DNA of 64,000 nucleotides from Algimonas porphyrae (GTDB lineage Bacteria; Pseudomonadota; Alphaproteobacteria; Caulobacterales; Maricaulaceae). Location of the stretch: NCBI RefSeq assembly GCF_041429795.1, contig NZ_CP163424.1, positions 2,916,001 through 2,980,000 of the forward strand. Reading direction: 5' to 3'. A model generated the notes under the pieces. That model did no database searches, was not told where the DNA came from, and worked only from the letters and a program-made list of their open reading frames with translations. Position numbers and translations under genes: made by a program. Shown here piece after piece: positions 1 to 64,000 of the stretch (its first letter is position 1; every line of letters begins with the position of its first letter).

Positions 1-559
1 CATAGAGGAAGCCTTTGCGCAGGCTGGTTTCCGTATTAGCAGAGGCTGACACGGTCAATTCGAGGAACCGCTCATCAGGCAGCGCCTTGGTGCTGAGCGC
101 AATGGCCGCACCGCCAAATTCCCCCGAAAATTCCGGATCGAATGTCTTGCTGACGACGGCGTCTGACAAGACCGATGTCGGAAACAGATCGAGTGGTGCG
201 ACACGCCGCAAGGGCTCGGGCGACGGCAGGGGCGAGCCGTTCAGCGTCGCGTTGGCGTAGCGTTCGTTAAGACCGCGCGCGATCACGAACTTGCCGCGGT
301 TCAGTGACAGACCCGTCACGCGCGTCAATGCCGAGGCGATATCGCCGGCCCCGATTTGGGCGAAGACTTCCTCGTCCAGGACGGAGGTGATTTCCGATGT
401 GATGCGTTTTTCGTTCGGGATGAAGACACCGGTCGCAATGACTTCGTCACTGGTCGGCGTCGGGTCGGCGGCGGCATCCTGCGCCGTCGCCAGTTCCGGC
501 ACACTCAGCGCGGAGCCCAGCAGAAGCAGAGCCAGAAATTTGTTTTGAGCTTTCGTCAC
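1..559 (-). CDS. TonB-dependent outer-membrane receptor, N-terminal part (runs off the left edge)
   Basis: Only the first about 186 residues are in the window. The reading begins at a GTG at 559 with a signal peptide (KFLALLLLGSALSVPELATA, then QDAAA) and continues into a plug domain: a segment rich in ITSVLDEEVFAQIGAGDIASA, then VTGLSLNRGKFVIARGLNERY and the STVSKTFDPEFSGEFGG-like stretch typical of plugs that occlude the 22-strand barrel. An in-frame TGA lies eight codons upstream, and no ATG intervenes, so GTG is the best start. It lies 141 bases downstream of the lipoprotein gene on the same strand, with two hairpins between them. The substrate cannot be read from the sequence; the pairing with a surface-type lipoprotein suggests a two-part uptake system. 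The barrel is outside the window. Confidence 0.8.
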   Translation of the reverse strand, partial: MTKAQNKFLALLLLGSALSVPELATAQDAAADPTPTSDEVIATGVFIPNEKRITSEITSVLDEEVFAQIGAGDIASALTRVTGLSLNRGKFVIARGLNERYANATLNGSPLPSPEPLRRVAPLDLFPTSVLSDAVVSKTFDPEFSGEFGGAAIALSTKALPDERFLELTVSASANTETSLRKGFLY

Positions 560-588
560 GGCGATGATCCGTCCCTGTCAAATTTTAT

Positions 589-652
589 GCCGACCCATCG
601 GGTCGGCTGCGTCATTCACGAATTGGCTGGCGACACGCAGAGGACGCCAGCC
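589..652 (-). promoter_or_regulatory. Two consecutive hairpins between lipoprotein and TonB-receptor genes
   Basis: Two perfect 8-bp stems lie in the 141-base spacer: GCCGACCC/GGGTCGGC (589-596 and 600-607, 3-base loop) and GGCTGGCG/CGCCAGCC (625-632 and 645-652, 12-base loop). Neither is followed by a T-run on the minus strand, so simple intrinsic termination is not clear. Position suggests an intercistronic attenuator, partial terminator or mRNA-stabilising structure that sets the ratio of lipoprotein to receptor. Confidence 0.45.
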
Positions 653-700
653 CGACATTTGCGAAACACGATCCGTCGTCCCGCAAATGTCCTGAAGGGC

Positions 701-3481
701 TTATTGGTCGACCAGCAGGGTCCAGCCCTGATACCAGTCGTCATTCGCATCCTCGACGGCACCGATATAGTCGACGACGTCAAAGAAGCTGTCGACAGCA
801 TTGACGTTTGTCGCTGTGACGGCGGCCTCTGCCGTACCCGGTGCGTAACGATCTCCGCCAACCGGACGGGCTGCGAAGTCGGTCACATTGCCACCTAGCT
901 GATTGTTCGAGCCATTGGCCAGAGCGGCCAGCTGCGGGGCGGTTGTGTCACCGTCACTGCGCAGATCCTCGGCATTGCCCGAAATCAGCATGGAGTTCAG
1001 CGCGATATTACCCGTCGTCGCCTGTGTGATCGTTGCAGCATTGTCGATATCAAAGCCGGCTTCGTCGAAATTGGTGATGATGCCATTATAGAGATCGCCC
1101 GCCGTACCTTCGCGCAGCAGGACACCAATATCGGTACCGGTTCCGCCGACGAATGTCAGGTTTGACAAGGTTGGGTTGGAACGCGGCGTGACATCGTTGT
1201 TGCCGGAACGGTTATCGGCCTCGATACCCTGATCGCCGATACCGTCAGCCTGATCGATGATGACATATTGGACTTTTCCGTCCCAGCCATCCGTCCAGTC
1301 GAGCGAGTCATCACCGATACCTGTCAGGACGAGGTGCTTGACATTGACCGAACCACCGAAAAACTCGACACCGTCATCCACATTGTTGTGAACCTGAACG
1401 AAGTCGACCTGCGTGCCCGAGCCGACTCCCTGGAAGGCAATGCCGTTCAGCTCGTCGTCATTATTGATCAGATTACCGGCAAAAGAGACGCGCGTGTAGA
1501 ACAGGTTGCCGGAATTATCATCGGCTGTCCCGCCACCATAGAGACCGGAAGAGCCTTCGCCGGAGCGTTCGCAGCCAGTCGTGCCCGGCGTCACTGTGCC
1601 GTCGATACAGCGGTTGATGGGCCCACGGCCATTGATCACCAGACCGCCCCATTTGCCCCGGTCATTGGCCAGATCGGCGGTTCCGAACACTTCGGCACGC
1701 GACGTCATGACGACAGGAGCCGTGGCCGTCCCGTTGGCGCGGATCTGGCTACCGCGCGAGATGACGAGGTAATCCTCGCCCTGAGCGCCGTAGAGGGTCG
1801 TCCCCGCATCGATCGTCAGGATCGCCGTATCGGCACCTGCAGCCGGAGCCGCCGGATCAGAGCCTGCATCGATCCCGATGAAGACGGCCCCTTGCAGTTC
1901 ATAGGCGAAATTATTGTTCAGCCGGACATTGTCCGTGATCGTCCCGGACAGGGAGCAGATCGACTTACCGCCGACCACGTCACCTGTGCTGAGCGTGCCC
2001 GTAGGACATTCGGTGGGGGATTCGAACAGGCCGAATGTCCAGCCCTGTGCCCAGTTGCTGTCCTCAGTCTCGGTCGGCGAGAACGCACCGATAAAATTCA
2101 GATTGTCGAAGCCTGCGACCATGGACACATCGACGGCTGGAATGACGTTTTCACGATTGCCGGGGAAATAGCCATCGCTCAGCGAGTTGTTGCCTAGTGC
2201 GATATTCGGGCTGTTGGTAATGATCGCATTCGTATCGACCGTTTCACCGGAATCACCGCTCAGCACATTGACGGAATTGTCGAGCAGGATCGATGCGAAG
2301 GAGAGCTCGCCGCTTTGCAGATGCTGGAGCGTCAGATCATTATCGACATCGATACCGGCATCCGGGAAATTGACGATGACGCCATTGACGATGCGTCCGC
2401 GCGTGCCTTCGCGAACGAGAATGCCGATATCGCCGTCCTGACCGACGAAGGTGAAGTTCGAGATGGTCGGGTCAGAGAAAGGCGTGGCGCCATTATTGCC
2501 CGAGCGGTTATCGGCTTCGATCCCCTGATCGCCGGCACCGCCTGCATGCTGGATCAGAACGCGTTGCGCGCCACCCTGCCAGCCATCCGTCCAATCGAGC
2601 GAGTCATCGCCATTCCCTGTCAAAACGAGGTGCGTACAGGTGACATTGCCGCCGAAAAACTCGACGCCGTCATCCGCATTATTATGAACCTGAATATGGT
2701 TGCAGGTCGTGCCGGACCCGACGCCCTGGAAGGCGATGCCATTCAGCTCGTCGTCATTATTGATCAGATTACCCGCATACTTGACCTGAATATATTCCAG
2801 CGTCCCGGCATTGTGTGCCGTGTTGCCGCCACCATAAAGACCCGAGGACCCTTCACCGGACCGTTCGCAGCCTGCCGTACCCGGCGTGACGGTCGCGTCG
2901 ATGCAGCGGTTGATCGGCGCATCGCCATTGATGACCAGTCCCCCCCAGAGGCCGCGATCATTGATCGGATCGACCGTTCCAAGAACGTCTTCGATCGATG
3001 TCATGATGATCGGCTCTGCGGCTGTGCCGGTCGCGTTCAGGCGGGACCCACGCGAGACGACCAGATAGTCCTGACCCGTCTCACCGAAGATTGTCGTGCC
3101 CGCAGGAATAGTCAGCGAGACATTGGCCACACCGTCTTCGCCGACGAAGACCGGACCTGACAGTGCGTAGCCATTTTTGGCCTCAAGCGTCAGATTGGCG
3201 GAAATCGTCCCTGAAATCGTACACGCTTCGACCTGTCCGACAATGTTGCTTTGCCCGTCCGTGAGGTCGAGCGTACTGCGGACCGTCCCTGTCTGGCAGT
3301 CATCGCCAGGAACCAGATCGACGAAGTTCTGTGACACAGGCGGTGTGCCGCCACCGCCACCACCGCCGCCAAGCGTGATCGGCCCGGCGCTTCCGGGCGA
3401 TGATGTGGAGCCGCCACAGGCGGAGAGGACAAGACCGGCAGCCGTTGCGAGCAGGGCCAGCTTCAAGGACTGGTTTGACAT
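701..3481 (-). CDS. Internally duplicated right-handed beta-helix-like lipoprotein
   Basis: A 926-residue lipoprotein. The start at 3481 (MSNQSLKLALL) is chosen because a GAGGC Shine-Dalgarno sits about 8 bases upstream and a clean lipoprotein signal follows with lipobox LSAC (Cys 22); a longer upstream reading lacks both. After the Cys comes a linker with a run of nine glycines coded by a GGN repeat. The rest is two copies of an about 430-residue unit, roughly residues 60-490 and 495-926. Each contains DYLVVSRGS, a W-G-G-L-V-I-N-G motif, NRCIDxTVTPGTxGCERSGEG, NNDDELNGIAFQGVGSG, DDGVEFFGG, DDSLDWTDGW and GIEADNRSGNN, and each ends with a (W)xQGWT segment. The repeated short Asn/Gly/Asp-rich turns suggest a parallel beta-helix. 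Likely exported to the outer membrane, possibly surface exposed. It is upstream of a TonB receptor on the same strand; a partner role is inference. Similar GWGG-type proteins are common in Bacteroidetes. Confidence 0.7.
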   Translation of the reverse strand: MSNQSLKLALLATAAGLVLSACGGSTSSPGSAGPITLGGGGGGGGTPPVSQNFVDLVPGDDCQTGTVRSTLDLTDGQSNIVGQVEACTISGTISANLTLEAKNGYALSGPVFVGEDGVANVSLTIPAGTTIFGETGQDYLVVSRGSRLNATGTAAEPIIMTSIEDVLGTVDPINDRGLWGGLVINGDAPINRCIDATVTPGTAGCERSGEGSSGLYGGGNTAHNAGTLEYIQVKYAGNLINNDDELNGIAFQGVGSGTTCNHIQVHNNADDGVEFFGGNVTCTHLVLTGNGDDSLDWTDGWQGGAQRVLIQHAGGAGDQGIEADNRSGNNGATPFSDPTISNFTFVGQDGDIGILVREGTRGRIVNGVIVNFPDAGIDVDNDLTLQHLQSGELSFASILLDNSVNVLSGDSGETVDTNAIITNSPNIALGNNSLSDGYFPGNRENVIPAVDVSMVAGFDNLNFIGAFSPTETEDSNWAQGWTFGLFESPTECPTGTLSTGDVVGGKSICSLSGTITDNVRLNNNFAYELQGAVFIGIDAGSDPAAPAAGADTAILTIDAGTTLYGAQGEDYLVISRGSQIRANGTATAPVVMTSRAEVFGTADLANDRGKWGGLVINGRGPINRCIDGTVTPGTTGCERSGEGSSGLYGGGTADDNSGNLFYTRVSFAGNLINNDDELNGIAFQGVGSGTQVDFVQVHNNVDDGVEFFGGSVNVKHLVLTGIGDDSLDWTDGWDGKVQYVIIDQADGIGDQGIEADNRSGNNDVTPRSNPTLSNLTFVGGTGTDIGVLLREGTAGDLYNGIITNFDEAGFDIDNAATITQATTGNIALNSMLISGNAEDLRSDGDTTAPQLAALANGSNNQLGGNVTDFAARPVGGDRYAPGTAEAAVTATNVNAVDSFFDVVDYIGAVEDANDDWYQGWTLLVDQ

Positions 3482-3664
3482 GAATTTTGCCTCACGAGGA
3501 TCGAAAAAATCGCGCGCGAGGAATCGTTCGTCGGACCCTCGCAATCTGTGAAGGGCCACACCACCGAAATGTGACGAGAGGACAATAATTGCATGTCGCT
3601 TCAGTGAAAGGACCATGAAGCTTCAATGACGGAGGATGTGGACAACCCGGCTAAGCGCTTGTTG

Positions 3665-3692
3665 CAAAAGAAAACCCGCCTGCAGGAGGCGG
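3665..3692 (-). terminator. Rho-independent terminator after the TPR gene
   Basis: Stem CCCGCCT (3674-3680) / AGGCGGG (3686-3692) with a 5-base loop. On the minus strand the stem is followed by TTTTCTTTT, so it ends transcripts from the TPR gene that stops at 3744. Confidence 0.8.
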
Positions 3693-3743
3693 GTCGTCAG
3701 TTTCTGGCGATGCGAAGATCCGTTCTCGGACCGACTGAATAGG

Positions 3744-4307
3744 TCAGTCGAGGGTCTCCATCTGGACCGCAACAGCGTCCCATCCGGGCCGCAGGTCCAG
3801 CGCGCGCTGATAGGCCTGCCGCGCCTTCACCGTATCGCCGGCCATCTGGTACGTCAGACCCAGACCATATTCGGCGAGCGGCGCAACCGAACCGCGATTG
3901 CTGCAATCTTCGAAGTGGCCACGAGCAGCCATCAGGTCATTGTCCAGCATGGCGGCAAAGCCCTGCCCCAGCGTCGCCAGGCCTTCATGATCGGCAAGAT
4001 CCCCAGCGCGTGTAAAATCCGTCGCCGCGTCATCGAAGCGCCCGAGCGCCATTTTATGCAGACCGCGACGCGACAGGATATGAGCGCGAATTGTTTCGTC
4101 AGGGCCGGCAGCGCGAAGAACCTTCGTGCAGGCGCGGATTGCGCGCGAACTGCTGTCTTCGCTCATGCAATCGCTTAAGAGACCCTGCGATGTCGCTGTG
4201 CCTGTACTCAAGCCGTATGCGATCCCGGAGTCCGGAAAGGTCTCGACAGCTGCTGCTGTTGTCGCCGTGGCCAGTGCCAGTCCGGCTGCTAGAAAAAACG
4301 CTTTCAT
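3744..4307 (-). CDS. Periplasmic tetratricopeptide-repeat protein
   Basis: A 187-residue protein with a signal peptide (MKAFFLAAGLALATATTAAA) followed by TPR-type helices: an RAIRACTKVLRAAG segment, a segment with ILSRRGLHKMALGRFDDAATDF, and GLGLTYQMAGDTVKARQAY, the last a near-consensus TPR ending in ALDLRPGW. The ATG at 4307 is preferred because GGAGG lies 5 bases before it; a TTG at 4319 would put that ribosome site inside the gene. No catalytic residues are visible, so it is probably a protein-protein interaction or scaffold protein. Its upstream region holds several TGTGAC/GTCACA sites, and an intrinsic terminator follows the stop, so it is a single-gene transcription unit. The specific partner is unknown. 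Confidence 0.8.
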   Translation of the reverse strand: MKAFFLAAGLALATATTAAAVETFPDSGIAYGLSTGTATSQGLLSDCMSEDSSSRAIRACTKVLRAAGPDETIRAHILSRRGLHKMALGRFDDAATDFTRAGDLADHEGLATLGQGFAAMLDNDLMAARGHFEDCSNRGSVAPLAEYGLGLTYQMAGDTVKARQAYQRALDLRPGWDAVAVQMETLD

Positions 4308-4631
4308 GTGCGCCTCCAAATTTCAGGCCGAATAATTCTAATTTGGAACATGCGGCTATCGGCTTCACGGAGCATGTTTTTCATTTCTGTGACCATTATG
4401 TGACACAGCCGTCACATGAATGTCAATAATTCAATGACACTTATGTGACACATATCGTCACAGACACGTTATAGTTGGGTTAACGGCAGATATTCGGTCG
4501 CATGGCAAAGCATCGCCGTGGCTATCGCCAAGCGTGACGAATTCGGAGTTTCTTAGCGTAGCCGGTTTTTGGATCGCGCGGCCATCGCGCGGACTGGAAC
4601 GAGTCCGGCGGGCAGAACAGACGGAGCGAGA
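4308..4631. other. Intergenic region upstream of the TPR gene, no gene seen
   Basis: About 320 bases between the TPR gene start and the stop of the minus-strand DUF465 gene. It holds the TGTGAC/GTCACA cluster (4388-4462) and otherwise shows no supportable coding sequence. Confidence 0.6.
4388..4462. promoter_or_regulatory. Cluster of TGTGAC/GTCACA half-sites (candidate operators)
   Basis: TGTGAC occurs at 4388, 4399 (11 bases apart, about one helical turn) and 4444. GTCACA occurs at 4411 and 4457. They form two inverted pairs: TGTGACACAGCCGTCACA (4399-4416) and TGTGACACATATCGTCACA (4444-4462). The cluster is 80-155 bases upstream of the TPR gene start. The arms recall TGTGA/TCACA sites of the CRP/FNR family, but the spacing is 8-9 rather than 6, so the protein that binds is not assigned. 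Confidence 0.5.
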
Positions 4632-4808
4632 TCAGCCCTCGGCGCTGCTACCCTTCTGGGACATTGTGTCCTTGATCTGCAGCTTCTGACGCTTGAGCTG
4701 CGAGATCCGGACATGGTCAGGGGAGGGACTTCGGAGCTCTCGGGCGATCTGATCTTCAATCTCACCATGACGGGATTGCAGTTTTTCCAGATGAGCCGAT
4801 AGCGCCAT
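4632..4808 (-). CDS. DUF465 (YdcH-family) small protein
   Basis: A 58-residue protein beginning MALSAHLEKLQSRHGEIEDQ. It shows the DUF465 pattern: LxxxHxxIxxxI, a variable linker and a terminal (I/V)xxLKRxKLxIKDxM, consistent with a two-helix hairpin. The start at 4808 has GGAGG 6 bases upstream. It is transcribed head-to-head with a second DUF465 gene. The molecular role of the family is not established. Confidence 0.8.
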   Translation of the reverse strand: MALSAHLEKLQSRHGEIEDQIARELRSPSPDHVRISQLKRQKLQIKDTMSQKGSSAEG

Positions 4809-4878
4809 GAAGACCTCCATTATGGGCGATTGGAAATGTCCCATAGCACAAGCCTTTATCTGCCGCTACACTCCGACC

Positions 4879-5151
4879 ATGAACGATGGTCAAGACTCAG
4901 ACGATTCCAGCGCAGACAGCCTGCCAGATGTGGCGGACATGGCGAATCCGGATGCCGAACGGCAGGAAGCGCAGACGCTGCTAGAGCAGCTGCGTCTGGA
5001 GCATCGCCGCATTGATCAGGAGATCAACGCCCTGATCGAAACGGGTGTCGCCGACATGCTGAAGGTTCGGCGGATGAAAAAGATCAAGCTGTCGATCAAG
5101 GACCAGATCGCCTATCTGGAAAACCAGCTGACGCCCGACATTATTGCCTGA
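4879..5151 (+). CDS. DUF465 (YdcH-family) protein with acidic N-terminus
   Basis: A 90-residue protein. An acidic Asp/Ser-rich N-terminus (residues 1-25) is followed by the DUF465 pair of helices: LLEQLRLEHRRIDQEINALI and VRRMKKIKLSIKDQIAYLE. The ATG at 4879 is chosen over one at 4807 because the longer reading would overlap the divergent neighbour's start codon and lacks family resemblance. The gene forms a divergent pair with the DUF465 gene at 4632-4808, with 70 bases between the start codons. Function unknown; the acidic extension is what differs from its partner. Confidence 0.7.
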   Translation: MNDGQDSDDSSADSLPDVADMANPDAERQEAQTLLEQLRLEHRRIDQEINALIETGVADMLKVRRMKKIKLSIKDQIAYLENQLTPDIIA

Positions 5152-5163
5152 AGACCAACGCCG

Positions 5164-5874
5164 CTAACGCGGCTCGACGACCGTGGTCGTATCGATCGAT
5201 TGTGTTCGCTTGCACAGATACATGGCCCGGTCGGCCCGATCAAGAATCTGTTCCGGAGTCTGTGCGATCTCGCACGGTGCCACGCCCCAGCTCGCACCGA
5301 TTGAGATCAAACCGTCTGGATGTACGATCGACTGCTCTCCGATCCGGCAGCTCAGCACACCCGCCTTGGCCTCCGCAATGGCCGCGTCCGACTTGAACAG
5401 CAGAACGCCGAATTCATCGCCCCCCAGACGCGCTACCATATCGCACTGGCGAACACCGGATAGCAGCGTGTCGGCCACACGCTCCAGCAGCTTGTCGCCG
5501 ATCCCGTGGCCATAGCGGTCGTTAATCGCCTTGAATCCGTCCAGATCAAAAAAGATGATCGAAGACATGAGGTCATAGCGGTCCAGCACGGACTGGGCAC
5601 GCTCGACTTCACGCATGAAGGCCCGGCGATTATAGAGCGGCAGCAGCGGATCCATGTCCGCCATACTTTCCAGTTCGAGGACACGCAGCCGCAAACGCGT
5701 CACTTCCTCGTTCAGCACACGGTTGCGCTCGACCAGCTCGGCATCCGTCACACCCAGCTGCTCTGCGACCGGGTCCGCCGCCGTCTGCAGCAATGTCGAT
5801 ATCGGCGTGGAAACGGTCAAGCGCGCGCGGTCCTGTGCTGTGTCTTTACGGGCAAAGCCGCAGCAGACCCCCAT
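5164..5874 (-). CDS. Diguanylate cyclase (GGDEF domain)
   Basis: A 236-residue cytoplasmic protein expected to make cyclic di-GMP from two GTP. Residues 45-72 form a heptad-like helix (ELVERNRVLNEEVTRLRLRV) that could dimerise the enzyme. The GGDEF domain follows: DPLLPLYNRRAF, FFDLDGFKAINDRYGH (metal site) and an intact GGDEF at 151-155. An RQCD at 142-145, five residues before GGDEF, matches the RxxD inhibitory site, so product inhibition is likely. No sensor, receiver or membrane domain is present. The start at ATG 5874 has only a weak ribosome site. It ends 12 bases from the convergent DUF465 gene. Confidence 0.85.
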   Translation of the reverse strand: MGVCCGFARKDTAQDRARLTVSTPISTLLQTAADPVAEQLGVTDAELVERNRVLNEEVTRLRLRVLELESMADMDPLLPLYNRRAFMREVERAQSVLDRYDLMSSIIFFDLDGFKAINDRYGHGIGDKLLERVADTLLSGVRQCDMVARLGGDEFGVLLFKSDAAIAEAKAGVLSCRIGEQSIVHPDGLISIGASWGVAPCEIAQTPEQILDRADRAMYLCKRTQSIDTTTVVEPR

Positions 5875-6021
5875 GACCTGCCCCGACGATCTGCCCCATG
5901 ATCGTCAGCGCACACTGCCCCAGCGCCGGTTAATGGCCAGCTAAGACGAGGCGGATTTTCACGATCGCTCCTTTGAAAGGCGTGACCAACCTGACGGACG
6001 CGGGGGCCGACGCGGTCTCGA

Positions 6022-6049
6022 TTGACCTTGTTGCGGCAATCGCTATGGT
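6022..6049 (+). promoter_or_regulatory. Candidate promoter for purEK
   Basis: TTGACC (6022-6027), a 16-base spacer and TATGGT (6044-6049), about 37 bases before the purE start. It fits a housekeeping-type promoter but was found by eye only. Confidence 0.3.
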
Positions 6050-6086
6050 TGGGCGCTTTCCAGCGGCGGAAGCGAGTCTCCCCCTC

Positions 6087-6611
6087 ATGAGCACCCCATC
6101 TGTTTCTCCTTCGGCTGTTCCTTCTTCGGCAACACCTCCGGTCGCCATCATCATGGGCTCGACCAGTGACTGGCCGACCATGGAACATGCGGCCATGATC
6201 CTGGACGAACTCGGCATTGCCTATGAGGCGACCGTGATTTCGGCCCACCGCACGCCGCAGCGACTCTATGATTTTTCCACCGCCGCTGCCGAACGCGGTT
6301 TCAAGGTTGTCATTGCCGGCGCGGGCGGCGCGGCGCATTTGCCCGGCATGTGCGCGTCCATGACCCGCCTGCCCGTACTGGGCGTCCCGGTAGAGTCCAA
6401 GGCATTGTCCGGAATGGACAGCCTGTTGTCGATCGCGCAGATGCCTGGCGGCGTGCCCGTCGGTACGCTCGCAATTGGCAAGTCCGGCGCGAAGAATGCA
6501 GGCCTGCTGGCAGCCGCCATGCTGGCCACGTCCGACGATAGGCTGGCGGCGCGGCTGGATGACTGGCGCGCGCGGCAGACCGACAGTATCGGCACGGATC
6601 CCCGCGGCTAG
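6087..6611 (+). CDS. purE: 5-(carboxyamino)imidazole ribonucleotide mutase PurE
   Basis: Moves the carboxylate of N5-CAIR to C4 in purine synthesis. The 174-residue protein has the class I landmarks: [12 protein letters not shown] (phosphate/ribose site), ISAHRTP (catalytic His) and [12 protein letters not shown], followed by [18 protein letters not shown]. The ATG at 6087 gives a family-typical length; a longer reading from 5973 would add about 38 residues with no resemblance. It is 18 bases upstream of purK and shares its transcript. PurE converts the PurK product directly. Confidence 0.95.
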
Positions 6612-6629
6612 ACAGCAGACGAGATCCCC

Positions 6630-7688
6630 ATGACGCCCCTCCCTCCCGGATCCACGATCGGCATTCTCGGCGGCGGACAGCTGGGTCGCATGCTGGCGCT
6701 TGCCGCGGCCCGGCTGGGCCTGAAAACCCATAGTTACGGCCCCTGCGACAGCGACCCTGCCGGACAGGTTTCGACCCATCATACCCAGGCCGCCTATGAT
6801 GATGAGGCGGCGCTCGCCCGCTTCGGCGCGAGCTGCGACGTCATCACCTATGAGTGGGAATCGATCCCGCTTCGCGCCGTCGAACTGGCCGGGGCGGGCA
6901 AGCCGATCGCGCCCAACCTGAATGCCTTGCGCACGGCGCAGGACCGGCTGCTGGAGAAGACATTTCTATCGGGCCTGCCGGGCGTGTCCGTTGCCCCGTT
7001 CCGGGAAGCGGGCGACAGCATCCACGCCATGCGTCGGGCGATCCAGTTTCTCGGCCTGCCCTGCGTGGTGAAAACACGGCGCGGCGGCTATGACGGCAAG
7101 GGTCAGGCGGTGATCCGCGACGAATCCGATATCGTTCCGGTCTGGGAAGCGCTTGGCGCTTTTGACCTGATTCTGGAAGGCTTCGTCGATTTCACCCGCG
7201 AAGCCAGCGTGATCTGTTCGCGCAATCCGCAAGGCGACGTCAAGGCCTGGCCGCTGACCGAGAATGTTCACCGGGATCATATTCTGCACAGCTCGACCGC
7301 CCCTGCGGCGGGTGACGACGGCACGCCAAGCCGGATCGCCCGCACCATTGTCGACGCGCTTGATTATGTTGGCGTCATTGGCGTCGAACTGTTCGACACG
7401 CCACAAGGCTGGCTGGTCAACGAAATCGCCCCGCGCGTTCACAATAGCGGCCACTGGACCCAGGATGCGGGCTGCACCGATCAGTTCGAACAGCATATTC
7501 GCGCCGTCGCCGGATGGCCGCTCGGTGACACCACCCCGGCCTGGCCCGTTCAGATGACCAATCTGATCGGAACGGACGCCCAAAGCTGGGACGTCCTCGC
7601 CCATGACCCCTCGGCCCGCATTCATCTTTACGGCAAGACTGAGATGCGCGACGGGCGGAAAATGGGCCATGTGAATCGCCGCCTCTGA
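6630..7688 (+). CDS. purK: N5-carboxyaminoimidazole ribonucleotide synthase PurK
   Basis: ATP-grasp enzyme that makes N5-CAIR from AIR, bicarbonate and ATP. It is 352 residues, the usual size. Visible landmarks are an N-terminal IGILGGGQLGRMLALAAARLG, the ATP-grasp region with VVKTRRGGYDGKGQ, ILEGFVDFTREASVI, and the metal/phosphate region GVELFDTPQGWLVNEIAPRVHNSGHWT. It follows purE in the same operon. Nothing is unusual. Confidence 0.95.
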   Translation: MTPLPPGSTIGILGGGQLGRMLALAAARLGLKTHSYGPCDSDPAGQVSTHHTQAAYDDEAALARFGASCDVITYEWESIPLRAVELAGAGKPIAPNLNALRTAQDRLLEKTFLSGLPGVSVAPFREAGDSIHAMRRAIQFLGLPCVVKTRRGGYDGKGQAVIRDESDIVPVWEALGAFDLILEGFVDFTREASVICSRNPQGDVKAWPLTENVHRDHILHSSTAPAAGDDGTPSRIARTIVDALDYVGVIGVELFDTPQGWLVNEIAPRVHNSGHWTQDAGCTDQFEQHIRAVAGWPLGDTTPAWPVQMTNLIGTDAQSWDVLAHDPSARIHLYGKTEMRDGRKMGHVNRRL

Positions 7689-7940
7689 CCGTTCGGTCCC
7701 AGTGTCGAGCCCTTTACCCAGCCCCTCGCTTCCACATCACCCAATTCTCCCGCCCCATCCATCTGCCCTTGGCTTTCATTACCGGAACCTAGCGGAATGG
7801 AATGCAGTCTGCGGTCTGCGGTCTGGCTGTTTCGTAGGTCCCGGAGGCTTCATCGGTCGGCCTATCTCGCAACCCTCTCGGTTAGATGCACCGGTAGGCG
7901 ATAAGCCGTTCTGAAAGTTATAAACGAGTTCAGCCCGCTC

Positions 7941-8837
7941 TTAACCCTGCCGCAGGACCCGTCCTGCGACTGCGTCGAGCTTTGCCACCAGTTCCGGATC
8001 GCGCGCATCCGGCGGGGTGATGATGGCGACGTCGAGGTTGGTTTCGATGCCGGCGGCGCAGGCGGTCCGGGGGGTGCCGGAGAGCGTTTCGCAGAGGGTC
8101 CTGACCGTATTGGCGGCGGTTTTCGCATTCTGCTGCAGGATAGCGATGACACTGGCGACATCGACGCTGCCATGATCCGGATGCCAGCAATCATAGTCCG
8201 TCACCATGGCCAGGGTCGCATAGGGCAGTTCGGCTTCGCGGGCGAGTTTGGCTTCGGGCATGTTGGTCATGCCGATCACGTCGCAGCCCCATTGCCGATA
8301 GAGCGCGCTTTCCGCCTTGGTCGAGAATTGCGGGCCTTCCATGGCCAGATAGGTCAGATGGTCGCCATCCCCCGCCCGGTGTACCGTCGCGCCAGCCGCC
8401 TGTGCCGCGTCCGTCGCCAGACCCGACAGGCGCGGGCAGACCGGATCGGCGACAGAGACATGAGCTACGCAGCCGGGACCGAAAAAACTTTTTTCCCGCG
8501 CAAATGTCCGGTCGATGAACTGGTTGACGGCGACAAAATCCCCGGGAGCATAGGCTTCCTGCAGGGACCCGACGGCGCTGAGCGACAGCACATCTGTGCA
8601 TCCCGCACGTTTGAGCGCATCGATATTGGCGCGGTAATTGACGGTCGTTGGCGTTAGTGAATGGCCGCGCCCATGACGCGGCAGGAAGCGCAGACTGACG
8701 CCCTTATAGTCGGCAAAGAGAATATCATCTGACGGCGCGCCCCAGGGCGTATCGATGGCGATCCATTGTTCGTTTTCGAGCCCGTCAATATCGTAAAGAC
8801 CAGAGCCGCCGAGAATGCCCAGCACCCATTGGGACAT
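7941..8837 (-). CDS. mtnP: S-methyl-5'-thioadenosine phosphorylase MtnP
   Basis: Cleaves 5'-methylthioadenosine with phosphate to adenine and methylthioribose-1-phosphate (polyamine and methionine recycling). The 298-residue protein has GILGGSGLYDI, FLPRHGRGHSLTPTTVNYRANI (phosphate and dimer contacts), SLSAVGSL, and MEGPQFSTKAES with GMTNMPEAKLAREAELPY (purine/ribose site). Its ATG directly abuts the TAG of the zinc-finger gene upstream (TAGATG), so the two are one operon. It converges with purK; the 250 bases between show no convincing gene or terminator. Confidence 0.93.
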   Translation of the reverse strand: MSQWVLGILGGSGLYDIDGLENEQWIAIDTPWGAPSDDILFADYKGVSLRFLPRHGRGHSLTPTTVNYRANIDALKRAGCTDVLSLSAVGSLQEAYAPGDFVAVNQFIDRTFAREKSFFGPGCVAHVSVADPVCPRLSGLATDAAQAAGATVHRAGDGDHLTYLAMEGPQFSTKAESALYRQWGCDVIGMTNMPEAKLAREAELPYATLAMVTDYDCWHPDHGSVDVASVIAILQQNAKTAANTVRTLCETLSGTPRTACAAGIETNLDVAIITPPDARDPELVAKLDAVAGRVLRQG

Positions 8838-9056
8838 CTAGTGATGCCCGCCGATCGGCGCAATCGGATCGAGCTTGAAGACGCGGTCGCAATATTTGCA
8901 GATCACGAAATCGTCTTCGCCCATATCGAGCCAGGTCACAGGGTGGCCCAGCGCACCGCCGCCACCGTCGCATCTGACGCGCTTGCTGCCCGTCATCACG
9001 ACATCGTTTTCCGTGTCTTCGAGGCGGGGTGTGGGCGAAATATTCTTGGAAACCAT
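8838..9056 (-). CDS. Zinc-finger protein, NDUFS6/CHCC type
   Basis: A 72-residue protein with a C-x8-H-x13-C-x2-C arrangement (RVRCDGGGGALGHPVTW, then VICKYCDRVF), the pattern of the CHCC zinc finger found in bacterial proteins related to mitochondrial complex I subunit NDUFS6. Such proteins are widespread in alphaproteobacteria. No complex I genes lie nearby, so a link to NADH dehydrogenase is family knowledge only. The stop codon touches the mtnP start, so the two are cotranscribed. Only 51 bases separate its start from the divergent ABC transporter gene. Confidence 0.85.
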   Translation of the reverse strand: MVSKNISPTPRLEDTENDVVMTGSKRVRCDGGGGALGHPVTWLDMGEDDFVICKYCDRVFKLDPIAPIGGHH

Positions 9057-9107
9057 GTCCGGGCCGATCCTTGTCGTTACGCGCTCACGCGTCTAAGCCT
9101 CCGCCCC

Positions 9108-10082
9108 ATGTCAGACAAGCCTCAACATGCGCCCGCGCACGACACAGCTGCGATCGAACTGATCGACCTGAAGAAAACCTATAAGGCGTCGCGCAAGGCC
9201 CCGGCCAAGACCGCTCTGCACGGCATCGACCTGACGATTCCACGCGGCAGTATTTTCGGCCTGCTGGGTCCGAACGGCGCGGGCAAAAGTACGGCGATCA
9301 ACATCCTGGCCGGTCTGGTCAACAAATCGTCCGGCACGGCGCGGATCATGGGCTATGACATAGAGCGCCAGACGCGACAGGCCCGCGCCTCGATCGGTAT
9401 CGTGCCGCAGGAAATCGCCATGGATGTGTTTTTCACGCCCTATGATGCGCTGGAACTGCAAGCCGGTTATTATGGTGTGCCGAAGTCTGAACGCCGGACG
9501 ATGGAAATTCTCGACGCGCTGGGTCTGGCGGATAAGCGCGACGCCTATGTACGGCAACTCTCAGGCGGGATGAAACGCCGCCTGCTGATCGCCAAGGCCC
9601 TGGTGCATAATCCGCCCGTCCTGATCCTCGACGAACCGACGGCGGGTGTCGATATCGAGCTGCGCCGCCAGCTCTGGGACTATGTGCAGGAGCTGCATGC
9701 GCGCGGCACGACCGTGATCCTGACAACGCATTATCTCGAAGAAGCCGAAGCGCTCTGCGATCAGATCGCGATCATCCACCATGGCCGCATCGTCGCCAAT
9801 GAAAGCAAGGATACATTGCTGTCCCGGATGGATCGGCGTATCCTCGTGATCACGCCCGCCGAGGCGCTGTCCGCCGTGCCGGACAGTCTGTCCGATCTCG
9901 ACGCCGCGCTAGAAGACGGTAATCTGATCATCACCTATCAGAAGGGCAAGGATTCAGTCACGGGACTGATGAACCGGGTCAAGGATGCCGGGCTGAGCAT
10001 CGACGATCTGCGCACGGATCAACCCGATCTGGAAGATGTCTTCCTGCAGCTGACCTATGGCAGTGACGGTGTCGCGGCGTAG
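9108..10082 (+). CDS. ABC transporter ATP-binding protein
   Basis: A 324-residue single-domain ATPase, of the ABC-2 (drug or polysaccharide export) type by its layout. Walker A is GPNGAGKST, the signature LSGGMKRR, Walker B VLILDEPTAGVD, and the H-loop TTHYLEEAEALC. After about residue 235 a non-ATPase tail follows. The ATG at 9108 is chosen; a longer reading from 8766 would run across the divergent zinc-finger gene. No permease gene is adjacent, so its membrane partner must be elsewhere. It begins a probable operon with an oxidoreductase and an SDR. Substrate not identifiable. Confidence 0.88.
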   Translation: MSDKPQHAPAHDTAAIELIDLKKTYKASRKAPAKTALHGIDLTIPRGSIFGLLGPNGAGKSTAINILAGLVNKSSGTARIMGYDIERQTRQARASIGIVPQEIAMDVFFTPYDALELQAGYYGVPKSERRTMEILDALGLADKRDAYVRQLSGGMKRRLLIAKALVHNPPVLILDEPTAGVDIELRRQLWDYVQELHARGTTVILTTHYLEEAEALCDQIAIIHHGRIVANESKDTLLSRMDRRILVITPAEALSAVPDSLSDLDAALEDGNLIITYQKGKDSVTGLMNRVKDAGLSIDDLRTDQPDLEDVFLQLTYGSDGVAA

Positions 10083-10091
10083 GGCAGGCTA

Positions 10092-11063
10092 GTGCCGCCC
10101 AACTATCGCATCGGCTTGCTGGGGGCCTCGCGGATTGCGCCTAAGTCTATCATCGCGCCCGCACTAAAGCGCGCAGACTGTACCATTGCCGCCATCGCCT
10201 GCCGGGATGTCGAGCGCGGGCGCGTCTACGCCGCTGAACATGGCGTGCCAGAGGCGGACGTGTGTGGGAGCTATGCCGGGCTTTGCGCGCGCGACGATAT
10301 TGACATCATCCATAATGCGCTGCCGCCAAGCCTGCATCTGGAAACGGCCCGCGCCGCCATGGGCAAGGTCCAGCTGATCGAAAAACCCTTCGCCATGAAT
10401 GCCGCCGAGGCGCAAGCGATTGCTGCCTTGCCCGGCGTGATCATGGAAGCGTTTCATCACCGTTATCACCCCGCCTTCGGCCTGTTCCTGCAATGGGTGG
10501 ACGCGGTCCGTCCGCTCACCCGCCTGGAAGGCCGCTTTCACGCGACCATCCCGTACCAGCCCGACGCGCTCCGTCATATTGCCGCGCTGGGCGGCGGCGG
10601 GCTGATGGATCTGGGCACCTACCCGCTGCAGATCGCGCGGACGCTGGCGGAGGGCGAGCCGACCGTGATCCGGGCCCTCGCGACCGAAGGCCAGCCGCGC
10701 ATCGACCTGTTCATGGAAGCCGAACTCGATTTCGGTGACGGTCTGACGGCGACAATTAGCAGCGACATGAGTGAAGGGATTGAGCGCCTCAACTATTTCG
10801 AAGTCATCGGCTCAGGCGGCACGGTGCGTATGGACAATCCGGTTCACCCTTATCGTGGCTGCCGGATCACCGGGCCGCAGGGAATGGTGACGGATGCGGA
10901 TCACACGCGCTGGCGCACAATCACGACTTATGACGCGCAACTCGCCCATCTGATCATGAGCCTCGGCATGGGCGTTCAGCCCTTGACCGATGCGGCCTCA
11001 GCCGTGCAGCAGATGCGCGCGATCGACGCCATTTATGACGCCAGCGGCCTAGGACAGAGATGA
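10092..11063 (+). CDS. Gfo/Idh/MocA-family oxidoreductase
   Basis: NAD(P)-dependent dehydrogenase of 323 residues. The N-terminal Rossmann fold begins RIGLLGASRIAPKSIIAPAL, followed by IIHNALPPSLH and the conserved EKP motif (QLIEKPFAMNAAEA), whose Lys is catalytic in the family. The C-terminal half (FHHRYHPAF, GGGLMDLGTYPLQIAR) forms the substrate sheet. The start is GTG at 10092, nine bases after the ABC gene stop. Its stop overlaps the next gene's ATG in ATGA. Substrate unknown; sugars or cyclic polyols are typical. Confidence 0.88.
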   Translation: MPPNYRIGLLGASRIAPKSIIAPALKRADCTIAAIACRDVERGRVYAAEHGVPEADVCGSYAGLCARDDIDIIHNALPPSLHLETARAAMGKVQLIEKPFAMNAAEAQAIAALPGVIMEAFHHRYHPAFGLFLQWVDAVRPLTRLEGRFHATIPYQPDALRHIAALGGGGLMDLGTYPLQIARTLAEGEPTVIRALATEGQPRIDLFMEAELDFGDGLTATISSDMSEGIERLNYFEVIGSGGTVRMDNPVHPYRGCRITGPQGMVTDADHTRWRTITTYDAQLAHLIMSLGMGVQPLTDAASAVQQMRAIDAIYDASGLGQR

Positions 11064-11962
11064 ATGGGACACAGATGAGCACAGTACTGATTACCGGATG
11101 CTCGACAGGGCTGGGCGTTGCGATGAGCGTGAAGGCCGCGCAGGCGGGCCACACCGTCGTGGCAACCATGCGAAATCTCGACAAGCGCGGGCAAATCGAC
11201 GCGGCGCTCACAGAGGCCGGTGTGACGGCGGATGTTCGCATGCTCGACGTGACCGATCAGACCAGCATCGATGCCTGCATCGCCGGCGTATTGAACGATC
11301 ATGGCCGGATCGACGTGCTGATCAACAATGCCGGCGCGGCCCAGCTGCGCACCACGGAGCAGGCCAGCGATGCCGAGCTGCAATGGATCACGGACGTCAA
11401 TTATTACGGTGTCGTGCGCATGACCAAAGCCGTTCTGCCCGGCATGCGCGAGACGCGGTCAGGACGGATCATCAATATCTCATCCGTCGGCGGGCTGGTC
11501 GGTCAACCCTTCAACGATTTCTACTGCGCAGCCAAATTTGCCGTTGAGGGTTATACGGAAAGCCTGGCGTCCTATGTCGGACCGGCCTTCGGCATCCATT
11601 TCAGCCTGATTGAGCCGGGCGGCATCAATACGGCGTTTGCGGATAATGCGCTGGCCCATTTTGCCCAATCCGGCGGCATGCTCGACGATGAATATAAACC
11701 GTTGCTCGAAGCCTATATTGGCGGCGCGCAGAGCCGGGCGGAAAGCTCAGACGACCCTGGCAGCTTCGCCTATCAGAGCGCGGACGCAGTCGCCGATATC
11801 GTCATGGACGTGATGAGTGCCGGCCAGCCCCCGCTGCGCACCCGCACGAGCGACTGGTCGGAAGCGTTCACAGCCCGCAAGACCCAGGCTGATCCGACAG
11901 GGTTGAAACAGCGCGACGATGTGGTGGAACGATTTCTGGGAACCTATGATTTCGGGAGCTAA
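11060..11962 (+). CDS. Short-chain dehydrogenase/reductase
   Basis: Classical SDR of about 300 residues: TGCSTGLG cofactor motif near the N-terminus, NNAGAAQ, an active-site Ser (ISSVGG) and FYCAAK in the YxxxK position. Two starts are possible: ATG 11060, which overlaps the upstream stop and has AGGA 5 bases before it, and ATG 11075 with GGGA upstream. I chose 11060. It ends a probable three-gene operon with the ABC ATPase and Gfo/Idh oxidoreductase and converges with the VOC gene. Substrate not identifiable. Confidence 0.88.
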   Translation: MNGTQMSTVLITGCSTGLGVAMSVKAAQAGHTVVATMRNLDKRGQIDAALTEAGVTADVRMLDVTDQTSIDACIAGVLNDHGRIDVLINNAGAAQLRTTEQASDAELQWITDVNYYGVVRMTKAVLPGMRETRSGRIINISSVGGLVGQPFNDFYCAAKFAVEGYTESLASYVGPAFGIHFSLIEPGGINTAFADNALAHFAQSGGMLDDEYKPLLEAYIGGAQSRAESSDDPGSFAYQSADAVADIVMDVMSAGQPPLRTRTSDWSEAFTARKTQADPTGLKQRDDVVERFLGTYDFGS

Positions 11963-11989
11963 GAACGCCTCCCCCGGTATTATCCGGGC

Positions 11990-12451
11990 CTATTCAGCGG
12001 CGGCGCGCTCCAGTTCGGCAATATCGATCTTTCCCATCGCCATCATGGCGGCCTGAACGCGGCCTGCGGCGGGGCCGCCTTGACTGAGTAGCTGCGGCAG
12101 GGCTTTCGGAACGATCTGCCAGTGCATGCCAAACCGATCGACCAGCCAGCCACATTGGCGCGCCTCGCCCCCTTCCGTCAGCTTTGCCCACAGATCATCC
12201 GTTTCGGCTTGATCCTCTGTCAGAACCGAGATCGAGTGCATCTGGGTTGAGACGGGTTCGGCAATGCCGTTCAATGTCATGAAGGGCGCACCGCCAAGCC
12301 GGAATTCCACGACCAGCACCGGCCCGTCCGGACCGGGTCTGACGATCTGCTCGATCTCGCTATCCGGCAAAAGGCTGACATAAAAGCGCGCCGCCTCTTC
12401 CGCTTCAGATTGCAGCGACAGACATGTGCGGACTTTGGCTGCGAAATTCAC
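11990..12451 (-). CDS. VOC-superfamily protein (PhnB / 3-demethylubiquinone methyltransferase-like)
   Basis: A 153-residue protein with the glyoxalase/VOC fold: FAAKVRTCLSLQSEAEEAARFYVSLLPDSEI, then EFRLGGAPFMTLNG and GWLVDRFGMHWQIVP. The pattern is that of the PhnB-like family (PF06983), whose members are often annotated by the ubiquinone methyltransferase name without demonstrated activity. It starts three bases after the DUF1428 stop, so they form an operon. No metal set is certain. Confidence 0.82.
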   Translation of the reverse strand: MNFAAKVRTCLSLQSEAEEAARFYVSLLPDSEIEQIVRPGPDGPVLVVEFRLGGAPFMTLNGIAEPVSTQMHSISVLTEDQAETDDLWAKLTEGGEARQCGWLVDRFGMHWQIVPKALPQLLSQGGPAAGRVQAAMMAMGKIDIAELERAAAE

Positions 12452-12454
12452 GGC

Positions 12455-12802
12455 CTACGCTTCCAGCAGCACGTCAAAGCCACCGAATATCATCCGGCTG
12501 CCATCGAACGGCATCTCGTTATCCACCATGTCCGGATCGGTCATGATCTTTTCCCACCCTTCGTCGCGCACCGTCTTGGACGGCCAGACGATCCAGGAGA
12601 AGACAACCGTCTCGTCATCCTTGCGCTGCACCGCCGTATGGAGGGAGTTGATCTTTCCTTCCGGAATATCGTCACCCCAGCATTCGACCATGGACAACGC
12701 GCCGTGCCGTTTGAACACGGTGACGGCGGCCTTGGCATGATCCAGATAAGCCTGCTTATTTACAGTCGGAACGGCCGCGACGACCCCATCGATGTAGCTC
12801 AT
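12455..12802 (-). CDS. DUF1428 family protein
   Basis: A 115-residue protein beginning MSYIDGVVAAVPTVNKQAYL. It resembles the DUF1428 family: GALSMVECWGDDIPEGKIN, VVFSWIVWPSK and a C-terminal MPFDGSRMIFGGFDVLLEA, a ferredoxin-like (dimeric alpha/beta barrel) fold. The ATG at 12802 has GAGGA 6 bases upstream. It leads a two-gene operon with the VOC protein and is divergent from an HxlR regulator. Biochemical role unknown. Confidence 0.85.
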   Translation of the reverse strand: MSYIDGVVAAVPTVNKQAYLDHAKAAVTVFKRHGALSMVECWGDDIPEGKINSLHTAVQRKDDETVVFSWIVWPSKTVRDEGWEKIMTDPDMVDNEMPFDGSRMIFGGFDVLLEA

Positions 12803-12864
12803 AGGATATCCTCTTCGTGACAAACGGCCCGGAATAGGCCAGCTATGAAGTCGATGAAGCATAT

Positions 12865-12881
12865 AGTTCAAAAAAGCAACT
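12865..12881. promoter_or_regulatory. Candidate HxlR operator
   Basis: AGTT (12865-12868) and AACT (12878-12881) form an inverted repeat around CAAAAAAGC in the AT-rich divergent spacer between DUF1428 and the HxlR gene. HxlR proteins often bind such A/T-centred repeats beside their own gene; assignment is inference. Confidence 0.3.
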
Positions 12882-12911
12882 TGATAATTTCAATTAGAAA
12901 CTCAAAATCAT

Positions 12912-13592
12912 ATGGCGCGTAAGAAACCCTATGATGATGGCTGCGCGACGGCCCATGCGCTCGACCTGATCGGAGAGCGCTGGGCCCTTCTGATCGTTCG
13001 CGAACTGGTACCCGGCCCCAAACGCTTCAGCGATCTGCGTGCCGCCCTGCCGGGTATCAGCACCAATATTCTGACCAACCGTCTGAGCGATCTCGAGACG
13101 ACACACATCCTGATCCGTCGGCAATTGCCCCCGCCCGCACCGGCATGGGTCTATGAGTTAACGCCCTGGGGTCTGGCGCTGGAGCCATTGATCCAGGAGC
13201 TGGGCCGCTGGGCCGCTCGCTCGCCCGGACTGATCGCCGGAAAACCGATGAGCCCGGCTTCAATCATGCTGTCATTCCGCACCATGTTCGATCCGGAACG
13301 GGCGGGGTCCATGCAGGCGAGCCTGTCACTGGTCATGAACGGTCTGGCGCACAGAATTCGTATCGAGGCCGGTGAGTTATCGATCGAGCTGGGCAAAGCC
13401 ATCGATCCCGACGTCCATATGGACGGCGACCCCAATCTCGTCGCCGGGATCGTTTACGGCGAGATGAGCCTGGATGAAGCCAGAGCCGCAGGCCTGACCA
13501 TAACGGGTGAGGAGGCCGTCCTGCACAAATTCGTCACGCTCTTCCCGCTGCCCCCGACAGCCCCTGAAACCTGTTCAGTCACCAGGGACTAG
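12912..13592 (+). CDS. HxlR-family winged-helix transcriptional regulator
   Basis: A 226-residue regulator. Residues 1-100 hold the HxlR winged helix: [58 protein letters not shown] and a wing with [11 protein letters not shown]. The remaining 125 residues are a C-terminal domain with an SCP2-like look ([16 protein letters not shown]) of unknown ligand. It is divergent from the DUF1428-VOC operon, which suggests autoregulation and control of that operon. The stop overlaps the convergent pstB stop by a few bases. Confidence 0.88.
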
Positions 13593-14395
13593 CCGAACCG
13601 GCCCGTAATATAGTCCTGTGTGCGCGTATCGGTCGGGTTGGTGAAGAGGCGGTCGGTCTGGTCGAATTCGATCAGTTCGCCCTGATGCAGAAAGGCCGTC
13701 CGGTCCGAAATGCGCGCCGCCTGTGCCATGCTGTGAGTGACGATGATGATGCAGTAGCGGGTCTTGAGCTCCTCGATCAGCGCTTCCAGCCGCGCCGTTG
13801 CGATCGGGTCGAGCGAACTGGCGGGTTCGTCCATCAGGATCACATCCGGTTCTATCGCAAGCGCTCGCGCCAGCACCAAGCGCTGCTGCTGACCGACCGA
13901 CAGGCCAGGCGCCGGCATGGAGAGCCTGTCCTTGACCTCATCCCACAGGCCTGCGCGGCGCAGGCTGTTCTCGACCATGACGTCGAGCTCCGTCCGGTTG
14001 CGCGTCAGACCGTGAAGACGCGGACCATAGGCGACATTCTCGTAGACGGAGCGGGGAAAGGGCGATGGCTTCTGAAACACCATGCCGACCCGCGCGCGCA
14101 GCAGGACGGGATCGATGTCGGGCCCGTAAATATCCGTATTGTCCATCTGGATCGTCCCACTGACCCGCGCGCCCGGTATCGTATCGTTCATCCGGTTGAA
14201 GATGCGTAGCAGGCTGGACTTGCCGCAGCCGGATGGGCCGATCAACGCGGTCACGCTGTAATCCGCAATATCAATGTCGATCCCGTTCAGCGCGCGGAAG
14301 TCCCCATAATGCAGGGACACGTCGCGACAACGGAATTTGAGCGGCTTGGGGGCCGCCTGTCCGGATGGACGATTTCGATCGGACCGGATGATCAC
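13589..14395 (-). CDS. pstB: Phosphate ABC transporter ATP-binding protein PstB
   Basis: Energy-coupling ATPase of phosphate uptake, 268 residues. Walker A is GPSGCGKS (53-60), Q-loop QKPSPFP, Walker B VILMDEP. The signature reads LSVGQ (165-169) instead of LSGGQ, and the following segment reads PASSLDP where PstB usually has PCSALDP; catalytic groups are otherwise intact. The start is GTG at 14395 with GGAGG 5 bases before it and overlaps the pstA stop (GTGA). It is last in pstSCAB; the usual phoU does not follow, since the next gene is convergent. Confidence 0.93.
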
Positions 14396-15678
14396 AGTTT
14401 CCTCCGTCGCTGCAGACGTTCACGCATCACGATCGCCAACCCGTTAATGATCATCAGCACCACCAGCAGCGCCATGACGGCTGCCGATGTCCGTTCGGCC
14501 CAGGCGGTTTCCGCCGAGCCGGACCAAAGAAAGATCTGAACCGGCAGGGCGGTCGCGGGATCGGTTGGCGAGGCCGGAATTTCGGTGACGAAAGCGACCA
14601 TGCCGATCATCAGCAGCGGCGCGGTTTCGCCCAGCGCCTGCGCCATGCCGATGATGGACCCGGTCAGGATTCCGGGGGCGGCGATCTGGACCTTGTGACC
14701 GAAGACGGCCTGCATTTTCGACGCACCGAGGCTGAGCGCTGCATCCGTGACGCCGTCCGGGACGGATTGAAGCGCGGCGCGGGACGCGATCACGATGGTC
14801 GGAAACATGCGCAGCGCCAGAACCAGACCGCCCACCAATGCAATCGAACGGGCCAGCCCGAACACATTGATGAAGACAGCAAGACCCAGCAATCCGAACA
14901 CGATGGAGGGCACCGCCGCAAGATTGTTGATATTGACCTCGACCACGCGGGTCAGACGCCCGCCCCAGCCCGTGCGCGGCGCAAAACTGTCCAGATAGAT
15001 AGCCGCGCCGACCCCGATCGGCAGGGCGAGCGCGCTGGCAATCATCAGGATCATGACCGAGCCGATAATGCCTGTTGCCATGCCGGCGCGTTCCGGGTCC
15101 CGACTGTCAGGATTGACGAACAGAGCGCGGTTGAAACGTGGCGCGATCCGGCCTTCATCGGCGAGACGGTCGATCCACCCGATCTGTCGGTCCGTAATCT
15201 TGCGTTCGCCACGCGGCAGGGCCGGATCGATATGCCCTTTAAGGAATTGGTCCGACAGATCGGAGAGCGGAATACGCAGACTGAGCGTGCGCGGATCCAT
15301 CGTCGCCGGATTGTCAGCAAATTGGCTGCGAATAGCGCGCGTGGCCGCAGAGGCGGATATGATCTGCAATAATTCCGCGCGGCTGGCATCGTCACGCGGG
15401 GCGTCCAGTCGCGATGCCAGCGCATCCGCCAGGACACGCCTGTCATTGCGGTCTTCATCCGCCAATGGGGCGGTGACCTCAAGGTCGAGCGTGACCCAGT
15501 ACTGGGTAAAGGCCGACAATCCGGTCATCATGATCGACAGGAGAAGCCAGCCCAACGCCGCCAAGGCGATCAGGATGGAGAGCCGCCCATAGAGGCGGAA
15601 CCGGCTTTCCGCAGCGCGGCGCCTTCGCAGCCTACGCATCATCGCCGGGTCGTCACCTGTCAGCCCGCGCCCGGTCAT
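14392..15678 (-). CDS. pstA: Phosphate ABC transporter permease PstA
   Basis: A 428-residue inner-membrane permease. One N-terminal membrane helix (about residues 30-55) is followed by an about 150-residue periplasmic insert (DUF3333 type), then five more helices. The EAA-type loop reads [20 protein letters not shown]. The insert is common in alphaproteobacterial PstA. It overlaps pstB and pstC by 4 bases each (ATGA), so translation is coupled. Partner of PstC in the phosphate channel. Confidence 0.93.
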
Positions 15679-16904
15679 GAAAAGCGCGCCCGGTAGCGAT
15701 TGACGACACCAAGCGCGCCAATATTCAGTAATAAGGTGATCACGAACAGGACTAGGCCGAGGGCAAAGGCGGCCAGTGTCCGCGGACTGTCAAACACCTG
15801 ATCCCCTGTCAGCAGGGCCACGATCTGAACCGTGACAGTTGTGACAGCCTCGAATGGGTTGGCGCTGAGGTTCGCGGCACGGCCTGCCGCCATCACGACG
15901 ATCATGGTTTCGCCGATGGCGCGCGACACGGCCAGCAGGAAGGCTCCAATAATGCCGGGCAAGGCGCTTTGCAGCACAACACGGGTCAACGTTTCCGACT
16001 TGGTCGCGCCAAGCGCTGTGGAATTGTCGCGCAACGCCTGCGGTACCGCCCGGATCACATCGTCCGAAAGCGAGCTGACCAGCGGAATGATCATCACCCC
16101 CATGACCAGCCCCGCCGCCAGTGCCGACTGGGTTGGCACATCAGCCCCCATCAATGCCGTGAACTGGCGAATCGCCGGGCCGACGCTGATTAGGGCGAAA
16201 AAGCCGTAGACGACGGTCGGAATGCCCGCCAGCACTTCGATCGCCGGTTTGACGATGGCGCGCGTGCGCACGGATGCATATTCTGACAGATAGATGGCCA
16301 CCATCAGACCAATAGGACCAGCCACCAGCAAGGCGATCCCGGTGATCAGAAATGTTCCGGCAAAGACAGGCACTGCCCCGAAGGCACCGCTCTGCCCTGC
16401 CTGTCCAGCCCGGATCGCCGTCTGCGGCGACCATTGCGTCCCGAACAGAAATTCCGCCACGGACACGTCCCGGAAGAAAAGGGTCGCTTCGAACACAAGC
16501 GAGGCGATAATGCCGATCGTGGTCATCACGGCGACGAGCGACAACAGCATAAGGGCGGTTTCCGCAAGCCGCTCGACATGAACGCGTGCGCCGAAATCCG
16601 GTTCGACCCAGCTCATCGCCAAGACGCTGGACAAGGTCGTTCCCGTGATAAGAGCGGCGAGCCAGACGGCGTCGAACAGCATGCCGGGATCCGGTCCCCG
16701 CCACAGCCAACCCGCCAGCAGGATCGCGAGGCCGGTTAGCCCGGTCATGACGGCGGTGAGCCGCGCATGATGGCGCGGCTGCGCCCGGGGGCGTTCATTG
16801 GCGGCCTGTATCAGGCGCAGGGCCCGGCCATGGGCGAGCCTGTACCCGGCCAGCATCAGCGCGCCGAGAATCAGCATTAGATAGACCGGGACCGGGTCGA
16901 TCAT
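15675..16904 (-). CDS. pstC: Phosphate ABC transporter permease PstC
   Basis: A 409-residue inner-membrane permease. The N-terminal half has several extra helices before the core. The core has GPIGLMVAIYLSEYAS, VKPAIEVLAGIPTVVYGFFAL and the cytoplasmic loop VPQALRDNSTALGATKSET (EAA loop contacting PstB). The coupled overlaps with pstA and pstS are 4 bases. Nothing is missing. Confidence 0.93.
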   Translation of the reverse strand: MIDPVPVYLMLILGALMLAGYRLAHGRALRLIQAANERPRAQPRHHARLTAVMTGLTGLAILLAGWLWRGPDPGMLFDAVWLAALITGTTLSSVLAMSWVEPDFGARVHVERLAETALMLLSLVAVMTTIGIIASLVFEATLFFRDVSVAEFLFGTQWSPQTAIRAGQAGQSGAFGAVPVFAGTFLITGIALLVAGPIGLMVAIYLSEYASVRTRAIVKPAIEVLAGIPTVVYGFFALISVGPAIRQFTALMGADVPTQSALAAGLVMGVMIIPLVSSLSDDVIRAVPQALRDNSTALGATKSETLTRVVLQSALPGIIGAFLLAVSRAIGETMIVVMAAGRAANLSANPFEAVTTVTVQIVALLTGDQVFDSPRTLAAFALGLVLFVITLLLNIGALGVVNRYRARFS

Positions 16905-17959
16905 GGCGCGTCCCCATTCCGGGGGGTTGGCGTCATTGTCGCGAGCCGCTCCTGCATCTGGTGGCGTTCGCTGTCGGAGAGCGGAATCAGGCCGATCTCT
17001 TCCAGATAGCCACCCATGGCGGCGGCTTCCTCGGATGTGATTTCCAGCGCGTAGCCGGCAACATCCGCCCCGCCGTCGGCGCGCAGATAGAGATAGAGAT
17101 CGCGGACGACCGGATAGGCTCCGTTGCGGATATTCTCCGCCGAGGGGCTGATGCCGCCAATCGGAATACCGCGCACCTTGTCGGCATTCTGATCCAGAAA
17201 GGAAAAGCCGAACACGCCCAATGCGCTGGGCGTGTTGGACAGGGTTCGGATCAGCGCATTGTCGTTCTCGCCTGCATCGACCCAGTAGCCGTCTTCGCGC
17301 AAGGCATGAGCGCGGGCGCGAAACAGGTTTGGCGTCTCGCTTTCCAGTTCGGCCATGCAGGCAAAGGTTCGCGCGCCCGCTTCCATTGCCGTTTCGACGA
17401 AAGCGTCCCGAGTGCCTGACGTGGGCGGCGGGCCGTAGGTTTCGATCCGATCATCCGGCAGCAACGGATCGATTTCGGACCAGCGCCGATAGGGATTGCG
17501 CTGCGGCGTACAGTCTGTGTCCGATGTCGGCAGGTCGCGCGCCAGCGCCTGGTAGAGGTCTCCGACCGTCAGTTGCATCGGCGCCGCATCAATGGCCCGG
17601 GCGAGTACGATCCCGTCATAGCCCAGCTTGAGTTCGATGACGGGGGCCACGCCGTTGCGCAGACACAGAGCCGTTTCCGATGGTTTCTGACGCCGCGAGG
17701 ATGTCGTTGCATCGATCGAAGGATCGCCGGAACAAAACAGCTTATGTCCACCGCCACTGCCCGTCTGTTCGACGACCATGCGGATGCCTGTGCGCTCCGA
17801 ATAACTTTGCGCTGCCCGCGCGGCAAAGGGGAAGACAGTTGACGATCCGACCACGCGCACAGGATCCGTCCGGGCGTCGAGGCAGCCCGTCAGAATCAAC
17901 CCGCTCGCCATGGCAAGCCCCATCAATCCGGCCCATTGCTGTCGCATCATGTCAGCCAA
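16901..17959 (-). CDS. pstS: Phosphate ABC transporter substrate-binding lipoprotein PstS
   Basis: Periplasmic phosphate-binding protein of about 352 residues, anchored by a lipobox (LILTGC). Binding-region landmarks are VRVVGSSTVFPFA, EQTGSGGGHKLFC, GYDGIVLAR and PPPTSGTRDAFVETAM, of the PstS/SphX type. Start: a TTG at 17959 has GGAG 6 bases upstream; ATGs at 17950 and 17947 have no nearby ribosome site. Reading from 18010 would precede the signal peptide and overlap the divergent gene. It is first in pstSCAB and divergent from a MATE gene with about 120 bases between. No clear Pho box was found by eye. Confidence 0.88.
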   Translation of the reverse strand: MADMMRQQWAGLMGLAMASGLILTGCLDARTDPVRVVGSSTVFPFAARAAQSYSERTGIRMVVEQTGSGGGHKLFCSGDPSIDATTSSRRQKPSETALCLRNGVAPVIELKLGYDGIVLARAIDAAPMQLTVGDLYQALARDLPTSDTDCTPQRNPYRRWSEIDPLLPDDRIETYGPPPTSGTRDAFVETAMEAGARTFACMAELESETPNLFRARAHALREDGYWVDAGENDNALIRTLSNTPSALGVFGFSFLDQNADKVRGIPIGGISPSAENIRNGAYPVVRDLYLYLRADGGADVAGYALEITSEEAAAMGGYLEEIGLIPLSDSERHQMQERLATMTPTPRNGDAP

Positions 17960-18082
17960 GCGCCACTCCCTTCGCTTCGGTCTCCTGATGGCTTTGATCC
18001 CGATTGGCAACCGCCCAGCCTAGCGTCCGCCTGCAAAGCCAAGACTTTACAGCTGCGCCTGAAAGGCGCAGGGGCGCGCGCC

Positions 18083-19534
18083 ATGACGGTGAACGCCATA
18101 CCGAACGCTTTACCGCGCACTTGGCGCGGTGAAATGATCGCCCTGTTGGTTCTGGGCGGACCGATGGCGCTTACCCAGATCATCCAGTTTTCAATCTACA
18201 CAATCGACACGATCATGATTGGACGCGTCGGGACGGACGCGCTCGCCGCAGCCGCGATCGGCACAGTGATCTATTTCCTGCTCTGGATGATCGGCGCAGG
18301 TCCGGTCAGCGCCGTCACGCCCATGGTCAGCCAGTCTATCGGCACAACTATCGGCAAGCCCGGCCTGGATGCGCGCCGCGACGCGAGACGCAGTGTCCGC
18401 ATGGCCTTGTGGCTCGTGACTCTGCTGACCGTTCCGATGTTCGGTTTTCTGCTGTTCGCCGAGGACGTGCTGATCTTCTTTGGCCAGGATCCGGAGATTT
18501 CGCGCATGGCTCAGGACTATGTGCTGGTGCTGGCACCCGGCCTGCCTTTCGCGCTCGGCGTCATGGTACTGCGAAATTTCCTCGCAACACTGAACAAGAC
18601 GATGGTGCCGCTCGTGCTGGTGACGTTCAGCGTGCTCATCAATGCGGGCCTGAATGCGGTACTGATATTCGGGCTACTCGGTGCGCCCGCGCTGGGACTG
18701 ATCGGGGCTGGAATTGCCAGCTCCATTTCCTACTGCCTCTGCTTCGTAATGATGGCGAGCTATGTATCGCTGGACCGGGATGGGCGTCAGTTCGATGTTT
18801 TCCGCAACCTGCTGACATTCGACCGCGACCGCTTCGGCGAACTTGTGCGGCTGAGCTGGCCGATCAGCGTGACGACCTTGTTCGAAGGCATGCTGTTCAA
18901 TGCCGCCGCGCTCGTCATGGGGGCGATCGGGGTGCATCAGCTGGCCGCCTATCAGGTCGCGCTCAATGTGGCGGCGATGGCGTTCATGCTACCTTGGGGT
19001 TTGGCCATGGCCGGAGCGACGCGGATCGGTCTGGCCGAAGGGGCGGGCGATGCCGAGGCGAGGCAGCGTGCGGCGCAGACGACCATGGTCGCCGCCGTGG
19101 GCGGCATGGCCGTGATCGCCCTTCTGGTCACGTTACTCCCGACACAGATCGCGCATATCTATATGCGTCCGAACGACCCCGAAAACGCGGCCACGATTGC
19201 GTTCATCCTTACATTCCTGCCCATTGCCGCAGCCTTCATGATTTTCGACGCGACGCAGCTGGTCGCCAATCAGCTGCTGCGAGGTCTGAAGGATGTGACG
19301 GCCCCGATGATCATCACGGGCGTCAGCTTCTGGGTGATCGGCTTCCCGCTCTGCTATTATCTCGGCTTCTATACCGAGTTTGGGCCGAACGGCGTCTGGT
19401 ACGGCCTGATGTCCGGACTGATGGCGGCCTTTATCGGTCTCGGAATAAGGCTTTTACAGCGGCTGCGTGTGCCGCCGCGTCCGCCTGAGTTGCGTCAGCC
19501 GGATCAGGACTCGCCGGATCTGAATCCCGCCTGA
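18083..19534 (+). CDS. MATE-family multidrug efflux transporter
   Basis: A 483-residue, about 12-helix membrane protein of the MATE (NorM) type. Landmarks are the N-terminal segment GGPMALTQIIQFSIYTIDTI and the GNK-like start of helix 1 of each half, a helix 7 region with LVRLSWPISVTTLFEGMLF, and GAIGVHQLAAYQVALNVAAMAFM. Exchanges sodium or protons for drug-like cations as a family property. The ATG at 18083 gives a normal length. Its last 104 bases overlap the convergent DUF1491 gene. Confidence 0.9.
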   Translation: MTVNAIPNALPRTWRGEMIALLVLGGPMALTQIIQFSIYTIDTIMIGRVGTDALAAAAIGTVIYFLLWMIGAGPVSAVTPMVSQSIGTTIGKPGLDARRDARRSVRMALWLVTLLTVPMFGFLLFAEDVLIFFGQDPEISRMAQDYVLVLAPGLPFALGVMVLRNFLATLNKTMVPLVLVTFSVLINAGLNAVLIFGLLGAPALGLIGAGIASSISYCLCFVMMASYVSLDRDGRQFDVFRNLLTFDRDRFGELVRLSWPISVTTLFEGMLFNAAALVMGAIGVHQLAAYQVALNVAAMAFMLPWGLAMAGATRIGLAEGAGDAEARQRAAQTTMVAAVGGMAVIALLVTLLPTQIAHIYMRPNDPENAATIAFILTFLPIAAAFMIFDATQLVANQLLRGLKDVTAPMIITGVSFWVIGFPLCYYLGFYTEFGPNGVWYGLMSGLMAAFIGLGIRLLQRLRVPPRPPELRQPDQDSPDLNPA

Positions 19535-19847
19535 TCACACCCTCATCGATGAAATGACGCCCCTCCCGGTCCTCGATCTCGACCACCATCAGGTCGGGGT
19601 CGAAATCCCGACGCGCGGCAATGCGGGCATAGAGCGCCGCTTCGTCCAGACGGTCTTCCCGCCACACGCGCTCCCCCTGCATGTCGCGTTCGGGCGTGAA
19701 TAGCGACAGACCCGCGCGACTGCGCACCGTGACCAGTACGCTGCCCGCATCCCGGTCGCCCCGCATCACGACGCAGGCATAGGCGCCGGCGACTTGCGCG
19801 CGCCGGATCAGGGCATCGACCCAGATTCCCGTCTTTAGCTGTGGCAT
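19431..19847 (-). CDS. DUF1491 family protein
   Basis: A 138-residue protein. LKTGIWVDALIRRAQVAG followed by AYACVVMRGDRDAGSVLV matches the alphaproteobacterial DUF1491 family, with a DxDLMVVEIEDREGRHFI strand after it. The ATG at 19847 has GGAG 6 bases upstream. The last 35 codons overlap the 3' end of the MATE gene on the other strand, an unusually long convergent overlap. The C-terminal Ala/Asp-rich segment could be a low-constraint tail. Function unknown. Confidence 0.8.
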   Translation of the reverse strand: MPQLKTGIWVDALIRRAQVAGAYACVVMRGDRDAGSVLVTVRSRAGLSLFTPERDMQGERVWREDRLDEAALYARIAARRDFDPDLMVVEIEDREGRHFIDEGVIRRDSDPASPDPADATQADAAAHAAAVKALFRDR

Positions 19848-20021
19848 TTGCATCTCCTGCAAAGCGTTTCCGCGCGATCAATTCCGGCCTGAGCGTCGCC
19901 ACCGCCGCCCCTGACGACAAATCCCGTATTGGGCGAAGCACTGCGATTGCCTTCTCCTGACAGGCCATGTCTGGCATGGGCCTTGCTTTCACAAGCCTGT
20001 ATCGAACCCGGGCTTCCCAAG

Positions 20022-22574
20022 ATGAACCGCACCTGCCTCCGCCTACTGCTTATCAGCTCTGCGCTGATGCTGCCACTGGCAGCACCGCTGGCGGTTGCGC
20101 AGACGGCACAGGGCCCGACGCCGACAACACCGACATCGACACCGCAACCTCTACAGGCCACTGTCACACAGGCTGCTGTCACGCAGGCCGTTCCTGCCCT
20201 CGCCCCGGACACGCCGGCCGATCAGGTCAATGCACTGAATATAGAGCCCGTCGAAACCCCCATCGCGCCGACCGAAATCTTGCCGCGCGACTACGCAACC
20301 ACTCTGCAGGCCCTGCATCACGATGACCGGATCATGACGTTGGACTGGCGGCGATCGGAACAGGTGCTGCGTTTCGATCTGAGCCCGAACGATCGCATCG
20401 AAACGCTGCAGCTCTCGCTATCCGTCACGCCACTTGACGCTGGAACGCCTGATGGACCGCTGACGCTGCAATTCAATAACGGCGTCCATCATTCGGTCGA
20501 TCCGGACGGCACTACGACCATCACTCTCGATCCAAAGCGGGCGCGGGCACGTGGCAATGAACTACGGATCGGATTTCTGTCCGGGTGCGAAGCCGGTCAC
20601 GCACAGACGACACATCCTAAATCGGGCGGTTTCTCTATCGACCTCCGGGCCTCGCGACTGGATCTGCGGGCCCGCTCCGATGGTGATGGTCTGAGCATGC
20701 ACGATCTGGAGGCCCGCCTCTCGGGACATGCCTTTGCGCCACAGACCGTCGGCCTGATCGCAAACGGCCCGATGGCGACCCGCTATCAGGCATTGGCCGC
20801 GCAAGGCCTGGCGCTGCGAATGGCAGATATTCCGGACTTCAGGACGGAATCGGTCGACACGGATTTCGAATTCGTCATGGCAACGCGCCTGGAACTCGCC
20901 GCACTGGACGATATCAGCCTGCTGACCACGGATGCTGACGTGATGAGCGGCACCGGACCCGCGCTGTTCCTGTCACAGGAACATCCGACCCGGCTCTATA
21001 TGACGGGCGATACGGCTGACGATGTCTTGCGTGCTATCAGCGCTTTCGCGACGGCCTCACTGCCGCAGTCCCGCACGACCAAGGTCACGCCTGCCGATAT
21101 TCTGGTGCAAAGCCCGCTCGATTCCGATCGCAGACGCATCGATGGCGCGATCCGCCTGACGGCCCTGTCCGTGGAAACGGGCACCGTCCGCACCTACGCG
21201 TTCGACGTTTCCGATCCGGAAGCGACGCATGGCGAGCTTGTTCTGCATCTGAAGCGCGATAGCCGGACCTCCGCCGGGGCCAAGCTGACCGCAAGGTTGA
21301 ACGGAGCCGATCTCGGCATGGCCAAGCTGAATGGTCGTCGCAGGACCGTCGCCTACCCGATCCGTCCAGGCATGCTGGTCGGATCGGAAAATCGCCTGAT
21401 CCTGACGACGGTCGATGCCAGGGATGCGCCGCATTGCACGACGTCCGATCCCTTTATCGCAATCGGCAGCCAGTCGACCCTGCAGCTGATACGTCATACG
21501 CCCTCTGCCCCTACGGACCTGTCGCGACTGGCTGCGGATGGCTCGATCTTCGGGGCGCAGAACGGCGCGAACACGGTCTTCATTCTGCCGGAAACGACAT
21601 CCGACTATGAAGCCTCCCTGCGGGTCGTGGCGCAGCTGGCCAAGGTCAATGGACGCGGCTGGACATCGGCGGATTTCTCCCGCGGGGGAACGGACGATAC
21701 GGTTCGCCACCATCTGGTAATCGAACCCTATCATACGCTGGATTTGGCCTATAAGGGCGCGGCACCGCGTACCATGAAGGCCGCGTGGCGCGGTGAAACC
21801 GTCGAAGGACGCAACCGCGTGGCCGCCTATGCCCGCTTGAACGGTGAGACTGCACCCGCAGTGGGTCGGATCGGTCCCGGCGGAACGGCGGCGATCTTCC
21901 CGCTGGACGATACGCGCCTGGTCGGCCTGATCACGAATACACCGGATCAGAGCTTTGCCGCCGCCCTCGCCCCCTTGTCGGGACCGCTGAACTGGAACGG
22001 ACTGGCTGGCGGTGTGGCCCGCTGGTCCGGCAATGCGGTGGTCAGCACGCAAGCGCCCCTATCCCTGCCCGAACCGGACACTGGCCCGGCCTTGCAGGCG
22101 AACCAAGCGTTGGAATCGACCGCGTCCGGACGAACCCTGTCGCTGCCAGCCGTCGATCTGCCCGATATCGAGCTTAGCGATGCCGGCGACTGGATACATC
22201 GGCGCTGGCGCGAAATCTCGCAGGCCCGTCAGGCTAAACCTCGATCGCCCGTGGCCCAACCGCAGCCGGGTACGCGGATAGATGGTCCGGCAACTGCCCC
22301 AGATTCTGCCCCGAACCAAGCCCCGGCCAACAATCCGACCCAGACCACGCTGATACCCCATAGCGAAGCGGCGACGATGGGTGCTGCCGCAGGTCCCAGA
22401 GCCTTGCCGGCGCATATGGACGGCGGATTGCTGTCACGGATCGATATCTGGACCCGGGCACACTTCTTCCAGACCCGTGAGGGCGAGCTTCACCCGGCCA
22501 TTCTGGCCGTGATGCTTTTGCTGCTGAGCGGGCTGACAAGTCTGGTGCTGCGCCGCGCGGGCCGCACTGATTAG
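20022..22574 (+). CDS. BcsB-like cellulose synthase regulatory subunit, without adjacent BcsA
   Basis: A 850-residue secreted/membrane-anchored protein. Signal peptide (LLLISSALMLPLAAPLAVAQ) then a Thr/Pro/Gln-rich linker to about residue 70. The body has two BcsB-like halves: a segment with NELRIGFLSGCEAGHA, and one with AKLTARLNGADLGMAKLNGR plus the PIRPGMLVGSENRLIL and DPFIAIGSQSTLQL strands. A Pro/Gln/Ala-rich linker (about 700-790) precedes a single C-terminal membrane helix (ILAVMLLLLSGLTSLVLRR). BcsB normally guides cellulose through the periplasm with BcsA, but no BcsA, BcsZ or BcsC is adjacent. The ATG at 20022 leads directly into the signal peptide. The assignment rests on pattern, not alignment. 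Confidence 0.72.
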   Translation: MNRTCLRLLLISSALMLPLAAPLAVAQTAQGPTPTTPTSTPQPLQATVTQAAVTQAVPALAPDTPADQVNALNIEPVETPIAPTEILPRDYATTLQALHHDDRIMTLDWRRSEQVLRFDLSPNDRIETLQLSLSVTPLDAGTPDGPLTLQFNNGVHHSVDPDGTTTITLDPKRARARGNELRIGFLSGCEAGHAQTTHPKSGGFSIDLRASRLDLRARSDGDGLSMHDLEARLSGHAFAPQTVGLIANGPMATRYQALAAQGLALRMADIPDFRTESVDTDFEFVMATRLELAALDDISLLTTDADVMSGTGPALFLSQEHPTRLYMTGDTADDVLRAISAFATASLPQSRTTKVTPADILVQSPLDSDRRRIDGAIRLTALSVETGTVRTYAFDVSDPEATHGELVLHLKRDSRTSAGAKLTARLNGADLGMAKLNGRRRTVAYPIRPGMLVGSENRLILTTVDARDAPHCTTSDPFIAIGSQSTLQLIRHTPSAPTDLSRLAADGSIFGAQNGANTVFILPETTSDYEASLRVVAQLAKVNGRGWTSADFSRGGTDDTVRHHLVIEPYHTLDLAYKGAAPRTMKAAWRGETVEGRNRVAAYARLNGETAPAVGRIGPGGTAAIFPLDDTRLVGLITNTPDQSFAAALAPLSGPLNWNGLAGGVARWSGNAVVSTQAPLSLPEPDTGPALQANQALESTASGRTLSLPAVDLPDIELSDAGDWIHRRWREISQARQAKPRSPVAQPQPGTRIDGPATAPDSAPNQAPANNPTQTTLIPHSEAATMGAAAGPRALPAHMDGGLLSRIDIWTRAHFFQTREGELHPAILAVMLLLLSGLTSLVLRRAGRTD

Positions 22575-22579
22575 ATCAT

Positions 22580-24202
22580 CTAGGCTGCGGCGGGACCGCC
22601 GAGTGGCAGGACGACTTGCGCATCGGTTCCTTCGCCGGGAACGCTTGTCACGTCCAGACGGCCGCCATGCAGTTCGGCCAAAGACTTGACGAGCGACAGG
22701 CCCAGCCCCGATCCGCGCGTTTCAGTGGATTTTCCGGAGGCCCCCTGAATAAAAGGCTGCCCAATCCGCGCAATTTCGCTCGCGCTCATGCCCGGTCCCT
22801 CATCTGTGACCCGGACGATCATCTGCCCCTGATGCGACCGTGCTTCGACCAGCACCGTGCCGCCCTTGGGCGAGAATTTCACGGCGTTCGACATCAGATT
22901 GAGCAGGATCTGACGCAGCGCCTTGCGATCTGCGGTGATCAGCAGCTGTTCCTCATCCGGCAAGCTGGCTTCGAGCGCGACTTCGGCGGCGTCGGCTGAC
23001 GGGCGGATCATCTTGACCGAGCTGCGAACCACATCGCTGACATCGAACGTGTCCGTGACCAGCGTGTATTTTCCCGCTTCGACCTTGGAAAGATCCAGCA
23101 CATCGCCGATCAGGTCCAGCATATATTGTCCGCTATCATGTATCAGGTCCGCATATTCGGCATATTTACTGGGCAGCGGGCCGAACAAACGCGACCGCAT
23201 CATGTCGGAAAAACCGATAATGGCATTGAGCGGCGTTCGAAGTTCGTGACTGACGCCGGCAAAGAACAATGTCTTTTCGAGCGCATCATGTTCTGCCACC
23301 GTCTGCGAGCGGCGCAGGGCCTCGATCCGCACCGCATCATCTGTTCGGTCGAGCGCGTGTATCAGCAAACCGCCCGATGCGAGCGGTGTAATATGGACGT
23401 CCAGCGTCGCCTCGCTGGCCGTACCGCTATCGAGCGCGATCCGTGCACTATTGGGAGAATCGAGGCGTCGGGCCGTAGCGGCTGTTTCCAGCAAGACCTC
23501 ACGCGCGGCGGCATTGCGCACCAGTGCGTCGAGGCTGGGGCGATCATTGTCACCGCGCAGACCGAACTGGATCTGGCCTTCGGGGTTCGAGCCGACCATC
23601 GACCCGTCCGGTGCAAACTCGAACAGACCGCCGGACACGCCGCGTCGCCACAATGTACCGTAAGGCCCGCGCCCGGAGCGCGTATCGTCACTGTCCCGAC
23701 CATGGGTTCCGGCAATCATCGCCGTTATCGTCAGCGCCATCGTTCCAACGAAGCCAAGAGTCCCGACATAGCCGCGCTGCGTTTCGCTGATCGGCGAGCC
23801 GCCCAGATTAACCAGAGCCAGCGCCAGGAACGCGGCGATCAGCGCTATTGCCGCCAGGATCAGCGCTTCGATCACCCGGTCCTTGGTAAACACCATCGCA
23901 ATGGCGGGAATACAGAGGAAAACCACCCCGACCGGCCAGAGTCCGCCGATCAGCGTGACCATGACGCAAAAGCCGGTCCAGATTGCGATCAGCACGATCT
24001 GCGCCCAGAAACGGTGCAGGACAGGCGTCAGCAGAAGCGACAGCAGTGCCGGCACCATCAGTCCGATGGCGACCTTGCCCATAGCCAGCGCACCATCACC
24101 AGCCAGCCAGCCAGCCCCGGCCCCTGCGATCATCACCACGAGCCAGATCAGCATCGGTCCTAGCAGGCGCATGCCCAGCGACATATCCAGCTCTTGATCC
24201 AT
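22580..24202 (-). CDS. Membrane-bound sensor histidine kinase, DivJ/PleC type
   Basis: A 540-residue kinase. About six membrane helices fill residues 8-170, then a PAS-like region (roughly 190-300) and the HisKA domain with FFAGVSHELRTPLNAIIGFS (phospho-acceptor His) and the GPLPSKYAEYADLIHDSGQY helix seen in DivJ/PleC kinases. The HATPase domain has LLNLMSNAVKFS (N box), VTDEGPGMS (G1) and GSGLGLSL (G2). No receiver domain and no response regulator is adjacent. The ATG at 24202 has GGGAG 5 bases upstream. It is convergent with the BcsB-like gene (6 bases) and divergent from sufE. A role in polar development or surface control is inference. Confidence 0.85.
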   Translation of the reverse strand: MDQELDMSLGMRLLGPMLIWLVVMIAGAGAGWLAGDGALAMGKVAIGLMVPALLSLLLTPVLHRFWAQIVLIAIWTGFCVMVTLIGGLWPVGVVFLCIPAIAMVFTKDRVIEALILAAIALIAAFLALALVNLGGSPISETQRGYVGTLGFVGTMALTITAMIAGTHGRDSDDTRSGRGPYGTLWRRGVSGGLFEFAPDGSMVGSNPEGQIQFGLRGDNDRPSLDALVRNAAAREVLLETAATARRLDSPNSARIALDSGTASEATLDVHITPLASGGLLIHALDRTDDAVRIEALRRSQTVAEHDALEKTLFFAGVSHELRTPLNAIIGFSDMMRSRLFGPLPSKYAEYADLIHDSGQYMLDLIGDVLDLSKVEAGKYTLVTDTFDVSDVVRSSVKMIRPSADAAEVALEASLPDEEQLLITADRKALRQILLNLMSNAVKFSPKGGTVLVEARSHQGQMIVRVTDEGPGMSASEIARIGQPFIQGASGKSTETRGSGLGLSLVKSLAELHGGRLDVTSVPGEGTDAQVVLPLGGPAAA

Positions 24203-24397
24203 TCTTCTCCCGTAGCGGCAGATTCTCCCCTGCAAAGCGCGCTTTACAGCCACAGAGCGAGCGAATTCGCGTTTCAGGCTAATCTTTCATGCAGCACTCA
24301 CCCGGCCTGGATGTCCCCGCCAACCCGACCCGGAATGCGTGCAGAAAGGGCTGTTCGCTCGCTTGTTCTCAGCCTTTCGGTCCCCTATCTGCCGGGG

Positions 24398-24823
24398 ATG
24401 ACCGATGCATCCGACTGGCCTGATGATGTCGCCGAGCTGATCGAGGATTTCGCCTTCCTCGACGGCTGGGAAGAGCGCTATATGCATGTCATCGATCTGG
24501 GTAAGGCCATGGATCCACTACCGGAAGCGGACCAGATCGATGCCAACAAGGTTCGCGGCTGTGCCTCGCAGGTCTGGTTGACGAGCACGCGCAATGGCGA
24601 TGGTCAGCTTGTGTTTCGCGGCGATTCGGACGCCCACATCGTGCGCGGCCTTGTCGCGATCGCCACGCAGGTCTTTTCAAACAAGCCGGATCGGGTGATC
24701 TGTGACCTCGACACGGACGCGCTCTTCGATGCGCTCGGTCTGTCCGAACACCTCTCGACTCAGCGCGCCAACGGCCTGCGCAGCATGGTCGCCCGGATCA
24801 AGCGCGAAGCGGGGGCGGGTTAA
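24398..24823 (+). CDS. sufE: SufE-type cysteine desulfuration protein
   Basis: A 141-residue protein that takes sulfur from a SufS-type desulfurase for Fe-S cluster assembly. EDFAFLDGWEERYMHVIDLG and KVRGCASQVWL are diagnostic; Cys in RGCASQ is the sulfur acceptor. The ATG at 24398 (MTDASDWPDD) gives the family's usual length; in-frame ATGs upstream would add an unrelated tail. The rest of the suf operon is not here, which is common for sufE in alphaproteobacteria. Convergent with the following membrane protein by 7 bases. Confidence 0.9.
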   Translation: MTDASDWPDDVAELIEDFAFLDGWEERYMHVIDLGKAMDPLPEADQIDANKVRGCASQVWLTSTRNGDGQLVFRGDSDAHIVRGLVAIATQVFSNKPDRVICDLDTDALFDALGLSEHLSTQRANGLRSMVARIKREAGAG

Positions 24824-24830
24824 CCGCTGT

Positions 24831-25700
24831 TTAGATCACCACAGGAGGATCGTCGTTCTCCGCGTTCGACAGGCCCACCCTGTTGCGTTCCCACATATCC
24901 TGCAGATCAACGCATTCCGAATAGATCGCCGCTTTCATCGAGGCATAAAGGCCCGCGAGCAGATTGAAACAAAGCAGGGTCGCGGTGAATGTGAACGCAG
25001 CTTCAGCCTGGCTTAGTTCTGCTTCGGGATCTGTCGTCAAATCCGTTTGCTGAAACAGCGCAAGCACCATGAAAATCAGGATGAAGAGACTAATCGCGCC
25101 AATCTGCGCGATCAGTCCGACGACGAAGTTAATCAGCCAGACCCACCACTTATAACCCCGGGTCAGACGCCAGGATTCGCCGAAGGAGCCGAGGATAGGG
25201 GCGCCGCCGAACATATAGGCAGGCCCGGGGATCGCCCAGCCTGCCGTCAGTATGAGGGCGGGGACCAGCAACGCCAGATAGCCCAGAAAAAACCCCGTCC
25301 AGAACAGGAACGCGATCACCATAAGCGGGAACGCATGCGGCAAGGCCCGCCACATCGAGTCCTTCAAACCGACCGGATAACCGATCAGGGTCCGGTAGGC
25401 GACATCCATGCAAAACCCGTAATAGAGACAGCCCAGGAAAATCAGATACAATGTGGTCATAAGACCAACGACACCAGACAGATAAGTGTCGTCCGGCCCC
25501 GTGTCAGTGATCATGCTCGTCGCCAGCAGGGTGACGCCGCTCAATAAGGATATAAGCAGTCCAGCTATAAGCACGGGCACGATATTGCGGAACAAACCAC
25601 TGAATGTCCGGGACATTACCCGACCGAAGTCGAACGCAGGCTTGATCTCCCATGGCGCATAGGCGCGTTCGGGCGTGAAACTCTCGCTGTCCCCCGGCAT
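24831..25700 (-). CDS. Multi-pass membrane protein of unknown function
   Basis: A 289-residue protein with about six membrane helices (for example VPVLIAGLLISLLSGVTLLA, VIAFLFWTGFFLGYLALLVP and ISLFILIFMVLALF). The repeated pattern of helix pairs and GWAIPGPAYMFGG, PSFGESWRLTRGY recalls the membrane domain of glycerophosphodiester phosphodiesterase-like or YciC-like proteins. No catalytic motif is visible. Start at 25700; the next gene upstream is the small protein at 25734-25898 on the same strand, 33 bases away. Confidence 0.6.
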   Translation of the reverse strand: MPGDSESFTPERAYAPWEIKPAFDFGRVMSRTFSGLFRNIVPVLIAGLLISLLSGVTLLATSMITDTGPDDTYLSGVVGLMTTLYLIFLGCLYYGFCMDVAYRTLIGYPVGLKDSMWRALPHAFPLMVIAFLFWTGFFLGYLALLVPALILTAGWAIPGPAYMFGGAPILGSFGESWRLTRGYKWWVWLINFVVGLIAQIGAISLFILIFMVLALFQQTDLTTDPEAELSQAEAAFTFTATLLCFNLLAGLYASMKAAIYSECVDLQDMWERNRVGLSNAENDDPPVVI

Positions 25701-25733
25701 TCCCGTCCTTCTAGCTGAGGCGAATCCGCATCC

Positions 25734-25898
25734 CTATTTTGGCTTTTTCGGCCAGTCTTTCCTCACGCGAATGACCATGTCGATGCCGAGGATGGCGATC
25801 AGACCGGCCATGACAGCGAAGATGGGATGTCGCAGGGCGAACAGGCTCATGCCACCAATGGCAACGCCGAGCAGAATGGCATAGGGATGGATTTTCAT
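25734..25898 (-). CDS. Small membrane protein (54 residues) coupled to the HNH gene
   Basis: Reads MKIHPYAILLGVAIGGMSLF and continues through ALRHPIFAVMAGLIAILGID to a basic tail VRKDWPKKPK. It has two predicted helical membrane segments. The ATG overlaps the HNH gene stop in ATGA (25895-25898), so it is probably translated by coupling. It is short enough to be missed by length-filtered gene finding. No function is recognisable; a small membrane regulator or toxin-like peptide cannot be told apart from sequence alone. Confidence 0.7.
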   Translation of the reverse strand: MKIHPYAILLGVAIGGMSLFALRHPIFAVMAGLIAILGIDMVIRVRKDWPKKPK

Positions 25899-26488
25899 CC
25901 CTTTAACTCAACATCCCAGTAGAGATAGTCAAGCCAGCTTTCATGCAGATGGTTAGGCGGGAATCGGCGACCCTGCGTCTGTAGCTGATGCATGGATGGG
26001 CGACGGGGCTTAACGCGAGGATGCATGCGCGCCTCGTTCGGATGGCGACCACCCTTCTTCAGATTGCAGCTCGAACAGGCCGCAACGATGTTGGACCAGC
26101 TGGTCTTACCGCCCAAACGACGCGGCAGCACATGGTCAAAAGTGAGTTCGTCGGGCGAGCCGCAATAGACGCATTCGAACCCGTCGCGCAGAAACAGGTT
26201 AAACCGGGTAAAGGCCGGCGAGCGGTTTTGCGGCACATAGTCCTTGAGCGCGACGACGGACGGCATCTGCATTTCGAATGTCGGGCTGCGAACGCATTGT
26301 TCGTAATGATCCACGATATTGACGCGTTCCAGGAACACAGCTTTGATCGCGTCCTGCCAGGACCAGAGCGATAGCGGGAAATAGGATAGTGGCTGATAGT
26401 CCGCATTCAGGATCAGACAGGGATAGTTGCCGGATGACACGGGCACAGCCGCGGCGACGGCATTGGGCAAAACGGGCGACGCGCTCAT
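25895..26488 (-). CDS. HNH endonuclease family protein
   Basis: A 197-residue protein widely conserved in alphaproteobacteria. After a N-terminal domain (YPCLILNADYQPLSYFPLS) comes the HNH region: CVYCG, then LTFDHVLPRRLGGKTSWSNIV and ACSSCNLKKGGR, giving the two Cys pairs for structural zinc and the His-containing active site. A ribosome site GGAGG lies 7 bases before the ATG. Its stop overlaps the start of a small membrane protein gene. The biological target is unknown; neither phage nor restriction genes lie nearby, which argues for a housekeeping role. Confidence 0.87.
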   Translation of the reverse strand: MSASPVLPNAVAAAVPVSSGNYPCLILNADYQPLSYFPLSLWSWQDAIKAVFLERVNIVDHYEQCVRSPTFEMQMPSVVALKDYVPQNRSPAFTRFNLFLRDGFECVYCGSPDELTFDHVLPRRLGGKTSWSNIVAACSSCNLKKGGRHPNEARMHPRVKPRRPSMHQLQTQGRRFPPNHLHESWLDYLYWDVELKG

Positions 26489-26619
26489 GAGCGGCCTCCA
26501 TAGTTAAGGGGCCGGGTGAGACAGCTGCGATCTACATCAGAATAACTGAAGGCTGGACGCTCCGTGTTGATTCGTCTTCCCGATAGGCTGAATCGGACCT
26601 GCGTGACAAGACACAGGCC

Positions 26620-26663
26620 TGTGACGCCGGACGTCGCATTCCCGTCACATGGCAAATGTCACA
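26620..26663. promoter_or_regulatory. Second group of TGTGAC/GTCACA half-sites
   Basis: TGTGAC at 26620 and GTCACA at 26644 and 26658, in the 248-base spacer between the HNH gene and the propeller-like gene. Same half-site sequence as the group at 4388-4462, which suggests a shared regulator. Confidence 0.4.
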
Positions 26664-26736
26664 CGGCGGATGTCAGCGCGACTCATGCTTTATTCAGGCT
26701 GCGCTTGGTAGGGGCAGGCCGATAGTCTGAAATGAG

Positions 26737-27933
26737 ATGACCGTGATTCGCGCCTTTTTCATATCGCTTGCCGTCATCACTCTGATGACCACGACCAGCG
26801 CCTCGCAAATCCCTCGCCTGCAAACGGGCGGAACAGGCGATCAGGTGGTCGCTGCAGACGGTCTGAGTGCGACCCTGTTCGCGCAGCGCGCCGGGCAGAT
26901 CGCCGACATGGTTCGCGGAGATGACGGCACGCTTTATCTGGCGGACCGGAGCGGCGGGCGGATCCTGCGTGTCATCGACCGCGACATGAATGGCCGCGCG
27001 GACCTGATGCAGCCCTTGCCGCATCGTTTTGACGGCCCCGGCGGACTGGCCATAATCGACGAGACGCTGTTCGTGTCCGATCGCGGCGGTGTCTGGCGTA
27101 TCGATCCGGATGGCGGCACGCCTGTCCTGCTTGCTCCCTTCGCGAATGCCGACATATCGGAGGATCCGGTGCCGCTCGTCGCACTGACCTCCGGCATGAT
27201 CCGCATGGGTCTGAACCGCCGGGACGGAACGGCCAGCCTGATCGATGTCGATGCGTTGACAGGGCGGGCCGACGCCGTGGAGAGCGCGCCAGGCCGGATC
27301 CTGTCCTTTTCGCGTCAGGCACACCCGAGCGATGAAGCGGAGAGGGACGCGCTTGGCCATGACCGGCTGAGCTGGGTCATCCTGCAGCGGGACGGTCGAA
27401 CCTTTGCGGGCAGTCGCCTGCGCAGTGCGACTCCCGTCGCTTCGTCCGCGACCCATCTCTGGCTCGATCCGGCAACGGGACAGGCGCTGATGGGCTTAAC
27501 TGACCGCGTCAGCGAAGCGCGGGCGTCCTTTGAAGGGCTGAGCGAACCGGGACGGGATATTCTGAGCGGACTGAATGGCGGCGTCGGCACGATGGTGACG
27601 GATGTGCGCGGTCTGTTCATAGCCGAACCAAGGCGGGGGCGGGTCTGGCGGGTCGAAGCCGCAAAACCCGAAACCATCAAGTCTGAAATCCTGAAGCCTG
27701 AATCAGAAACGGATGAGGTCCAAGGCGCGGATGGTCTGCCGCCGCCTGGAGCTGAAAAGGCCGGTCCGGAATCGTCCCAGCCCGCACTGCTGCGCGGCTC
27801 CGGCATTGGTCAGGCGTCGCAAATGGGTTCGGCCTCGACGATGGGCCCGGCATCTAAGCTGCCACCTGCAGCACCACCAAGCCAGACGCCCACTCAGATA
27901 CCCACTCAACAGTCGGAAGACGACCCGGACTGA
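26737..27933 (+). CDS. Secreted beta-propeller-like protein
   Basis: A 398-residue exported protein: signal peptide (IRAFFISLAVITLMTTTSAS) followed by short repeats of blade-like strands such as GDDGTLYLADRSGGRILRVID, DETLFVSDRGGVWRIDPDGG and DVRGLFIAEPRRGRVWRVEA. The spacing and the (L/V)xVxDxxxGxV(W/L)RI pattern fit an NHL/sorbosone-dehydrogenase-like propeller with few blades. The last about 80 residues are low-complexity, rich in Pro, Ser, Gln and Glu. The final 28 bases overlap the convergent ppx gene. No active-site ligand set is certain. Upstream lie the TGTGAC/GTCACA sites. Confidence 0.6.
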   Translation: MTVIRAFFISLAVITLMTTTSASQIPRLQTGGTGDQVVAADGLSATLFAQRAGQIADMVRGDDGTLYLADRSGGRILRVIDRDMNGRADLMQPLPHRFDGPGGLAIIDETLFVSDRGGVWRIDPDGGTPVLLAPFANADISEDPVPLVALTSGMIRMGLNRRDGTASLIDVDALTGRADAVESAPGRILSFSRQAHPSDEAERDALGHDRLSWVILQRDGRTFAGSRLRSATPVASSATHLWLDPATGQALMGLTDRVSEARASFEGLSEPGRDILSGLNGGVGTMVTDVRGLFIAEPRRGRVWRVEAAKPETIKSEILKPESETDEVQGADGLPPPGAEKAGPESSQPALLRGSGIGQASQMGSASTMGPASKLPPAAPPSQTPTQIPTQQSEDDPD

Positions 27934-29474
27934 TAGGCGAAGCCGAGCCGATCGGCGAGCTTCTGCAGGCGAAACTGAACCTGCTCGGTCAGCAGTTCCG
28001 GAACGTCGCTTTCCAGATGGAGGCAGCCATCCGCATGCGACAAATGCAAAGCACCGACCAGATCCGGCGTTCGTCCCGTCGCGACAATGGCCAGACGGAT
28101 TGCCGAGCCGAGCGCACAGGCCGCCTTGATCTGCGCGTCATCCAGCAGGCGATCGACAGCCTCCATATTGGGCGGTTTGCGATTGCGTGAGACTGAGCGG
28201 AACAGGGTCAGCGCCAGCCATACACGCTGCGGGTGGGACAGACCCGAAATGGGCGCATAAAGCACATCTTCGAAGACCAGTTCGGCGCGATAATCGGGGT
28301 GCAGATTCTTACCAAGGCCAGCAAGCAGGCAGGCTGCCTGACGCAGCCGTCTGTCTATTCCGGCATCAAAGGCCACGGGTAAAGCATCGGCGATGGATTC
28401 GACGAAATGCATCAGGGGCGGGCCGAACAGTTCCGACTGCAGCGAGCCCGACGCAAAATCGCGGCACCCATCCAGCAGGGCATCGCGCGCTTGCACAGAT
28501 TGGGGCAGATGATCGAAGACAAGCCCTTCGCGCAATCCGGTTAGCGACACTTCGATCCGGCGCGGTTTCAGCACCCGGATCAGCCGTTCCAGCAACAGGC
28601 CGGAATAGGGCAGAGTTTCGGACCGGCGGGCACGCAGACCCGGCCAGTCGAACAGGGCGTCGCGTCCTTCATTATAGGCCCAGCGCGCCAGCAGCGCCGC
28701 ATCGAGCGTATCCAGCGCATAGTTCTGCATCGTCTTGAGCGGATAGAGTGAGCGCGTCATGTGAATGGCCGCCAGGTTTCGCCAGGCTCCGCCAATCAGA
28801 TAGAGCGTGTCGGTTCGGGACAGAATGGGAGGCAATTCTGCCAGCGCGGCATCGATATGCGGGATCAGCGACGCGTAATCGGCATCCCGCAGATTGGGGC
28901 CAACCATGTCAAACGGGCCCAGCGGAAGGGAGCGTCGCTGACCCGGCGCCCGGTCCTGCAGGCGGATCAATTCCAGCGACGCCCCGCCAAGATCGGCCGC
29001 GAGCCCCGTTGCACCGGGGTCGCCGGCCAGAAGGCCAAGCGCGGACAGGCGCGCTTCCTCCTCTCCGGAGACGGGAACCACCTCAAGACCCGTTTGCACG
29101 CGTATATCCTCGATGAAATCCTGCGCGTCGCTGGCTTCGCGCATGGCCGCCGTCGCGGCGACGAGAATTCGGCTCAACCCGCGCGCTTCGGCGATCGCCT
29201 GAAAGCGCGACAGGCTGGCCAGAGCGAGCCGTTTGCCGTCATCCGACAGACGCCCCGTCGCCTTGAGATCGCGCCCGAGCCCCGCCAGGACCTTTTCATT
29301 ATAAACTGGCGTAAAATGCGAGCCGTAAATGTCGAAAACCACGAACCGGATCGAGTTCGATCCGATGTCGAGCACTCCGGCTTTCTCGGGGCCGGTCGCG
29401 GGAACGTTGAATGGATCCGTCAGCTGATCATCCTCAGTCACCGGCAGATGGATCGACGGATTTGACCGGGACAC
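27906..29474 (-). CDS. ppx: Exopolyphosphatase (Ppx/GppA family)
   Basis: A 522-residue ASKHA-fold enzyme expected to remove terminal phosphate from polyphosphate (or hydrolyse pppGpp). Motifs are GVLDIGSNSIRFVVFD (phosphate 1), ATAAMREASDAQDF, PVSGEEEARLSALG and ADLGGASLELI (phosphate 2), and a C-terminal HD-like region. It starts 41 bases before the end of ppk1, so the two are cotranscribed and possibly coupled, pairing polyphosphate synthesis with breakdown. The 3' end overlaps the convergent propeller-like gene by 28 bases. Confidence 0.9.
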   Translation of the reverse strand: MSRSNPSIHLPVTEDDQLTDPFNVPATGPEKAGVLDIGSNSIRFVVFDIYGSHFTPVYNEKVLAGLGRDLKATGRLSDDGKRLALASLSRFQAIAEARGLSRILVAATAAMREASDAQDFIEDIRVQTGLEVVPVSGEEEARLSALGLLAGDPGATGLAADLGGASLELIRLQDRAPGQRRSLPLGPFDMVGPNLRDADYASLIPHIDAALAELPPILSRTDTLYLIGGAWRNLAAIHMTRSLYPLKTMQNYALDTLDAALLARWAYNEGRDALFDWPGLRARRSETLPYSGLLLERLIRVLKPRRIEVSLTGLREGLVFDHLPQSVQARDALLDGCRDFASGSLQSELFGPPLMHFVESIADALPVAFDAGIDRRLRQAACLLAGLGKNLHPDYRAELVFEDVLYAPISGLSHPQRVWLALTLFRSVSRNRKPPNMEAVDRLLDDAQIKAACALGSAIRLAIVATGRTPDLVGALHLSHADGCLHLESDVPELLTEQVQFRLQKLADRLGFAYQSGSSSDC

Positions 29475-31590
29475 GGGGCGGATCCGGCAAGTCCTTTGGA
29501 CGGGATGTTTTCAGCGCATGTCCGCGCCCGGACAGGGACGGATTGTCCATGAAATACTTATGGGCCGAAAACGGCTCTTCATCTTCGCTGGCCTTGCGGC
29601 GCGCATATTTCCCGTTGGGCTGCAGATCCCAGCTATTTTCATTATCCATCAGATTGGCGACCATGATCTGATCCAGCACCTGATCATGGACGGTCGCGCT
29701 TTCGATCGGGACCAGCGTTTCGATCCGGCGGTCGAGATTGCGGGGCATCCAGTCCGCCGAACTCATGAAGAGCTTGGCGTTTTGCGACGGCAATGCGTGA
29801 CCATTGCCAAACGCCACGACCCGTGAATGTTCCAGAAACCGTCCGACAATGGATTTGACCCGGATCGTTTCCGACAGGCCCTTTACGCCTGGACGCAGAC
29901 AGCAAATGCCGCGCACGACCAGTTCGATCGGCACGCCCGCCTGACTGGCTTCATAAAGCTTGTCGATCACGCCTTTATCGACCAACGCGTTGAGCTTCGC
30001 CCAGATCCCTGAAGGTCGCCCCGCCTTTGCATTGTCGATTTCCGCATCGATCTGCTCAAAGAGCCGGTCGCGAAGACCGTGCGGGGCAAGTGACAGTTTG
30101 GCGAGATCGCGCGGACGCGAGGAACTGGTTACGAAATTGAACAGTTTGCCGACATCAGCACCGATCACCGGGTCTGCCGTGAAGAGCGCCAGGTCGGTAT
30201 AGATCTTGGCATTCAGCGCGTGATAATTGCCCGTACCCAAATGGGTGTAGGTCTGCAGCCGTTCCCCTTCGCGCCGGATAACGAGCGAGACCTTCGCGTG
30301 GGTCTTGAAGCCCAACAATCCATAGACGACCTGCACCCCTGCCCGTTCCAGATCCCGCGCAAATCGCAGATTAGACGCTTCATCAAACCGGGCCTGCAAC
30401 TCGACCAGCGCAGTCACGCTCTTGCCGGATTCGGCTGCATCGATCAGGGCGCGAACGATCGGGCTGTCGTCAGAAGTGCGGTAGAGCGTCTGCTTGATGA
30501 CAACGACATCCGGATCGCGCGCCGCCTGGCGCAGGAACTGGATAACGACATCGAATTCTTCATACGGGTGATGCACCAGTATGTCCTTGGCAGCGATGGC
30601 TGCGAAGTGATCCCCGTCATAGTCGCGAATCCGTTCAGGAAACCGTGCCTGAAAAGGCGGGAACAGCAGATCGTTGCGGCCATTGTCGATCAGGCCTTTC
30701 AGATCGACCATGCCGAGGAATTTCGCTTCTTGAATGTCTTCGTCCCAACATTCGAAATTCTCGACCAGGAAATCACGCAGTTCGGTCTCGATCCCTTCGT
30801 TCAATTCCAGTCGGATCACTCGACCTCGACGGCGTTCTTTGAGTAGAAACTCGAAATGCCGGACCAGATCTTCCGCTTCTTCGTCGATTGCAATGTCGCT
30901 GTCGCGCGTGATCCGGAACAGGCCGTGATTGCGCATGTCGAAGTCCGGAAACAGGCTTGGCAGAAAATAGGCGATGACATCCTCGATCTGCAGATATTCG
31001 CGCTTCTTGGTACCGGCCGATAGCTGCAGAAAGCGTGGCAGGTGCGACGGGATCGGCACCAAGGCAAAGGCCTGCTCGTCCGCTTCCGTTTTGTGGGCGA
31101 GCGAAGCGACCAATCCCAGCGACAGGTTTGACAAAAACGGAAAAGGGTGCGCGGGATCGACTGATAAGGGCGACAGCAGTGGCAGGATCTGCGCGTCGAA
31201 ACGCGTTTGCAATTCAGACAGGGCCTGATCATCCAGATCGGACACAGTAAGAACGGAAATCTTCCGCGTTGCCAGTTCCGACCGGATAGACACCCAGCAC
31301 TTTTCCTGTGCCGTGATCAGATCATCGACGCGTTTGGCGATCTTGTCGAGCTGGCGCTCCGGAGTCAGCCCGTCAAAGCTGGGCGCATTCATGCCCGCCA
31401 GCATCTGGGTCCGAAGACCCGCCACACGAACCATGTAGAATTCATCCAGATTGGACGCCGAGATGGACAGAAAGCGCAACCGTTCGAGCAGCGGCACACG
31501 TTTGTTGCGGGCCTCTTCCATGACACGGTGATTGAATTGCAGCCAGGAGAGTTCCCGGTTGAAATAGCGTTGATGGCTGGCGGTCGGCAT
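29434..31590 (-). CDS. ppk1: Polyphosphate kinase 1
   Basis: A 718-residue kinase that makes polyphosphate from ATP. The N-domain begins RYFNRELSWLQFNHRVMEEA, then the H domain, and the two phospholipase D-like catalytic domains: DFVVIQFLRQAARDPDVVV region, SLVIRREGERLQTYTHLGTGNYH (the autophosphorylated His is in the GNYH) and FMSSADWMPRNLDRRIETLVP. The ATG at 31590 (MPTASHQRYF) is chosen; a reading from 31806 would add unrelated residues. Upstream of ppx in one operon; pstSCAB is 12 kb away. Confidence 0.95.
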   Translation of the reverse strand: MPTASHQRYFNRELSWLQFNHRVMEEARNKRVPLLERLRFLSISASNLDEFYMVRVAGLRTQMLAGMNAPSFDGLTPERQLDKIAKRVDDLITAQEKCWVSIRSELATRKISVLTVSDLDDQALSELQTRFDAQILPLLSPLSVDPAHPFPFLSNLSLGLVASLAHKTEADEQAFALVPIPSHLPRFLQLSAGTKKREYLQIEDVIAYFLPSLFPDFDMRNHGLFRITRDSDIAIDEEAEDLVRHFEFLLKERRRGRVIRLELNEGIETELRDFLVENFECWDEDIQEAKFLGMVDLKGLIDNGRNDLLFPPFQARFPERIRDYDGDHFAAIAAKDILVHHPYEEFDVVIQFLRQAARDPDVVVIKQTLYRTSDDSPIVRALIDAAESGKSVTALVELQARFDEASNLRFARDLERAGVQVVYGLLGFKTHAKVSLVIRREGERLQTYTHLGTGNYHALNAKIYTDLALFTADPVIGADVGKLFNFVTSSSRPRDLAKLSLAPHGLRDRLFEQIDAEIDNAKAGRPSGIWAKLNALVDKGVIDKLYEASQAGVPIELVVRGICCLRPGVKGLSETIRVKSIVGRFLEHSRVVAFGNGHALPSQNAKLFMSSADWMPRNLDRRIETLVPIESATVHDQVLDQIMVANLMDNENSWDLQPNGKYARRKASEDEEPFSAHKYFMDNPSLSGRGHALKTSRPKDLPDPPRVPVKSVDPSAGD

Positions 31591-31661
31591 GCGCTGCCTA
31601 TGCCCGCCAGACCCGCCGACGTCCAGACAGGTGAGCGCCGAATGCGGCGACGTTTTTATGA

Positions 31662-32141
31662 CTAGGCGGCGGCGCTGGCCGTATCGTCGGACAGGATCGC
31701 GAACAGGGCTTCGGGTCCGGGCGCTGCGCGCAGGCGTTGACGTAATTCCTGACGGCGTAGCAAGCGCGACACACGGGCCAGTGCGCGCAAATGCGCCCCG
31801 CCGCAATCAGCCGGAGCCAGCAGAAAACAGACCAGATCGACCGGACGACCGTCGACGGCATCAAACTCAATCGGTTCCGCCAGACGGGCGAACGCGGCCA
31901 CAACCTGGTCCAGGCCTTCGATCCGCGCATGCGGCAAGGCAACGCCATTACCGACTCCGGTGGAACCCAGACGTTCGCGCTCAATTGCAGCAGCCACGAT
32001 ATCGCGACAGGCAACGCCTGCACTGGACAGGTCACGCGCATCGATCAGACGCCGCGCAATGTCGCGAAACATCTGTTTCGGACTGGTCGCGACGAGATCG
32101 CAAATCATCGTGTCGGCGCTGAACAGGGCGCGGTCGGTCAT
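31662..32141 (-). CDS. ptsN: PTS nitrogen-regulatory EIIA protein
   Basis: A 159-residue EIIA-Ntr domain. GNGVALPHARIEGL holds the His that accepts phosphate from NPr, and LVCFLLAPADCGGAHLRALARVSRLL follows. It acts in nitrogen and potassium regulation rather than sugar import. It lies downstream of hpf on the same strand with a 193-base gap, and ppk1 follows after about 70 bases. RpoN, often next to hpf-ptsN, is not in the window. Confidence 0.92.
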   Translation of the reverse strand: MTDRALFSADTMICDLVATSPKQMFRDIARRLIDARDLSSAGVACRDIVAAAIERERLGSTGVGNGVALPHARIEGLDQVVAAFARLAEPIEFDAVDGRPVDLVCFLLAPADCGGAHLRALARVSRLLRRQELRQRLRAAPGPEALFAILSDDTASAAA

Positions 32142-32334
32142 AACATCACTCTAGGGTCGGATCCGTAAGATCGGCCTGGAGGCCGTCGAGGGTTGCAGGC
32201 CCGGATCACAGGGCCTTGGCGTTTCGATCCGGGGCTACCGTCTCGCAACGCCGCGCCACATAGACGCTCCAATCGCTGTTCACAAGGGCGAGTGGCATGG
32301 CGACCGCCCGTGCGAAACAGTGCTGTGAACAAGC

Positions 32335-32904
32335 TCAATCGTCGTTTTTCGGATCAATCCAGCCAATATGGCCGTCGGCGCGCTTGTAGACGACGTTGAG
32401 CCCGCCATGGCGCGAATTGTTGAACAGAACGAAACCCGAATCGGCGAGGCCGACTTCGAGCGCGGCCATTCCCGGTGTCAGGGTTCGAATGCTGCTGGTG
32501 CGCTCCGCAATGACCATGGGCTCATCCTGCACCGGCGCGTCATCCGCATCATCTGGGGTGACCGGATTGCTCAGTACGAACATGGCCGCTTCCTTGGCCT
32601 TGGCTTTCTGACTGTGATCCTTGAGCCGCCGTTTATAGCGGCGCAGCCGTTTTTCGACATGCTCCAGAGCTTCATCCGAGGCGGGATAGGCTTCCTGCGC
32701 GCGCCCTTCGCCTTCAAACGTCGCGCCGCTCGGCAGATGGACAGAGACCGTTGTCTTGAAACCCGAACCGTCGCGGGCGACGGCAACCTGCGCGTCCCCG
32801 TCACGGTGGATATACTTGTCGATCATCTCTTCGAGCCGGTCCGATATGCGCTCTTCCAGCGCTTTTGAAACATCAATGCCTTTGGAAACGATCTGGATTT
32901 GCAT
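32335..32904 (-). CDS. hpf: Long-form ribosome hibernation promoting factor
   Basis: A 189-residue protein. The N-terminal S30AE domain (MQIQIVSKGIDVSKALEERI to HVEKRLRRYKRRLKDH) binds the 30S decoding site; an Asp/Pro linker joins a C-terminal domain (SIRTLTPGMAALEVGLADS, then FVLFNNSRHGGLNVVYKRAD) that dimerises 70S ribosomes into 100S. The length marks the long form. ptsN follows on the same strand; a weak hairpin (AGGCCC/GGGCCT near 32200) sits between them. Confidence 0.93.
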   Translation of the reverse strand: MQIQIVSKGIDVSKALEERISDRLEEMIDKYIHRDGDAQVAVARDGSGFKTTVSVHLPSGATFEGEGRAQEAYPASDEALEHVEKRLRRYKRRLKDHSQKAKAKEAAMFVLSNPVTPDDADDAPVQDEPMVIAERTSSIRTLTPGMAALEVGLADSGFVLFNNSRHGGLNVVYKRADGHIGWIDPKNDD

Positions 32905-33036
32905 AACAGCCTTTCTTGGTCTTCGGGATCACAGACGTAGCACGCCGAGCATCCCCTGTGGAAGGGCTTTGAAATGTGACAGCCAACATAAGTTAACAAA
33001 AATGCCACTTTCCGCGCCGTCATGCGTAAGGAGATC

Positions 33037-33864
33037 ATGACCGATTTACGCTCTCCCAACCCCGCCAAATCCACTGCGCGCGACTATCTGCGCCAGAGTC
33101 TCAATCTCGTCCTGGCGCCCGCCATGTGGATCCTCTCCTCCATCGGCTTCATCAGCGACAGCGCGCGTACAGCGAGCGAGTTTTCCGACATGAGCGACAA
33201 TCTGCTGGTGCCGCTCGGTCCGGCCTTCTCGATCTGGTTTCCGATTTTTGTCGGCTGCATCGGGTACGGCATCATTCAGGCGCTGCCGAAACACCGCACA
33301 CGCGCGCTGTTTCGTGCCGTAGGCTGGTGGACGGCGGCGGGCTTTGCGTGCGTCTGTGGCTGGGCCCTGATCACGGCCTATGCGCCGGACGCTGCCGTCC
33401 AGTGGGGCACGGCGCTGATCTTTATTCCCGCCGTGGCCGCCCTCAACATCGCGACCATCAAGTTCACCCGCCGCGCCGATACGCTCAGCGGCCTGGAGCG
33501 ATTATTCACATGGGTGCCGATCAGCCTCATTGCAGGCTGGTGCAGCCTGGCGATCTTCCTGAACTGGACGCCGATCACCTATGATCTGTTTGCCGGCGGC
33601 GAAGCGAGCCTGACGTCGAGCCTGCTGATCCTCGCCGCCGCACTCGGTCTTATCGTCTGGGTCTGCCGGGCAGCACAGTGCAACAAGATCTATGTCGTTC
33701 CCGCGATCTGGGGGCTCGGCTGGCTGGCTGCGCGGCATTTGATTGCCGAAACGGACACTCCGATCATAGGTATCGTTGCGCTGATCGGAATTCTCTTGCT
33801 GATGGCCTCCGCCCTTTGGAAACCGCATGGCGCGAAGCCGGTTTATGAATCCCGATCAACCTGA
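33037..33864 (+). CDS. Multi-pass membrane protein, possibly TspO/MBR-like
   Basis: A 275-residue protein with about seven membrane helices. The stretch LGPAFSIWFPIFVGCIGYGI and later WGLGWLAARHLI resemble tryptophan-rich sensory (TspO-type) proteins of the large family, which bind porphyrins or cholesterol in some cases. Evidence is a pattern only. The ATG at 33037 has AGGAG directly upstream; an ATG at 33022 lacks one. Divergent from hpf and convergent with DUF805. Confidence 0.5.
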   Translation: MTDLRSPNPAKSTARDYLRQSLNLVLAPAMWILSSIGFISDSARTASEFSDMSDNLLVPLGPAFSIWFPIFVGCIGYGIIQALPKHRTRALFRAVGWWTAAGFACVCGWALITAYAPDAAVQWGTALIFIPAVAALNIATIKFTRRADTLSGLERLFTWVPISLIAGWCSLAIFLNWTPITYDLFAGGEASLTSSLLILAAALGLIVWVCRAAQCNKIYVVPAIWGLGWLAARHLIAETDTPIIGIVALIGILLLMASALWKPHGAKPVYESRST

Positions 33865-33876
33865 CGCCCAGTCGGC

Positions 33877-34344
33877 CTAACGCCTGACTCGGTCTGGTCC
33901 GTAACGATTGGGTCCGCGCGTTCCGGGAAAGGCGAACCAGACCAGTTCCATCAGCCAGATGAACTGCAGAAACGGCCCGGTAAAAAGAAAGACAAGGTGG
34001 ATCGCGCCGGGCAGACCCATGTCCTGGTACCGTCGCCAGGACAGGGAAATGTTCGGGACAAAGGTCAGCAAGGAAAAGACGGCCAGAAAGACCAGAAAGA
34101 ACTTGGCCGGTGAGCTTAGCGGCGCGATCTCAAGCCCGGAAAAATCCGTCGGCTGCGAGCTCGCCCAGGCAAGAAGCGCATTGACATTGTCCGCCCCCAT
34201 CGTGCTGATGATCAGCAGCATAAGGATGAGCTGAACACAGAAACTCAGCAGGAACGGCCACCAATAATGCGACCGTGTCGAGCGCCCCTTGAAAATAAAG
34301 GCACGCCGGATCCATTCGTGCAGGGCGATGTTGGCCGGGATCAT
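33877..34344 (-). CDS. DUF805 membrane protein
   Basis: A 155-residue protein with the DUF805 layout: IRRAFIFKGRSTRSHYWWPF, helix (FLLSFCVQLILMLLIIST), a periplasmic segment and a C-terminal RRYQDMGLPGAIHLVFLF helix. The ATG at 34344 follows the metG stop by 19 bases on the same strand; no strong ribosome site is visible. Function unknown. Confidence 0.75.
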   Translation of the reverse strand: MIPANIALHEWIRRAFIFKGRSTRSHYWWPFLLSFCVQLILMLLIISTMGADNVNALLAWASSQPTDFSGLEIAPLSSPAKFFLVFLAVFSLLTFVPNISLSWRRYQDMGLPGAIHLVFLFTGPFLQFIWLMELVWFAFPGTRGPNRYGPDRVRR

Positions 34345-34363
34345 GATGCGAAGCTTGTGGTCA

Positions 34364-36091
34364 TCAGGCGTCGCCCCCGAACCGCGCAGCCCAGTCAGCA
34401 ATATCGTCATCTTCGATCTTGGCGAACAACATGTCCGGAGCAGAGACGGCATGACCGACCGGCAGGCCGTTCGCCCATCCGTCGAAGTTCCAGCTGCGGC
34501 GATCGCCTGGAACACCCATGGCATCCAGTATGCTGCTCGCCGTCCGCGGGATGACAGGCTGCGCGATAATGCCGAACAGAGCTGCGAGATTGAGGCCCAT
34601 GCGCACACCCACGGCGGCCTGATCGACATCCGTCTTGTAATGAGTCCACGGTGCGGCACGCGTCAGATATTCATTGCCGAGAGCCCAGATCGCCCGCATT
34701 TCCCCCAGCGCCTTGCGAAAATCACGGGCTTCGAAATGATCGATCATTTGCGGCAGTTTCAGACCGATTTCGTCCATGATCCAGTCTTCATGTCCCCCTG
34801 AAACACCACCCGTCGGGACTTGGCCGTCAAATTTCGAAGCCGCATATTTAGTGATCCGGTTGACGAAATTACCGAGCACATTCGCCAGATCACTATTCAC
34901 ACTTGCCTGAAACTCTTCCCAGGTAAACGCCGCATCCGAGCTTTCCGGCGCGTTTGCCATCAAGTGCCAGCGCCACGTATCAGACGGCGCCAGATCGATG
35001 GCCTGATCCATGAAGACGCCGCGCTTGTTAGATGTCGAAAACTTGCCGCCATACCAAGTCACCCAGTTAAAGGCTTTCAGCGTATCGACCAGTTTCCACG
35101 GCTCTCCCGACCCCATCAGCGTCGTCGGGAAGGACAGCGTATGAAAGGCGACATTGTCCTTGCCCATGAACTGAACATATTCGACATCGTCAGCGCCCGC
35201 GTCGGTCCGCCACCAGCGTTCCCAGTCGCCGCCATTGCCCGCTGCCCAGTCCTGCGTCGCGCCGATATAGGCGATGGGCGCATCGAACCAGACATAATAG
35301 ACCTTACCGTCAAACCCGTCCCGCGGATTGCCGTCCGCATCCACGACCGGAATCCCCCAATCCAGATCCCGCGTGATCGAGCGGTCCCGCAAGCCTTCAT
35401 CCAGCCATTTCAGCGCGATCGAGCTGGCCAGTGCGGGCCAGCTATTCTGCCCCTCGACCCAGTCGCGCAAACGGTCGCTCATCGCCGACTGTTTGAGATA
35501 GAGATGTTCAGTTTCGCGGATTTCCACGTCCTTGGACCCGGACACCGCACTATAAGGATCGATCAGGTCGACCGGATCCAGCAACTTGCCGCAATTATCA
35601 CACTGATCGCCACGCGCGGCCTCGAAACCGCAATTCGGGCAGATGCCTTCTACATAGCGGTCGGGAAGATAGCGCCCATCGGCGTTGGAATAGACCTGCT
35701 TGGATATGCGCGCCTCGATCAGGCCGTTCTTCTCCAGTACGCTGGAGAAATGCTGCGTCAACCTGGCCGTCGCCTCTCCCGATGATCGACCAAACCAGTC
35801 ATAGGACAGATCGAACGCCTCCCCGGCGGCCTTTTGCGCTGCATACATGGCATCGCAATAGGCTTCGACGCTGAGCCCGGCATCAGCCGCCGCCAGCTCG
35901 GCAGGCGTGCCGTGTTCGTCCGTCGCACAGATATAGAGCACCTCATGACCGAGCAGGCGCATCACCCGCGCGTAGAGGTCGGCCGGCAGCATCGACCCGG
36001 CTAGATTGCCGAGATGCTTCACCCCGTTGATATAGGGCAGCGCAGAGGTGATTAGGATGCGCTTGCTGGATGCTGTGTTTGGCGAGGTCAT
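34364..36091 (-). CDS. metG: Methionyl-tRNA synthetase
   Basis: Charges tRNA-Met. 575 residues. The HIGH motif appears as HLGNLAGSM, the KMSKS region as KFSTSNKRGVF, and the zinc knuckle has CPNCGFEAARGDQCDNC. The C-terminal anticodon-binding helix domain is present (ARDFRKALGEMRAIWALGNEYL). Nothing is missing; the KMSKS loop is the TSNKRG variant usual in this type. Spaced 12 bases from the CAAX-type protease gene upstream. Confidence 0.95.
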   Translation of the reverse strand: MTSPNTASSKRILITSALPYINGVKHLGNLAGSMLPADLYARVMRLLGHEVLYICATDEHGTPAELAAADAGLSVEAYCDAMYAAQKAAGEAFDLSYDWFGRSSGEATARLTQHFSSVLEKNGLIEARISKQVYSNADGRYLPDRYVEGICPNCGFEAARGDQCDNCGKLLDPVDLIDPYSAVSGSKDVEIRETEHLYLKQSAMSDRLRDWVEGQNSWPALASSIALKWLDEGLRDRSITRDLDWGIPVVDADGNPRDGFDGKVYYVWFDAPIAYIGATQDWAAGNGGDWERWWRTDAGADDVEYVQFMGKDNVAFHTLSFPTTLMGSGEPWKLVDTLKAFNWVTWYGGKFSTSNKRGVFMDQAIDLAPSDTWRWHLMANAPESSDAAFTWEEFQASVNSDLANVLGNFVNRITKYAASKFDGQVPTGGVSGGHEDWIMDEIGLKLPQMIDHFEARDFRKALGEMRAIWALGNEYLTRAAPWTHYKTDVDQAAVGVRMGLNLAALFGIIAQPVIPRTASSILDAMGVPGDRRSWNFDGWANGLPVGHAVSAPDMLFAKIEDDDIADWAARFGGDA

Positions 36092-36103
36092 ATCGCCGTG
36101 CCT

Positions 36104-36916
36104 CTAGGGCAGAGGGCCTGCCGTCTGCAAGAGAGGGACACGGCTGAAGGCCTGGTTTTCCGACATCAACAGAAACGCTTCAGCGGGTGGGGTCTGATTG
36201 ACCGCCAGAAGCGCAAGGCTGATCAGCACTGCATTATAGACCATGTGAAAGAAAATGGCCTGCATCAGCCCGAAACGCATGCGCACATAACCCAGAACCG
36301 CCCCGGCAATAATCTGCGGCACGATTGCCAGGAACAGGATGGGATTGGCCAGAGCCCCGGCCATGCCACCTTCATAATTGCTCAGATGAATGACGCCGAA
36401 TGTCAGGATGGTACCCCAGAACGCCACGGGAAACAGGCGGTGCCGGGCGACGGCCTGTTCCGCAGCACTCAACCGTCCGTAGCGCTGCACCAGCAGAAAG
36501 ATCAGAAGCCCCAGTCCCATGGCCACGGGCAGGAACAGGGCGGCGCCTGTCCCCAGCCCCCACATCGCCAACAGGACAAGCACGCAGATCATGGCCGGAA
36601 AACCCAGGACACTCGACCGCGGAAAGCCAAGCCAGCTCCGGAAGATCAGCTCCTCCATCAGTGGAGCGATCAGCACGCCAAGAATGATCAGCCGCCGGGC
36701 GTCGGTTTCAGCCAGCGTTCCGTTCACATTCTCAGGAATTTCGCCCATGATGATCGTTATGACGCCACCGACAAGGCCGCTGACGACAATCCCCAGACAG
36801 ATCGTAATGAACAGCAAAACCAGGAGGTGGCCGGCAGATGCCCCATCCATGACCGTTCGGCGACTGATATAGTGCGGGAACAGCACATAGCGGACGGTAT
36901 CAGCGATCGGGATCAT
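36104..36916 (-). CDS. CPBP-family intramembrane metalloprotease (CAAX prenyl protease-like)
   Basis: A membrane protein of about 270 residues with the three CPBP motifs: EELIFRSWLGFPRS (EExxxR), a FGVIHLSNY (FxxxH) and HMVYNAVL (HxxxN/D). Family members cleave membrane or prenylated substrates; the target is unknown. The start is uncertain: ATG 36916 (MIPIADTVRY) is chosen because a start at 36997 would leave only 24 bases before the divergent DUF1761 gene. Confidence 0.75.
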   Translation of the reverse strand: MIPIADTVRYVLFPHYISRRTVMDGASAGHLLVLLFITICLGIVVSGLVGGVITIIMGEIPENVNGTLAETDARRLIILGVLIAPLMEELIFRSWLGFPRSSVLGFPAMICVLVLLAMWGLGTGAALFLPVAMGLGLLIFLLVQRYGRLSAAEQAVARHRLFPVAFWGTILTFGVIHLSNYEGGMAGALANPILFLAIVPQIIAGAVLGYVRMRFGLMQAIFFHMVYNAVLISLALLAVNQTPPAEAFLLMSENQAFSRVPLLQTAGPLP

Positions 36917-37020
36917 CCCCTCGCGGTATAGCGACCGGCCAGCCCCGACAAGCGTGCCTTTCGACAGATTGTCGCAGCTGTGATAATGACGTCCCATCGG
37001 TAACAACAATGGGGAGTAAA

Positions 37021-37464
37021 ATGCCGAAGATTTTCAATACATCCTGGCTGGCCGTCATATTGGCGACCGTGGCCTTTTTCCTGTTTGGCTGGCTCTGGTA
37101 TGGCCCGATATTCGGTCCGGCTTGGATGGCCGCCGAAGGCATGACCGAAGCCTCGATGCAGGCCATGCTTGATGAGATGGGGATGGCCGTGTGGCTAGTC
37201 TTTGCCTTGCTGATCACATTGGGTCAGGCCATCGGCGTGCTGATGGTCCTGCATCTGGCTGGTGCCAAACGCCTGCCCGCCAGCCTGAAATATGCCTTCT
37301 GGCTGGTCGTGACGATTGTCGCGCCCATCATCGCCTATGCCTGCGTCTATACGGGCTATGGTCTGACGGGCTATCTGATCGATCTTGGCCACCTGCTGAT
37401 CGGTTATCTGATCATGGCCGCGATCTATAGCGCCTTCCGGGGCCGCGACCGCGTCGACGCCTAA
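37021..37464 (+). CDS. DUF1761 membrane protein
   Basis: A 147-residue protein with four membrane helices. FFLFGWLWYGPIFGPAWMAA is the family signature. The ATG at 37021 has GGGGAG upstream, better than an ATG at 37009. Divergent from the CPBP gene. Function unknown. Confidence 0.8.
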   Translation: MPKIFNTSWLAVILATVAFFLFGWLWYGPIFGPAWMAAEGMTEASMQAMLDEMGMAVWLVFALLITLGQAIGVLMVLHLAGAKRLPASLKYAFWLVVTIVAPIIAYACVYTGYGLTGYLIDLGHLLIGYLIMAAIYSAFRGRDRVDA

Positions 37465-37504
37465 GGCGTGAAAAAACGCTGACGCCAGGCCTTGCCTGAA
37501 CTGA

Positions 37505-37528
37505 GGACGCGCTCTAAAGGGCGCGTCC
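37505..37528 (+). terminator. Hairpin between DUF1761 and tRNA-Thr
   Basis: Stem GGACGCGC (37505-37512) / GCGCGTCC (37521-37528), 8-base loop, no T-run. It ends about 10 bases before the tRNA gene; a possible terminator of the upstream gene or an insulating hairpin. Confidence 0.35.
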
Positions 37529-37537
37529 TACTGGTTC

Positions 37538-37613
37538 GCCCCTATAGCTCAGCTGGTAGAGCACCTGATTTGTAATCAGGGGGTCCGCGGTTCGAGTCCG
37601 TGTGGGGGCACCA
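37538..37613 (+). tRNA. tRNA-Thr (anticodon TGT), CCA encoded
   Basis: A complete 76-base cloverleaf: acceptor GCCCCTA/TGGGGGC, D arm with AGCTCAGCTGGTAGAGCA, anticodon stem CCTGA/TCAGG around loop TTTGTAA (anticodon TGT, reads ACA/ACG), T arm with TTCGAGT, and encoded CCA at 37611-37613. Confidence 0.95.
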
Positions 37614-37800
37614 TTTTCCTGAATAATTTCAACAGCATGTTGACTCATCGCCATCGTTGCATCGCGCAAGTAACGCTCTCGACCCAACAGATGAGGGAGT
37701 GGCTTAGCGATGAGGCATCACTCACAGTCGGCTTTTTGTCCGACGCCTGAGTGTTAATCCCTGTTCATAGGTCAGTCCGCACGCAGTGTCGGTTCCGGGT

Positions 37801-38700
37801 TCAGTCGTCTAGCACGCCGATCGTAGAGAAGTCGCAGGTGACGGCCATGTCGGCATAGGCTTTGGCGAAACCGCTCACATCATACTCGATCAGACCGAGG
37901 CTATCATGAGTGATGGATAGTCGGTCCGCTTTGGCGAGCGCAGCAAGAACGGGCTGTGTATCCTCGAAAGCAAGATAGAAGGCATCCTGTCCCTCCACAT
38001 AGTCATGCGTCATGAGCGTCGTCAGCTTCTCGCCCGGAGCAAAGCTCCATGTCGCTGTCTCGGCCTCTTCACTGACCGCCATCGGCCCTGGAGCCCCGAG
38101 GCCCTTGACCAGGCGCACGGTCGGATAATTGACGGGCGGCGCTGCATCCAATGTGTAGAAACTCACTTCAATTCCGAAAGCTTTCGGATTGGATTCTTGC
38201 AGCGTACAGCTCGCAGCATCGAGATCCTGCTCAGAATCCGGCTTTTCCTTCGATAATGTCCAGATCGGTTCAACGACCGTGATCAGAACGTCCGGTTCCG
38301 CAGCATCCTGACAAGGGTGAAAGCGCATGTCCTGATAGGTCAGCCAGACATCGTCGCCATTCCGAAAGACCAGAACATCCTCCAGACCGCTCTGCTCCTC
38401 CATTGGCATGATCCCCATCACAAAGTCCCGAGGCGGTGCTTCGACACTGCCGAAATAACTATAGGCGGTCAGAGCCGGCGCGCGCGCCTCTGACGTCTCG
38501 ATCACGAGGTCTGGCTGCGGATCGCGATCAACGGATCCATCCACGGCGCGCAGGGCAAGTCGGTCGGTACTGTTCGGCACGCAATAGGCCCCGATAAGAT
38601 CGGCAGCAGCCATCCCGTCATCCTCTGACGGCGCCGCACACGCGCTGAGCAGAACTGACATCGCCGCGCAGATCAGAGATGGTTTTTTTGGCGTAGTCAT
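37801..38700 (-). CDS. Lipoprotein of unknown function
   Basis: A 299-residue exported protein. The lipobox is LLSAC (signal MTTPKKPSLICAAMSVLLSA). The mature part has no domain I recognise; it has four Cys (one near YCVPNS, one at FHPCQD, one at ASCTLQ, one at VTCDFS), which could form two disulfides. Neither neighbour on its strand suggests a job. It is flanked by 190-base gaps that show nothing. Confidence 0.55.
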   Translation of the reverse strand: MTTPKKPSLICAAMSVLLSACAAPSEDDGMAAADLIGAYCVPNSTDRLALRAVDGSVDRDPQPDLVIETSEARAPALTAYSYFGSVEAPPRDFVMGIMPMEEQSGLEDVLVFRNGDDVWLTYQDMRFHPCQDAAEPDVLITVVEPIWTLSKEKPDSEQDLDAASCTLQESNPKAFGIEVSFYTLDAAPPVNYPTVRLVKGLGAPGPMAVSEEAETATWSFAPGEKLTTLMTHDYVEGQDAFYLAFEDTQPVLAALAKADRLSITHDSLGLIEYDVSGFAKAYADMAVTCDFSTIGVLDD

Positions 38701-38887
38701 ACTCTCTAAAACCCCACAGTCCCGTAGGACGGATCACATTCACCCTTCATCCAATGACACGATTCGAAGGGCCGGCCAAAGCCGATAGGGACGACAAGAT
38801 AGAGATCGCCATTAACTGCGTGGTGGCTGTCTGGATCCGTCAGAGATCCCTGATATGCGTGTTGTCGGGCCTTAATAAGGCCCCTGC

Positions 38888-39226
38888 CTAGACGGCCCTG
38901 AAACGTGCCTTGTCGAAGACGCGCAGGACCTGAGCCAGGTCGTGACCGCGTTTGAGGATGAGGCCGCCCGGGGCGACGACGCTGAATTGTCCCTGGCGAT
39001 TGCGCAAGGCTGGAATTTTCTCGATCCGGTAGAGCGCATGTTCGGACGCTTGGCGAAAGACCGAAAAGACGCATTTGTCGGCCCCGAAACCGATTGCATA
39101 ATCCTTCCAGTCGCCCTTGGCGACCATCTGCCCATAAACATTGAGAATGAGGGAAAGCTCACGCCGGTCGAAGCTCACCTGGCTGGGTTGCTTATAGCCG
39201 TTTCCGATCCGCACGATGCGTGTCAT
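38888..39226 (-). CDS. DUF2794 family protein
   Basis: A 112-residue protein. VSFDRRELSLILNVYGQMVAKG, then the FSVFRQASEHALYRIEK, and ILKRGHDLAQVLRV segments match the alphaproteobacterial DUF2794 family. AGGGG lies before the ATG. Role unknown; conserved in the class. Confidence 0.88.
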   Translation of the reverse strand: MTRIVRIGNGYKQPSQVSFDRRELSLILNVYGQMVAKGDWKDYAIGFGADKCVFSVFRQASEHALYRIEKIPALRNRQGQFSVVAPGGLILKRGHDLAQVLRVFDKARFRAV

Positions 39227-39595
39227 GCCCCTGTCATAGCAAGACCGTCAGCCGTGTCGAGCTATGAGGCACGCCGGTCGAAATGAGGGCGGTCCGATTG
39301 CGGCGCAAACAAGGCAGGCTTCGCCCCATTGTCGCCGCCAGTCGGTCACGGTGTCGGCAAGGTTGCGCCGGATAGCGGAGATGTCGAGACAATGGGAGCG
39401 ACACCAGCCTGGTTTTTATCAGCCCCCCAGCCCCCGGGCCGGATGCGTGAACATTGTCTCGACACCCCGATCTTTCTGCCCTGAGCCTGCACGAATCCGC
39501 ACGCCATCAAAGTGAACGGGTGGCGGGCCGACCATCTCCCACATGGTGGTCGGTCCGTTCCTGCGGTTTGAATCCGACCGTCGCGCAGGATGTTT
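39227..39595. other. Intergenic region with a 13-base inverted repeat, no gene seen
   Basis: 369 bases between DUF2794 and DUF1223 with no supportable CDS. It holds TGTCGAGACAATG (39382-39394) and its exact inverted copy (39452-39464) separated by 57 bases, and a second stem around 39520-39560 (left arm GGCCGACCA, right arm TGGTCGGTC, with G-T pairs) in the 3' flank of DUF1223. Confidence 0.5.
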
Positions 39596-40255
39596 TCAAG
39601 GTTCGTAGCGAGCTGCGCCGATGATCGCGCTAGTCTGCGAGTCATGGGCCAGTACGGCCAGAGCCTGTTCCGGCTGCAGGCCGCAAATCGGCTCACCAGA
39701 CCAGTCCTTGTACCGCACTGCAGTCACGACATTGGTCAGGGTGAGCGTCCGACCATGATTTTCACCGCTTTTAACAGAAACCGTCTTCGTACCGGGCCTG
39801 TACTCGACCAGGGCGAGCTTGCTCCCCACAGGAAGGTCGCCCTCAATACAGTGCATGCCAGCATGGGCGGCGAGTTTCAGGCTCGCTGGGATGGACGTTC
39901 CGATTGCAGTCGCCTCAGTCAGGCGAGGGCCATGATGGCGTCCAGCAACGACGAGCATGGGTGTGTAAACCCCCGAATCGAGCGCTGCGTCATAGGCTTT
40001 CTGGCGTTTGGTGAAATCCGGATGACCGAACGTATCCTTCCAGCCCAGATAATCCCAATAGGTCACGCCGTAAGATAGGGCGAGCACGTCCGTGTGACTC
40101 TGGTCCAGTTCCGTAACGAAGGCATTGGCGGGCGGACAGGATGAACAGCCCTGCGACGTGAACAGCTCGACAACGGCGGAAGGTTGCGAGGTCGTGGCCA
40201 GCGCAGGCGCAGCCAGTGCACTCAGCACGGCAATAGACAGGCAAGTGGATCTCAT
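39596..40255 (-). CDS. DUF1223 secreted thioredoxin-like protein
   Basis: A 219-residue protein with a signal peptide (STCLSIAVLSALAAPALA) followed by a thioredoxin-like fold. SAVVELFTSQGCSSCPPANA carries the CSSC pair; the later Cys (LKLAAHAGMHC) could form a second. DUF1223 proteins are secreted oxidoreductase-like proteins with unknown substrate. Two ATGs (40261 and 40255) are equally plausible. Confidence 0.85.
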   Translation of the reverse strand: MRSTCLSIAVLSALAAPALATTSQPSAVVELFTSQGCSSCPPANAFVTELDQSHTDVLALSYGVTYWDYLGWKDTFGHPDFTKRQKAYDAALDSGVYTPMLVVAGRHHGPRLTEATAIGTSIPASLKLAAHAGMHCIEGDLPVGSKLALVEYRPGTKTVSVKSGENHGRTLTLTNVVTAVRYKDWSGEPICGLQPEQALAVLAHDSQTSAIIGAARYEP

Positions 40256-40415
40256 GAACATCGACTAGCGAGACCAGACCGAACCTGCCATGAACGACCG
40301 CATCACGTTGCGGTGAGGTTTGCCCTTATAACATAACGCGCTCATGCCGGGCTGGCGACCCGGGGCATCGGACCCGCAGCGCCAGACCTGTCATGCATAA
40401 TCGCAATAGGCCCCG

Positions 40416-41498
40416 TCAGAGCGATGGCATGGGCGCGATATCCGGCTTGCCGTCGCCATCCATGTCGGGATCACCGTCCGCCGACAGCAGCACGGCGATC
40501 CAGCGGGTCGTCGTGAATTGCGCCAGAATGATCATCAGCACGACGGTCATCGGCGCGGAGAGAAACGCTCCGACACCGCCCCAGAGCGCGCCCCAGAGCG
40601 TCAGCGACAGGACGACGACCAGCGGGCTCATATTCATGCTATCGCCCATCATTTTGGGCTGCAGCGTATTGGCGACGACAAATTGCGCACCGAAAAGAAC
40701 CCCGCCCAGAATGGCGACCTTGGCCAGACTGTCGAACTGCACCAGACCGAACAGGACCGGCATGACGACGGCAGCAAAGCCACCGACGATCGGAATATAG
40801 TTCAGGATGAAGATGACGAGAGCCCAGAACAGCGCATTGTCGAGCCCCAGCACAACCATGGCGATGTAGGAAATCACCGTCTGGATCAGACTGATGATGG
40901 TCTGAACCGAGATATAATCTTCGATCGAATGGCGGATGGATGATCCGATTCGCTGCGCCCGGGCCCGACGGATCTCATCCGGAAAGAGATTGTCCATCTT
41001 GGCCGGGAAGCCCGCCTGCGCCACGAACAGGAAGACGACGTAAATCGCGATCAGCATGAAGTCGGACAGGACCGCCTGAATGGTGGCGGCGAAACCGGCC
41101 AGCGCCCCCTGCAGCAACGCCGTGATACCGAACCGCGCATTGAGCGCAGAGTAGGACACATCTTGACCTGTCATGCGTCCGATCCAGCCAAAAATCTCAT
41201 TGATACGGGCCTGATAGCGCGGCGCTTCGTCCACCACGGATCCAACCGTATCGGCGATCACGACAATCAGTCCGACGAGAGCGCCTACCGTAATGATGGC
41301 CGCAATCGTCAGGGCGAACCAGTAGGGAATTCGCTTCGAAATTCCGTCGATCGAGCGGGCAAGCGCATCAATCGCCAGCCAGAAAAACACCGCAAGCGCG
41401 AACGGTGCGACCAGGTCCCGCGTTACGAACAAGGTCCAGAAGACGGCGACCGTAGCGAGAACGAGGAGAGAGGATCGGATGGTAGTATCGGTTTGCAT
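40416..41498 (-). CDS. AI-2E family transporter
   Basis: A 360-residue membrane protein with the PerM/AI-2E layout: two N-terminal helices, an amphipathic stretch, then helices containing SDFMLIAIYVVFLFVAQ, LFWALVIFILNYIPIVGGFA and VVVLSLTLWGALWGGVGAFL. The family exports small molecules such as AI-2 in some cases. The C-terminal tail is acidic (DGDPDMDGDGKPD). Divergent from the HerA-like gene with 68 bases between. Confidence 0.83.
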   Translation of the reverse strand: MQTDTTIRSSLLVLATVAVFWTLFVTRDLVAPFALAVFFWLAIDALARSIDGISKRIPYWFALTIAAIITVGALVGLIVVIADTVGSVVDEAPRYQARINEIFGWIGRMTGQDVSYSALNARFGITALLQGALAGFAATIQAVLSDFMLIAIYVVFLFVAQAGFPAKMDNLFPDEIRRARAQRIGSSIRHSIEDYISVQTIISLIQTVISYIAMVVLGLDNALFWALVIFILNYIPIVGGFAAVVMPVLFGLVQFDSLAKVAILGGVLFGAQFVVANTLQPKMMGDSMNMSPLVVVLSLTLWGALWGGVGAFLSAPMTVVLMIILAQFTTTRWIAVLLSADGDPDMDGDGKPDIAPMPSL

Positions 41499-41566
41499 AG
41501 CCTGCCCCTTATTGCATTCGGTACGTCACCCTCATAACGGTTTTTGTCGGTCAGGGAGACGAAGCT

Positions 41567-43075
41567 ATGAGCGAGACGATTTTCATCGGCACGGATACGG
41601 ACGGTGTCCGGCAGGAACTCCGCCTGGACAAGGCCAATCGTCACGGGCTGATCGCCGGCGCGACCGGAACGGGCAAAACCGTCACCTTGCAAATCCTGAC
41701 AGAAGGGTTTTCCAGTCACGGCGTCCCGGTCTTTGCCGCCGACGTAAAAGGCGACCTGTCCGGTCTGTCCCAGGCCGGATCGGAAAGCCACAAGCTGCAC
41801 GACAAGCTGATCAAACGGGCCGAGAAGATCGGTCTGGATAATTATGGCTATACCGCGTTCCCGACCATCTTCTGGGACCTTTACGGTAAAAAGGGCCATC
41901 CCGTGCGCACGACCATTTCCGAAATGGGACCCGTGCTTCTGTCACGCCTGATGGGGCTCACGGAAACGCAGGAAGGGATCATGACGATCGCATTCGAATA
42001 TGCCGATGATAACGGCATGTTACTGCTGGACCTCAAGGATCTGAATGCACTGCTGAACCATCTGGCGGAGAACCGGGCTGAGGTCAGCCGCGAATATGGG
42101 AATGTGACGGGGCAGAGCGTCGCCGCGATCCGTCGCGATCTGCTGACGCTGGAACGGGCTGGCGCGGAAGAGTTTTTTGGTGAGCCGGCATTGGAACTCG
42201 AAGACTTCATGCGGATCGACGCAGACGGTCCCAATGGAAAAAAGAGGGGAAAGGTCAATATTCTGGCGGCGGACGAATTGATCAATAGTCCGACTCTCTA
42301 CGGGACGTTCCTGCTCTGGTTATTATCCGAACTGTTTGAAGAACTGCCCGAAGTCGGCAATCCCGATAAGCCGAAAATGATCTTCTTCTTTGATGAAGCG
42401 CACCTGCTGTTCGACGACGCACCCAAGCCGCTGATTCAGAAGATCGAGCAGGTCGCCCGCCTGATCCGGTCCAAGGGGGTCGGCGTCTATTTCGTGACCC
42501 AGAACCCGATGGATATTCCTGACAGCGTGCTGGGTCAGCTCGGCAACCGCATCCAGCATGCGCTGCGGGCCTATACGCCGAAGGAACAGCGCGCCGTGCG
42601 CGCCGCCGCCAGCAGCTTCCGTGAAAACCCGGCTTTCGACACAGAAGACGTCATCACCGATTTAGGTGTCGGCGAGGCCTTGGTCAGTCTGCTGGATGAA
42701 CGCGGTGCGCCGGCTATTGTCGGGCGCACCATGATCCGGCCCCCGTCATCCCGGCTGGGCCCCGCAACGCAGGCCGAACGCAAGGCCGTACAGAATGATA
42801 GTCCCGTTGGCGCGAAGTACGACACGGCCATCGATCGCGAAAGCGCCTATGAGACGCTGGAATCCAGAGCCGAAGCCCGCGCCAAGCAAGAGGCTGCCGA
42901 AGCCAAGCGAGCAGAGCGCGAGAAGGCCAAAACCAAGGCCCCCACCAGACGACGCACGACCCGCAAGAAGGACAATGTCATCGTCAAGGAGCTGAAACGC
43001 GAAGGCCGCCTGATCATGCGCCGCGCCATGCGCAACGCAGTTCGCGGCATATTGGGCGGAATGATGCGGCGATAG
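41567..43075 (+). CDS. HerA-like helicase/ATPase (DUF853, YjgR type)
   Basis: A 502-residue ATPase. Walker A is GATGTGKTVTL; Walker B is MIFFFDEAHLLF; the arginine region is ARLIRSKGVGVYFVTQNPMD; all resemble the HerA/FtsK superfamily. The family has no settled function; DNA translocation is inferred. The last about 80 residues are Lys/Arg/Ala-rich (KTKAPTRRRTTRKK), probably unstructured and nucleic-acid binding. gluQ follows 8 bases later. Confidence 0.85.
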   Translation: MSETIFIGTDTDGVRQELRLDKANRHGLIAGATGTGKTVTLQILTEGFSSHGVPVFAADVKGDLSGLSQAGSESHKLHDKLIKRAEKIGLDNYGYTAFPTIFWDLYGKKGHPVRTTISEMGPVLLSRLMGLTETQEGIMTIAFEYADDNGMLLLDLKDLNALLNHLAENRAEVSREYGNVTGQSVAAIRRDLLTLERAGAEEFFGEPALELEDFMRIDADGPNGKKRGKVNILAADELINSPTLYGTFLLWLLSELFEELPEVGNPDKPKMIFFFDEAHLLFDDAPKPLIQKIEQVARLIRSKGVGVYFVTQNPMDIPDSVLGQLGNRIQHALRAYTPKEQRAVRAAASSFRENPAFDTEDVITDLGVGEALVSLLDERGAPAIVGRTMIRPPSSRLGPATQAERKAVQNDSPVGAKYDTAIDRESAYETLESRAEARAKQEAAEAKRAEREKAKTKAPTRRRTTRKKDNVIVKELKREGRLIMRRAMRNAVRGILGGMMRR

Positions 43076-43083
43076 TCACGCCA

Positions 43084-43815
43084 ATGCTAACACGCTTTGC
43101 CCCCTCGCCAACCGGCTACCTGCATCTCGGCCATGCTTTTGCCGCGGCTGAAGCCTTCGGGCGTGGGCCGTGTCTTCTCCGGATCGAAGATATCGACCTG
43201 ACACGCGCACGGCCTGAATTCTACGCTGCAATTAATGAGGATTTGCGCTGGCTTGGCTTTGACTGGCCGGAGCCTGTCCGAGTGCAAAGCCGACACCTGT
43301 CCGACTACGGTGCGGTGATCGACACGTTGGCGGGTCGCGGCCTTCTCTATGAGGATTTCACGACCCGGACCGGTCAGGAAAACCGGGACCTCCCCCCGGC
43401 GATCAAACTCTCGACCCCGGCAGCGATCAAGGCGATCGGGACGGACCGCCTGACCTTTATGGAAAGAGAGCGGGTCGTCACAATCGATCTCACCAAGTTG
43501 GAGGACAAGACAGTCGTGCGGCGGGATATCGGGACGAGTTATCATATCGCCGTCACTCATGATGACTGGATGCAGGGAGTCACAGATGTCACGCGCGGTC
43601 AGGATTTGTTCGAGAAGACCCGTGTGCATGTGCTGATTCAGACGCTGATGGGCTGGCCTGTGCCGCGCTATCATCATCACGGTCTGGTTATGGAAACGGG
43701 CGAGAAGAAGATGAGCAAGCGACGCGGATCGATGACCATTCACGCCCTGCGCGAACAGGGGCTAAGCTCTGAAGATGTTCTGAGCATGGCGCGGGAGCAA
43801 GCCGGAACCGGCTAA
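43084..43815 (+). CDS. gluQ: Glutamyl-Q tRNA(Asp) synthetase
   Basis: Attaches glutamate to queuosine in tRNA-Asp. 243 residues, about 50 shorter than typical GluQRS. The catalytic core is present: RFAPSPTGYLHLGH (HIGH), LRIEDIDLTRARPEF, and EKKMSKRRG (KMSKS). The zinc-binding Cys-rich insert of the longer type is absent: GRGLLYEDFTTRTGQENRD runs straight through where it sits. It lacks the anticodon-binding domain, which distinguishes it from GltX. Follows the HerA-like gene in the same direction. Confidence 0.85.
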   Translation: MLTRFAPSPTGYLHLGHAFAAAEAFGRGPCLLRIEDIDLTRARPEFYAAINEDLRWLGFDWPEPVRVQSRHLSDYGAVIDTLAGRGLLYEDFTTRTGQENRDLPPAIKLSTPAAIKAIGTDRLTFMERERVVTIDLTKLEDKTVVRRDIGTSYHIAVTHDDWMQGVTDVTRGQDLFEKTRVHVLIQTLMGWPVPRYHHHGLVMETGEKKMSKRRGSMTIHALREQGLSSEDVLSMAREQAGTG

Positions 43816-43830
43816 GCGCACGCTTGCGCT

Positions 43831-45207
43831 CTACTCTTCCCGACCCGCGCGCCGCATGGCGTCTGTGGCGGGTTTCAGCAGATATTCCAGCACACTGCGC
43901 GACTCCGTCTGCATGAAAGCTTCGGCAGGCATGCCAGGCAGCAAGGTCAAATTGTCGGGCAACCGGTTCAGCTCATCAGGCAGGAGGTCGACTTCGACTT
44001 CGTAATAAGGAAAGCCTGTTGTCGGATCGACCAGACGGTCCGGCGACACGCGCGCGACGAAGCCGTTCAGTTCCGGCGTCGAGCGCGCATTAAAAGCCGA
44101 CAGGCGCAAGGTCGCCGGCTGCCCGGGATAGACCTGATCGATATCGGCGGGTTGAACCTGCGTCAGGATTATAAGCGCGGCGTCAGACGGGATGATCTGC
44201 ATCAGATCGGCCCCCTGCTGCACCACACCGCCTGTCGTCGTGATCGCCAGATCGTGGACGACACCATTGACAGGAGAGGTGATGATAATGCGGTCGGATT
44301 GGGCCGAAGCGGCGATGAGCTGTTCGCGGAATCCCGAGGCCTCCGTCTCTGCCTGGCGCAGCTCGGTCAGGACTTCCGACTGCCGGTCGCGCGACAGCTG
44401 ATCAATCTGGGCGCGGGTCTCGGTGATCTGGGATCGCAGGCGGTCGACTTCGGATTGACGCGACTGAATATCGCCCTGCAATCGCAGGGCTTCGCGTTCA
44501 AGCGCCAGAACGGCAGGCCGACCGATAAAGCCCTTGTCGAGAATGGTCTGCTTGTCGTCTCGCTCTTCGAGGACTTTTTCAAGCTGGTCCTGCGTAGCCT
44601 GGATGAGGGCGGACAAGCCGGTAATCTGACTTTCGGACTGATCGATGCGCTGGCGCAATTGTGCGCGCTGCCCGTCGCTGGCCGCGCGGCGGGCCGCAAA
44701 CAGGTCACGCTGCCCGTTGATGGCCCGCGCGACACGCGGCTGGGATGCCGCCGCACCGAGCAAGTCCTGAGGAAATAGAATGGTCCGCAAGCCGTCCCGT
44801 TCGGCCTTCAGCCGTTCGACGCGTGCGCGGGTTTCGTTGAACTGAACTTCGATGATCTCGCGACTGGCATCGATTTCCGTCGGGTCCAGACGAATCAGCG
44901 GATCGCCCGTCGCGACTTTCGCCCCGTCCCGGACATAGATTTCCCCGACGACACCGCCGTCCAGATGCTGGATCACCGCTGGCTTGCCGTCCACAGCGAC
45001 GAAACCCGGCGCGACGACGGCGCCCTTGATCGACGCTAGAGCCGCCCAGCCGAACAGACCGACGACCAGCAGGCCCACACCGATATAGCCGATACGCAAA
45101 TAGCGCTGATAGCTTGGCTGCGGCGGCGCGGTCGGCGCAGAAGTGGAGGCCGACGCCATGGCGGACGCCAGGGCCGCGCCCAGTTCGGCAGGCAAAGGCG
45201 CGTTCAC
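43831..45207 (-). CDS. Type I secretion periplasmic adaptor (HlyD family)
   Basis: A 458-residue membrane-fusion protein. One N-terminal helix (IGYIGVGLLVVGLFGWAALA), then a lipoyl half (VVAPGFVAVDGKPAVIQHLDGG), a long coiled-coil hairpin about residues 120-330 (for example QSESQITGLSALIQATQDQL), and the C-terminal domain with GMPAEAFMQTESRSVLEYL. It overlaps the ATPase gene by 4 bases. It would link the inner-membrane ATPase to an outer-membrane TolC-type channel, which is not in the window. Confidence 0.9.
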   Translation of the reverse strand: MNAPLPAELGAALASAMASASTSAPTAPPQPSYQRYLRIGYIGVGLLVVGLFGWAALASIKGAVVAPGFVAVDGKPAVIQHLDGGVVGEIYVRDGAKVATGDPLIRLDPTEIDASREIIEVQFNETRARVERLKAERDGLRTILFPQDLLGAAASQPRVARAINGQRDLFAARRAASDGQRAQLRQRIDQSESQITGLSALIQATQDQLEKVLEERDDKQTILDKGFIGRPAVLALEREALRLQGDIQSRQSEVDRLRSQITETRAQIDQLSRDRQSEVLTELRQAETEASGFREQLIAASAQSDRIIITSPVNGVVHDLAITTTGGVVQQGADLMQIIPSDAALIILTQVQPADIDQVYPGQPATLRLSAFNARSTPELNGFVARVSPDRLVDPTTGFPYYEVEVDLLPDELNRLPDNLTLLPGMPAEAFMQTESRSVLEYLLKPATDAMRRAGREE

Positions 45208-47171
45208 AACGTCTCTCCCTGACCGGGTCGCTTAAGGGTCATTGGAACAGCACCGGAGACGGGACCGGCAGACCGGGGCATTGGTACAGGTTTGACCCCT
45301 GACGGCGTTTTGGTTCCAGACCGGGCTTTGGTTTTAGGTGCAACCTTGCTGTCAGGCGCAGGCTTGGACGCATCTCCCGTTTTATCAGTCGCGGCTGTTC
45401 TGCCCGCCCCCTTCTTACGGACGACACTAGCCTTTGCAGCCTCGACCCGTTCCCGCATCTGGGCCATTACATCCTCTTTGAGGCCGAACGCTTCCTGCTG
45501 GCCGTCACGCAATGACAGGATCAAATCGACAGCCGCGATCGCCGACGGGCGGTGCGCCATGACGATGACGGCGGCACCGTCTTCGCGCGCTTTGGCTATC
45601 GCCCGCGTCAGCGCTTGATCCCCCTCCTGATCCAGGCTTGCATTGGGTTCGTCCAGCACGATCAATTTTGGGGTGCCGAACAGCGCCCGTGCCAGACCGA
45701 TCCGTTGCGTCTGACCACCAGACAGGACGGTCTGACCCGGCCCGATCAGAGAATCGTAGCCGTCGGGCAGTTTCAGGATCAGTTCATGCACGCCCGCCCA
45801 CTGGGCGGCTGCAATGACGTCTTCGTCGGTCGCGTGCGGATCAAACCGGGCGATGTTCTCCGCGATCGTTCCGTCGAACAGCTCGACGGTCTGCGGCAGA
45901 TATCCGATCTTCTGTCCGATGACGGTCCGGTCCCATTGATCGAACGTCGCCCCGTCAATGCGGATTGACCCCCGCTGCGGAGTCCAGACTCCGACCAGCA
46001 GCCGGGCCAGCGTCGATTTGCCGGATGCGCTCGGCCCGATCACGCCCAGACCCTGCCCTGGCCGGACTTCGAAATTCAACCCGCTGAGCACCGCACGGGA
46101 CGCGCCGGGCGGTCCTGCCGTCACGTCCTGCACGGTCAGATGTCCAGTTGGGTCTGGCAGCTGGGTCGGAGGCTGGCTGATGGTTTCATCCAGATGAAAT
46201 TCATTCAGACGCTCATAAGCATCCCTGGACTGACCGACGCTGCGCCACTGGCCGACGACCATCTGTACGGGCGCGAGCGCGCGACCCAGAATGATCGAGC
46301 CGGCAATCATCGCACCCGGCGTAATGATCTGCTGGATTGCCAGAGCCCCGCCAGCGCCCAGCATGGCGGACTGTAAAAACATGCGAAAGGATTTGGTGAA
46401 GGCGGTCGCGCCGCCCGTCCGGTCTGCCGCATTGACCGTCTCGCGTGAGCCAGTTGAATTGAACTGCGCCCATCGGGCCCGGATATGATCGGTCATGCCC
46501 ATCGCCTGCACGGCTTCGGCATTGCGCTGCGCAGAGGCTGCAAAAGCCTGCTCCAGCCGTCGCATTTTAAGGCTTTCAGCCATCGGCTTGGCCACGCGTT
46601 TGGATGAAATGATCGCCGAGATCAGAATGATCAGCGTTCCGACAATAGCCAGAACGCCGAGTGTCCAGTGCAAAAAGAAGATGAGCGCAATGAAGGCGGG
46701 AACCCAAGGCAAATCGAAAAAGGCACCGGGCGCATTGCCGGAAAGAAATTGCCGGATCGTCGAAATATCGGATAGAGGCGCGGAGCGTGTTGCTGCTCCG
46801 CCTTGCGAACTGCGCCGCAGCCAAGGCGCAAAGGTGCGGGAATTCATGATCCCTTCGAAGTCATCGGCGACTCGGACAAGCACGCGTGAACGCCAGAAAT
46901 CGAACAGACCCATAAATGCGTAGAGCATCAGCATGGCGACAGAGATGAAAATCAGTGTCGCCATGGACCGGCTCATCAGCACGCGGTCATAGACCTGCAG
47001 CATGTAGATCGGGCCAGTCAGCATCAGGAGATTGACGAAAAAGGAAAATATGCCGATCCCAACGAAAGCCGAGCGGGCCTTGGCCAGCACTTCGCCGACG
47101 GGCGAGCGTAAGCCGGTCCGATCCGGGGCATCACCCGATCCGTTCTTCGTCTTTCGGGCCGCTGCGCCCAT
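45204..47171 (-). CDS. Type I secretion ABC permease/ATPase (PrtD-like)
   Basis: A 655-residue fused membrane-ATPase. Six helices and a segment with MLTGPIYMLQVYDRVLMSRS are followed by GPSASGKSTLARLLVG (Walker A), LSGGQTQRIGLARALFG (signature) and LIVLDEPNASLD (Walker B). The N-terminal peptidase C39 is absent, fitting RTX-type secretion. The last about 85 residues are Lys/Ala/Ser/Pro-rich (for example APKTKARSGTKTPSGVKP), unusual for this family. The ATG at 47171 is used; a reading from 47264 is less likely. Neither TolC nor an RTX substrate is adjacent. Confidence 0.9.
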   Translation of the reverse strand: MGAAARKTKNGSGDAPDRTGLRSPVGEVLAKARSAFVGIGIFSFFVNLLMLTGPIYMLQVYDRVLMSRSMATLIFISVAMLMLYAFMGLFDFWRSRVLVRVADDFEGIMNSRTFAPWLRRSSQGGAATRSAPLSDISTIRQFLSGNAPGAFFDLPWVPAFIALIFFLHWTLGVLAIVGTLIILISAIISSKRVAKPMAESLKMRRLEQAFAASAQRNAEAVQAMGMTDHIRARWAQFNSTGSRETVNAADRTGGATAFTKSFRMFLQSAMLGAGGALAIQQIITPGAMIAGSIILGRALAPVQMVVGQWRSVGQSRDAYERLNEFHLDETISQPPTQLPDPTGHLTVQDVTAGPPGASRAVLSGLNFEVRPGQGLGVIGPSASGKSTLARLLVGVWTPQRGSIRIDGATFDQWDRTVIGQKIGYLPQTVELFDGTIAENIARFDPHATDEDVIAAAQWAGVHELILKLPDGYDSLIGPGQTVLSGGQTQRIGLARALFGTPKLIVLDEPNASLDQEGDQALTRAIAKAREDGAAVIVMAHRPSAIAAVDLILSLRDGQQEAFGLKEDVMAQMRERVEAAKASVVRKKGAGRTAATDKTGDASKPAPDSKVAPKTKARSGTKTPSGVKPVPMPRSAGPVSGAVPMTLKRPGQGETL

Positions 47172-47480
47172 AGATTGACCCCATTCTCCGCGTGATCTGC
47201 ACCCGCAGCATCCCGTCCATGGACTTGCCATACAGCAGCTTGCAAGTCGATGACCAGCGACCAAGGCAGGATGGCGGATTACAACCGCTGTTATCCGGTG
47301 CCCTGATATAGAACCTATTCTGAACAGCTTGCGTCTGAAATTTAATGGATAGAGGCGCTATTTCGGCCCGATTGATGGGCGCGCATGCTGGACCCGCTCA
47401 CAATCTGCGGATAAGGCCAGACTGAGAATCGGCTGACAGGTCGATCATCATCTATTCGTCCAGGGGCGGCCATTATTATC
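47172..47480. other. Divergent intergenic region between secretion and lptD genes
   Basis: 309 bases with no supportable CDS. It must hold promoters for both directions, but no clear -35/-10 or hairpin stood out by eye. Confidence 0.5.
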
Positions 47481-49907
47481 ATGCCATCGCCGGAAATCGA
47501 TACTCAGAGCAAGCATGGGCTCGGCCGTCGCGCGCGACGTGCCCTGTCGCGTTCTGCTGTTCCTGTCCTTGCGGTCGGCCTGACGGCGGCCCTGCTGGGT
47601 AGCAGCGCGGCATTGGCACAAGTCGGTCTGGAGCAGACCGCCGCCGGCACGAACCGCCCGCTACAGCTGGCCGCCGACAGCCCTTTTCGCGACCCCGACA
47701 CGATCTATCTGGAAGCGGACGAGCTGATCAATGATGAAGCCGCCAGCATGCTGACGGCGATCGGCGAAGTGGAAGGGCGTTATCAGGACCGCACCCTACG
47801 CGCCAACCGGGTTGATTACGATCTGACGACGGGGCAGGTTCTCGCATCGGGCGATGTGGTTCTGATCGACGCCACGGGCGACATTCAATATGCGGACAAG
47901 CTGGAATTGTCTGACGAACTGCAAGCCGGAACGGCTGCCAATTTCACCGCACGACTGGCCACGGGGGCGACGACCTCCGCGCGGTTCGTCAACCGTTCCG
48001 AAGCGGGCGAAGTCGAACTATTCAACGCGACCTACACGGCCTGCGAACTGTGCGAAAATTCCGAAGGCGAGGTCAAAAATCCGACCTGGCGACTGAAAGC
48101 CCGCCGGGTCAAACAGGACAGCGAAACCCGCACCATCCGTTATAATAATGCCGTACTGGAACTGTTCGGCATTCCGATTTTCTATACCCCCTACCTCGCC
48201 CACCCCGATCCCAGCCAGGACCGGGCGTCCGGGCTGTTGACGCCGACCATCGGCTTGTCGGGCGCGCGCGGGTTTCAGGCGCGTCTCCCTTATTATTGGG
48301 CAATCGACGACTACACCGAAGCCACGATCACGCCGCATCTATACACCAAGGTCAATCCGCTGCTGGAACTACAGGCCAGACGCAAGTTCGCGACCGGCGA
48401 AATCAATTTCGCCGGATCGGTCACCCACGGGACCTTGTTCGACCGGGACGGCATTCCGCTGGATGATCCAGCACAGTTTATCATTCCCTCACAAGCCGAG
48501 ACTGGACCGGAAACATCCAGCCACTTTTTCCTCGATGGCTATTTCAAGCCGTCCGACATCTGGAGCTATGGCTATACGGCCATGTTGCAATCCGACGACA
48601 CTTATCTGCGTCGTTATGGCTTGTCGCAGCAGTTCAAGTCCAACGGGCTGATCCCCGCAGAGCCGCTGATCAATACCAATCAGGCTTTCGTCGCCGGACA
48701 AGGCGACAATTTCCGGGTGTCTGTCCTCGCCGCCGGCTTCCAGGCTGTCCGCAGCGGTTATTTCGGGGATCCTGCGACCGGACTGATTTTCCTCTCAGAA
48801 GATGACAATTCGCTACTGCCGATCATCGCGCCCAAGATCACGGGTGAGTATTACGTCACCGACCCCGTTATTGGCGGTCGATTACGGCTGAGCGGCGATG
48901 CCACCTATCTGACGCGTGAAACAGGCAATGACTATGGGCGCGCCTCTGCCGGGCTCGACTATTCCAAGACCTGGATTGCGCCGGGCGGCTTGGAGGTCAA
49001 ACCTTTCGCCTGGGGTCGGTTCGATCGTTATGACCTCGTCACAGCCACCGATGCGGACATCGCATTTGATCGGACCATTGGTCAGGTTGGTGTAGATATT
49101 CGCTACCCGTTCATTCGTCCCGGAAAATCCGTCGATCTTGTCATCGAACCGCGCATTCAGGTGACGGAAAGCTTTGGCGACGCCAAGCTGGGCCAGTTTA
49201 TCGATCCGAATAACGGAGCCCTGCTCTATGAGGACGGGTTTTCGGCCGATCTGGACGTGATTTCTCTGTTTCAACCCAACAAAGCCGATGGTTACGACTT
49301 CTTCCAGGAAGGTCGACGCATCGATGTCGGGGCCAGTTTCAAGGCGCAGTGGGACATGTGGAGCCAGCCTAGCGAATTCTCCGTCTTCGGCGGACAGAGT
49401 TTTGCGGACGGCGTGCAGGGATCGTTCTTTGTCGGTTCGGGTCTGATCAATTCCAATTCCGACTATGTCGCCAATGTCGGCATCAATCTCGGCAACAAGC
49501 TGATCTCGGATACGCGTCTGCGCTATGACCCGGATCGCAGCGTGCTGTCCCGGGTCGAGTCGCGCCTGACGGCCAGATCGAAATATGTGACGCTGAGTGG
49601 TCGCTACTTCAAACTCAACACGCCTCCAGCAGTCATCACGACCATTCCAGGCATTCCGCCGGAAGAAGTGTCCGGCAGCATCACGCTGACGCCGTTTGGC
49701 AATTTTTCGATCGGCTATAATCTGGTGCGCGATCTGAATGATAATGTGACCCGGTCACAGGGCGGCAATCTGTCATGGACGGATAATTGCACCACCTTGT
49801 CGCTGTTCTTCGTCAAGCAGGACTTCAACAATGATGTGATACAGAATGACGCGTCATTCGGCTTCCGCATCACGCTGGCAACGCTGGGTGGGGTGGGGTC
49901 CCAGTAA
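47481..49907 (+). CDS. lptD: LPS-assembly protein LptD
   Basis: An 808-residue outer-membrane protein that inserts LPS. A signal peptide (residues 20-47, ending ALAQ) is followed by the OstA-like N domain (DTIYLEADELINDEAAS to about 170) and a large barrel. Cys pairs at TACELCENSEGE and in the C-terminal region (DNCTTLSLFF) could make the LptD disulfides. The ATG at 47481 is retained, with a weak ribosome site. It ends 48 bases from the convergent fpr stop. Surprisingly, other LPS-transport genes are not beside it. Confidence 0.9.
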   Translation: MPSPEIDTQSKHGLGRRARRALSRSAVPVLAVGLTAALLGSSAALAQVGLEQTAAGTNRPLQLAADSPFRDPDTIYLEADELINDEAASMLTAIGEVEGRYQDRTLRANRVDYDLTTGQVLASGDVVLIDATGDIQYADKLELSDELQAGTAANFTARLATGATTSARFVNRSEAGEVELFNATYTACELCENSEGEVKNPTWRLKARRVKQDSETRTIRYNNAVLELFGIPIFYTPYLAHPDPSQDRASGLLTPTIGLSGARGFQARLPYYWAIDDYTEATITPHLYTKVNPLLELQARRKFATGEINFAGSVTHGTLFDRDGIPLDDPAQFIIPSQAETGPETSSHFFLDGYFKPSDIWSYGYTAMLQSDDTYLRRYGLSQQFKSNGLIPAEPLINTNQAFVAGQGDNFRVSVLAAGFQAVRSGYFGDPATGLIFLSEDDNSLLPIIAPKITGEYYVTDPVIGGRLRLSGDATYLTRETGNDYGRASAGLDYSKTWIAPGGLEVKPFAWGRFDRYDLVTATDADIAFDRTIGQVGVDIRYPFIRPGKSVDLVIEPRIQVTESFGDAKLGQFIDPNNGALLYEDGFSADLDVISLFQPNKADGYDFFQEGRRIDVGASFKAQWDMWSQPSEFSVFGGQSFADGVQGSFFVGSGLINSNSDYVANVGINLGNKLISDTRLRYDPDRSVLSRVESRLTARSKYVTLSGRYFKLNTPPAVITTIPGIPPEEVSGSITLTPFGNFSIGYNLVRDLNDNVTRSQGGNLSWTDNCTTLSLFFVKQDFNNDVIQNDASFGFRITLATLGGVGSQ

Positions 49908-49955
49908 AGATTTTCCAGCAAACGTTTTCCAATACGCAATTCAGGCGGATAACCG

Positions 49956-50753
49956 CTAGCCGACAAACGCCTTTTCGATGACATATTGCGCCGGCTCGGA
50001 GTTGGAGCCTTCACTGAGCCCGAATCCGTCGACGAGCGCCGCTGTATCGTCGATCATCTCTTTCGACCCGCAGATCATCACCCGGTCCGTCTCCGGATCG
50101 AGCGGCGATGTGCCAGCCACTTCAAAGAGTTTGCCCGTCTCGATCAGCGTCGTGATCCGTCCGGTCAGCGGATGATCTTCGCGAGTCAGCGATGTGATCA
50201 GTTTCAATTTGGGCGTCCCGTCATCACGGACAACCATTTCACCGACCAGTGGATCATTGATCAGGTTCGCGACCAGGCGTTGCGAATATTGCAGTTCCGC
50301 AGCTTCGCGACATGTATGGGTCACAATAACCTCATCATAACGATCGTAGGTCTCGGGATCACGGATCAGTGACGCAAACGGCGCAAAGCCCGTCCCGGTT
50401 GAAAACATCCAGAGCCGCTTTCCGGGAAGCAGCGCATCGAGGACGAGGGTTCCTACAGGCTTGCGGCCCAGCAGAACCGTATCGCCTGGCACAATCATCT
50501 GCAGGCGCGACGTCAGCGGGCCATCCGGGACTTTAATGGAATAGAATTCCAGCTTGTCGTCCCAAGCCGGGCTGGCGACGGAATAGGCCCGCATGATCGG
50601 ACGTTTCTGATCTTCGGTCTTGGGTAAGCCGATCATGATGAACTCGCCCGTGCGGAAACGGAATGAGGACGGACGCGTTATGGAGAAAGCGAACAGTCGA
50701 TCCGTAAAATGCTCGACTTCGAGCACGGTTTCTTCCGTGGGCGCATTGGACAT
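49956..50753 (-). CDS. fpr: Ferredoxin--NADP reductase
   Basis: A 265-residue flavoprotein of the plant-type/bacterial FPR. RPIMRAYSVASPAWDD binds FAD (RxYS), MFSTGTGFAPFASLI binds NADP, VTHTCREAAELQY and MICGSKEM follow. It exchanges electrons between NADPH and ferredoxin or flavodoxin. The start is at 50753. It is divergent from mutA with a shared 219-base spacer containing two palindromes. Confidence 0.92.
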   Translation of the reverse strand: MSNAPTEETVLEVEHFTDRLFAFSITRPSSFRFRTGEFIMIGLPKTEDQKRPIMRAYSVASPAWDDKLEFYSIKVPDGPLTSRLQMIVPGDTVLLGRKPVGTLVLDALLPGKRLWMFSTGTGFAPFASLIRDPETYDRYDEVIVTHTCREAAELQYSQRLVANLINDPLVGEMVVRDDGTPKLKLITSLTREDHPLTGRITTLIETGKLFEVAGTSPLDPETDRVMICGSKEMIDDTAALVDGFGLSEGSNSEPAQYVIEKAFVG

Positions 50754-50848
50754 GACAGACTTTCCTAGAGTACGAATCCGGCTTGCGCTTCATTCGCGGC
50801 GCGGAGCCTCTAACGAAGACGGGTCAGACTGACAATAGATGATATAAC

Positions 50849-50880
50849 GAACAATTGTTCTTTATATAGAACAGAATGTT
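50849..50880. promoter_or_regulatory. Twin AACA/TGTT palindromes between fpr and mutA
   Basis: GAACAATTGTTC (50849-50860) is a perfect palindrome. AACAGAATGTT (50870-50880) is a second inverted repeat, about 20 bases on. They lie in the divergent spacer about 95 bases from each start. Two sites on one face fits a dimeric regulator of both genes. Confidence 0.4.
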
Positions 50881-50972
50881 TATGCGGCAATCACGTTTTC
50901 GACAGAGTTGATACCCGACTTTTATCGACCTATCGCAAGACGCCTGCCCGATCCTCCTTTATGGAGAGCTTG

Positions 50973-52199
50973 ATGACTGACTTCCGACTGCATGACGACT
51001 TTCCTGACCGAACCCGTGACGACTGGCACAGCTTGGCTGAAAAAGGGCTGCGCGGGGCTGATTTCGACACGCTGATCAGCCGGACCGAGGACGGGCTGAC
51101 GCGCGGCCCCCTTTTTGACCGGGACGGGCGCCCGGATGGGCACACAGCGCGATCACGCACTGATACCCCTCACCTTGAAGGGCGTCCGTGGCATATCTGC
51201 GCCCCCGTAACCGATCCCGATCTTGGGTTTGCCAATGCACAGCTGCTCGCTGACCTGAAAGGCGGGGCAAGCGCTGTGCGGATCGATAGCAAGGGCGTGA
51301 CGCGCCGCGCCGATCTGAAACGCCTGCTCGAAGGCGTCTATCTGGATCTGGTGCCGGTGGTGTTCGCACCCGACTGCCAGGCCGCTGAACACGCACTGAA
51401 CCTGCCGGACCTGACAGACGCACATGTCAGCCTTGGCCTCGATCCGCTGCGGGAAAAGCCGGATTGCCCTGACCCATGGCGGCCCTTTACGGCTAATGCG
51501 GCGGCCATTCATGAAGCAGGCGGAACGGACGCTCTGGAGCTGGCCGGATTTGCCGCGACGACCGCCGAAGCGTTTCGGCGTCATGGGCCCGCTCTGCATC
51601 AACAAATAAGCGTACTCCTGGCTGTCGGCCCGGACGCCCATCTGAACATCATCAAACTGCGTGCCGCGCGGCATATCTTTGCCGCCATCGCCGACGCTTT
51701 CGGCGTCGAAAAACCCACCTTGCCGGTGCATGCCATCACCAGTCTGCGCATGATGCAGGCGCAGGACGCTTGGACCAACATGCTTCGCACCATGAGTGCC
51801 GGATTTGGTGCCGTCACGGGCGGGGCGGACTATATCACTGTGCGCCCGTTCACGGACACGCCACATGAGCGACGGATCGGCGACGCCACACCCTTTGGCT
51901 ACCGTGTCGCCCGCAACCAGCAATTGCTGATGATGGAAGAAAGCCATCTGGGTCACGTCCGGGACGTGGCCTATGGCAGCTATTTCCATGAACGACTGAC
52001 AGAGGATCTCGCACAATCGGCCTGGCAGAAATTCCAATCTATCGAAGCGCAAGGCGGGATCCAGGCCTATGCCAGCAGCGGAGATTTCAAGGCGGATTGC
52101 GACGCGGCCATACAGATGCGTGCCGATGCTGACGTCCCTGTTCTCGGCGTAACTCTCCATCCAAGCGACGATGTGCCTGCACCGGAGGTCCGGACATGA
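50973..52199 (+). CDS. mutA: Methylmalonyl-CoA mutase small (beta) subunit
   Basis: Non-catalytic partner of MutB. 408 residues. The TIM-barrel domain is present ([58 protein letters not shown]). It ends soon after the barrel, without the degenerate B12-like C-terminal domain of the longer family members (about 600+). The ATG at 50973 has GGAG 6 bases before it, better than the ATG at 50961. The stop overlaps the mutB start by 4 bases. Confidence 0.88.
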
Positions 52200-54337
52200 G
52201 CCTTCCCGATTTCACAGACATGCCCCTGCCCATCACGGCAGAGGCAACGCGCCAGTCCGGTCCGGCATGGAAATCCCCGGAAGGAATCGATGTTGCCGCC
52301 GCTTACGGTCCCGATGACGTCCGGTCTCTAGATCATCTCAACACCTATCCCGGTCTCGAACCCTATCTGCGCGGTCCCTACCCGACCATGTTCGTGCAAA
52401 GGCCTTGGACGATCCGGCAATATGCGGGCTTTTCGACGGCAGAAGATTCCAATGCCTTTTATCGTCGCAATCTGGCTGCGGGCCAGAAAGGCCTGTCCGT
52501 CGCCTTCGATCTGGCCACACATCGGGGGTACGATTCGGACCATCCGCGTGTTGCTGGCGATGTCGGCATGGCGGGCGTTGCGATCGATTCCATCTACGAT
52601 ATGCGCGTACTGTTCGACCAGATTCCCCTCGGGAAGATGAGCGTCTCAATGACCATGAACGGAGCCGTTCTACCGGTTCTGGCGCTCTATATTGCAGCCG
52701 CAGAGGAACAAGGCGTGGATCAGGCGCAACTCTCCGGGACCATTCAGAACGACATTCTGAAAGAGTTCATGGTGCGCAATACCTATATCTACCCGCCCAC
52801 GCCGAGCATGCGGATTATCGGTGATATCTTCGCGCACACCTCGGCGCACATGCCGAAGTTCAACTCCATATCGATTTCCGGTTATCACATGCAGGAAGCG
52901 GGAGCCTCGGCCGATATTGAACTGGGCTACACGCTGGCTGACGGGCTTGAATATGTTCGCACAGGTCTGGCGGCCGGAATGGACGTTGACCGCTTCGCGC
53001 CGCGCCTGTCCTTCTTCTGGGCCATTGGCATGAATTATTTCATGGAAGTGGCGAAGATGCGGGCCGCGCGACTGCTCTGGGCGCAATTGATCAAACCGTT
53101 TGGTCCGGATAATCCGAAATCGACCATGTTGCGTACGCACTGCCAGACATCTGGCTGGTCCCTGACTGCGCAGGATGTGTTCAACAATGTCGGGCGCACA
53201 CATATCGAAGCCATGGCCGCCGTGGATGGCCACACGCAGAGCCTGCACACCAATTCACTGGATGAAGCGCTGGCTCTTCCAACGGACTTCTCCGCCCGGA
53301 TAGCCCGCAATACGCAGATCTTTCTGCAAACCGAAGGCGGCCATACCCAGACCATTGATCCATGGGGCGGGAGCTATTATGTCGAGGCGCTGACCCAACA
53401 ACTCGCCGACAAGGCGCTTGCCCATATCCGCGAAGTGGAAGCTCTGGGCGGCATGGCAAAAGCGATCGAAGCCGGCATTCCAAAATTGCGGATCGAAGAA
53501 TCGGCGGCCCGTATCCAGGCCCGAATCGACAGCGGCGCGCAGACAGTGGTTGGGGTCAACCGTTACGTCGCGGACCAGGACCGCGATATCCCGATCCTGA
53601 CGGTGGACAATGCGGCTGTACGAAAAGGTCAGATTGCCCGTCTGCGTCAACTTAAGGCAGACCGCGATCCGGGAGCCGTCGCCGATGCGCTCGACGCGCT
53701 GACGAAAAGTGCGGATATCGGCGAAGGCAACCTGCTTGAACTGGCTGTGGACGCCGCCCGCAAGAAAGCCACCGTCGGCGAGATCAGTGACGCGCTGGAA
53801 AAGGTCTATGGCCGCTATGAAGCCAAGCCTGCGGGCGTGTCGGGCGTCTATTCCTCCGCCTTTGATGATCGCAACCCGTCCTACCGGGAGGCGCAGTCCC
53901 GCGTCAGCGCCTTTGCCGAACTGGAAGGGCGCAAGCCCCGCATCCTGATCGCCAAAATGGGACAGGACGGCCATGACCGCGGTCAGAAAGTCGTTGCGAC
54001 AGCTTTCTCCGACCTTGGGTTCGATGTCGTCATCGGCCCGCTTTTTCAGACGCCGGAGGAAGCAGCTGCGCTCGGCGTTGACCAGTGTGTGGACATCATT
54101 GCCGCCTCGTCACTGGCGGCGGGTCATCTGACGCTCGTGCCTGGCCTGCGCGATGCGCTCGCGGATCAGGGGCGCTCCGATATTCTGATCATTGTCGGCG
54201 GCGTCATTCCGCCCGAAGATGTCGATAGGTTGAAGGCAATGGGCGCCAAAGCCGTCTTTCCCCCCGGCACGAACATTCCGGACGCCGTGCTGGAGGTTCT
54301 CGATGTGGTCAACATGCGGCTCAGCCAAGGGGCGTGA
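52196..54337 (+). CDS. mutB: Methylmalonyl-CoA mutase large (alpha) subunit
   Basis: Catalytic subunit, 713 residues, isomerises L-methylmalonyl-CoA to succinyl-CoA with adenosylcobalamin. The barrel begins near [20 protein letters not shown] and carries [10 protein letters not shown] and [12 protein letters not shown]. The C-terminal cobalamin domain has [11 protein letters not shown] (DxHxxG His) and [14 protein letters not shown]. Complete. Propionate/branched-chain route; no meaB/epimerase in the window. Confidence 0.95.
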
Positions 54338-54340
54338 GCG

Positions 54341-55324
54341 CTACTGAAATTCCAACCGCTCCTGCGAAGCGAAGAAGAGCGACGCGACCTCACTATCCTT
54401 GACGCTATCCGTGGCCGGCAAGGATAGAATCTTGCGGATCGTCTGCTGACGCTCGATCAAGGCCGTTTCGAAATCCGCTTCGATCTTGTCGCGCGTGCCG
54501 CTCACCTCAAGCCCTTTCATCAGGGCTTCATAAATATCGACACGCCCCATCAGAAAATAGCTTTCATAAAGGATTTTCGACGCAATCTTTTCGTGGATGT
54601 CCCGGTAGGATAGCTGCTCCAGCATCCTTTCGACCGGCTTGACGATGAAATCCAGCTCCTCACGGACCTGCGGCATCAGCAGATAGAGCCGTTTTATCTT
54701 CAGCATCTGCGCTTCGATCGCGGCGATCTTGGCTGGATCGGCCTGATTATTTGCGACGATGACGATATCGATATCGGAGCCGTTAACCGGCACTTCCAGC
54801 GTTGCATGACGGCGAAGCGTATCATGCGCCAGAAAATAGGCGATGTCGCCGGACAGGAAGACGACGCAATGCGCGTTCAGCTCCGCCTGAAGGTCTGGGG
54901 CCAGTTCCAGCAAAGCCTGTCTGGCACGCGAGAGCTTCCGTAGCGAAATGCTGCGAAACTTGTTGGCCAACAATGTCCCGGCTTCGACCGCAGGGATTGC
55001 CTGTTCGGGCAAATAGATGAGACTGAATGTCAGAAAATCGCGCAAGATCGATGGCGACAGCCGTAGCGCATTGTCACGCTTGATATCGTAGCGCAGATAG
55101 TAACGCGCGCAATTCCGAATGCGGATCTTGTGCGACACATAACAGGCTCGCCACAGCTCGATCGGTGGAACATCGGGGAACCATTCGGACAGGGTGGCCC
55201 CGACCGTCGGGCCGTTCTTATTCAGCAATTTGACAATGTTGCTGACCAGCGCCTTCATCTGCTCGGAGATGGGATGATCGGCATAGGCCGGCAAATGGGA
55301 CAGCGTATCGTCGTCTGTGCTCAT
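54341..55324 (-). CDS. Putative nucleotidyltransferase-fold protein of unknown function
   Basis: A 327-residue protein that I do not recognise as a named family. Residues 157-190 suggest a nucleotidyltransferase motif: a Ser-Gly (158-159) followed by [10 protein letters not shown] (D184, D186), and EELDFIV (D225) could supply the third carboxylate. The N-terminal half has [19 protein letters not shown], then an [15 protein letters not shown] stretch of helix-turn character. The start at 55324 is used; 55447 is less likely because it would overlap the divergent gmd start. Convergent with mutB and divergent from gmd (91 bases), so it may share control with the sugar genes. Confidence 0.5.
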
Positions 55325-55415
55325 GCGCCCTTGTTGCACGGGCCGACCGGAGATGTATAGGCTGTGCCGCCGGCCCAGAACGCGTTTCAAGCCTGACCCA
55401 AGGATATGTTTTCCA

Positions 55416-56492
55416 ATGAGCAAGACAGCATTGATTACAGGCATCACCGGACAGGACGGGGCCTATCTAGCAGAATTTCTATTGGCTAAAGGCTATACGG
55501 TTCATGGTGTTAAACGCCGCAGTTCTTCGTTCAACACGCAACGGATCGACCAGCTTTATGTCGACCCGCATGAAAGGGATTCGCGTTTTTTCCTTCATTA
55601 TGGCGACCTGACCGACTCGACCAACCTGATCCGGATCGTTCAGGACACGCAACCCGACGAGATTTACAATCTGGGCGCTCAATCCCATGTCATGGTCAGT
55701 TTCGAAACGCCGGAATACACGGCCAATGCGGACGCCATCGGAACGCTCCGATTGCTCGAAGCCATCCGCATTCTGAAATTGGAAGACAAGACCCGCTTCT
55801 ATCAGGCGTCGACATCCGAATTGTACGGCCAGGCGCAAGCCGTCCCGCAAGACGAAGCCACGCCCTTCCATCCGCGTAGCCCTTACGGGGTCGCCAAGAT
55901 GTATGCTTACTGGATCACGGTGAATTACCGCGAGAGTTACGGCATTCATGCGTCCAACGGCATCCTGTTCAATCATGAAAGCCCGCGGCGGGGCGAAACA
56001 TTCGTGACCCGGAAGATCACACGCGCAGCCGCTGCGATCCGGCACGGATTGCAGGAGACGCTCTATCTTGGCAATCTGGAGGCGCAGCGCGACTGGGGCG
56101 ATGCGCGGGATTTCGTCGATGGCATGTGGCGCATCGTGCAACAGGAAACGCCCGACGACTTCGTACTCGGTACTGGCGAAATGCATTCTGTGCGTGAAGT
56201 CGTGGAACTGGCATTCAACCGGGTCGGCATGCCCCTGACCTGGTCGGGCAAAGGCGTCGAGGAAATCGGACGCGACGCGCAAACGGGCGAAATCCGCGTT
56301 CAGATCGATCCGCGCTATTTCCGTCCCGCCGAAGTCGATATACTTCTGTCGAACCCAGCGAAAGCGAAGCGGGTTTTGGGATGGGAAGCCACAACCAGCT
56401 TTCAGACACTGGTCGAAGACATGGTGGATTCAGACCTGAAGCTGGCGGCTCGCGCGGTGGCGGCAGGCGATACGGAATTCGGCCATGCCTGA
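55416..56492 (+). CDS. gmd: GDP-mannose 4,6-dehydratase
   Basis: Converts GDP-D-mannose to GDP-4-dehydro-6-deoxy-D-mannose. 358 residues, SDR fold: [19 protein letters not shown] (cofactor), [10 protein letters not shown] and [12 protein letters not shown] (YxxxK), [16 protein letters not shown]. The ATG at 55416 has AAGGA about 10 bases upstream. The fcl start lies 8 bases before the stop, so translation is coupled. First step of GDP-L-fucose synthesis. Confidence 0.95.
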
Positions 56493-57465
56493 CCCAGCCA
56501 CGCCTGAGCCTCTTTTCGATCTGAGCGGACAGCGTATCTGGGTTTCAGGGCATCGCGGCATGGTCGGATCGGCCCTGCTCCGGCGGCTTGAACGCGAAGA
56601 CGTCGCCGATGTGCTGACGGCCGGCCGAGAAACGCTCGACCTAACCGATCAGCACGCGGTCCAAGACTGGGTTGCTGGGCAGTCGCCCGATGTCGCTATT
56701 ATCGCGGCTGCCAAAGTCGGCGGGATTGTCGCCAACCGGGATGCCCCGGCGGATTTTCTGTATGAAAATCTGATGATTGCCAGCCACGCAATCCATGCGG
56801 CCTACCGTGCCGGTGTGAAGAAGCTTCTCTTTCTTGGTTCGTCATGCATCTATCCCAAATTCGCCGAACAGCCGATCCGCGAAGACTCTCTGATGACCGG
56901 TCCGCTGGAACCGACCAATGAGTGGTACGCGATTGCAAAGATCGCAGGCGTGAAATTGTGTCAGGCCTATCGGGCGCAGCATGGTTGTGATTTCATTTCC
57001 GCCATGCCGACCAATCTCTATGGCCCGGGCGATAATTATGACCTGACCACCTCGCACGTCATTCCGGCCCTGATACGCAAGGCCGAAGCGGCCCGTCTCA
57101 ACGGTGCCGAAACAATGGAAATCTGGGGCACGGGGTCCGCACGACGCGAATTCATGCATGTGGACGACCTTGCCGACGCGGCCATTCACGTGCTGACACA
57201 TTACTCCAATGCGGCCCCAATCAATATCGGTTCTGGCTCCGACGTAACGATTCTGGAACTGACACGCGCGGTGATGGCAGCAGTCGGTTTCGAGGGCGTC
57301 ATCACCCATGACCGCTCGAAGCCGGACGGTACGCCCCGTAAGCTGATGGATGGATCAAAACTCAACGCGCTGGGCTGGGCACCGTCCATTTCCCTTGAGG
57401 CGGGGCTATCAAGAACTGTCGAAACATTCCGTGAAGAGCATGGCGGGACAATCGCAAATCCGTGA
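56485..57465 (+). CDS. fcl: GDP-L-fucose synthase
   Basis: Epimerase/reductase that completes GDP-L-fucose. 326 residues: [16 protein letters not shown] (cofactor), [31 protein letters not shown] (YxxxK), and [13 protein letters not shown]. Overlaps gmd. A 57-base gap then leads to cysD. Makes the activated fucose for a surface glycan; the glycosyltransferases are not in the window. Confidence 0.95.
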
Positions 57466-57487
57466 TGCGGTCTCGACAGATCGGTGA

Positions 57488-57516
57488 TTGACGCACCAAT
57501 CTAATCGTGGGATTTA
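57488..57516 (+). promoter_or_regulatory. Candidate promoter of cysD, possibly leaderless
   Basis: TTGACG (57488-57493), a 17-base spacer and GATTTA (57511-57516). A start site about 7 bases downstream would coincide with the ATG at 57523, giving a leaderless mRNA. No Shine-Dalgarno is present upstream of that ATG, which fits. Confidence 0.4.
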
Positions 57517-57522
57517 TCCCAC
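57507..57522. promoter_or_regulatory. 16-base palindrome touching the cysD start codon
   Basis: GTGGGATTTATCCCAC, two perfect 7-base arms around TT, ends at the base before the ATG and covers the candidate -10 (57511-57516). A protein dimer here would block both RNA polymerase and translation start. Likely ligand: the N-terminal domain of CysD itself or another regulator (inference). Confidence 0.5.
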
Positions 57523-58626
57523 ATGGATACACATACACTTCTTACTGCGCTCGACGACTTTTCCGTTCGCTCTGGTCAGTCCATCTCAACCGTCTCGCGC
57601 AAGCTGTTCAATGACGGGAAAACGGTTGCGCGTTTGCGCGACGGTGGACAGCTGACGCCGCGCACATTGGACCGGGCGCAGATGCGGTTGGCAGAGCTTG
57701 AGCGCGAACTGGCGGGACCGTTGGGGCTTGACATGACCCATCTTGACCGACTGGAAGCCGAGAGCATTCACATTATCCGCGAAGTCGTGGCGCAGTGCGA
57801 TAACCCGGTTATGCTCTATTCCGTCGGAAAGGATAGTTCCGTCATGCTGGAACTGGCCGTGAAGGCGTTCTATCCGTCGCCTCCACCTTTTCCCCTTCTG
57901 CATGTGGACACGCGCTGGAAGTTCAAGGAGATGTACGAGTTCCGTGATCGGCGCGCCCGTGAAGTCGGCATGGACCTTATTGTCCATGTCAATCCCGACG
58001 CCGTTCGCGACGATGTCGGCCCGTTCAGAAACGGATCGGCTGAACATACGCACATCACCAAAACGATCGGTCTGAAACAGGCCCTCGACGCCGGTCAGTT
58101 TGATGCCGCTTTTGGCGGGGCGCGACGCGATGAGGAAAAAAGCCGGGCCAAGGAGCGCATCTTCTCCTTCCGCAATGCTCATCATCGCTGGGATGCGAAG
58201 AACCAGCGCCCTGAATTGTGGGACATTTACAATGCGCGCGTGAAGCCGGGCGAAAGCATGCGGGTGTTTCCGATCTCCAACTGGACCGAACTCGACATCT
58301 GGCAATATATTCACCGCGAGAACATCCAGATCCCGGATCTCTATCTGTCCGCCGAGCGACCCGTCGTGCAGCGCGATGGCATATGGTTCATGCGCGATGA
58401 TGACCGTATGCCGCTGGAACCGGGAGAAACGCCCGAGATGCGATCCGTACGATTTCGCACATTAGGGTGCTACCCGCTGACCGGCGCGGTCGAGAGCGAA
58501 GCCGTAACACTCGAACAGGTCATTCAGGAAACGCTACTGGCGACCACGTCCGAGCGCCAGGGCCGGGTCATCGACTCGGATTCGGGCGCATCGATGGAGC
58601 AGAAGAAAGAGGAGGGGTATTTCTGA
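57523..58626 (+). CDS. cysD: Sulfate adenylyltransferase small subunit CysD with N-terminal HTH-like extension
   Basis: Makes APS from ATP and sulfate with CysN. 367 residues; the CysD core starts at Met 71 ([19 protein letters not shown]), with PP-loop SVGKDSS at 100-106 and the conserved [17 protein letters not shown] later; that part is about 297 residues, the usual length. Residues 1-70 are extra: [20 protein letters not shown] and [19 protein letters not shown] look like the small helix-turn-helix domain of stand-alone alphaproteobacterial proteins. No stop separates the two parts. The ATG 57523 has no ribosome site but sits on a palindrome; 57733 has a weak one. The stop overlaps cysNC. 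Confidence 0.85.
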
Positions 58627-60563
58627 TGGCCCACCATGACCCCCTCATTGCCGAAGATATTTCGGCCTATCTGTCCGCTCAGGAGCGCAAGAGTTTTCTG
58701 CGCGTCTTCACCTGCGGATCGGTCGACGACGGCAAGTCGACCCTGATCGGGCGGCTGCTCTATGATTCCAAGCTGATTTACGAAGATCAGATGGCCGCGA
58801 TCGAGAAAGATTCCAGAACGTCCGGAACTACGGGCGAGAAACCTGATCTCGCCTTGCTGGTGGACGGGCTGGCGGCAGAGCGCGAGCAAGGCATCACTAT
58901 TGATGTCGCCTACCGCTTCTTTTCGACCGACAGCCGCAAATTCATCATCGCCGATACACCCGGTCATGTGCAGTATACGCGCAACATGGCGACTGGCGCG
59001 TCGACGGCAGATGTCGCGGTTCTGCTGATCGACGCCCGGTACGGTGTGGTCGAGCAGACGCGCCGTCATGCCTTCATCGCCAGCCTGCTGGGCATCCCTC
59101 AGGTCGTGGTTGCTGTAAACAAGATGGATCTGGTCGATTTCGATCAGCAGAGCTTCAACGATATTGATGTCTCCTTCCGTCAGTTCGCAAGCGATCTGCA
59201 TTTCGCGGACATTATGACGATCCCGGTTAGCGCATTGGACGGCGATAATGTGACGACGCCATCGGACAGAGCCGATTGGTATAAGGGACCGACATTGCTC
59301 GACTTCTTGGAAACCGTCGATGTCGACCGGCAATCGCTGGAAGCGCCCTTTCGTCTGCCCGTGCAATGGGTCAACCGGCCCAATCTCGACTTTCGCGGAT
59401 TTTCCGGCACGATCGCGTCCGGCACAGTCTCCAAGGGACAAGAAATTATCGCTCTGCCGTCCGGCAAACGGTCGCGGGTCAAGGATATCATCCTCTACAA
59501 GGATCATCTGGAGCATGCGCGGCAGGATCAGGCGGTGACACTGACGCTCGAAGACGAAATCGATATTTCGCGCGGCGATATGCTCTGCAGTACGGACCAT
59601 CCGGCGGATGTCGCGGATCAGTTCCAGGCGCATCTGATCTGGATGGACGAGGCCAAACTGTTTCCGGGACGGCAATATATTATTCGCACGGCCAATATGA
59701 CGGTCTCCGGCTCGGTCACTGCTCTGAAATATCGCATCGACGTGGACGATTTTTCCGAAGCCGCGGCCAAGACGCTGGAGCTCAACGAAATCGGCGTCAT
59801 CACCCTGTCTCTGTCGCGCTCGATCCCCTTCGATGCCTATGGCAATAACCGCAAGACCGGCGCTTTTATCGTCGTCGACCGTCTGACTAATCATACTGTC
59901 GGCGCCGGTATGATCGATTTCGCCCTGCGACGCGCCAAGAACATCGTGCGCCAGGATCTGGTCGTAAACCGGACTGCGCGGGCGGCCCAGAAAGGCCAGC
60001 AACCCGCCATTCTCTGGTTCACGGGCCTGTCGGGCTCCGGCAAGTCGACCATCGCCAATCTGGTCGATGAAGCACTCTTCGAACGGGGGCACCATACCTA
60101 TACGCTGGACGGCGACAATGTTCGTCATGGCCTGAACCGCGATCTCGGCTTTACCAAGGAAGACCGGATCGAGAATATCCGTCGCATCGGCGAAGTCGCC
60201 AAGCTGATGGGCAATGCCGGGTTGATCGTGATGTGCAGCTTTATCAGCCCCTACCGCGCGGAACGGGACATGGTGCGCGACATGTTGGGCGAGGACGAGT
60301 TTTTCGAAATCTTCGTCGATACGCCGCTGGAAATCGCCGAGAAGCGTGACGTCAAAGGCCTCTACAAACGCGCCCGCGCTGGCGAGATCAAGAACTTCAC
60401 CGGGATCGATTCCGAATATCAACCACCGGAGCAGCCTGATTTGCGGATCGACACGACAGCACTTTCGCCAGAGGAAGCGGCGGACGCCGTTCTGGATCTT
60501 CTCCGCTCACGCGGACGACTGGACGATCCATCTGGACAGATGCGCGACGGCGGAGGCATCTGA
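58626..60563 (+). CDS. cysNC: Bifunctional CysN / APS kinase (CysNC, NodQ-type)
   Basis: 645 residues, two enzymes in one chain. The GTPase half has [36 protein letters not shown] and NKMDLV and drives CysD. The C-terminal APS kinase (from about residue 455) has [32 protein letters not shown] and a [18 protein letters not shown] stretch and makes PAPS. ATG 58626 overlaps the cysD TGA (TGATG) and has GAGGAGGGG upstream. PAPS feeds either sulfate reduction or sulfation; cysH is not in the window. Confidence 0.95.
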
Positions 60564-61534
60564 TGGCCGATTACGACCTGTTCAATGGCGATGCGGATGG
60601 CATCTTTTCCCTGGTGCAGCTCAGGCAGGTCGAGCCACGGCTCGAGGCCTTGCTGGTGACGGGTGTTAAACGCGACATCAGACTGTTCCCGCGTATCGCC
60701 GACCGGGTGCAGGTGGGAGACCGCATCACCGCGCTCGACATCAGCATGGCCAAGAATATGGACGGCCTTCACAAGGCGCTCACGGCAGGCGCAGACATCT
60801 TTTATGCTGACCATCACCAGACTGGCGATATCCCGGATGATCCAGCCCTGTTCGCCCTCACCGACATGTCCAGGGAAACCTGCACAGCCAACCTGATCGA
60901 CCGTCATCTCGACGGTGCGAAGGCGGCTTGGGCGGTCTGCGGTGCCTATGGCGACAATTTCCAGTCACTGGCTCAAGCCATCGCAGAGCGGCACGGAATG
61001 AACCTACCTTTGGGGCGATTGCGCGAGTTGGGCGAACTGGTGAATTATAATGCTTACGGGCTGAGTCTGTCCGATCTGCATTTTGACCCGGCCGAGCTGT
61101 ATCGCATCTTGTTGACTTATCCGGGCCCCGTGGCCTTTCTGGATGATGACCATCCGGCATTCGCCACGTTGCAGTCGGGATATGCGTCCGATTGGGATGT
61201 AGCGCAAAAAGCGCGCGAACTGGATATTTCCGAGGCTGGACACGTTCTGTCCCTGCCGGCTGGGCCTGCATCCAATCGGATCAGCGGCCTGTTCGGCAAC
61301 GCACTCGTCGCAGAGGATCCCGGACAGGCCTTCGCCATACTGACGGAAATCGCGGACGATCCGCCGGCCTATCGCGTCTCGATCCGGGCCCCGCGCAGGC
61401 GAGACAGCGGATCGGCGGCGACTTTGGCAAACCAATTCGGCGGCGGGGGGCGCGCCGCAGCCGCCGGCATCGATAGCCTGCCCGACGCCGATCTACCCGC
61501 ATTTATCGATCAGTTCCGGGCGACGTTTGCGTAA
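60563..61534 (+). CDS. DHH-family phosphoesterase, candidate PAP phosphatase
   Basis: A 323-residue DHH/DHHA1 protein. NGDADG (8-13) and ADHHQTGD (DHH at 83-85) are the metal-binding motifs; GAYGDN (about 127-132) supplies a later Asp. The DHHA1 segment reads FGGGGRAAAAG (about 292-301), where NrnA-type enzymes usually have GGGHxxAAG, so His is replaced by Arg. The ATG at 60563 overlaps the cysNC stop, so it belongs to the sulfate-activation operon. NrnA-like DHH enzymes hydrolyse pAp, the by-product of PAPS use; that role here is inference. Confidence 0.8.
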   Translation: MADYDLFNGDADGIFSLVQLRQVEPRLEALLVTGVKRDIRLFPRIADRVQVGDRITALDISMAKNMDGLHKALTAGADIFYADHHQTGDIPDDPALFALTDMSRETCTANLIDRHLDGAKAAWAVCGAYGDNFQSLAQAIAERHGMNLPLGRLRELGELVNYNAYGLSLSDLHFDPAELYRILLTYPGPVAFLDDDHPAFATLQSGYASDWDVAQKARELDISEAGHVLSLPAGPASNRISGLFGNALVAEDPGQAFAILTEIADDPPAYRVSIRAPRRRDSGSAATLANQFGGGGRAAAAGIDSLPDADLPAFIDQFRATFA

Positions 61535-61622
61535 GCGTCGCAGTCACGAAAATTTGCATAGGCGCGCAACCGAAAACAGGTTAAATTACTGGTCTGGCCC
61601 ACCAGCTTTGATGGAGACTGAA

Positions 61623-61775
61623 ATGTCAAAGCGCCGCCGCAAGAACCAGATGTTCGACGATCCGATCGTCGAAATAGGTATGGACGACTTACAAGCTCCC
61701 AAAACCAAACGCCCGAAAGGCAAGGATTGGGGCAAGGCCCGGCGATCCAAAAAGAAAGCCGCTTACTGGGATTAG
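61623..61775 (+). CDS. Small basic protein, unknown function
   Basis: 50 residues (MSKRRRKNQMFDDPIVEIGM, then a Lys/Arg-rich tail ending KKKAAYWD). The ATG at 61623 has GGAG 6 bases upstream; an ATG at 61527 would overlap the DHH gene and has none. No domain is visible; the charge could suit RNA or ribosome binding. Short and isolated, so coding status is moderately supported. Confidence 0.55.
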   Translation: MSKRRRKNQMFDDPIVEIGMDDLQAPKTKRPKGKDWGKARRSKKKAAYWD

Positions 61776-61810
61776 CGATCGCCAAGGACGTCGCAATCTC
61801 TGACGGATGC

Positions 61811-62959
61811 CTAGTCCGACTGTAGCTTTCGCGCCTTTGCCAAATAGGTTTCCGACCGCATTTCCATCAGACGTGACACAGTGCGTTCGAATTCGAAAGC
61901 GCCGTCTCCGTCCGGATAAAGCGCGGCCGGCTCCGCTTCGGCGCTCATGACAAGTTTGGTCCGGGTTTCGTAAAGTGCGTCGATGAGCGCCACGAACCGT
62001 TTCGCCTGATTGCGCATATCCCGTTCCATTTGCGGCACGTTATCCAACATCAGCGTATGGAAGGTTGCCGCAATCGCCAGATAGTCTGCGGCCCCGAGCG
62101 CACGATTGCACAGCCGGTCAAAGTCCGCCCGCACGGCACCCGAACCGGTCTGCTCCAGCGTCAGTTCGCGTCCGCTAATCATCAGCGTTGTCGCGCGCAT
62201 TTTGGCACCGCCTGTAATCCGTGACCAAGCGGCATTCATGGCGAGGTCCGTGTCCGGGCCCAACGGAGCATAATAAACCGGCGCAGCTGTCAGCTGGCGC
62301 AGGCGATGATCCATCTCGCCGTCAAAATCGAAAATTTCCAGATGATCCGGCATCATGGCGATGAACGGCTCGAATAAAGCGCGGTTCAAACCATTTCGGT
62401 AAAGATCTTCCGGAGCCCGGTTCGACGTCGCGACCACAATCACCCCTTCCTCCCAGAGTGCCTCGAACAGGCGGGCGAGGATCATGGCGTCGGTAATGTC
62501 CGTCACGTGAAATTCGTCGAAACAAAGCAGTTGCGCCTCGGCTGCGATGGACCGCGCGACCGGCGGGATCGGATCATCGCCGTCGCCACGCTTATGGTGC
62601 GGGCTGGCGCGGCGTCCGCTTCGGTCCAGCTGTCGCCAGGCATGGATGCGCGCATGCACGTCGATCATGAAGGCGTGAAAATGAACACGCTGCTTCGACC
62701 TTACGGGCGCAAGGCGGAAGAAGACATCCATCAGCATGGATTTACCCCGACCGACGCCGCCCCACAGATAGAGGCCTTTCGGGATGTCGTCCCGCCCGAA
62801 CAGACCGAGAAAGCCGGAGCCCGGATCATAGTCGCGAAGTCGATGCAGCATCGTGTCGAGGGTCGCTGCGGCACGCTCCTGCACGGGATCCGGCGTCAGG
62901 TCCCCTGCCTCCACCTTGGTTGCCAGCCAATCACCGACGCTCTCCGCCCATGCACTCAT
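61811..62959 (-). CDS. zapE: Cell division ATPase ZapE (AFG1-like)
   Basis: A 382-residue AAA ATPase. Walker A GGVGRGKSMLMDVFF; Walker B LLCFDEFHVTDITDAMIL; sensor region TSNRAPEDLYRNGLNR. ZapE destabilises FtsZ and helps late division or stress tolerance in relatives. Its ATG overlaps the stop of the small membrane gene upstream in ATGA. Nothing is missing. Confidence 0.92.
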   Translation of the reverse strand: MSAWAESVGDWLATKVEAGDLTPDPVQERAAATLDTMLHRLRDYDPGSGFLGLFGRDDIPKGLYLWGGVGRGKSMLMDVFFRLAPVRSKQRVHFHAFMIDVHARIHAWRQLDRSGRRASPHHKRGDGDDPIPPVARSIAAEAQLLCFDEFHVTDITDAMILARLFEALWEEGVIVVATSNRAPEDLYRNGLNRALFEPFIAMMPDHLEIFDFDGEMDHRLRQLTAAPVYYAPLGPDTDLAMNAAWSRITGGAKMRATTLMISGRELTLEQTGSGAVRADFDRLCNRALGAADYLAIAATFHTLMLDNVPQMERDMRNQAKRFVALIDALYETRTKLVMSAEAEPAALYPDGDGAFEFERTVSRLMEMRSETYLAKARKLQSD

Positions 62960-63087
62960 GCTAGAAGAACCAGCACGGACAAACCCAGCAGCGAAAAGGC
63001 AATCGTGACGGTCGCATAGAACAAGATTGGCCGCCTGATTGGCGGCAGCGTGTCGATCGATTCGTTGGGATTTTCAGGGGATGTCAC
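62956..63087 (-). CDS. Small single-helix membrane protein upstream of zapE
   Basis: About 43 residues from a GTG at 63087 (TSPENPNESIDTLPPIRR, then a helix FYATVTIAFSLLGLSVLVLL). The stop overlaps the zapE ATG, so they are coupled. Starts at ATG 63168 or 63216 are possible but would add a Gly-rich stretch unlike coding sequence. No recognised family. Confidence 0.5.
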   Translation of the reverse strand: MTSPENPNESIDTLPPIRRPILFYATVTIAFSLLGLSVLVLLA

Positions 63088-63175
63088 AGTTCCGCTTTTC
63101 CCCGTGCCAGCCCCATCGTCAACATTTTCTCGTCCACAGCATCCAGAAGCGGGAACTCCGCCGTTCATGCTACGT

Positions 63176-63189
63176 TTAATTTCTGTTAA
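63176..63189. promoter_or_regulatory. Possible CtrA-type box (TTAA-N6-TTAA)
   Basis: TTAA at 63176-63179 and 63186-63189 with six bases between. CtrA sites in this class are TTAA-N7-TTAA, with N6 variants reported. It lies between divergent genes (zapE unit and TM_helix gene). Confidence 0.25.
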
Positions 63190-63269
63190 TGTAAGATGGC
63201 ATGTCGGGCGACTCACGCCCTGCTTTCGCGATACGCTGTATCACGATCAAATTTGGAGGGACCCTTTCG

Positions 63270-64000
63270 ATGGACCAGATCAACGACTTCATGGCGACGA
63301 TGCCGGGATGGCTGGCCGCCATCCTCACGGCCATTGCCGCGCTCATCATCGCTTTCATCATCCGTTCCGTTATCACGACGATCGTCAACAAGACGCGCTT
63401 CGGAGCGAAGGCCAAGACAACAGGCGGCAATCTCGGTAGCGCGCTGGGCCGTGCCGGTTTCTGGCTGACCCTGCTCTTCTTTGTACCGCCTTTCCTCGGT
63501 TTCCTCAATCTGGGCGAATATTCGCAACCGATCGATGATCTGTTCCGGAACATTGCGGCGTTCCTGCCGAACCTAATCGGCGCGGCGCTTCTCTTCGGGA
63601 TCGGCTATTTCATCGCCAAAATCGCTCAGAACGCGACCACAACGACCCTGCGGGCCATGCAGATCGACAATCTGATGAACCGGTTCGGTGTCGCATCGGC
63701 AACGGGTTCAACCGGGTCGCTGGCCAACGCCATTGGCACGCTGGTCTTCATTCTGGTCATTGTACCCGTCGCGATCGGCGCATTGGGCATTCTGAACATT
63801 GACGGCGTGTCGGGACCGCTGAGCAATATGCTGCAGGACTTCCTCGATATCATCCCATCGATCTTCGGCGCTGTTCTCGTTCTTGGACTGGCAATCTTTA
63901 TCGGGCGTTTTGTGTCCAACTTCCTGAAAGGTTTCCTGCCAACCCTTGGCTTCGACAATAGCGTCAATACGTTGATGTCGATCGATGACGGCGAAGGACT
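63270..64000 (+). CDS. TM_helix-repeat / mechanosensitive channel-like protein (runs off the right edge)
   Basis: The first 243 residues of a longer membrane protein. Units such as NLIGAALLFGIGYFIAKIAQ and SIFGAVLVLGLAIFIGRFVS repeat the conserved TM helix of PF05552, found in small-conductance mechanosensitive channel relatives. The ATG at 63270 has GGAGGG about 9 bases upstream. The channel domain, if any, is outside the window. Confidence 0.75.
   Translation, partial: MDQINDFMATMPGWLAAILTAIAALIIAFIIRSVITTIVNKTRFGAKAKTTGGNLGSALGRAGFWLTLLFFVPPFLGFLNLGEYSQPIDDLFRNIAAFLPNLIGAALLFGIGYFIAKIAQNATTTTLRAMQIDNLMNRFGVASATGSTGSLANAIGTLVFILVIVPVAIGALGILNIDGVSGPLSNMLQDFLDIIPSIFGAVLVLGLAIFIGRFVSNFLKGFLPTLGFDNSVNTLMSIDDGEG

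Follow-up and report, generated by a model that had tools for sequence, protein, structure and literature searches.

In the alphaproteobacterium Algimonas porphyrae, the open reading frame (ORF) at 57523-58626 (+) of the window, the 64,000-nucleotide stretch of DNA that was analysed, is a real fusion of a helix-turn-helix (HTH) domain to an ordinary CysD, the small subunit of ATP sulfurylase. The most probable explanation, held here with considerable confidence, is that a Cro-type phage repressor was captured by cysD together with its operator, which would make HTH-CysD a trigger enzyme that represses cysD-cysNC. Sequence comparison shows that the fusion is conserved and that domain and palindrome are associated, both at cysD and elsewhere (other genes, phages).

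The ORF encodes 367 amino acids: the Cro-like HTH domain (57523..57714, +; residues 1-64), a short linker placed by alignments (57715..57732, +; residues 65-70) and CysD (57733..58626, +; residues 71-367 plus the stop). According to the alignments, the linker is longer and rich in Ala and Pro in several relatives from the Parvularculaceae. The CysD part was recognized by the NCBIfam models TIGR02039 (E = 4e-146) and PRK12563 (E = 2e-156), which start at residue 70 or 74 and run to 367, and by PDB 1zun, of which residues 25-325 of chain A align with residues 71-367 of the query (E = 1.7e-132). The standard CysD of 1zun matches only from residue 71, and the HTH domain has no counterpart there. 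By model and 1zun match the catalytic domain (residues 70/71-367) is complete. As in the standard sulfate-activating complex, cysD is followed by cysNC (58626..60563, +), which encodes the GTPase large subunit fused to an APS kinase (Pfam GTP_EFTU and APS_kinase) and whose start overlaps the cysD stop. The start of another ORF (60563..61534, +) overlaps the cysNC stop in turn, as if it were the third gene of a sulfate operon. It resembles the DHH family (Pfam DHH, E = 5e-4) with 20.7 bits, under the curated cut-off of 28.1, and a role in pAp handling can be guessed at.

The sequence-only reading had claimed 70 in-frame codons ahead of M71 (57733), and these are indeed present. It would have given up the fusion as an artefact had relatives started CysD at the 57733 ATG behind a conserved ribosome site and shown either no conservation of the first 70 codons or a frameshift in them. 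The extension was found to be both coding and conserved, so this objection falls and an artefactual start can be ruled out. Between the window and one relative (L004), divergence within the extension is highest at third codon positions (0.54 vs 0.20 and 0.11). CysD matches came from 55 of 60 relatives (a number that counts the genome itself), and in 26 of the 55 the alignment begins at residue 16 or earlier; 39 aligned N-domains share 11 invariant columns. Many fused relatives have L in place of M71, which means that the 57733 ATG is no conserved start codon. When named genomes were scanned with the peptide [SA]RK[LIV][LF]NDGK, which biases the result toward the subgroup of HTH-CysD, 93 relatives were obtained, and a CysD match was found downstream of the domain in all of the best 80 of these 93. 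Among those 80, the genera Algimonas, Hellea, Litorimonas, Robiginitomaculum and Parvularcula are represented, as well as Marinicaulis, Amphiplicatus, Sphingorhabdus, Pacificimonas and others. A CysD tree was built from 24 unfused sequences and 45 fused ones, the latter being every second of 91, less one short row. The fusion requires three changes on this tree, in which several nodes are weak; a single gain with two later losses may account for the three.

Structure prediction for the extension, which the sequence-only reading had taken for an HTH-like domain, agrees with that proposal. AlphaFold2 run on the N-domain alignment gave a four-helix HTH domain (helices 3-17, 21-29, 34-39 and 46-64; mean pLDDT 92.9), and in the full-length model, a monomer with a moderate overall pLDDT of 74, residues 1-60 reach 87-91. 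The top Foldseek match in the PDB is 1pra, the DNA-binding domain of the 434 repressor (probability 0.95, E = 0.23, TM 0.53); 434 Cro ranks third, and C.Esp1396I and HipB follow lower as weak matches. The predicted fold is similar to that of Cro and CI of 434 and lambda, whereas the identity to 1pra is 15% and residues 1-70 score below the cut-off of every Pfam family. None of the 207 PDB matches falls below E = 0.001, and neither does any of the viral Foldseek matches, which include HTH and repressor proteins. No convincing sequence relative was found in the PDB (best E = 0.44). Membership of the LacI family (PF00356) was rejected, the match scoring 11.9 bits where the curated cut-off is 27. 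The profile of phrog_7669, a family of phage proteins to which no function is assigned, matches the N-domain with E = 8.6e-7. Together, prediction and homology to phage proteins in the cro position support the assignment of residues 1-64 as a DNA-binding-type HTH domain.

The candidate operator of this domain is GTGGGATTTATCCCAC (57507..57522, +), which reads GTGGGA-TTTA-TCCCAC and abuts the start codon. It is, as had been claimed, a perfect 7+7 palindrome around TT with its final base just before the ATG. This is the sole occurrence of GTGGGA-N4-TCCCAC in the 3.17-Mb genome. Three palindromes with one mismatch occur in the same genome, against three for the reversed control, every one within an ORF, and they were taken for chance matches. 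A pattern scan of 99 genomes of the family, some of them already found in the search that yielded the 60 relatives, revealed the perfect palindrome in 28; HTH-cysD lies directly downstream at 26 of these 28 loci, and the other two have no cysD there.

A larger comparison was based on 93 non-redundant domain cores among the loci collected. In 91 of them the expression for the CysD motif matched within the ORF of the core (L139 and L168, without such a match, were dropped). Within 310 bp before the core motif, a site matching at least 10 of 12 positions was found in 89 of the 91 HTH-CysD loci, which are related by kinship rather than independent draws, and 34 of these sites are perfect. Parvularcula lutaonensis (9/12) and P. 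maris (8/12) are the loci without a good site, and the shuffle control reached at least 10/12 in 0.66% of 4550 cases. The sequence-only reading had suggested looking for the palindrome in relatives with and without the extension, and the two groups differ: not one of 24 unfused cysD genes has a site of at least 10/12 (410 bp searched, best 9/12), the sample being the fetched copies, with weaker-scoring second copies and fragments outside it. The upstream genes vary among the 12 HTH-cysD loci listed, and no column beyond the palindrome exceeds 0.59 across 90 aligned proximal sites, which argues that the palindrome is not leftover ancestry. A neighbouring gene as its owner was set aside, as the upstream genes differ across these 12 loci. 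At one locus (L076), the sites may be shared with a divergent ORF, a weak match to the CysD query that by eye resembles CysH. By comparison, then, the palindrome and the HTH domain appear to belong together at cysD. Since CysD carries a DNA-binding-type domain and the palindrome would be its operator, autoregulation of the cysD operon is suggested; of the earlier proposal of an enzyme acting on its own operator, the association is borne out by comparison, and from it we infer the binding itself.

The sites have further features in common. The A+T content of their four central bases is 81%, compared with 54% upstream. Two or more sites of at least 9/12 are present in 68 of the 91 loci, although chance matters at this threshold, a best score of 9 being reached in 9% of shuffles. 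The second sites lie 35-128 bp further upstream of the proximal palindrome. For 66 pairs, the Rayleigh R is 0.45 at 10.5 bp, with a best period of about 11.4; over 34 different spacings, p is 0.016 (0.04-0.06 under stricter cut-offs), uncorrected for kinship. Helical phasing of the paired sites is therefore best called suggestive.

How the palindrome is placed relative to the start of the gene was also compared. Of 88 loci with a start codon picked by rule (2 of 90 had none), 35 have the end of the palindrome at most 1 nt from that codon; the distance is 2-5 nt in another 8 and 6-76 nt in the remaining 45. These distances fit an operator lying over the start region. No Shine-Dalgarno-like stretch is seen by eye ahead of the ATG at 57523, in line with the earlier observation. 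The leaderless expression proposed from the sequence alone is partly supported by these distances; a leaderless cysD mRNA is plausible, perhaps in some species. The same reading had named a promoter, TTGACG-N17-GATTTA (57488..57516, +), with TTGACG at 57488-57493 and GATTTA at 57511-57516. The letters are there, but as a sigma-70 promoter it is a weak candidate: a consensus promoter scan found no site, GATTTA is identical to TATAAT at two of six positions, and only 6 of 90 loci have a hexamer at this offset (-19) that agrees with TTGACA in at least 5 of 6 positions, so that there is no conserved -35 element.

A tblastn search of phages found relatives of the domain, all without a protein name, among those of Agrobacterium, Rhizobium, Rhodovulum, Rhodobacter, Aurantimonas, Acetobacter and other hosts. 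In Agrobacterium phage Rivra, the domain gene is the first rightward gene beside CI, the cro position, and is followed by a tRNA gene and then CII. Its product matches phrog_7669 with E = 1.9e-22, and GTGGGATGCGTCCCAC is located 12 bp before the first matched residue, within the first codons of the annotated CDS. Two perfect GTGGGA-N4-TCCCAC sites 1211 bp apart lie on both sides of cI in Rivra (L367, 3745-4956), and six IMG/VR loci (L262, L270, L301, L305, L312 and L321) have a palindrome pair 1208-1211 bp apart. Of 12 annotated phage loci, five have a divergent neighbour whose annotation reads CI, Cro/CI, phage repressor or transcriptional regulator; in six this neighbour is unnamed, and in one the record ends. 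Five divergent neighbours were scanned, giving Peptidase_S24 in Rivra, L254, L332 and L317, and HTH_3 in L269. GGGA-N4-TCCC is present within 200 bp in two of the 12 loci; of the other ten, six have other palindromes and four have none under the criteria used.

Viral contigs were also scanned for AGTGGGA-N4-TCCCACT alone, which gave at least 120 loci. Among the matches listed, the domain starts no more than 300 bp downstream and in the right orientation in 14 of 120, and in the other 106 no domain was found nearby; in so large a viral collection, chance matches to the palindrome are to be expected. The DNA of the 120 listed loci (1.09 Mb) contains 15 domain matches, 14 of which are the ones just downstream of the palindrome. 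Nine of these 14 loci form one Rivra-like family (63-100% identical), L269 and L338 are nearly copies of each other, and L317, L319 and L361 are separate from the rest. Judged from gene order and sequence, relatives of the domain occupy the cro position of alphaproteobacterial temperate phages, some with the same operator. HTH-CysD and phrog_7669 are thus linked by the profile match and by an operator shared with Rivra and found beside the domain in the 14 viral loci, whereas the phrog_7669 members are small stand-alone phage proteins in the records examined and the domain of HTH-CysD is fused to an enzyme. The reading of HTH-CysD as a captured Cro-type repressor would, if true, also suggest a function for phrog_7669, which is listed as of unknown function.

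The domain is also attached to other proteins. Within the order, 55 of 249 genomes gave a match, and within the class 28 of 289; smaller groups were searched too, and in genomes of other orders the domain was found in 5 of 24, 1 of 11, 1 of 2 and 2 of 9. Its carriers other than CysD are NadE, a methyltransferase-like protein, AMP nucleosidase-like and fumarase-like proteins and small stand-alone proteins. In the NadE fusion (L192; G061:C3, domain start near 128486; Pfam NAD_synthase and CN_hydrolase), CAAGGGATTTGTCCCTTG lies about 45-50 bp upstream, and the other genome of that genus gave no match. At 16 loci (L193, L195-L200, L202, L210-L212, L238-L241 and L243) the motif FRF[YF]DNRQKY follows the domain. 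By eye, this protein looks like a SAM methyltransferase; a Pfam scan of one member gave no match. GGGA-N4-TCCC is found upstream in 5 of the 16. It is absent upstream of L213 and L215, whose fusion partners look like an AMP nucleosidase and a class II fumarase, respectively. Altogether, 10 of 43 non-CysD domain loci have GGGA-N4-TCCC within 300 bp upstream, against 0.39 expected and none for the reversed pattern (HTH-CysD was excluded; L204, L225 and the duplicate L237 were left out). The ten include relatives (L212, L238, L239 and L241 from one order; L233 and L242) and so represent, by judgement, about six lineages. As the core is lacking within 300 bp upstream at the other 33 of the 43, and at 10 of the 12 phage loci, specificity seems to differ between branches of the family. 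The genome of A. porphyrae itself has a distant small stand-alone relative (L236, G000:C1:2016956-2017111) without GGGA-N4-TCCC upstream. A search for plasmid homologues of the N-domain found none at E = 0.01.

Several explanations of these findings have to be weighed. The palindrome could act in the mRNA, as a hairpin at the 5' end through which translation is controlled, the HTH domain being incidental; it could form a stem, and in the window it sits at the start codon. In 153 sites selected at 10/12 or better, a cut-off that limits double changes, 34 one-sided arm changes would even keep a G-U pair in RNA, but 117 one-sided changes break the pair, and the double changes are four compensated ones, confined to the outermost pair, and four uncompensated ones. 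Arm changes being mostly one-sided, a DNA site read by protein is favoured over RNA, and a regulatory RNA element is disfavoured by the scarcity of compensatory change. Moreover, the sequence itself is fixed, accompanies the HTH domain at other genes and in phages, and is repeated 35-128 bp further upstream, all of which makes a hairpin extremely improbable. It is very unlikely, too, that a separate transcription factor owns the palindrome while the N-domain serves, for example, as a protein contact in the sulfate-activating complex. In phages one would expect CI to use this operator as well, which speaks for such a factor, but the palindrome accompanies the domain in unrelated contexts and was found at none of the 24 unfused cysD genes compared; as the genome has a single palindrome, a separate regulator would have one target only.

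If HTH-CysD itself binds, it might activate cysD, or mainly tether the enzyme to DNA, and the multiple sites in 68 of 91 loci could serve activation or looping. This is very unlikely, since at the 35 loci with the closest placement the bound protein would cover the start region, and the domain gene of Rivra holds the cro position. Cro proteins are chiefly known as repressors. With the palindrome at the start of its own gene, the enzyme most likely represses that gene.

Repression by HTH-CysD might work as follows. A Cro-type, lambda-repressor-like domain would have been captured, operator included, from a gene like those in the cro position of alphaproteobacterial temperate phages. Two such domains within a CysD or CysDN oligomer would bind GTGGGA-N4-TCCCAC at the cysD start and block transcription of cysD-cysNC, and thereby the first enzyme of sulfate assimilation would limit its own synthesis. 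We infer DNA binding, repression as its sign, oligomerisation, the direction of capture and coupling to a signal from the comparisons above. By analogy with BirA and PutA, the likeliest signal would be CysD that accumulates at low demand, either free (in excess, without CysNC) or loaded with APS. Bridging of the paired sites by the CysD oligomer is suggested, the phasing test being weak. More broadly, phage Cro-type repressors with GGGA-N4-TCCC as their operator may form a portable autoregulation cassette that was attached several times to the N-termini of unrelated alphaproteobacterial metabolic enzymes, a proposal whose chances we hold to be about even. Its hosts would be CysD, NadE and the methyltransferase-like protein, and possibly the fumarase-like and AMP-nucleosidase-like proteins; in several cases the operator would have been brought along, each enzyme would repress its own operon, and the CysD oligomer would bridge its paired sites.

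Metabolic enzymes with a DNA-binding function of their own that control genes of their pathway are known: PutA, BirA and NadR are described in this way in two papers (PMC8249747, PMC6978683). The first of these names five trigger enzymes of E. coli (BirA, NadR, PepA, PutA and PyrH), and CysD is not among them. HTH-CysD combines a catalytic domain, a DNA-binding-type domain on the same polypeptide and a conserved candidate operator, so on the best reading of its sequence it would be a variant of this known kind. PutA is described as binding only the putA-putP spacer, to which the single genomic site at HTH-cysD is comparable. Unlike in PutA, BirA and NadR, the domain of HTH-CysD is common to phage proteins in the cro position and other enzymes. 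There is also a likeness to the 434 and lambda regulators, Rivra having a cI-cro-cII-like order with sites flanking cI. Agrobacterium phage Atu_ph08 carries a relative of the N-domain, and a homologue of certain XRE factors is named in this same phage in PMC10688885. Links to these XRE factors and to the Caulobacter GTA repressor RogA (PMC11150451) were considered and not adopted. No description of the HTH-CysD fusion or its operator was found in the titles and the beginnings of abstracts listed, a body of literature with subscription journals mostly outside it, and novelty is unproven.

The phage link is the point that goes beyond the sequence-only reading of HTH-CysD. If the proposal is true, a phage repressor has been domesticated as the means by which the enzyme committing ATP to the activation of sulfate limits itself, and a direct path would lead from the regulator of a mobile element to metabolic control. 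With one genomic site, the system would be a clean one of one protein, one operator and one operon. Because the domain recurs on further enzymes, partly with the operator core, these would offer a natural series for how an enzyme turns into a regulator and for which signal goes from the active site to DNA.
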